This document shows positions 1 to 34,458 of a stretch of DNA of 34,458 bases, in pieces. The stretch is from the NCBI GenBank assembly GCA_030431935.1, contig JAUIIC010000013.1, positions 1-34,458 on the forward strand, written 5' to 3'. The first letter of the stretch is position 1; each line of letters begins with the position of its first letter. The translations under genes and the position numbers were made by a program. A model generated the notes under the pieces. The model saw only the letters and a program-made list of their open reading frames with translations. It was not told the origin of the DNA and made no database searches. This DNA comes from Alphaproteobacteria bacterium. GTDB lineage: Bacteria > Pseudomonadota > Alphaproteobacteria > Rhodobacterales > Rhodobacteraceae.

Positions 1-2
1 AC

Positions 3-1085
3 CGGACCGAGGCGATTGCCGCCTATACCGCGCCGCCGCCCTCGCCGATGCTGGCGGCCATCGCCCAGGACGGCGACCGGAACGGCAAGTTCGGCCTTGG
101 CCGCCCCGCGCTGCCCGAGGAAATCGCAGCCTGGGATCTCGATGTCCTGCCCGACGGGCGCGGCCTGCCGGTGGGCTCGGGCGACGTCTGGACCGGCGAA
201 GAGGTGTTCGAAGCGAACTGCGCGGTCTGCCACGGCTCTTTCGCCGAGGGCGTCGACAACTGGCCCAAGCTGGCCGGCGGCATGGACACGCTGGATCACG
301 AGGACCCGCTGAAGACCGTGGGCTCCTACTGGCCGCACCTGTCGACGGCCTGGGACTACATCAACCGCTCGATGCCCTTCGGCGCGGCGCAGACCCTGTC
401 GGCCGACGACGTCTACGCGATGACGGCCTACATCCTTTACTCGAACGACCTGGTGGACGACGATTTCTTTCTGTCGAACGAGAATCTCGCCAGCTTCGAG
501 ATGCCCAACAAGGACGGGTTCATCATCGACGACCGCGACACCGTCGAGGCGCATTTCTGGAAACCCGAGCCCTGCATGGAGAACTGCAAGGACAGCGTCG
601 AGATCACCATGCGCGCCACCGTGCTGGACGTGACGCCGGAAGAGGAAGGCACCGAAGAGGCTGCCGCGCCCGCTCCGGCGGCTGAAGCGACCGAGGTCGC
701 GGTGGCCGAGACCGCCGAGACCGCGGCACCCGCCGCCGCCCCGGCGGACGCCGGCGCCCCCGATCCGGCGCTTGTCGCCGCGGGCGAGAAGGTGTTCCGC
801 CAGTGCAAGGCCTGTCACCAGGTGGGCGAGGGGGCGGTGAACCGCTCTGGCCCGCAGCTGAACGGCATCATGGGCCGCGTCGCCGGCACCGTCGACGGGT
901 TCCGCTATTCCAGCGTGTTCGGAGAGTTCGCCGAGCAGGGCATGGTCTGGAACGAAGAGACGCTGTCGGCCTTCCTCACCGACCCCAAGGCTTTCGCGAA
1001 GGGGACGAAGATGTCCTTCCGCGGGATCAAGTCCGAGGACGACCTGAAGGCGGTCGAGGCCTATCTGGCGACCTTCACAGAGTAA
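3..1085 (+). CDS. soxD: SoxD, c-type cytochrome subunit of sulfane dehydrogenase SoxCD (5' end truncated by window)
   Basis: Frame is open to the window edge upstream of the ATG at 48. Two CXXCH motifs (CAVCH, CKACH), an Ala/Pro/Glu-rich linker between the two cytochrome domains, followed by soxE and soxF. Confidence 0.85.
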   Translation, partial: RTEAIAAYTAPPPSPMLAAIAQDGDRNGKFGLGRPALPEEIAAWDLDVLPDGRGLPVGSGDVWTGEEVFEANCAVCHGSFAEGVDNWPKLAGGMDTLDHEDPLKTVGSYWPHLSTAWDYINRSMPFGAAQTLSADDVYAMTAYILYSNDLVDDDFFLSNENLASFEMPNKDGFIIDDRDTVEAHFWKPEPCMENCKDSVEITMRATVLDVTPEEEGTEEAAAPAPAAEATEVAVAETAETAAPAAAPADAGAPDPALVAAGEKVFRQCKACHQVGEGAVNRSGPQLNGIMGRVAGTVDGFRYSSVFGEFAEQGMVWNEETLSAFLTDPKAFAKGTKMSFRGIKSEDDLKAVEAYLATFTE

Positions 1086-1257
1086 GGTTTTGGGTGCATG
1101 AGTTCGGGTGGTTCGAGACACTCCCTCCTGGCCGTCGCGATCGCGGGGTTTCTCCCGATGGCGGCGGCCCCTTTTTCAGAGTCGGGCGTGCTGCGCCATT
1201 CTTGCCAGTAGACCCGGCGGGCCCTGACAGGGCACACTGCCGGGGGGAGCAGAGAAC

Positions 1258-2229
1258 ATGTCGAAGACCTTTCCACTTCTTGCAACGTCACTCGGCGGTG
1301 TCGCGCTGGTTCTGGGCATTGCCTACGGCGTGACCAGCCGCCAGCACCGCGACGCCGAGATCGACATGCTGCAGCGCCAGGTTGCAAGCATCGAGGCCCG
1401 CCGCGCCGCCGAGGCGGAAATCGTTTCGCGCGAGGCCGCGCTGAACGAGCGGATCGCCGAACTTGAGACGGCGCTTGCCGCGGCGCAGGAGGAGGCGGAA
1501 CGCGCCGCCTCGGAAGCCACCGCGCTTGCGGCGGCAGCGGCGTCGGCTCGTGCCAGCCCGGCGGCAGAGGCACCGGCAGAGGTGGCGGTGTCCTTCGGCG
1601 ACCCGACCGCGGGCGAAGAGGTCTTCATGAGCTGCTCGGGCTGTCACCAGGTCGGGCAGGGGGCCGAAGACGGAATCGGACCGCAGCTGAACGGCATCTT
1701 CGGTCGCGATGCGGCCGGGATCGAGGGGTTTCCCTATTCCCAGAGCCTGACGCGCATGGGCGCGGACGGACTGGTCTGGACGCTGGAAACGCTCGACGCC
1801 TACATCGAGAACCCGCTGGCGCTGGTCTCGGGCACGCGGATGAGCTTCGACGGCCTGCCCGACCCGCAGGAGCGCGCCGATCTGCTGGCCTTCCTGCGCA
1901 TCTATTCCGACAGCCCTGCCAACATCCCCGAGGCGCCCGCCACGGCCACGGCGACCGATCATGACCTCGACCCCGAGATCCTGGCGATCCAGGGCGACCC
2001 GGAATACGGCGAATACCTCGCAGGGGAATGCGTCACCTGCCACCAGGCCAGCGGCGCGAACCAGGGCATTCCGTCGATCACGCTCTGGCCCGAGGAGGCC
2101 TTTGTCGTGGCGATGCACGCCTACAAGCAGCAGCTGCGTCCGCATCCGGTGATGCAGATGATCGCGGGGCGTCTGAACAACGAGGAAATCGCGGCACTCG
2201 CCGCATATTTCGGGCAGTTGAGCGAGTAG
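1258..2229 (+). CDS. soxE: SoxE-like di-heme c-type cytochrome with N-terminal membrane anchor and coiled-coil
   Basis: CSGCH and CVTCH heme motifs; position between soxD and soxF; SD-like ggggggag upstream of ATG. Confidence 0.8.
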   Translation: MSKTFPLLATSLGGVALVLGIAYGVTSRQHRDAEIDMLQRQVASIEARRAAEAEIVSREAALNERIAELETALAAAQEEAERAASEATALAAAAASARASPAAEAPAEVAVSFGDPTAGEEVFMSCSGCHQVGQGAEDGIGPQLNGIFGRDAAGIEGFPYSQSLTRMGADGLVWTLETLDAYIENPLALVSGTRMSFDGLPDPQERADLLAFLRIYSDSPANIPEAPATATATDHDLDPEILAIQGDPEYGEYLAGECVTCHQASGANQGIPSITLWPEEAFVVAMHAYKQQLRPHPVMQMIAGRLNNEEIAALAAYFGQLSE

Positions 2230-2288
2230 ACTGCCCATCGGTCCGTGCGGGGAAGACCCGCGCGGTGTGAGTAACCAGGGAGGACGAC

Positions 2289-3560
2289 ATGAAACTTAAC
2301 AGACGGAATTTCCTTGCCGTGACGGCGGGGGCTGCGGCCACGCTGTCGGCGCCCACGGTCTGGGGCGCGGCACATGGCAAGCCCAAGGTGGTGGTGATCG
2401 GCGGCGGCGCCGGCGGGGCCACGGCGGCACGCTACATCGCGGGCGACAGCGATGGCGCCATCGACGTCACGCTGGTCGAGCCGACGCGCACCTACTACAC
2501 CTGCTTCTTCTCGAACCTCTACATCGGCGGGTTCCGTGATTTCGCGTCCATCGGCCACAGCTATGGCAAGCTGGCCTCGGACTACGGCGTGAACGTGGTG
2601 CATGACTGGGCCATCGGCGTGGATCGCGACGCCAAGACCGTCAGCCTGGCCGGCGGCGCGACCCTGTCCTACGACGTGCTGGTGGTCTCGCCCGGCATCG
2701 ACTTCGTCGACGGCTCGGTGCCCGGCTGGGACATCTCGGCCCAGAACAAGATGCCGCACAGCTGGAAGGCGGGCAGCCAGACCCAGCTTCTGCGGGCGCA
2801 GATCGACGCCATGCCCGAGGGCGGCGTCTACGCCATGGTCGCCCCGCCCAACCCCTACCGCTGCCCGCCGGGACCGTATGAGCGGATCTCGATGGTGGCG
2901 CATGTCCTGAAGCAGACCAATCCCACGGCCAAGATCCTGATCGCGGACCCGAAGGAGAAGTTCTCCAAGCAGGGGCTGTTCGAGGAAGGCTGGCAGAACC
3001 ACTTCACCGGCATGATCGACCGCATCGGCCCGGATTTCGGGGGCAACAACGTCAGCGTGAACCCGGACGCGATGGAACTGAGCATCGACGGCGTGGTGGA
3101 AAAGGTCGACGTCTGCAACGTGATCCCGGCGCAGAAGGCGGGCCGGATCGCCGAGATGGCGGGCCTGACCAACGACAGCGGCTTCTGCCCGATCGTCCCC
3201 GCTTCGATGCAGAGCCAGATGGACGAGAACGTCTATGTCCTCGGCGATGCCACGATCGCGGGCGACATGCCGAAATCGGGCTTCTCGGCCAACAGCCAGG
3301 CCAAGGTGGCGTCGAACGCCATCCGCGGCGCGCTGACCGGCAGCCGGGTCTTCCCGGCCAAGTACGCCAACACCTGCTGGTCGCTCATCACCACCGACGA
3401 CGGCATCAAGGTGGGCGCGTCCTACGAGCCGACCGAGGAAAAGATCGCCTCGACCGGCAGCTTCGTCAGCCAGACCGGAGAGGACGCCGCGCTGCGCAAG
3501 GCGACCTACGAGGAAAGCATCGGCTGGTATGCCGGGATCACCGCCGACATGTTCGGCTGA
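2289..3560 (+). CDS. soxF: SoxF, FAD-dependent flavocytochrome c sulfide dehydrogenase flavoprotein subunit
   Basis: Tat-like RRNFL signal, KVVVIGGGAGGATAARY dinucleotide-binding motif, C-terminal FCSD-type region (YANTCWSLITTDDGIKVGASYEP). Confidence 0.88.
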   Translation: MKLNRRNFLAVTAGAAATLSAPTVWGAAHGKPKVVVIGGGAGGATAARYIAGDSDGAIDVTLVEPTRTYYTCFFSNLYIGGFRDFASIGHSYGKLASDYGVNVVHDWAIGVDRDAKTVSLAGGATLSYDVLVVSPGIDFVDGSVPGWDISAQNKMPHSWKAGSQTQLLRAQIDAMPEGGVYAMVAPPNPYRCPPGPYERISMVAHVLKQTNPTAKILIADPKEKFSKQGLFEEGWQNHFTGMIDRIGPDFGGNNVSVNPDAMELSIDGVVEKVDVCNVIPAQKAGRIAEMAGLTNDSGFCPIVPASMQSQMDENVYVLGDATIAGDMPKSGFSANSQAKVASNAIRGALTGSRVFPAKYANTCWSLITTDDGIKVGASYEPTEEKIASTGSFVSQTGEDAALRKATYEESIGWYAGITADMFG

Positions 3561-3566
3561 TCCCCC

Positions 3567-3593
3567 CGGGGCCGCCCCAGGCGGGCGGTCCCG
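3567..3593 (+). terminator. GC-rich hairpin immediately after soxF (candidate terminator or mRNA 3' stabiliser)
   Basis: CGGGGCCGCCC-N5-GGGCGGTCCCG, 11-bp stem with one G-U pair, 6 nt after the soxF stop; no U-tract. Confidence 0.5.
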
Positions 3594-3604
3594 ATACACG
3601 CGAC

Positions 3605-3618
3605 TTGACGCCGATCAA
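3605..3618. promoter_or_regulatory. FNR/CRP-superfamily (FnrL-like) box
   Basis: TTGAC-GCCG-ATCAA, one mismatch from TTGAT-N4-ATCAA, 57 nt upstream of the DUF302 start. Confidence 0.6.
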
Positions 3619-3675
3619 GGCATCGCTCCGGCAAGGCCGCCAGACTGTCTGCATGAAAAAGGGAGGCCCATTGCC

Positions 3676-4110
3676 ATGATGACGCGTATTCTCTGCACCC
3701 TTGCCGCCGGCGCGCTGGCACTGCCCGTGATGGCGGCGGATGTCACCACCTACATCAGCGACAGCGATTTCGAGGACACCGCCTTCGGCCTTGAAAGCGC
3801 GATCGTCGGGCGCGGGCTGGTGATCGACTATGTCAGCCACACCGGCGAGATGCTGAACCGCACGGGCGAGGACGTGGGCAGCGAGGTCAAGCTGTTCGAG
3901 GCGGCCGACATCTATCTCTTCTGCTCGGCGCTTCTGTCGCGCGAGGTGATGGAGGACGACCCGATGAACATCGGCTATTGCCCCTATGGCGTCTTCGTCG
4001 CCGAACGCGACGGCGCGGTGATGGTGGGCTATCGCAACTATCCCGATGGCGCCATGCAGAAGATCCAGGCGCTTCTTGACGAGATCGCGCGCGAAGCCGC
4101 CGGCCAGTAA
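3676..4110 (+). CDS. DUF302-family exported protein
   Basis: Signal peptide (MMTRILCTLAAGALALPVMAAD) followed by a DUF302-like domain (IYLFCSALLSREVMEDDPMNIGYCPYGVFV...). Confidence 0.7.
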   Translation: MMTRILCTLAAGALALPVMAADVTTYISDSDFEDTAFGLESAIVGRGLVIDYVSHTGEMLNRTGEDVGSEVKLFEAADIYLFCSALLSREVMEDDPMNIGYCPYGVFVAERDGAVMVGYRNYPDGAMQKIQALLDEIAREAAGQ

Positions 4111-4157
4111 CAGGTAGGGATCGCCCGTTTCGGCGGGCTCACGAGAGTGTGAACGAC

Positions 4158-4190
4158 AGGGCCGCCCGCGATCTGCCGGGCGGCCCTTGT
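4158..4190 (+). terminator. Candidate terminator after the DUF302 gene
   Basis: Perfect 10-bp stem GGGCCGCCCG (4159-4168) / CGGGCGGCCC (4177-4186), 8-nt loop, TTGT tail. Confidence 0.65.
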
Positions 4191-4201
4191 CATTCGGGGG
4201 G

Positions 4202-4230
4202 TTGACCATACATTCGCAATCATGAATATA
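4202..4230 (+). promoter_or_regulatory. Candidate promoter with embedded SqrR/BigR-type operator
   Basis: TTGACC (4202-4207), 17-nt spacer, AATATA (4225-4230); palindrome TACATTC-N8-GAATATA at 4209-4230 contains ATTC-N8-GAAT. Confidence 0.6.
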
Positions 4231-4272
4231 AATCAGGGCGCGGCAGGCGCCGGAAACGATGGAGAGACATCC

Positions 4273-4323
4273 ATGACGACCAATACGGGAACACAGTGCA
4301 GCGGCATCGGGGGCCCTTTCTGA
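4273..4323 (+). CDS. Putative 16-aa leader peptide MTTNTGTQCSGIGGPF
   Basis: ATG preceded by GGAGAG; TGA (4321-4323) overlaps the ATG (4323) of the next gene as TGATG. Too short for the ORF track. Confidence 0.4.
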   Translation: MTTNTGTQCSGIGGPF

Positions 4324-4754
4324 TGGAAACCGAGTTCACCCCCCTCGTCTCGCTGGCTGGCGGGCTTCTGATCGGCCTGGCGTCGGTGCTCTTGATGGCC
4401 GCGCGCGGCCGTGTCTTCGGCGCGACCGGCATTCTTGCCGGGTTCCTGTCGCCGTCGTCGTCCACCGACTGGGCCTGGCGCGCGGCGCTTCTGGCCGGCA
4501 TGGTCACCGGGCCGCTGGTCTACCTGGCCTTTGCCGGTGATTTCCCAGCGATCGAGGTGCCCGTGTCCAAGGCCATGATGATCGTCGGCGGCCTGATCGT
4601 GGGCGTCGGCGTCACCTACGGGTCGGGCTGCACCTCTGGACACGGCGTCTGCGGCATGGCCCGCCTGTCGCCCCGGTCCATCGTGGCCACGCTGACCTTC
4701 ATGCTGTTCACCGGGATCACCGTCTACGTGGTCCGTCACGTGCTGGGGATGTAA
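4323..4754 (+). CDS. YeeE/YedE (DUF395) sulfur-compound transporter half, PmpA-like
   Basis: Multiple TM segments and the GSGCTSGHGVCGMARLSPRS motif typical of YeeE/YedE; ATG 4323 preferred over the longer ORF start at 4296. Confidence 0.8.
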   Translation: METEFTPLVSLAGGLLIGLASVLLMAARGRVFGATGILAGFLSPSSSTDWAWRAALLAGMVTGPLVYLAFAGDFPAIEVPVSKAMMIVGGLIVGVGVTYGSGCTSGHGVCGMARLSPRSIVATLTFMLFTGITVYVVRHVLGM

Positions 4755-4758
4755 TCCG

Positions 4759-5196
4759 ATGAAACTGATCGCAACCTACCTGATCGGCCTTGTCTTCGGC
4801 GTCGGAATCTCGATTTCGGGCATGTCGAACCCGGCCAAGGTGCTGAACTTCTTCGACGTCGCCGGCACCTGGGACCCGAGCCTTGCCTTCGTGATGGGCG
4901 GTGCGCTGCTGGTGGCCTTCTTCGGCTACAAGCTGGTGCTCAAGCGCCCCGCGCCGATCTTCGAGCCCGTGTTCAACGTGCCCACCAGCCGGGTGATCGA
5001 CGCCCGCCTGCTCGGCGGCTCGGCCGTCTTCGGCGTGGGCTGGGGCATCGCGGGCTTCTGCCCGGGCGGCGCGCTGCCCGCGCTCGGCACCGGCAATGTC
5101 GATGTTCTTGTCTTCACCGCCGCGCTGGTGGCGGGGATCTTCCTGGCCAAGGGACTGATGGCGGCAAGTGCCCGCCGCCAGGCCGCCGCGGCCTGA
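4759..5196 (+). CDS. YeeE/YedE (DUF6691-like) sulfur-compound transporter half, PmpB-like
   Basis: TM-rich; GISISGMSNPAKVLNFFDVAGTWDPSLAFVMGG and GWGIAGFCPGGALPALG motifs. Confidence 0.8.
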   Translation: MKLIATYLIGLVFGVGISISGMSNPAKVLNFFDVAGTWDPSLAFVMGGALLVAFFGYKLVLKRPAPIFEPVFNVPTSRVIDARLLGGSAVFGVGWGIAGFCPGGALPALGTGNVDVLVFTAALVAGIFLAKGLMAASARRQAAAA

Positions 5197-5224
5197 CCTG
5201 AAACGAACCACTGGAGGAAAGACC

Positions 5225-6112
5225 ATGTTCGACTATCCCGTAGAGATGACCGTCAAGCCCCAGGTCAAGGCGTTCTTCGACGAGGCGACCAACACCATCA
5301 GCTACGTGGTGAAAGACCCCGCGAGCGATGCCTGCGCCATCGTCGACTCGGTGCTCGACATCGATTACGCCGCCGGCCGGCTCAGCTATGACAGCGCCGA
5401 CGAGATCATCGCCTATGTCCGCGAGCAGGGCCTGAAGGTCGAGTGGATCATAGAGACCCATGTCCACGCCGACCACCTGTCGGCCGCGCCCTACCTGCAG
5501 AAGGAACTGGGCGGCAAGATCGGCATCGGCGACCAGATCACCGTGGTGCAGAACACCTTCGGCAAGATCTTCAACGCCGGGACCGAGTTCCAGCGCGACG
5601 GCAGCCAGTTCGACCGGCTGTTCAAGGACGGCGACACCTACCAGATCGGCGGGATGACCGCCTTCGCCATGTACACGCCGGGCCACACGCCCGCCTGCAT
5701 GACGCATGTGGTGGGCGACGCGGCCTTCGTGGGCGACACGTTGTTCATGCCCGACGGCGGCTCTGCGCGCTGCGACTTCCCGGGCGGGTCGGCCGAAACG
5801 CTGTTCGAGTCGATCCAGAAGGTGCTTTCGCTGCCCGACGAGACGCGGCTTTTCATGTGCCACGACTACGGCCCGAACGGGCGCGAGTACCAGTGGGAAA
5901 CCACCGTGGCCGAGGAAAAGGCCAACAACATCCATGTCGGCGGCGGCAAGTCCAAGGAGGACTTCGTCAAGTTCCGCACCGAGCGCGATGCGCAGCTGGA
6001 CATGCCCCGGCTCATCATCCCCTCGCTGCAGGTGAACATGCGCGCCGGCGACATGCCCGAGGCAGAGGACAACGGCACCACCTACCTCAAGGTGCCGCTG
6101 AACAAGCTGTGA
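5225..6112 (+). CDS. MBL-fold hydrolase, Blh/ETHE1-like persulfide dioxygenase
   Basis: ETHVHADHLSAA (HXHXDH), YTPGHTPACMTHV, FVGDTLF, FMCHDYGPNGREYQWETTV; standalone, with no DUF442 domain. Confidence 0.85.
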   Translation: MFDYPVEMTVKPQVKAFFDEATNTISYVVKDPASDACAIVDSVLDIDYAAGRLSYDSADEIIAYVREQGLKVEWIIETHVHADHLSAAPYLQKELGGKIGIGDQITVVQNTFGKIFNAGTEFQRDGSQFDRLFKDGDTYQIGGMTAFAMYTPGHTPACMTHVVGDAAFVGDTLFMPDGGSARCDFPGGSAETLFESIQKVLSLPDETRLFMCHDYGPNGREYQWETTVAEEKANNIHVGGGKSKEDFVKFRTERDAQLDMPRLIIPSLQVNMRAGDMPEAEDNGTTYLKVPLNKL

Positions 6113-6176
6113 TGCCTTGCGGGCGCGCGGGACGGCTTTCCGCGCGCCCCTTACCCCGCCGCAAGGATGATGCGAC

Positions 6177-7853
6177 ATGGACATCAGGACCATAGATGAC
6201 GGTGTCTCCGTCAGCCCGCAGATCGCGCTGGACGATCTGGCAGGCATAGCGGCGGCGGGCTTTCGCGCCGTGGTGTGCAACCGCCCCGACGGCGAGGCCG
6301 CCGACCAGCCCACCTTCGAAGAGGTCGAGGCCGCGGCGCGGGCCGCCGGGCTTCAGGCGCTCTACATGCCCGTGACGCCCGGCAAGGTGGCCGACGCCGA
6401 TGCCGAGGCGTTCCGCCGCGCGCTGCGCGACCTGCCGGGCCCGGTTCTGGCCTATTGCCGGACCGGCACGCGCTCGGCCACGCTCTGGTCGCTGGCGCAG
6501 GCGCGCCACAGGCCGGTGGCCGAGATCCTGTCGGCCACGAAGGCCGCGGGCTACGACATGGCCGGCGTCGTGCGGCGGATCGCCAATGGCGGCAAGACGC
6601 CCACCGACACCGGCGACGCCAGCTATGAGGTGGTGATCGTGGGCGGCGGCGCGGCGGGCATCGCCGTGGCCTCGTCGCTGAAGGCGCGGATGCCGGGGCT
6701 GGAGATCGCCATCCTCGACCCCGCCGACATCCATTACTACCAGCCCGGCTGGACGATGGTCGGCGGCGGCATCTTCGATGCCGAGGACACCGCGCGCACC
6801 ATGGGCAGCCTGATCCCGAAGGGCGTGCACTGGATCAAGTCCGCCGTCGCCGCCTTCGAGCCCGAGCAGAACGCCGTCATCCTCGATGGCTGCCGGGTGG
6901 TGAAATACAAGCGCCTCGTGGTCTGCCCGGGGCTGAAGCTCGACTGGCACGGGGTCGACGGGCTGGTGAAAACGCTGGGCCGCAACGGCGTCACCTCGAA
7001 CTACCGCTACGACCTCGCCCCCTATACGTGGGAGCTGGTGCAGGGCCTGAAAGAGGGCCGCGCGCTCTTCACCCAGCCGCCGATGCCGATCAAATGCGCC
7101 GGCGCGCCGCAAAAGGCGCTCTACCTGTCGGGGGATGCCTGGTTCCGGCGCGGCGTGCTCAAGGACATCGACATCCAGTTCATGAACGCGGGCGGCGTGC
7201 TTTTCGGCGTCAAGGACTATGTCCCGGCGCTGGAAAGCTACGTGAAGAAATACGGCGCCACGCTGAATTTCTTCCACACCCTGGTGTCGGTGGACGGCCC
7301 CGCGCACAAGGCCACCTTCCGTGTCGCCAAACCCGACACCGAGGCCACCGAGGTCACCGTCGATTTCGACATGCTCCACGTGGTCCCGCCGCAGGTCGCG
7401 CCCGATTTCATCCGCGTCTCGCCGCTGGCGGATGCCGCCGGGTGGGTCGACGTGGACCAGGCCACGCTGCGCCACAAGACCCATGACAACATCTGGTCGC
7501 TTGGTGACGTGATGAACGCGCCCAACGCCAAGACCGCCGCGGCCGCGCGCATCCAGGCCCCGGTGGTGGCCGAGAACATCGTGGCCGACATCCGCGGGCA
7601 CGCGCCCATCGCGCAATACAACGGCTACGGCTCCTGCCCGCTGACGGTGGAGCGCGGCAAGATCGTGCTGGCCGAGTTCGGCTATGGCGGCACGCTTCTG
7701 CCGAGCTTCCCCAAGTGGCTGCTGGACGGCACCAAGCCCAGCCGCGCGGCCTGGCTTCTGAAGGAACAGATCCTGCCGCCCGTCTACTGGAAGGCCATGC
7801 TGCGCGGCAAGGAGTGGATGGCCAAGCCCGAGAAGGTGACGGCCCGGGCCTGA
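6177..7853 (+). CDS. Bifunctional DUF442 (TIGR01244 rhodanese/phosphatase-like) + type II sulfide:quinone oxidoreductase fusion
   Basis: N-terminal DUF442 domain with YCRTGTRSA (C-X5-R) loop; C-terminal SQR with VVIVGGGAAGIAVA, VVCPGLKLDW and PPMPIKCAGAPQKALYLSGD. Confidence 0.88.
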   Translation: MDIRTIDDGVSVSPQIALDDLAGIAAAGFRAVVCNRPDGEAADQPTFEEVEAAARAAGLQALYMPVTPGKVADADAEAFRRALRDLPGPVLAYCRTGTRSATLWSLAQARHRPVAEILSATKAAGYDMAGVVRRIANGGKTPTDTGDASYEVVIVGGGAAGIAVASSLKARMPGLEIAILDPADIHYYQPGWTMVGGGIFDAEDTARTMGSLIPKGVHWIKSAVAAFEPEQNAVILDGCRVVKYKRLVVCPGLKLDWHGVDGLVKTLGRNGVTSNYRYDLAPYTWELVQGLKEGRALFTQPPMPIKCAGAPQKALYLSGDAWFRRGVLKDIDIQFMNAGGVLFGVKDYVPALESYVKKYGATLNFFHTLVSVDGPAHKATFRVAKPDTEATEVTVDFDMLHVVPPQVAPDFIRVSPLADAAGWVDVDQATLRHKTHDNIWSLGDVMNAPNAKTAAAARIQAPVVAENIVADIRGHAPIAQYNGYGSCPLTVERGKIVLAEFGYGGTLLPSFPKWLLDGTKPSRAAWLLKEQILPPVYWKAMLRGKEWMAKPEKVTARA

Positions 7854-7878
7854 TCCCGGACCGCCGTAACCCATGTGA

Positions 7879-7918
7879 CACGTCCGCCCCGGCCCGGCCG
7901 GGCAGCGGGGCGGGCGTG
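7879..7918 (+). other. Intercistronic hairpin between the SQR fusion and sulP
   Basis: CACGTCCGCCCC (7879-7890) / GGGGCGGGCGTG (7907-7918), 12-bp stem with one wobble pair; no U-tract. Confidence 0.45.
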
Positions 7919-7956
7919 CCGTCCGGCGCAGGCGCCGGCAGGAAGGACAAGACAAG

Positions 7957-9720
7957 ATGACACGTCCCCGGATCTCTGCTGCATCGCTGAAACGCTACAT
8001 GCCGATCCTCGACTGGGGATCGCGATACGACCGCGATGCCGCCACCAGCGACCTTGTCGCCGCGGTGATCGTGACGATCATGCTGATCCCCCAGTCGCTG
8101 GCCTACGCGCTTCTGGCCGGGCTGCCCGCCGAGATGGGGCTTTACGCCTCGATCCTGCCGCTGGTGGCCTACGCGATCTTCGGCACCTCGCGGGCGCTGG
8201 CCGTCGGGCCGGTGGCGGTGGTGTCGCTGATGACGGCGGCGGCGGTGGGCAACCTGGCGCTGCAGGGCACCGCGGAATACGCCATGGCGGCCATCACGCT
8301 GGCCTTCCTGTCGGGGCTGATCCTGCTGGCGATGGGGGCGTTCCGGCTGGGGTTCCTGGCGACCTTCCTCAGCCACCCGGTGATCGCGGGCTTCATCACC
8401 GCCTCGGGGATCATCATCGCGACCAGCCAGCTCAAGCACATCCTCGGCGTCGAGGCGCATGGCCACAACCTTCTGGAACTGGTGGTCTCGCTGCTGCGTC
8501 ACCTGCCGGAGGTCAGCCTCTGGACCCTGGTGATCGGCGTCGCGACGACCGCCTTCCTGTTCTGGGTGCGCAAGGGGCTGAAGCCGCGCCTTCTGGCCCT
8601 GGGGCTGAAGCCGCGCCTGGCCGACATCCTGGCCAAGGCCGGGCCGGTGGGCGCCGTGGCCGTGACAACACTGGTGACCTGGGGCTTCGGGCTGCAGGAC
8701 CGGGGCGTGGCGATCGTGGGCGACGTGCCCAAGGGGCTGCCGCCCCTGACGCTGCCCAGCTTCGATCTCGACATCTGGGTCAGCCTGATGGGCTCGGCCG
8801 TGCTGATCTCGATCATCGGCTTCGTGGAATCGGTCTCGGTCGCCCAGACCCTTGCCGCCAAGAAGCGCCAGCGCATCGTCCCGGACCAGGAACTGATCGG
8901 CCTTGGCGCCTCGAACGTAGCGGCGGCGGTCTCGGGCGGCTACCCGGTGACGGGCGGCTTCGCGCGGTCGGTGGTGAACTTCGACGCGGGCGCCGAGACG
9001 CCGGCGGCGGGCGCCTTCACCGCGGTGGGCATCGCGCTGGCCGCGCTGTTCCTGACGCCGCTTCTGTTCTTCCTGCCCAAGGCGACGCTCGCCGCCACGA
9101 TCATCGTCGCGGTCCTGAGCCTTGTCGACTTCTCCATCCTCAAGCGCACCTGGGGCTATTCGCGGGCCGATTTCGCAGCCGTCGCGGCGACGATCCTGCT
9201 GACCCTGGGCCTCGGCGTCGAGATCGGCGTGTCGGCGGGCGTGGTGCTGTCGATCTTCCTGCACCTCTACAAGTCCTCGCGCCCGCATGTGGCCGAGGTC
9301 GGGCTGGTGCCGGGGACCGAGCACTTCCGCAACATCAACCGGCACAAGGTCCTGACCCATCCCGAGATGGTGAGCCTGCGCATCGACGAGAGCCTCTATT
9401 TCGCCAACGCCCGCTTCCTCGAGGATTACGTCTATGACCGGGTGGTGGCCGACAAGGCGCTGAAGCATGTCGTGCTGCAATGCACCGCGGTGAACGAGAT
9501 CGACACCTCGGCGCTGGAAAGCCTCGAAGCCATCAACCATCGGCTGGGCGAGATGGGCATCAAGCTGCACCTGTCCGAGGTCAAGGGTCCGGTCATGGAC
9601 CGGCTGCGCCGGTCGCATTTCCTCGACGAGCTGACGGGACAGGTGTTCCTCAGCCAGTACGGCGCGATGCGGGCGCTGGGGCCGGTGGACGGCACCCCAG
9701 GGGCGCGCAAGGCGGGGTGA
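7957..9720 (+). CDS. SulP-family anion transporter with C-terminal STAS domain
   Basis: SulP N-terminus (VAAVIVTIMLIPQSLAYALLAGLP), multiple TM segments, STAS-like region (SLRIDESLYFANARFLEDYVYDRV...). Confidence 0.9.
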   Translation: MTRPRISAASLKRYMPILDWGSRYDRDAATSDLVAAVIVTIMLIPQSLAYALLAGLPAEMGLYASILPLVAYAIFGTSRALAVGPVAVVSLMTAAAVGNLALQGTAEYAMAAITLAFLSGLILLAMGAFRLGFLATFLSHPVIAGFITASGIIIATSQLKHILGVEAHGHNLLELVVSLLRHLPEVSLWTLVIGVATTAFLFWVRKGLKPRLLALGLKPRLADILAKAGPVGAVAVTTLVTWGFGLQDRGVAIVGDVPKGLPPLTLPSFDLDIWVSLMGSAVLISIIGFVESVSVAQTLAAKKRQRIVPDQELIGLGASNVAAAVSGGYPVTGGFARSVVNFDAGAETPAAGAFTAVGIALAALFLTPLLFFLPKATLAATIIVAVLSLVDFSILKRTWGYSRADFAAVAATILLTLGLGVEIGVSAGVVLSIFLHLYKSSRPHVAEVGLVPGTEHFRNINRHKVLTHPEMVSLRIDESLYFANARFLEDYVYDRVVADKALKHVVLQCTAVNEIDTSALESLEAINHRLGEMGIKLHLSEVKGPVMDRLRRSHFLDELTGQVFLSQYGAMRALGPVDGTPGARKAG

Positions 9721-9802
9721 GGGGGCAAGCCGCTTGCAAGCGGCTTTGCGCAGGCGGTTCGCGGAACCGCCTGCAAGCGCCTTGCAAGGCGCTTGGCCCC
9801 CT
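9720..9802. repeat. Three palindromic hairpins enclosed by an outer stem (cloverleaf-like), between convergent genes
   Basis: Outer stem AGGGGGC (9720-9726)/GCCCCCT (9796-9802); AAGCCGCTTGCAAGCGGCTT (9727-9746); GCAGGCGGTTC-GCG-GAACCGCCTGC (9750-9774); AAGCGCCTTGCAAGGCGCTT (9775-9794). Confidence 0.85.
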
Positions 9803-9816
9803 GGCAGAGGCGGGGC

Positions 9817-11427
9817 TCAGCCCTGCGGCCAGCCCTCGAGAAAGGCGTAGCCGTTCGGCCCCAGCGTCAGCGCGGTGCCGTCGAGCGCCGCCGCCTGCCC
9901 GGGCCCAACGGCTTCTAGGCCCGCGGGCACCGTCAGCGTCCGGCCCTTGGGCGAGAGGTTGAAGACGCAGGTCAGCCGAGAGCCGCCGGTGTCGCGGTGA
10001 AAGGCCAGCAGCGGTTCCGGCAGGTCGAGGAACGCCGTGCGCCCGCGCACCAGCTCCTCGCGGCTCTTGCGGAAGGCCAGCACCCGCCGGTAGTGCTGCA
10101 GCACCGATCCCGCGTCGCCCTCCTGCGCCGCCACGTTGCGCGCGGCCTGGGGCGGTTTCACCGGCAGCCAGGGCGTGCCGTCCGAGAACCCCGCGTTGGG
10201 CCGGTGGCTTTCCCAGGTCATCGGCGTGCGGCAGCCGTCGCGGCCCTTGTTCTCGGGCCAGAACCGCAGGCCCACCGGGTCGGTGAGTTCGGTGTACATC
10301 AGGTCGGTTTCCGTCTGCCCGAGCTCTTCGCCCTGGTAGAGCCCGATCGTCCCCTCGAAAGACGCCAGCATCCCGATGGCCAGCTTCGCCACGCTGTCGG
10401 CATCCGGCCCGTGCCGTTCCCAGCGGCTGACGTGCCGGGGCACGTCATGGTTGGAGAACGACCAGCTGGGCCAGCCGTCCGGCGCGCCGGCAAAGAAGCT
10501 CTCGATCTTGTCGCGGAAATGCGCGGCGGTGAACTCGGGCCCCAGCATGTCGAAGGAATAGGCCATGTGCAGGCGCCGGTCGCCGGCGGTGTATTCCGAC
10601 ATCAGCCGGATGGCGTGGTCGCGGTCGCCGACCTCTCCGACCATGGCGCGGTCGACGTATTCCTCGGTCAGCGCGCGCATCCGTTCCAGCACGCCCAGGT
10701 TCTCGGGCTGGTTCTTGGACCGGACGTGGTCCTGCATGTCGTAGGGGTTCACCGGGATCTGCCCGTCGGGCTCGGGCGCATGGGGCGGGTTGTCGCGCAG
10801 AAGCGCGTCGTGGACATAGAAGTTCACGGTGTCGAGCCGGAACCCGTCCACCCCGCGGTCCAGCCAGAAGCGCATGGTCTCCAGCAGCGCGTCCTGCACG
10901 GCGGGGGTGTGGAAGTTCAGGTCGGGCTGGGTGTCGAGGAAGTTGTGCAGGTAGTATTGCCGGCGCCGCGGCTCCCACGCCCAGGCGGACCCGCCGAAGA
11001 CCGAGGGCCAGTTGTTGGGCGGGCTGCCATCGGGGTTCGGGTCGGCCCAGACATACCAGTCGGCGAAGGGCCCCGACCGGCCCTGTCGGCTGTCCTGGAA
11101 CCAGGGATGCTGGTCCGAGGTGTGGCTGAGCACCTGGTCGATGATGACCTTCAGGCCCAGCTCGTGCGCACGGGCGACCATCTCGTCGAAATCGGCCAGC
11201 GTGCCGAACATCGGGTCCACGTCGGTGTAGTTCGACACGTCATAGCCCATGTCCTTCATCGGCGAGGCGAAGAAGGGCGACAACCAGATCGCGTCGACCC
11301 CAAGGCTCGCCACGTGCGGCAGGCGCTGGATGATGCCCTTGAGGTCGCCGATCCCGTCGCCGGAATGGTCCTGGAAGGATCGCGGATAGATCTGGTAGAC
11401 CACCGCGCCGCGCCACCATTCACTCAT
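9817..11427 (-). CDS. GH13 alpha-glucosidase / alpha-amylase family
   Basis: MSEWWRGAVVYQIYPRSFQDHSGDGIGDLKGI, GVDGFRLDTVNF, AMVGEVGD, SFSNHDVPRH catalytic motifs. Confidence 0.92.
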   Translation of the reverse strand: MSEWWRGAVVYQIYPRSFQDHSGDGIGDLKGIIQRLPHVASLGVDAIWLSPFFASPMKDMGYDVSNYTDVDPMFGTLADFDEMVARAHELGLKVIIDQVLSHTSDQHPWFQDSRQGRSGPFADWYVWADPNPDGSPPNNWPSVFGGSAWAWEPRRRQYYLHNFLDTQPDLNFHTPAVQDALLETMRFWLDRGVDGFRLDTVNFYVHDALLRDNPPHAPEPDGQIPVNPYDMQDHVRSKNQPENLGVLERMRALTEEYVDRAMVGEVGDRDHAIRLMSEYTAGDRRLHMAYSFDMLGPEFTAAHFRDKIESFFAGAPDGWPSWSFSNHDVPRHVSRWERHGPDADSVAKLAIGMLASFEGTIGLYQGEELGQTETDLMYTELTDPVGLRFWPENKGRDGCRTPMTWESHRPNAGFSDGTPWLPVKPPQAARNVAAQEGDAGSVLQHYRRVLAFRKSREELVRGRTAFLDLPEPLLAFHRDTGGSRLTCVFNLSPKGRTLTVPAGLEAVGPGQAAALDGTALTLGPNGYAFLEGWPQG

Positions 11428-11554
11428 GTCCCGTCTCCCCTGGTCCGACCGTTGCGCCGGGGTATCGGCCCGGGACCGCCGCTTGCAAGCCCGATCTGCC
11501 GTCCGGCCCGCGCGCGGCCCCGAAAAAGCGGCAGGGTGCCCGCGCGGCAGGCGT

Positions 11555-12022
11555 TCAGGTCAGCTCGAAGAGCGACAGGCGCACCTCGGAGGCGAGCCGC
11601 GCCCCGGTCCCCACGAAGAGCGATCGGTTCACCCACTCATAGGCCGGGTCCGCGCTTTCCAGCCGCGCCTGGGTGCGCATGTAATAGCGGGACGGATCCA
11701 CCTCTTCGCCGCGCGCGATGGCGGCGATCACCTCGTCGGGGCCGTGGCGGAAGCCGTAGTTCACCACCTCGATCAGCGCGCCGTCGTGGGTTTCGATCGC
11801 GTAGCGCGCGTCAAGCTCGGCCAGCCCGTTGGCAAAGATCGTCTGCCAGTCCGCGCCGAGGTGCAGCAGGCGGCCCTGTACGCGCGGGCCGGTCACGGTC
11901 CCGCCGGTGATCGGGATGATGCGCCGCCGCCCGGCGCGGCCTGCCCCCATCTCCATCGGCGGGGACAGGTCCACGGTGATGTCGCAGACATGGGAAAGAC
12001 CGGGGGCGGGCAGGGCGGACAT
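11555..12022 (-). CDS. DUF3237 (UPF0311) family protein
   Basis: Pattern IIPITGGTVTGPRVQGRLLHLGADWQ...YAIETHDGALIEVVNYGFRHG. Confidence 0.75.
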   Translation of the reverse strand: MSALPAPGLSHVCDITVDLSPPMEMGAGRAGRRRIIPITGGTVTGPRVQGRLLHLGADWQTIFANGLAELDARYAIETHDGALIEVVNYGFRHGPDEVIAAIARGEEVDPSRYYMRTQARLESADPAYEWVNRSLFVGTGARLASEVRLSLFELT

Positions 12023-12137
12023 GGGCGATCTCCGGGCAAGGGCAGGGGTTGTGAAGCGCGCGCGGGTTGCGCATAGCTGGCACCACGAGACCGAATTCGG
12101 CGGGGCGGCGCAACCCCCGCGACCAGGGAGGGACGAC

Positions 12138-12905
12138 ATGCGGATCACGACGAATACGGTGGCGGTGGTCACCGGCGGGGCATCGGGCCTTGGCGCGGCG
12201 ACGGCGGCGGCACTGGCGGAAGCGGGTGCGCGGGTGACGCTCTTCGACCTGGACGAGGCGCGGGGCGCGGCCCATGCAAAGGCGCTAGGCGGCAGCTTCC
12301 AGCGCGTCGACGTGTCCGACCCGGCCAGCGTGGCGGCGGGCTTTGCCGCGGTCGAGGCCGCCGGCGCCGGCCTGCACATCCTGGTCAATTGCGCGGGCAT
12401 CGGCCCGGCGGCCAAGACCACCTCGCGCGGGCAACCGCACGATCCGGCGGTCTTCGCCCGAACCATCGGGATCAACCTGATCGGCAGCTTCTACTGCGCC
12501 AGCCAGGCCGCCACGCTGATGGTCCGGGGCGAGCCGGTCAGCGCCGATGGCGAACGCGGGGTGATCGTCAACACCGCCTCTGTCGCGGCCTATGACGGGC
12601 AGGTGGGGCAGGTGGCCTATGCCGCCTCGAAGGGCGGCATCGTGGGCATGACCCTGCCCATGGCGCGCGACCTGGCCGACAAGGGCGTGCGGGTGATGAC
12701 CATCGCGCCGGGCCTCTTCCTGACGCCGCTCCTCGAAGGCCTGCCGCAAGAGGTGCAGGACAGCCTCGGCACGCAGGTGCCCTTTCCCTCGCGGCTGGGC
12801 GATCCGTCGGAATACGCCGCGCTGGCGCTGCACATCGTCGGCAACCCGATGCTGAACGGCGAGGTCATCCGGCTGGACGGCGCCATCCGCATGGCGCCGC
12901 GCTAG
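12138..12905 (+). CDS. SDR-family oxidoreductase, HSD17B10-like
   Basis: TGGASGLGAATA, NCAGIG, YAASKGG, PGLFLTPLLEGLP; SD gggaggg upstream of ATG. Confidence 0.9.
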   Translation: MRITTNTVAVVTGGASGLGAATAAALAEAGARVTLFDLDEARGAAHAKALGGSFQRVDVSDPASVAAGFAAVEAAGAGLHILVNCAGIGPAAKTTSRGQPHDPAVFARTIGINLIGSFYCASQAATLMVRGEPVSADGERGVIVNTASVAAYDGQVGQVAYAASKGGIVGMTLPMARDLADKGVRVMTIAPGLFLTPLLEGLPQEVQDSLGTQVPFPSRLGDPSEYAALALHIVGNPMLNGEVIRLDGAIRMAPR

Positions 12906-12920
12906 GGTCGACGGGGCCGG

Positions 12921-13577
12921 CTACGGCGCCCGGCCCGCGGCCCAGCCCAGGGTCAGGGGCATCCCGCAGGGAAGCGCAACGGTCACCGGCTGCCCGATGG
13001 CCGGGGCGTCCCCGAACAAGCCGGCGAAGGCGGCGAAGTCCTCGAACCAGCGATGCTCGGGCGAGAACGACTGCACGATCATCGCGGCCGCATCGGTGCC
13101 GAAACGCCGCGCTTCCAGCACGGCGGCGGCGGTGCGGTGAAACAGCTGATACCGCAGGCCCGCCGATAGGAGGCCGTCAAGGCCCAGAAGCTCCTGGATG
13201 AACTCTAGCCGCGCCAGCTTTCCCGGGCTCGCATCCTCCAGCCATTCGGACACCGTGGGCCCGAAGGGTTCGTCCACCTTGGCCTCGACTGCGAGCGCCA
13301 GGGTAGAGCTCCCGACCCGCACCAGCGCGAAGACGTCGCACTGGCTGTCCCTTGCGCCGCCCGGCAGCGGCACGCGGTGCTCGGGGATGGCGAGCAGCAA
13401 CTCGGCTTCCGGGCCCAGAAGCGCGGCGATTTCCCCGGGCAGCCCTGACGCGGCCTCCCACGACAGTGCGGCGGCCATGGCCGAGCGTCCCTCGCGCCAA
13501 TGCAGAACCGGGTCGGCCAAGAGGTCGCGCCAGTCTTCCGGGCGCCTGGTGGGGACGTAGATCCTTCCTGGTGACAT
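12921..13577 (-). CDS. Uncharacterised protein, DUF6946-like
   Basis: Coding between SDR and GST genes; contains SQCDVFALVRVGSSTLALAVEAKVDEPFG. Family name is from memory and uncertain. Confidence 0.6.
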   Translation of the reverse strand: MSPGRIYVPTRRPEDWRDLLADPVLHWREGRSAMAAALSWEAASGLPGEIAALLGPEAELLLAIPEHRVPLPGGARDSQCDVFALVRVGSSTLALAVEAKVDEPFGPTVSEWLEDASPGKLARLEFIQELLGLDGLLSAGLRYQLFHRTAAAVLEARRFGTDAAAMIVQSFSPEHRWFEDFAAFAGLFGDAPAIGQPVTVALPCGMPLTLGWAAGRAP

Positions 13578-13588
13578 GGCAGCCGTCC

Positions 13589-14233
13589 TCAAACCGCATC
13601 CGGCTGCGCCGGGGGTGCGGCGCGTGAGAACGCCTCGATCCCGTCCAGCGCCTCGAAGATACGGTTGATCGTGGGATAGCCCGACTGGTCCACGTCGAAG
13701 CGGCGGTTGTTCCAGACCTGCGCGTAAAGGCACAGGTCGGCCAGCCCCGGCGTGTCGCCGTGGCAGAAGATGCCGGTCTCGGGACTGGCGGCCAGCGTGG
13801 TTTCCAGCGCGCCGAAGGTCTCTGCCACCCAGTGGCGGAACCAGGCGGCCTTGCCCGCGTCGTCTGCGCCGTACTGGGACGCGATGAACTGCAGGACGCG
13901 CAGGTTGTTCAGCGGATGCACCTCGCAGGCGATCATGTAGGCCAGCCCCCGCACCCGCGCGCGCCCCAGAGCGTCGGCGGGCAGAAGCGGCGGTTCGGGG
14001 TGGGTTTCGTCGAGATACTCGATGATCGCCAGCGACTGCGTGAGGCAGGTGCCGTCGCCCAGTTCCAGCACCGGCACCAGCCCCGCGGGGTTGCGTGCGA
14101 GGAAGCCGGGCGCCTTCTGCTCTGCCTTCAGCAGCGACACCGGGCGATAGTCGTAGTCCAGCCCCTTGAGGTTCAGCGCCGCCCGCAGCCGGGTCGAGGT
14201 GGACGAACGGAAATAATTGTGCAGCGTCAGCAT
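13589..14233 (-). CDS. maiA: Maleylacetoacetate isomerase / zeta-class glutathione S-transferase
   Basis: MLTLHNYFRSSTSTRLRAALNLKGLDYDYRPVSLL...QSLAIIEYLDE matches MaiA/GST-zeta signatures. Confidence 0.85.
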   Translation of the reverse strand: MLTLHNYFRSSTSTRLRAALNLKGLDYDYRPVSLLKAEQKAPGFLARNPAGLVPVLELGDGTCLTQSLAIIEYLDETHPEPPLLPADALGRARVRGLAYMIACEVHPLNNLRVLQFIASQYGADDAGKAAWFRHWVAETFGALETTLAASPETGIFCHGDTPGLADLCLYAQVWNNRRFDVDQSGYPTINRIFEALDGIEAFSRAAPPAQPDAV

Positions 14234-14351
14234 GCGCGGCGGCCTCCCTGTTGCCTTTGCGGAAACGTGGCCGCAAACGGCGCGGCGGGCAAGGGGGCTG
14301 CGGCGCACGGCGCGCTTGCCCGCGGCCCGCGGCTGAGCCAGTCTCTGCCCC

Positions 14352-15704
14352 ATGTGGATGTGGAGTTGCGCGATGCGGGTGATCCGGGGACCAATGACGG
14401 GCGTGGTGATGACGCTGGCGGCGGGCGCGGCCGCTGGGGGCGACCTGCCGCCACCCGTCACGGACGCCATGTACCTGCCGGTGGACCGGGCCGAAGCGGA
14501 ACTGGGCCAGCTTCTGTTCTATGACCCGATCCTTTCGGGCAACCGCAACACGTCCTGCGCCACCTGCCACCACCCGCGCTTCGGCACCGGGGACGGCGTG
14601 TCGCTGTCGCTGGGCGAGGGCGGCGTGGGCCTGGGGCCCGAGCGCGTGGTCGACCCCGACAACCCGCCCGAACAGCGCATCCCCCGCAATGCGCCGGGCC
14701 TCTTCAACCTCGGCGCGCGCGAGTTCACCGTGATGTTCCACGACGGCCGGATCGAGGTGGACCCGACCCGCGCCAGCGGCCTGCGCACGCCGCTCGAGGA
14801 TGACATGGCGCAGGGCTTCGCCAGCCTCCTGTCCGCCCAGACCATGTTCCCCGTCCTCAGCCAGGACGAGATGGCCGGCCATTACGACGAGAACGAGATC
14901 TCGCAGGCGGTGCGGCAGGGCTTCATCACCGGCGAGGGCGGCGCGTGGGACCTGATCTCGGCCCGGGTGGCGGCGATCCCGGCCTATGACCAGCGGTTCC
15001 GCGCGGTCTATCCCGAGATCGCGGCGGGCCGGCCCATCGCCTTCACCGATATCTCGAACGCCGTCGCCGCCTTCATGGAACTGGAGTGGCGGTCCGACAC
15101 CAGCCCGTTCGACGCCTACCTGCGGGGCGAGCGGGACCTGCCCGCCCCGGCGATGGCGGGGCTGGGGCTCTTCTATGGCGAGGCGGGCTGTGCCGCGTGC
15201 CATTCCGGCCCCTTTCAGACCGACCACGACTTCCACGCGATGGGGATGCCCCAGCTTGGCCCCGGCAAGGCCGCCCGGTTCGAACGCCACGCCCGCGACG
15301 AGGGGCGCATCCGCGTCACCGGCCGCGAGGAGGACCGCTTTGCCTTCCGCACACCGTCCCTGCGCAACGTGATGGAGACCGGCCCCTGGGGCCATACCGG
15401 CGCCTATTCGGACATGCGCGCCTTTCTCGCCGCCCATGCCGAACCGGCGCAGGCCATCGCGCGCTATGACCGGGCGCAGGCGGTGCTGCCGGACCTGCCC
15501 GGCGCGGCCGACTGGCGCATCCTCGACGACCCGGACGAGGCCGCCGCCATCTCCGCCGCCGCCGAGCCGGGCACGGGGCCGCTGACCGAGGCCGAGATCG
15601 ACGCGCTGATCGCCTTCCTCGCCAGCCTGTCGGACCCGCAGGCAATCGACGGGCGGCTGGGCGTGCCGGACAGCGTGCCCAGCGGATTGGCGGTGGACCG
15701 CTGA
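14352..15704 (+). CDS. Di-heme cytochrome c peroxidase / MauG-like protein
   Basis: CATCH and CAACH; LGQLLFYDPILSGNRNTSCATCHHP; FRTPSLRNVMETGPWGHTGAYSDM. Start uncertain (ATG 14352 or later). Confidence 0.88.
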   Translation: MWMWSCAMRVIRGPMTGVVMTLAAGAAAGGDLPPPVTDAMYLPVDRAEAELGQLLFYDPILSGNRNTSCATCHHPRFGTGDGVSLSLGEGGVGLGPERVVDPDNPPEQRIPRNAPGLFNLGAREFTVMFHDGRIEVDPTRASGLRTPLEDDMAQGFASLLSAQTMFPVLSQDEMAGHYDENEISQAVRQGFITGEGGAWDLISARVAAIPAYDQRFRAVYPEIAAGRPIAFTDISNAVAAFMELEWRSDTSPFDAYLRGERDLPAPAMAGLGLFYGEAGCAACHSGPFQTDHDFHAMGMPQLGPGKAARFERHARDEGRIRVTGREEDRFAFRTPSLRNVMETGPWGHTGAYSDMRAFLAAHAEPAQAIARYDRAQAVLPDLPGAADWRILDDPDEAAAISAAAEPGTGPLTEAEIDALIAFLASLSDPQAIDGRLGVPDSVPSGLAVDR

Positions 15705-15763
15705 CGGGATTTGCCCCGGCGCCGCCGCACCCCATCTATGGCGGGCAGGCAAGGGGATGGGCG

Positions 15764-16306
15764 ATGACCGACCGCAGGGGATTTCTAGGGCTCGCGATGG
15801 CCGCGCTGGTGGCGCGGCCCGCGACGGGGGCAGGGCTGATGACCGGGCAGATGACAGCCGCGGGCGAGCTGGAGTGGAGCTATCTGGCCGACACCGTCAT
15901 GGGCGGCGTGTCCACCGGACAGGCGCGGATGGAGGGCGGCGCGCTGCGGCTGACGGGAACCGTCAGCACGGCCAACAACGGCGGCTTCATCCAGTCCCGC
16001 ACGGCGTTCGAGGATGGCCTGCCCGCCGGGGCGCAGGGCCTCTTGATCCGCGTGCGCGGCAACGGGCAGCGCTATTTCATCCACCTGCGCACCCGCTCCA
16101 CCCGGCTGCCGTGGCAGTATTACCAGGCCGGGTTCGATACGGGCGCGGGCTGGCAGGACATCCGCCTGCCGTTCGACGCGTTCGAGAGGTCGGGCGGCAT
16201 GCTGCCATCGCGCCCCGCGCCCGACAGCGTGCGTTCGGTCGGGCTGGTCGCCTATGGCCGCGACCATGAGGCCGACGTGTCGCTGGCCGCGCTGGGCGTC
16301 TACTGA
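15764..16306 (+). CDS. CIA30-domain exported protein
   Basis: RRGFLGLAMAAL leader; WSYLADTVMGGVSTGQARM...NNGGFIQSRT...LPFDAFERS typical of CIA30/NDUFAF1-like domains. Confidence 0.75.
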   Translation: MTDRRGFLGLAMAALVARPATGAGLMTGQMTAAGELEWSYLADTVMGGVSTGQARMEGGALRLTGTVSTANNGGFIQSRTAFEDGLPAGAQGLLIRVRGNGQRYFIHLRTRSTRLPWQYYQAGFDTGAGWQDIRLPFDAFERSGGMLPSRPAPDSVRSVGLVAYGRDHEADVSLAALGVY

Positions 16307-17838
16307 GCGCTGACGGTCAGCCCGTCGCCCGCACGCTCCAGCCCGAGGATCGCGTTCGCGTCTACCGCCAGCCAGTCCGACACCGCGCCATCGGGCCAGA
16401 TCACCCGCACGTCGGCCGCCTCTGCCGCGCCCAGCCCGAAATGCACCGGCCCCAGCGTGCCGCCCGCGTGCCCGCCGCCCACGGTCAGTTCCGCCGTCTG
16501 CACCCGCCCGTCCGGCGTGCGCAGCTCGATCCAGGCGCCGATCGCGTCGCGGTTCGGACCGTCCTGCCGGGGGCGCAGGGCCAGCCATGTCCCGCCCTCG
16601 GTGACGTTTTCCCAGACCTCCAATGGCGCGCGGCGGTTGACCACCACCAGGTCGCGCCGCCCGTCGCGGTTCAGGTCCGCCAGCGCCGCGCCGCGCCCCC
16701 GGTGCATGGAGGCCACGCCCGCGCTGCCCGCCACCTCCTCGAACCGCCCGTCCGGCAGCTGCCGGAGCAGCGAGTTCGGGTCGCGCATGGCGTTCTCCGG
16801 CATCTGGTCCACGTTGCCCTTGGCGATGAACAGGTCCCGCAGCCCGTCGTTGTCCACGTCGCCGAATTCCGCGTGCCAGCCGGTCGAGGGGCGGCCGTCG
16901 TCGCCCATGTGCGGGCGGTGCGCGGTGGCGCCCACCGCATAGGGCGCGTCGCGCCAGCCATGCCCGCCGGTGGCGTATTGCAACAGCTGGTCTCCCATCG
17001 AGGTCAGCATCACCTCTGGCAGGCCGTCGCCGGTGATGTCGGCGCTGGCGATGCCCATGCCCCAGATCGAGACCGGCTGCCATCCGTCCTCGGCGCCCAG
17101 CAGGCGCAGTTCGGGCATGATCCACATCTGCTCGGACCCGCCGCGCACGTAATAGTGCCGGTCGTTCGACACCCGCAGGTCCGGCGTGCCGCGCCGCGCG
17201 GCATCCGAGAACAGCATCGACAGCGCGCAGAACCCCGGCGACAGGGGCAGGGGCGGGCCATAGCGGTCTCCCTCGGGCCGGATCAGCGCGTTGTCGTCGC
17301 AGGCGCGGAACGGGCCCTTGGGGTCCTCGCGGTCGACGTAATTGCCGATGGCCAGCGTCGGCAGGGCCGCGCCGGGTTCCCATGTGGCGGAAAAGGCGGT
17401 GGACCAGGCATCGCCCGGGTCGATCCCCCAGGCCTTGGTCGCGTCGGCAAAGGCGCAGCCCGGCCCGCCCCGCAGCGCCATGTTCCCGCCCGAGCGCAGG
17501 ACGAACAGGTCGCCCCAGCCGTCGCCGTCGATGTCGAGCGGATAGGCCCCGGTGACGCCGGTGATCTCGGGCAGGTCCGCCACCTCGAACCGCAGCGCCG
17601 CGCCCGGGGCGCCGGTGACGTTGCGCAAGAGCACCGCAGGTGTCTCGCCCCCCGCCGCGAACAGGTCCGGGAACCCGTCGGCGTCGCAATCCAGAACCGC
17701 CACGCCGCCGCCCACGAAATGCGCCCAGCCTCCGTCGTAGACATGGGCCATCGGCAGATCGGCGCTGCGGTCGACGAACGCCGGACCCTCCGCCAGGGCC
17801 GGCGCCGCCGCCAGGCACAGGAGGACAGCGGCCCTCAT
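16300..17838 (-). CDS. FG-GAP/VCBS repeat protein with C-terminal ASPIC/UnbV domain (CRTAC1-like), exported
   Basis: Signal peptide MRAAVLLCLAAAPALA; repeated DxDxDG motifs (DCDADGFPDLF, DIDGDGWGDLF, DVDNDGLRDLF, DLNRDGRRDLV); ASPIC-like C-terminus. Confidence 0.85.
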   Translation of the reverse strand: MRAAVLLCLAAAPALAEGPAFVDRSADLPMAHVYDGGWAHFVGGGVAVLDCDADGFPDLFAAGGETPAVLLRNVTGAPGAALRFEVADLPEITGVTGAYPLDIDGDGWGDLFVLRSGGNMALRGGPGCAFADATKAWGIDPGDAWSTAFSATWEPGAALPTLAIGNYVDREDPKGPFRACDDNALIRPEGDRYGPPLPLSPGFCALSMLFSDAARRGTPDLRVSNDRHYYVRGGSEQMWIMPELRLLGAEDGWQPVSIWGMGIASADITGDGLPEVMLTSMGDQLLQYATGGHGWRDAPYAVGATAHRPHMGDDGRPSTGWHAEFGDVDNDGLRDLFIAKGNVDQMPENAMRDPNSLLRQLPDGRFEEVAGSAGVASMHRGRGAALADLNRDGRRDLVVVNRRAPLEVWENVTEGGTWLALRPRQDGPNRDAIGAWIELRTPDGRVQTAELTVGGGHAGGTLGPVHFGLGAAEAADVRVIWPDGAVSDWLAVDANAILGLERAGDGLTVSAQ

Positions 17839-19106
17839 GCCGTGGCCTCGGCCGCCAGCACGGCGCCCGTCGCATGGTCGAGCGCCATCGCCGCCGCGCC
17901 CCGCGCCCAGACCTGGTCGCCCCAGGCGCGGATTTCCACCTCGGGCGCCACGCGCCCCGTGTCGAGCGTCAGGGCCAGCATCTCGGCCAGCACCTCCTCG
18001 GCGTAAAGGTAGTCGTAGCGCAGGCGCTCGCCCGACAGCAGGATAAGCGACGGGTCGTAAAGCGTGACGACGTTCGCCAGCCCCAGCGCAAGATAGCGCC
18101 CGGCGCGATTGAAGATCGCGCGCGCCGCCTCGTTGCCCGCCTTGGCGTGGTCGTAAAGCGACTCCAGCAGAATCTGCGGCGACTGCACGCCGCGATTGCC
18201 CCAGTTCAGCGCCGTCGTCGCCTCGCGCACCAGCGCATAGTCGGCAACATAGGCCTCCAGGCAGCCGCGCTGCCCGCAGCGGCACAGCGCCCCGTCCATC
18301 TGCACCTTGGTGTGCCCGATCTCGAGCCCGAGGCCGCGCGCGCCGCGCACCAGCCGGTGATTGAGCACCAGCCCCATGCCCAGCCCGTGCTCGATCGTCA
18401 CCACGGCAAAGTCGCTGCGCGTGCGTCCGGCCCCGAACCAGAGTTCGGCCAGCGTCACGAGGTTGGCGTCGTTGTCGAGGCAGACGGGGCGGCGAAGCCG
18501 CTCGGCCAGCGCCGGACCCAGGTCGATGCCCCGTTCGCGCATCAACGGCGACCAGTGGACGTGCCCGCAGGTGCTGTCGATCACGCCCGGCAAGCCGAAG
18601 CCCACGGCCGCGACATCGTCGCGCGACAGTCCCGCGAGGCTCAGCGCGGCGTCCAGGATCTCGGTGGCGTCCAGAAGCAAGCGCTCTGTATCCTGCCCCA
18701 GGAGAGGGCGTTCGATGCTGGCCTCGGCAAGGACACCCCCCGCGAGATCGACGATGATCGCGGATTGCACCCGGTCGGACAGCTTCACCCCAGCGACGCG
18801 CCCCGATGCGGGCCGGACCCCCAGCGCCACGGGCGGACGTCCGCGCAGGACGTCGCCGTCGCGCCGCGGGCGGTCGATTTCGTGGATCAGGCCAAGCTCG
18901 ATCAGTTCCGCCGCCGCCGCCGTGACGGACGCCGGGCTGACCCCCAGTTCCTTGGACAGATCGACACGCGGAATCGCCCCCGCCGCACGGACATGCTCAA
19001 AGACCTGCTGGCGCAGGGGGCGTGCCGTTTCCCGGTCCGCAAGGATGAGCGGGCCGCAGCCCGCGGGCAGGCTGTCCGGCTCTGGCAGGGTGATTCCGGC
19101 GTCCAT
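17835..19106 (-). CDS. xylR: ROK-family transcriptional regulator, likely xylose repressor XylR
   Basis: N-terminal wHTH (RVDLSKELGVSPASVTAAAAELIELGLI), ROK zinc motif (EIGHTKVQMDGALCRCGQRGCLE), divergent from xylF. Start at 19106 rather than the 19289 ORF start. Confidence 0.85.
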   Translation of the reverse strand: MDAGITLPEPDSLPAGCGPLILADRETARPLRQQVFEHVRAAGAIPRVDLSKELGVSPASVTAAAAELIELGLIHEIDRPRRDGDVLRGRPPVALGVRPASGRVAGVKLSDRVQSAIIVDLAGGVLAEASIERPLLGQDTERLLLDATEILDAALSLAGLSRDDVAAVGFGLPGVIDSTCGHVHWSPLMRERGIDLGPALAERLRRPVCLDNDANLVTLAELWFGAGRTRSDFAVVTIEHGLGMGLVLNHRLVRGARGLGLEIGHTKVQMDGALCRCGQRGCLEAYVADYALVREATTALNWGNRGVQSPQILLESLYDHAKAGNEAARAIFNRAGRYLALGLANVVTLYDPSLILLSGERLRYDYLYAEEVLAEMLALTLDTGRVAPEVEIRAWGDQVWARGAAAMALDHATGAVLAAEATA

Positions 19107-19116
19107 TCTTTCACCC

Positions 19117-19256
19117 GACAAATTTAACAAGGGGGAGAATACGGGGAAAACGTCGATCTCCAACCTGTTTTTTGAGTGCACTTGCCCAATCTGCGTGCAT
19201 TTCGCACTTGCAGCATGAGATAAATTTTGACTGCTGAAGAAAATATGGCATGCTGC
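19117..19256. promoter_or_regulatory. Candidate xylR/xylF divergent control region
   Basis: Two GAYAAATTT copies (19117-19125, 19219-19227) and GCAGCATG (19210-19217)/CATGCTGC (19249-19256) inverted repeat. Confidence 0.4.
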
Positions 19257-19315
19257 GGCCGTCACGTCATCTGATCTGACCGCCCGCAAGGGCGTTGACT
19301 TTGGGAGGACTACTC

Positions 19316-20341
19316 ATGCGCAAAGCGCTAGCTTTCGCGGCCGCGGCAGCCGCGAGCTTTACCACAGCCGCTCTGGCTCAGGACATCACGGTCGGCGTCA
19401 GCTGGTCGAACTTTCAGGAAGAGCGCTGGAAGACAGACGAGGCGGCGATGAAGGCCGCGCTCGAGGCCGGCGGCGCCGCCTACATCTCGACCGACGCCCA
19501 GTCGTCGGCAGCCAAGCAGCTGGCCGACATCGAAAGCCTGATGGCCCAGGGCGTCGATGCCCTGATCGTTCTGGCGCAGGACGGCGAGGCGATCATCCCC
19601 GCGATCCAGGCCGCCGCCGACGAAGGCATTCCGGTCATCGCCTATGACCGCCTGATCGAGGACCCGCGCGCCTTCTACCTGACCTTCGACAACGTCGAGG
19701 TCGGCCGCATGCAGGCCCGCGCCGTGTTCGAGGCGCAGCCCTCGGGCAACTACGTCATGATCAAGGGCTCGGCCCAGGACGCCAACGCCGACTTCCTGCG
19801 CGGCGGCCAGCAAGAGGTCCTTCAGGCCGCCATCGATTCGGGCGCCATCACCATCGTGGGCGAGGCCTATACCGACGGCTGGCTGCCCGCCAACGCCCAG
19901 CGGAACATGGAACAGATCCTGACCGCCAACAACAACGACGTGGACGCGGTCGTCGCCTCGAACGACGGCACCGCGGGCGGCGTCGTCGCCGCGCTGACCG
20001 CGCAGGGCATGGAAGGCATCCCGGTGTCGGGTCAGGACGGCGACCATGCCGCGCTGAACCGCGTCGCGCTCGGCACGCAGACCGTGTCGGTCTGGAAGGA
20101 CGCGCGTGAACTGGGCAAGGCCGCGGGCGAAATCGCCGTGGCTCTGGCCGGCGGCACCGCCATGGCCGACGTGGAAGGGTCGATCATGTTCGACACCCCC
20201 GGCGGCAACAGCATGCACACGGTTCTGCTGGCCCCCGTGCCGGTGACCCGCGACAACCTGTCGGTCGTCGTCGACGCCGGCTGGATCCCGCTGGAAACGC
20301 TCTGCCAGGGCGTGTCGGGCGGCCCGGCACCCTGCAACTGA
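19316..20341 (+). CDS. xylF: Xylose ABC transporter substrate-binding protein
   Basis: Signal peptide and D-xylose-binding protein features ([39 protein letters not shown]); SD ggagg upstream of ATG 19316. Confidence 0.92.
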
Positions 20342-20365
20342 TCCCCTGATCGGTTGACCGCAATC

Positions 20366-20394
20366 GCGTCCCCGCCCCGGGCGGGCGGGGACGC
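20366..20394 (+). other. Intercistronic hairpin between xylF and xylH
   Basis: Perfect 12-bp stem GCGTCCCCGCCC / GGGCGGGGACGC, 5-nt loop. Confidence 0.7.
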
Positions 20395-20427
20395 CCCTTG
20401 CACATCCAGCGTGACCGAAAGACCGAG

Positions 20428-21780
20428 ATGACCGACGACATCAACGAACCGACACGCTTGCAAAAGCGCGGCCTCCTGGCGGCTCTGGAACTGGACACAC
20501 GACTTCTGGGCATGATCGGCGCCTTCGCCGTGATCTGCCTCGTCTTCCAGATCTGGACCGGCATCAACTCGCAGGCGCTGACCGGCGAGGTTTCGTGGAA
20601 CCCGTTCGGCTGGGTCGTCGACGGGCGCTTTCTGACCCCGCGCAACATCTTCAACCTGACGATCCAGACCGTCAGCGTGGCGATCATGGCCACCGCGATG
20701 GTCTTTGTCATCGTCACCCGCCACATCGACCTGTCCGTGGGCTCGCTCCTGGCCACCTGCAGCGCCATGATGGCCGTCACCCAGACGATCATCGTGCCGA
20801 ACTGGCTGGGCCTTGGGCTGGAGCATCCGGCCATCGCGCCCCTTGCCATCCTCGTCGGGCTTGCGACCGGCGTCGCCATTGGAACCTTTCACGGTTGGAT
20901 GATCGGCTACCTGGGCATTCCGGCCTTCATCGTCACGCTCGGCGGCCTGTTCGTCTGGCGCAACGTGGCGTGGCACCTGACGGGCGGCCAGACGATCGGC
21001 CCGCTCGACGCCAATTTCCAGCTGCTCGGCGGCATCAACGGCACGCTCGGCGTGACGTGGAGCTGGGTCTTCGGACTGCTCGCCGTGGCGGCGGCCTGCT
21101 ATGGCCTGTTCTCGTCGCGGCGGGCCAAGCTGTCGCACGACTTCCCGGTAAAGCCGTTCTGGGCCGAGATGACGCTGGCGGGCATCGTCACCGTGCTCAT
21201 CATGGGCTTCGTCGCGATCCTGAACGCCTACGAGATCCCCACCCGCCGGCTGGAGCGCATGTTCGAGGACCGGGGCGAGGTGATGCCAGAGGGCTTCACC
21301 ACCGGCTACGGGGTGCCGATCTCGGTGTTCCTGCTGGTCATCGTGGCCGTCGCCATGACCTTCGTGGCCAGCCGCACCCGCCTTGGCCGCTACATCTTCG
21401 CCACCGGCGGCAACCCGGAGGCGGCGCAGCTCGCGGGCATCCAGACCCGGCTTCTGACCGTCAAGGTCTTCGCCATCGTGGGCCTTCTTTGCGCGGTCTC
21501 GGCCGTGGTCGCCAGCGCGCGCCAGACCTTCCACTCCAACGACATCGGCACGCTGGACGAGTTGCGCGTGATCGCCGCCGCCGTCATCGGCGGCACCGCG
21601 CTGGCGGGCGGGGTGGGCACAATCTACGGCGCCATCCTCGGCGCGCTCATCATGCAGTCGCTGCAATCGGGCATGGCCATGGTCGGCGTCGACGCGCCCT
21701 ACCAGAACATCGTCGTGGGCGTGGTGCTGGTGCTCGCCGTCTATGTCGACATCGTCTACCGCAAGAGGACCGGAGCGTGA
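20428..21780 (+). CDS. xylH: Xylose ABC transporter permease
   Basis: BPD_transp_2-type TM protein (RHIDLSVGSLLA, GGNPEAAQLAGI, GGTALAGGVGTIYGAILGALIMQSL). Confidence 0.92.
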   Translation: MTDDINEPTRLQKRGLLAALELDTRLLGMIGAFAVICLVFQIWTGINSQALTGEVSWNPFGWVVDGRFLTPRNIFNLTIQTVSVAIMATAMVFVIVTRHIDLSVGSLLATCSAMMAVTQTIIVPNWLGLGLEHPAIAPLAILVGLATGVAIGTFHGWMIGYLGIPAFIVTLGGLFVWRNVAWHLTGGQTIGPLDANFQLLGGINGTLGVTWSWVFGLLAVAAACYGLFSSRRAKLSHDFPVKPFWAEMTLAGIVTVLIMGFVAILNAYEIPTRRLERMFEDRGEVMPEGFTTGYGVPISVFLLVIVAVAMTFVASRTRLGRYIFATGGNPEAAQLAGIQTRLLTVKVFAIVGLLCAVSAVVASARQTFHSNDIGTLDELRVIAAAVIGGTALAGGVGTIYGAILGALIMQSLQSGMAMVGVDAPYQNIVVGVVLVLAVYVDIVYRKRTGA

Positions 21781-21782
21781 CC

Positions 21783-22547
21783 ATGACCCAGATTGACCGT
21801 TCGGGCACCCCGCTTGTCGAGATGCGGAACATGCAGAAGGCCTTCGGCGGCATCCGCGCCGTCGATGGCGTCACCATCGACCTGTTCCCCGGAGAGGTGG
21901 TGGGCGTGCTCGGCCACAACGGCGCGGGCAAGTCGGTGCTGATGAAGATGCTGTCGGGCGCCCTGCCGCGCGACGGCGGCGACATCTACGTCAACGGCCA
22001 GAAGGCCGAGATCAACAGCCCCCGCGACGCCCGCCACTACCAGATCGAGACGATCTACCAGTACCTCGCGCTGGCCGACAACCTCGACGCCGCGTCCAAC
22101 CTGTTTCTCGGGCGCGAGATCGTGACGCCGCTGGGCCTTCTGGACGACGCCAGGATGGAGGCCGAGACGCGCAAGATCATGGGCCGCCTGACGCCCAACT
22201 TCCGGCGGTTCTCGACGCCGGTGGCGGGCCTTTCGGGCGGCCAGCGCCAGTCGGTGGCCATCAGCCGCGCGGTCTATTTCAACGCCCGCATCCTCATCAT
22301 GGACGAGCCCACCGCCGCGCTCGGGGTGCAGGAAACCCAGATGGTCGCCGACCTGATCGACGAGTTGAAGGCGCAGGGCATCGGCATCCTTCTGATCGAC
22401 CACGACATCCACCAGGTCAAGGCGCTCTGCGACCGCGCCAGCGTGATGAAGAACGGCAAGCTGGTGGGCACGGTCGAGGTCGACAAGGTCACCGAGGACG
22501 ATCTCCTGGGCATGATCATCCTGGGCAAGATGCCCGAAGCGGCCTGA
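21783..22547 (+). CDS. xylG: Sugar ABC transporter ATP-binding protein
   Basis: Walker A GHNGAGKS, signature LSGGQRQ, Walker B ILIMDEPTAAL; single ABC domain (254 aa). Confidence 0.9.
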   Translation: MTQIDRSGTPLVEMRNMQKAFGGIRAVDGVTIDLFPGEVVGVLGHNGAGKSVLMKMLSGALPRDGGDIYVNGQKAEINSPRDARHYQIETIYQYLALADNLDAASNLFLGREIVTPLGLLDDARMEAETRKIMGRLTPNFRRFSTPVAGLSGGQRQSVAISRAVYFNARILIMDEPTAALGVQETQMVADLIDELKAQGIGILLIDHDIHQVKALCDRASVMKNGKLVGTVEVDKVTEDDLLGMIILGKMPEAA

Positions 22548-22568
22548 GGTCACGGGACGGAGAGGATC

Positions 22569-22775
22569 ATGCGCAAGCTGGCGGCCTGGGGGATCGTGCT
22601 TCTGGCCGGGGTGGGGGGCTACTACCTCTCGGCCTGGATGATGGTGCCGCTGGTCAAGGTCTTCGCGGCGCACACCAACCCCGCCGCCGCCGTGGGCCTC
22701 GCGCTTCTGCGGCTGCTCGTGTGGCTGGTGATGCTGGTGGGGGCGGTTCTGTTCGCGGCCCGGATCTACAAGTGA
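22569..22775 (+). CDS. Small (68 aa) membrane protein within the xyl operon
   Basis: Two hydrophobic segments; SD ggagagg upstream of ATG; lies between xylG and xylB in the same direction. Confidence 0.65.
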   Translation: MRKLAAWGIVLLAGVGGYYLSAWMMVPLVKVFAAHTNPAAAVGLALLRLLVWLVMLVGAVLFAARIYK

Positions 22776-22794
22776 TGCGCAAGGAGCGTCCGTG

Positions 22795-24234
22795 ATGTTC
22801 ATCGGGTTCGATCTTGGTACCTCGGGTCTCAAGGGCCTGTTGATTGCCGAGGATCAGACGATCCTGGCAGAGGCCAGCGCGCCGCTGTCCGTGTCGCGCC
22901 CGCATGACGGCTGGTCCGAACAGGCGCCCGCCGACTGGATCGCGGCGGCCGAGGTGGTGCTGGACACGCTGGCGGTGGAAAACCTCGGCGCGGTCCGGGG
23001 GATAGGGCTGTCGGGCCAGATGCACGGCGCCACGCTGCTGGATGCCGCGGACCAGGTGTTGCGGCCCTCGATCCTCTGGAACGACACGCGCAGCCATGCC
23101 GAGGCCGCCGCGATGGACGCCGACCCCGACTGGCGCGCGATTTCCGGCAACATCGTCTTTCCCGGCTTCACCGCCCCGAAACTGGCCTGGGCGCGGGTGC
23201 ATGAACCGGCGCTCTTCGACCAGGTGGCGCGGGTGCTGCTGCCCAAGGATTACCTGCGGCTCTGGCTGACGGGCGAACACGTGGCCGAGATGTCGGATGC
23301 CGCGGGCACAAGCTGGCTCGACACCGGCGCCCGCGACTGGTCCGAGGACCTGCTGGCCAAGTCCGGGCTGACGCGCGGCCACATGCCCCGTCTCGTCGAG
23401 GGGTCCGAGGTGTCGGGCACCCTGCGCGCCTCGCTGGCCGAACGCTGGGGGCTGCCGCGCGGCGTGCCGGTGGCCGGCGGCGGCGGCGACAACGCGGCCT
23501 CCGCCATCGGGGCGGGCGTGATCGCGGCGGGGCAGGCGTTTGTCTCGCTGGGCACCTCGGGCGTGCTCTTCGCCGCCAACGACGGCTACAGCCCCGCGCC
23601 GGAAACCGCCGTCCACACCTTCTGCCACGCGTTGCCCGGGACCTGGCACCAGATGGGCGTGATCCTGGCGGCGACCGATGCGCTCAACTGGTTCGCGCGG
23701 CTCGTCGGGCAGGACGCCGCCCGCCTGACCGGCGCGCTTTCCGGGCTGGAGCCGCCGGGCCGCACCCTGTTCCTGCCCTATCTCGGCGGAGAGCGGACGC
23801 CGATCAACGACGCCGCCGTGCGCGGCGCCTTCACCGGGCTCGACCACGCCACCGACACCGCCGCCGCCACCCGCGCCGTGCTGGAGGGCGTCAGTTTCGC
23901 CCTGCGCGACTGCCGCGACGCGCTGGCGGCCACCGGCACGACCATCGACAGCCTGCTGGCGGTGGGCGGCGGCAGCCGGTCGGACTACTGGCTGCGGCTT
24001 CTGGCCAGCGTGCTCTACACCCATGTCGATCTGCCCGTCGCGGGCGATTTCGGCGGCGCCTTCGGCGCCGCGCGCCTGGCGATCATGGCCGCCACCGGCG
24101 CCGCGCCCGCCGAGGTCGCCACGCGCCCGACCATCGCCCGCCAGATCGAACCCGATCCCGCGCTCATCGCGCATTTCGACGAGGGGCACGCGCGCTACCG
24201 CGCCGCCCGTGACGCCATCAGGGGCCTGCAATGA
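22795..24234 (+). CDS. xylB: Xylulokinase
   Basis: FGGY kinase: [70 protein letters not shown]. Confidence 0.95.
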
Positions 24235-25538
24235 CCGACTTCTTCAACGATATCCCGAACATCGCCTACGAAGGCCCTGAAACGGACAACGAGTTCGCAT
24301 TCCGCCACTACGACCCCGACGAGGTGGTCATGGGCAAGCGGATGGAGGATCACCTGCGCTTCGCCGTCGCCTACTGGCATTCCTTCGCCTGGGAGGGCGG
24401 CGACCCCTTCGGCGGGCGCACCTTCGAACGGCCCTGGTATCCGCAGGACAGCATGGAGATGGCGCGCCTCAAGGCCGATGCCGCCTTCGAGATGTTCGCC
24501 CGGCTCGGCCAGCCCTTCTTCTGCTTCCACGACGCCGACGTGCGCCCCGAGGGCGACAGCTTCGCCCAATCCGCCGCGCGGCTGGACGAGATCACCGATT
24601 ATTTCGGCCAGAAGATGGAGGCCACCGGCACCCGGCTTCTCTGGGGCACCGCGAACCTCTTCTCGCACCGCCGCTTCATGGCCGGGGCGGCGACCAACCC
24701 CGACCCGGACGTCTTTGCCTATACCGGCGCCACCATCAAATCCTGCCTCGACGCCACCCACCGGCTGGGCGGCGAGAACTACGTCATGTGGGGCGGGCGC
24801 GAAGGCTACGAGACGCTTCTGAACACCGATCTGGCCCGCGAGCGCCAACAGGCGGGGCGGATGCTGCAGATGGTCGTCGACTACAAGCACAAGATCGGCT
24901 TCACCGGCACGCTCCTGATCGAGCCCAAGCCGCAGGAGCCCACCAAGCACCAGTATGATTACGACGTCGCCACGGTCTACGGCTTCCTCAAGGATTTCGG
25001 GCTGGAGGGCGAGGTCAAGGTCAACATCGAGCAGGGCCACGCCATCCTTGCGGGCCACAGCTTCGAACACGAACTGGCGCTGGCGGCCGCGCTTGGCATC
25101 TTCGGGTCCATCGACATCAACCGCAACGACTACCAGTCGGGCTGGGACACCGACCAGTTTCCGGTGAACGTGCCGGAAATGGCGCTGGCCTATTACGAGG
25201 TCCTGAAGGCCGGCGGCTTCACCACCGGGGGCACCAATTTCGACGCCAAGCTGCGGCGCCAGTCGCTGGACGCCGAGGACCTGATCCTGGCGCATGTGGG
25301 CGGCATGGACGCCTGCGCGCGCGGGCTGAAGGCCGCCGCCGCGATGCTGGAGGATGGGACGCTCGAACGCCTGCGCGCCGAACGCTACGCGGGCTGGGAC
25401 ACCGAGGACGCGCAGGCGCTGCTGACCCGCGCCACGCTGGAGCATTGCGACGACTGCGTGCGCAAGGGCAACCTCGACCCGCAGCCGCGCTCGGGCCGAC
25501 AGGAAAGGCTGGAAAACCTGGTGAACCGCTTCGTCTGA
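24231..25538 (+). CDS. xylA: Xylose isomerase
   Basis: [66 protein letters not shown] overlap with xylB. Confidence 0.96.
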
Positions 25539-25584
25539 CGCGCGCCCCACCGGGCGCGCCACAAAAGACACGTATGATGATAGC

Positions 25585-25608
25585 GCTAACGTGCCATGCA
25601 CGATTAGC
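25585..25608. promoter_or_regulatory. Inverted repeat upstream of glgP (operator, attenuator or terminator)
   Basis: GCTAACGTGC-CAT-GCACG(A)TTAGC: 10-bp stem with a 1-nt bulge, followed by acTTTT. Confidence 0.45.
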
Positions 25609-25668
25609 ACTTTTACCCTTGCCGCAGTCACGCTACGTCAGGCGGAAAGCGGCAAAGAAAGTGCGATC

Positions 25669-28062
25669 GTGAAGGATACCCTGCTTTCCCCGGCCGAGCT
25701 GGAATCGGCCATCCTGACGCATCTGACCTACACGCTGGGCAAGGATGCCGACCACGCCAGCCTCTATGACTGGCGCATGGCGCTGTCCTATGCCCTGCGC
25801 GACCGCATCGTGGGCCCCTGGTTCGAGGCCACGCGCAAGACCTACGGGCAGGACCGCAAGCGGGTCTATTACCTGTCGCTGGAATTCCTGATCGGCCGCC
25901 TGCTGGAAGACGCCGCCATCAACCTTGGCTTGCGCGAGGCGGCGGAAACCGCGCTGGCGCGCCACGGTGTCGACTTTCGCGCGCTGGTCGAGGACGAGCC
26001 CGACGCGGCGCTCGGCAATGGCGGTCTGGGGCGGCTCGCCGCCTGCTTCATGGAATCGATGGCCACCCTCGGCGTGCCCGCCCACGGCTACGGCATCCGC
26101 TATGAACACGGCCTCTTCCGCCAGCGCTTCGAGGGCGGGCGCCAGGTGGAAACGCCCGAGGACTGGCTGGTGCAGCGCCACGCCTGGGAGTTCGAGCGCC
26201 CCGAGGTCGCCTACGAGATCGGCTTCAAGGGCCATGTGGAACACGACGGCGAGCGCGCCCGCTGGTTGCCGGGCGAAAGCGTCATCGCCACCGCCTATGA
26301 CACGCCCATCGTGGGCTGGCAGGGCAAATGGGCCAACACGCTCCGGCTCTGGTCGGCGCGTCCCACCACGCTGTTCGACCTCGAACGCTTCAACGCCGGC
26401 GACTACACCGCCGCCGCCGAACCCGAGGCGCTGGCGCGCACCATCAGCCGCGTCCTTTATCCCGACGACACCACCCCGCGCGGCAAGGAACTGCGGCTCA
26501 AGCAGGAATTCTTCATGACCTCGGCGGCGCTTCAGGACATCCTGCGCCGCTTCATGACCAATCACGACGATCCGCGCCGGCTGGCCAGCCATGTGGCGAT
26601 CCAGATGAACGACACGCATCCCGCCATCGCCGGGCCCGAACTGATGCGGCTTCTGATGGATCATCACGGCGTCGCCTTCGCCGAGGCGGTCGAGATCGCA
26701 CAGGCCGTGCTGGGCTATACGAACCACACGCTTCTGCCAGAGGCGCTGGAACGCTGGTCGACCTGGCTGATGGGCGAAACGCTGCCCCGCCACATGGAGA
26801 TCATCGAGCGCATCGACAGCTGGCACCGCCGCACCTGGCCCAACCGCCCGCACCGCGTCGGCATTGTCCGCCAGAACGAGGTGCACATGGGCGACCTGGC
26901 CTTCGTCATGTCGCACAAGGTCAACGGCGTCTCGGCGCTGCACACAGAACTGGTCAAGGAAACGGTCTTCGCCGACCTCAACCGCCTGCACCCCGACCGG
27001 ATCGTGAACCAGACCAACGGCGTCACCCCGCGCCGCTGGATGCGGCTGGCCAACCCGGGGCTGTCGCGGCTGGTGACCGACACCATCGGCACGGGCTGGG
27101 AGGCGGACCTGGACCGCCTGCGCGAACTGGAACCCCACATCGAGGACGCGGGCTTCCGCGACGCTTTCGCCGCCGCCAAGCGCCACAACAAGGTGCAGCT
27201 GTCCAACTGGATCGCCGGGGAAACCGGCATCGCGGTCGATCCCGACGCGGTCTTCGACGTCCAGATCAAGCGCATCCACGAGTACAAACGCCAGCTGATG
27301 AACATCCTGCAGACCGTGGGCCTGTGGCACCGGATGCGGGCGAAACCCGGTGCCGGCTGGGTGCCGCGCGTCAAGATCTTCGGCGGCAAGTCCGCGCCGG
27401 GCTATGCAGTGGCCAAGGAGATCGTGCATTTCATCAACGACGTCGCCACCACGATCAACGCCGACCCGGTCACGCGCGACCTGCTCAAGGTCGTGTATCC
27501 GGCGAACTACAACGTCTCGATGGCCGAAAAGCTGATCCCGGCCACCGACCTGTCGGAACAGATCTCGACCGCCGGCAAGGAAGCCTCGGGCACCGGCAAC
27601 ATGAAATTCGCGCTGAACGGCGCGCTGACCATCGGCACGCTGGACGGCGCCAACGTGGAAATCCGCGAGCAGGTGGGGGCAGAGAACTTCTTTCTCTTCG
27701 GGCTCACCGCCGAAGAGGTCGTGGCGCGCCGCCGCGACGTCGAACACGCCCGCCACGCGATCGAGGCCTGCCAGGAGTTGCAGGACGTCCTGCAACTGAT
27801 CGCCGAGGGCCGTTTCAGCCCCGACGCGCCCGAGCGGTATCACGGGATGCTGCACCGGCTGTGGAACCATGACTATTTTCTGGTAACCTCGGATTACGCC
27901 GCCTACGTCGCCGCGCAGGATCAGGTCGACGAGGCCTGGCGCGATCCGGACCGCTGGACGCGCATGGCGGCACTGAACACGGCGCGGATGGGGTATTTCT
28001 CGTCCGACCGCACGATCCGCGGCTACATGGCCGACATCTGGTCGGTCGAGCCCGCGCTCTGA
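25669..28062 (+). CDS. glgP: Glycogen phosphorylase
   Basis: Catalytic-domain and PLP-site motifs ([55 protein letters not shown]). GTG 25669 preferred; the 25591 GTG start would lie inside the 25585-25608 inverted repeat. Confidence 0.94.
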
Positions 28063-28078
28063 CCCTCGGGAGACGTCG

Positions 28079-30262
28079 ATGCCCAGCACAGCGAAGCACA
28101 GCGCAACAGGCCTCGATCTCGGAATGGCGACGGCCATTGCGGCCGGGGCGCATGGCGACCCCTTCGCGGTGCTGGGCCCGCACATGCGCGACGGGCAGCG
28201 CACCGTCACCGTCCTGCAACCCGGCGCCGAGACCGTCCACGCGCGGACGCCCGAAGGCGAGGTCGCGCTGAGCCCGGTCGCTGGCGTGCCCGGCCTTTTC
28301 GCCGGCCCCGTGCCCGGCGCCTACACCCTGCGGGCCCAGGCCAGCGGGGCGGAATGGACATGGGACGATCCCTACCGCTTCGGCCCGGTGCTGGGCGAGA
28401 TGGACGAATACCTGCTGGGAGAGGGCACGCACCGCAGGCTCTGGCAGGTGCTGGGCGCCCACCCGATCACCCATGAGGGCACGGCAGGCGTGCATTTCGC
28501 CGTCTGGGCACCCAATGCCGAGCGCGTCTCTGTCGTGGGCGATTTCAACGTCTGGGACGGCCGCCGCCACCCGATGCGGCGGCGCGGCGCCACCGGCGTG
28601 TGGGAGCTGTTCATCCCCGGCCTGGCCGAGGGCACGGTCTACAAGTACGAGATCCGCGCGCAGGGCGGCGCGATCCTGCCGCTCAAGGCCGACCCTGTGG
28701 GCTTCGGCGGCGAGCACCCGCCCGCCACCGGCAGCGTCGTGCGCCGTCTCGGCGCCGACTGGACCGATGCCGACTGGATGGCCAGCCGCGCGCCCCGCAA
28801 CTCCGTCGATGCGCCCGTGTCGATCTACGAGGTGCATCTGGGCAGCTGGAAGCGCGCCGAAGGGGGCCGCCCGCTCAGCTATTTCGAACTGGGCCAGATG
28901 GTCGACTATGCCGCCGACATGGGCTTCACCCATATCGAGCTGATGCCGATCAGCGAGCATCCCTTCGACGGCAGCTGGGGCTACCAGCCCATCGGCCTCT
29001 TCGCCCCCACGATCCGCCACGGCACGCCGCAGGAATTCGCGGCGCTCGTGAACTACGCCCATGAAAAGGGGCTGGGCGTCATCCTCGACTGGGTGCCCGG
29101 GCATTTCCCCACCGACATCCACGGTCTGGCGCAATTCGACGGCACCGCGCTTTACGAACACGCCGACCCGCGCGAGGGCTTCCACCAGGACTGGAACACG
29201 CTGATCTACAACTTCGGCCGGACCGAGGTGGCGAACTTCCTGATCTCGAACGCGCTTTACTGGCTGGAGGAATTCCACGCCGACGGACTGCGCGTCGATG
29301 CCGTGGCCTCGATGCTCTACCGCGACTATTCCCGCAAGGACGGCGAATGGATCCCCAACCGCGACGGCGGGCGCGAGAATTACGAGGCGATCGCGCTCTT
29401 TCAGCGGATGAACAGCGTCTGCTACGGCGAGGCCCCCGGCATCCTGACCGCGGCCGAGGAATCCACCGCCTATCCCGGCGTCTCGCGGCCCGTCGATCAC
29501 GGCGGGCTCGGCTTCGGCTTCAAGTGGAACATGGGCTGGATGAACGACACGCTCGACTACATGTCGCGCGACCCGGTCTACCGCCGCCACCATCACCACC
29601 AGATGACCTTCGGCCTGCATTACGCCTGGTCCGAGAACTTCATCCTGCCGATCAGCCATGACGAGGTCGTGCACGGCAAGGGCAGCATGCTGGCCAAGAT
29701 GCCCGGCAGCGACACCGACAAATTTGCAAACCTGCGCGCCTATTACGGCTTCATGTGGGGGCATCCGGGCAAGAAGCTCCTGTTCATGGGCTGCGAGTTC
29801 GGCCAGTGGGCCGAGTGGAACCACGCCGCCTCGCTCGACTGGCACCTTCTGGACGACCCGCGCCACGACGGGCTGCGCCGGCTCGTGCGCGACCTCAACG
29901 CCGTCTACCGCGCCACGCCCGCGCTCCACGTCAACGACTGCCGGCCAGAGGGTTTCGTCTGGCTGGAAGCCGGCGATGCCGACCGCTCGGTCTATGCCTG
30001 GGTGCGGCGCGGGCGCGTGGGCGATCCGCCCGTGGTCGTCGTGGTCAACATGACCCCGATGGAGCGGACGGGCTACCGCGTCGGCCTGCCCCAGGGCGGC
30101 CAGTGGCGCGAGATCCTGAATACCGACGCCACCGCCTATGGCGGCGGCGGGCGCGGCAACATGGGGGCCGTCGCCGCCGATGCCACGCCGTGGCACGGGC
30201 AACTGAACTCGGCGCCGGTCACCTTGCCGCCGCTATCCGCGATCATGCTGACACCGGGCTGA
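28079..30262 (+). CDS. glgB: 1,4-alpha-glucan branching enzyme
   Basis: [46 protein letters not shown]. Confidence 0.95.
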
Positions 30263-30277
30263 CAGGGGAGGACCCGC

Positions 30278-31549
30278 ATGCAACCGTCCGTGAACACCAG
30301 ACTTTCCAACCGCGCCATGGCCTTCGTCCTCGCGGGCGGGCGCGGCAGCCGGCTCAAGGAACTGACCGACCGGCGGGCCAAACCCGCGGTCTATTTCGGC
30401 GGCAAGGTGCGGATCATCGACTTCGCGCTGTCGAACGCGCTGAACTCGGGCATCCGCAAGATGGCCATCGCCACCCAGTACAAGGCCCATTCGCTGATCC
30501 GCCACTGCCAGCGCGGCTGGAACTTCTTTCGCGCCGAGCGCAACGAATACCTCGACATCCTGCCCGCCAGCCAGCGGGTGGACGAGAACATGTGGTATCG
30601 CGGCACCGCCGACGCCGTGACCCAGAACATCGACATCGTGGACAGCTACGACGTGGATTACGTGATCGTCCTGGCGGGCGACCACGTCTACAAGATGGAT
30701 TACGAGCTGATGCTGCGCGACCACGTCGAAAGCGGCGCGGACGTGACCGTGGGCTGCCTCACCGTCCCGCGGATGGAGGCGACGGCCTTCGGCGTGATGC
30801 ATGTCGACGCGAAACGCACCATCACCGCCTTCCTCGAAAAGCCCAAGGACCCGCCCGCCATTCCCGGCGACCCCGATCATGCGCTGGCCTCGATGGGGAT
30901 CTACGTCTTCAACTGGGATTTCCTGCGCAAGCTCCTGATCGAGGATGCGAACGACCCCAATTCCAGCCACGACTTCGGCAACGACCTGATCCCGGCGATC
31001 GTGAAGAACGGCAAGGCACGCGCCCATCTCTTCGCCGATTCCTGCGTCAAGGCCGGGCTGGAGGATGAGCCCTACTGGCGCGACGTCGGTACGATCGACG
31101 CCTTCTGGCAGGCCAATATCGACCTCACCGACTTCATCCCGAAACTCGACATCTACGACACCAGCTGGCCGATCTGGACCTATGCCGAGGCGGTGCCGCC
31201 CGCCAAGTTCATCCATGACGAGGACGCCCGCCGCGGCAGCGCCGTGTCCTCGCTGGTGTCGGGCGGCTGCATCGTCTCGGGCTCCGAGGTGCGCAATTCG
31301 CTCCTGTTCACCGGGGTCCACTGCCATTCCTATTCGGCTCTCGAATACGCCGTGGTGCTGCCCTACGTGCAGGTCAACCGCAAGGCGCGGCTCAAGAACT
31401 GCGTGCTCGACCGTGGCGTCGTCATCCCCGAGGGCCTGATCGTGGGCGAGGACCCCGAGGAAGACGCGCGCTGGTTCCGCGTCAGCGAAGGCGGCATCAC
31501 GCTCATCACCCAAGAGATGCTCGACGCTCGCGCGGCGGTGCTGGGCTGA
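30278..31549 (+). CDS. glgC: Glucose-1-phosphate adenylyltransferase
   Basis: [62 protein letters not shown]. Confidence 0.96.
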
Positions 31550-31588
31550 CGCGATGACGACGGGGGCGCAGCCGCAGGGCAAGGGAGC

Positions 31589-33028
31589 ATGCCGATGACG
31601 GGCCAGGTCTTGTCCGTCGCCTCGGAATGCGCCCCTCTGGTCAAGACCGGCGGGCTGGCCGACGTGGTGGGCGCGCTGCCCGCCGCGCTGGCGGGGCAGG
31701 GCTGGCGGATGCGGGTCCTGATCCCCGCCTATGCCGGGCTTGCCGCACAACTGGACAAGGCGCAGACGCTGGCCGACCTCGGCACGCTTTACGGTGGGCC
31801 CGCGCGCATCCTGGGCGGGCAGGCGGCGGGGCTCGACATCCTGCTTCTGGACGCGCCGCATCTCTTCGACCGCGCAGGCGGCCCCTATTCCGGCCCCGGC
31901 GGCGACTGGCCCGACAACCCCGAACGCTTTGCCGCGCTCTGCCGCGCGGCGCAGGCGGTGACGGACGGGGCACTGTCGGACGGCTGGGTGCCGCAGGTCC
32001 TGCACGCCCACGACTGGCAGGCCGGGCTCGCGCCCGCCTACCTGCGCTATGCCGGCAGCCCGGTGAAATCCGTCATCACCATCCACAACATCGCCTTCCA
32101 GGGCGTGACCCCCGCCGACCGGCTGGGCGCGCTCGGGCTTCCGCCAGAGGCGTTCCATCCCGGCGCGGTGGAATACTTCGGCCAGATCAGCACGCTCAAG
32201 GCCGGGCTTGTCACCGCCGACGCCGTCACCACCGTCAGCCCGCGCTATGCCGAGGAACTGATGCGCCCCGATTTCGGCATGGGGCTCGAAGGCGTGATCG
32301 CCGCGCGCGCGGGCGATCTGCACGGCATCCTGAACGGTGTCGACACCGCCATCTGGTCGCCCGAGGCCGACCCCCACATCACGCCCTACGGCGCGCGCAA
32401 CATGCGCCGCAAGGCCCGCAACCGCGCCGCGCTCCTGCAAGAGTTCGGCATGGGCGAGGTGCCCGGCCCGCTTGCCATCGTGGTCAGCCGCCTGACCTGG
32501 CAGAAGGGCATCGACCTGATCGAGGCCGCGCTGCCCGATTTCATCGAGGCGGGCGGCGGGCTGGCGGTGCTCGGCTCGGGCGAGCCGGGGCTCGAAGGCG
32601 CGATGCAGCGCGCCGCCGCCACCTATCCCGGCCGCGTCTCGGTGCGCATCGGCTATGACGAGCCGCTCTCGCACCGCATGTTCGCGGGCGGCGACGCGGT
32701 GCTGGTCCCGTCGCGGTTCGAGCCCTGCGGCCTGACCCAGATGTATGGCCTGCGCTACGGCACCGTGCCCGTGGTCGCCGCCACCGGCGGGCTGGCCGAC
32801 ACCGTCATCACCGCCAACCCGATGGCGCTGGCCGCGGGCACCGCGACGGGGCTTGTCTTTCATCCCACCGACGCGCTGGCGTTGCGGCAGGCGCTGCGGC
32901 GGCTCTGCCAGCTTCATGCCGACCCCGGCGCCTGGAAATCGCTTCAGCGGGCCGGCATGCGCCAGCCCGTGGGGTGGGAGGTGTCCTCGGCCGCCTATGC
33001 CGCGCTTTACGAGGGTCTTTCGGGGTGA
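31589..33028 (+). CDS. glgA: Glycogen synthase (ADP-glucose)
   Basis: SVASECAPLVKTGGLADVVGALP, HDWQAGLAPAYL, PSRFEPCGLTQMYGLRYGT. Start may be ATG 31595. Confidence 0.95.
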   Translation: MPMTGQVLSVASECAPLVKTGGLADVVGALPAALAGQGWRMRVLIPAYAGLAAQLDKAQTLADLGTLYGGPARILGGQAAGLDILLLDAPHLFDRAGGPYSGPGGDWPDNPERFAALCRAAQAVTDGALSDGWVPQVLHAHDWQAGLAPAYLRYAGSPVKSVITIHNIAFQGVTPADRLGALGLPPEAFHPGAVEYFGQISTLKAGLVTADAVTTVSPRYAEELMRPDFGMGLEGVIAARAGDLHGILNGVDTAIWSPEADPHITPYGARNMRRKARNRAALLQEFGMGEVPGPLAIVVSRLTWQKGIDLIEAALPDFIEAGGGLAVLGSGEPGLEGAMQRAAATYPGRVSVRIGYDEPLSHRMFAGGDAVLVPSRFEPCGLTQMYGLRYGTVPVVAATGGLADTVITANPMALAAGTATGLVFHPTDALALRQALRRLCQLHADPGAWKSLQRAGMRQPVGWEVSSAAYAALYEGLSG

Positions 33029-34458
33029 GCCCCATGCGCGCCGATCTGCCGACCCGGCTGCCCGGGCACAGCCTGTCGGCGGGGCGCCCCGATCCGCTTG
33101 GCGCCACCTTCGACGGCGCCGGCGTGAACTTCGCCGTCTTCTCGGCCCATGCCGAGCGGGTCGAGCTGTGCATCTTCGACCGGGACGGCGAGCATGAACT
33201 GGCGCGGATCCCGGTCAAGGAACGCGACGGCGACATCTGGCATGTCTATGTCGCCGACCTGCGCCCCGGCACCTGCTATGGCTACCGCGTCCACGGCCCC
33301 TATGCGCCAGAGGCCGGGCACCGCTTCAACCCGCACAAGCTGCTTCTGGACCCCTACGCCAAGAAGCTGCACGGCCCGCTGCGCTGGTCCGACCGGCTGT
33401 ACGGCTACATGGCGTCCGCGCCCCATGCCGACCTGACGCTCGATCGCCGCGACAGCGCCCAGAACGTGCCGAAATCGGTGGTGATCGACCCCAGCTTCAA
33501 CTGGGGCGACGACCGCCCGCCGCGCGTGCCGCGCTCGGAAACGCTGATCTACGAGGCGCATCCCAAGGGCCTGACACGCGGCCACCCCGACGTCGCCCCC
33601 TCGGTGGCGGGCTATTTCGCGGGCCTCGCCTCGGAACCCATGCTCGACCACCTGACGCGGCTTGGCGTCACCTCGGTGGAGCTTCTGCCGGTGCAGGCCT
33701 TCGTCGACGACCGTTTCCTGATCGACAAGGGGCTCAGGAACTACTGGGGCTACCAGCCCATCGGCTATTTCGCGCCCGAGCCCCGCTACCTTTCGAACGG
33801 CGGCATCTGGGAATTCCAGAGCATGGTGCGCCGGTTCCATGCCGCCGGGATCGAGGTCATCCTCGACGTGGTCTACAACCACACCGGCGAGGGCAACCAG
33901 CTTGGCCCGACGCTCGCCTTCCGGGGGCTCGACAATGCCAGCTATTACCGGCTGCAGGGCAACGGGCGCTACTACATCGACGACACCGGCACCGGCAACA
34001 CGCTGGACCTGACGCACCCGATGGTGCTGCGCATGGTGATGGACAGCCTGCGCTACTGGGTCGAGGTGATGCATGTCGACGGCTTCCGCTTCGACCTGGC
34101 CACCGTGCTGGCGCGCGAGGCGCATGGTTTCGACCGCCGGTCGGGCTTTCTCGACGCGATCCGGCAGGACCCGGTGCTGGCGCGCGCCAAGCTGATCGCC
34201 GAGCCCTGGGACCTCGGCCCCGGCGGCTACCAGCTGGGCGGCTGGCCGCATCCGTTCCACGAATGGAACGACAAGTTCCGCGACGATGTCCGCCGCTTCT
34301 GGCGCGGCGACGCGGGCATGACCCCGATGCTGGCCAAGCGCCTTTTGGGCTCCGCCGACGAGTTCGACCGGCTGGGGCGCGGCGCCACGTCATCGGTCAA
34401 CTTCATCACCGCCCATGACGGCTTCACGCTCGAAGACCTCGTGACCTACACGCAGAAG
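33025..34458 (+). CDS. glgX: Glycogen debranching enzyme GlgX (3' truncated by window)
   Basis: GATFDGAGVNFAVFSAHAERVELCIFD, EVILDVVYNHTGEGN, VDGFRFDLATVLARE, LIAEPWDLGPGGYQ. GTG 33025 overlaps glgA stop (GTGA); ATG 33034 in the same frame. Open to window end. Confidence 0.92.
   Translation, partial: MSPMRADLPTRLPGHSLSAGRPDPLGATFDGAGVNFAVFSAHAERVELCIFDRDGEHELARIPVKERDGDIWHVYVADLRPGTCYGYRVHGPYAPEAGHRFNPHKLLLDPYAKKLHGPLRWSDRLYGYMASAPHADLTLDRRDSAQNVPKSVVIDPSFNWGDDRPPRVPRSETLIYEAHPKGLTRGHPDVAPSVAGYFAGLASEPMLDHLTRLGVTSVELLPVQAFVDDRFLIDKGLRNYWGYQPIGYFAPEPRYLSNGGIWEFQSMVRRFHAAGIEVILDVVYNHTGEGNQLGPTLAFRGLDNASYYRLQGNGRYYIDDTGTGNTLDLTHPMVLRMVMDSLRYWVEVMHVDGFRFDLATVLAREAHGFDRRSGFLDAIRQDPVLARAKLIAEPWDLGPGGYQLGGWPHPFHEWNDKFRDDVRRFWRGDAGMTPMLAKRLLGSADEFDRLGRGATSSVNFITAHDGFTLEDLVTYTQK

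Follow-up and report, generated by a model that had tools for sequence, protein, structure and literature searches.

Positions 4209–4230 of the window, the 34,458-nt stretch of a Rhodobacteraceae contig (JAUIIC010000013.1) analysed here, very probably constitute the operator through which SoxR, a regulator of the SqrR/BigR subfamily encoded ∼11.8 kb upstream, would repress the pmpAB-PDO-SQR operon, as judged from sequence comparison. The element is a palindrome composed of a left arm, TACATTC (4209–4215), a spacer, GCAATCAT (4216–4223), and a right arm, GAATATA (4224–4230). The genes downstream, pmpA, pmpB, PDO and SQR, belong to sulfide and persulfide oxidation, and their control is likely to be exerted through this site (Table 1). 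The first-pass annotation had read the element as an SqrR/BigR-type operator and had proposed a search of the genome for the regulator and for further sites. This reading is supported and right in substance: the genome encodes a homologue of the SqrR/BigR/SoxR group with both cysteines and carries more copies of the motif at other sulfur-gene promoters. The operator is a well-supported new example of an already known type of switch and not a new kind of system.

Table 1. Location of the operator, predicted promoter elements, genes and further motif copies (window coordinates unless a contig is named)
Feature	Location	Strand	Basis or remark
Operator TACATTC-N8-GAATATA, core ATTC-N8-GAAT (4212–4227)	4209..4230	.	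sequence, profile, family-wide recurrence
Predicted -35 TTGTCA, preferred	4187..4192	+	consensus scan; TTG position in promoters of other genera
Predicted -10 TACATT, coincident with operator left arm	4209..4214	+	consensus scan
Alternative -35 TTGACC, from first-pass annotation	4202..4207	+	read from sequence; not called by consensus scan
GC-rich inverted repeat GGGCCGCCCG...CGGGCGGCCC, possible terminator	4159..4186	+	read from sequence
pmpA (YeeE/Sulf_transp)	4323..4754	+	PF04143
pmpB (DUF6691)	4759..5196	+	PF20398
Persulfide dioxygenase (PDO)	5225..6112	+	PF00753; NF040641 positions 138–423
BLH_phosphatase (sulfurtransferase) domain fused to sulfide:quinone reductase (SQR)	6177..7853	+	PF04273 and PF07992; NF049943, TIGR01244
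soxX site	C239:5595		exact ATTC-N8-GAAT
soxC site	C239:1514		exact ATTC-N8-GAAT
Rhodanese site	C64:10013		37 bp before ATG
Thioredoxin trxC site	C73:17471		exact ATTC-N8-GAAT
AidB-like MBL hydrolase site	C161:8845		exact ATTC-N8-GAAT
tsoY site	C223:35172 (L052:943-2154)	minus	operator directly before start

The palindrome had been described as carrying 7-bp arms with one mismatch and as enclosing ATTC-N8-GAAT; sequence and coordinates are exact, and the core is the sole copy without mismatches in the window. When one mismatch is allowed, the window contains two matches as against 4.7 expected, so that the 8-base core at this stringency is unremarkable. A 28-column profile, whose training sites come from other genera only and whose core columns were selected, scores 35.9 at 4209–4230; the next best position in the 34 kb reaches 6.6 and the best among 30 dinucleotide shuffles 11.7. 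By the unselected columns of this profile (flank and spacer), too, the site ranks among the highest 0.03% of positions in the window. The motif, assigned to SqrR in the first-pass annotation, is indeed in print: ATTC-N8-GAAT is given as the deduced site of Rhodobacter capsulatus SqrR (PMC9774250).

Across the 4.03-Mb assembly the exact motif occurs ten times. Spacings from N0 to N16 together account for 158 sites, and as the other spacings average ∼9 each, the bare N8 count is at chance and an enrichment in this genome was rejected. This count would fit the view that the palindrome is chance AT-rich promoter sequence and that the operon is constitutive or under a different regulator, a view that is nevertheless very improbable: the profile from other genera picks out 4209–4230 by a large margin, the genome's own copies cluster at sulfur genes, the N8 spacing is strictly conserved in rhodanese promoters (below), and in a related genome, G023, pmpA is itself closely preceded by the operator ACATTCGCAACACCGAATAT. 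Sulfur- or thiol-related genes are located at seven of the ten exact copies, the pmpA site being the seventh, and at none of 24 controls with N7 or N9 spacing (12 sites each; Fisher exact 2e-5, a value that is indicative only, as gene classes were judged after the sites were seen). The remaining three lie in apparently coding sequence (C22 and C187) and in a gene-poor region (C105). The extended pattern TACATTC-N8-GAATGTA, with up to two mismatches, has only five sites in the assembly, and 4209–4230 departs from it at one base. The C105 site (C105:13709; in its extended form C105:13706–13727, L051:3707–3728) is likewise a one-mismatch extended operator, placed in AT-rich surroundings; despite this very good motif, no recognisable gene was found downstream.

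Recurrence within the family was surveyed by searching ACATTC-N8-GAATRT in 80 relatives, which yielded 46 sites in other genera. More than half of these (27/46) closely precede genes with a sulfur or thiol connection: rhodanese (7), tsoY (6), SQR-like (3), an RND adaptor (3; counted for its recurrence and not for a known function), trxC (2), and one each for an MBL hydrolase, a SoxH-like protein, PDO, pmpA, TauE and YeeE. Target sites of this kind are present in 17 of 40 genomes with a strong SoxR/SqrR orthologue, as against 0 of 8 without one (p 0.04). Columns on which no selection was imposed agree, the second base outside each arm being A or T at all 27 sites. A reversed-pattern control was set aside because chance matches in coding sequence may be under-represented. 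As regards individual genes, the operator immediately precedes the start of tsoY here and in six other genera, which suggests that this uncharacterised membrane protein has a function connected with persulfide; a literature search on tsoY function found no paper. In three genera (L142, L145 and L093) the operator is closely followed by the RND-type gene, which encodes a periplasmic adaptor.

The strongest evidence that the element may be regarded as a real, spacing-strict operator in Rhodobacteraceae comes from 80 rhodanese orthologues gathered by protein alone, R. capsulatus not being among those recovered. Exact ATTC-Nn-GAAT within 200 bp upstream of the gene is found with n = 8 in 60 of the 80, and with any other n between 2 and 16 in at most two; the 60 promoters are not independent events, since the orthologues are related. 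The equivalent strict scan upstream of pmpA gave one exact site in 29 promoters and no clear N8 excess, and a profile scan was therefore used for this gene. The closest pmpA relatives often lack the strict motif directly upstream of the gene, in part since another gene comes before pmpA. With the profile, many relatives, albeit not all, show a good site at the front of an operon led by pmpA or PDO, or close to it (examples are L025, L027, L030, L035, L040, L042, L043 and L047). PDO-first operons display degenerate arms, with 2/40 exact sites and 12/40 with at most one mismatch, a weak excess.

That no ArsR gene resides in the window, as originally stated, is borne out by a PF01022 search, which finds none on the window contig. 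Over the whole assembly the same search retrieves one SqrR-like gene, at about 763–1110 of contig C5 (L004). Its product aligns with R. capsulatus SqrR structures over 96 residues (E 1e-36) and with Xylella fastidiosa BigR (E 8e-20), both sensing cysteines align to SqrR, and the recognition region, SARQAAVSQQLARLRLEGLV, is near-identical to STRQAAVSQQLARLRLEGLV of R. capsulatus SqrR. The score against the NCBIfam BigR model (NF040642) is 96.5 bits, below the curated cut-off of 155, which rules out a BigR equivalog and makes the protein a relative only. The gene order is soxS, soxR and SoxT-like transporter, soxV lying at the opposite end, and relatives show the same neighbours. In a quick tree, most branches of which are weak, the gene falls nearest to SoxR genes from other genera that are linked to sox; the regulator is best called SoxR.

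The regulator had been expected to act from elsewhere. It is indeed encoded off the window contig, but nearby: exact 127-bp end overlaps, of the type left when contigs are cut at graph nodes, connect C5 with C239 and C239 with the window contig, and C239 carries soxV-W-X-Y-Z-A-B-C. The reconstructed order, C5(rc)-C239(rc)-window, is soxT-R-S / V-W-X-Y-Z-A-B-C / D-E-F / DUF302 / pmpAB-PDO-SQR, the sox gene names being derived from sequence features, order and known arrangements and not from a family search per gene. The two overlaps therefore place soxS-soxR-soxT upstream of the operator in the same sox cluster, with 11,758 bp between the soxR start and the operator centre.

A single SqrR/SoxR orthologue is present in this assembly, which is 84% complete, and many relatives possess a second ArsR paralogue; another regulator could therefore share the operator. 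It is unlikely, although conceivable on these two grounds, that such a paralogue (a stand-alone SqrR or a member of a clade marked by RQAAVSQMLARLREEG), absent from the incomplete assembly, is the main user of the site and that SoxR serves sox only: one orthologue was found, the SqrR recognition region is almost the same as its own, and copies of the motif core lie at soxX and soxC beside soxR. SoxR is the preferred regulator. Autoregulation of soxR is unsupported, as the strict spacing scan upstream of sqrR/soxR gave 0/29 exact sites and no clear N8 excess. The clade with RQAAVSQMLARLREEG in the recognition region is a second SqrR-like group that occurs beside SoxR in many relatives (L183–L188, L192, L193 and L195–L197). 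Several genomes with this clade also have PDO-first operons with the variant arms ACATTC...TATATGT, which may be its operators.

A consensus promoter scan calls TTGTCA (4187)-16-TACATT (4209) upstream of pmpA. The first-pass annotation had the operator fill the spacer between TTGACC and AATATA, a pair not called by the same scan. AATATA (4225–4230) matches TATAAT at three of six bases and is contained in the right arm, so that the operator would overlap the -10 and not merely the spacer; a different possible partner of TTGACC is TATAAA (4227–4232), at a spacing of 19 bp. Among 27 target promoters of other genera, ten have a TTG at -27 to -22 from the operator, the top offset (mean over offsets 2.8), and TTGTCA in the window stands at -23. 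The scan call and this offset favour the predicted promoter TTGTCA-16-TACATT, whose -10 is covered by the left arm, over TTGACC/AATATA. Both promoters are predictions, and in both the operator would overlap the -10. This location also bears on a further reading, in which the site is an activator element, for instance of a sigma-54 FisR-type system, instead of a repressor operator. Acinetobacter does use FisR to switch on its primary persulfide operon (PMC7315123), but the site here overlaps the predicted core promoter instead of lying upstream of it and matches an ArsR-type site, and the activator reading is exceedingly improbable.

The inverted repeat lies between the preceding DUF302 gene and the pmpA promoter; a terminator scan did not call it, and a T run is absent. 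A 16-codon leader ORF, MTTNTGTQCSGIGGPF, is situated at 4273–4323 with a purine-rich GGAGAG upstream, and its stop overlaps the pmpA start in TGATG; similar stop-start overlaps of short ORFs are seen in L023 and L026. Within the operon (5225–7853), the BLH sulfurtransferase domain, which the bifunctional Blh model combines with PDO, is here fused to SQR, and NF040641 is split accordingly, with positions 138–423 on PDO and 2–131 on the SQR N-terminus.

The sequence, the orthologue and its cysteines, the gene linkage, the conservation of the motif and the function of the targets are observed, and a repression model can be built upon them by orthology and site conservation. Reduced, dimeric SoxR would bind the inverted repeat and would block RNA polymerase from a start site that is itself predicted, because the operator shares bases with the -10 and, under the alternative promoter, with the spacer as well. 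Accumulating persulfide or polysulfide would generate a (poly)sulfide bridge between the two conserved cysteines, upon which SoxR would leave the operator, SQR and PDO would be made and excess sulfur would be oxidised. Further probable targets of the same SoxR are the promoters of soxX and soxC and the dispersed rhodanese, trxC, tsoY and MBL genes.

Close parallels are known. SqrR of R. capsulatus regulates sqr and the rhodanese gene rcc01557, represses by promoter binding and comes off the DNA once GSSH has given rise to a tetrasulfide that links its two cysteines (PMC9995734). The core motif is the same, the recognition regions are near-identical and the target functions SQR and rhodanese are shared; unlike the R. 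capsulatus case, the regulator gene here is part of a sox cluster, in a soxSRT arrangement, and the site would serve a pmpAB-PDO-SQR operon whose SQR carries a fused BLH sulfurtransferase domain. SoxR of Pseudaminobacter, Paracoccus and Hyphomicrobium, a sulfane-sulfur-responsive sox repressor, has in common with the present protein the soxS-soxR-soxT order next to soxV, the two conserved cysteines and motif copies at soxX and soxC. In H. denitrificans it binds sox and shdr promoters, and polysulfide abolishes binding reversibly (PMC10451225); the targets in the cited literature are sox and shdr genes, whereas the addition of pmpAB-PDO-SQR to its targets is a sequence-based proposal of the present analysis. 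BigR of Xylella and Acinetobacter is likewise an ArsR-family persulfide repressor for the same kind of operon, yeeE/yedE/pdo in A. baumannii (PMC7315123). In several relatives with this arrangement the regulator gene lies beside the operon, in contrast to the distance found here. Escherichia coli YgaV also has an ATTC-N8-GAAT-like promoter site, which has been footprinted, but its regulon differs (anaerobic respiration, ygaVP).

A wider proposal, for and against which confidence is evenly balanced, is that a single sox-cluster SoxR serves this lineage as its master persulfide sensor and that its ACATTC-N8-GAATRT regulon, spread through the family, extends past sox and sqr to genes with no established persulfide role, namely tsoY, the AidB-like MBL hydrolase and the RND adaptor. 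Already under the repression model above, sulfide and persulfide detoxification would be tied, in a single cluster and likely through a single sensor, to thiosulfate oxidation by sox. The analysis supplies a well-resolved operator, ATTC-N8-GAAT, with almost no other spacing in rhodanese promoters, and makes tsoY, the MBL hydrolase and the RND adaptor candidate persulfide-response genes in Rhodobacteraceae, a list that is open to experimental test.
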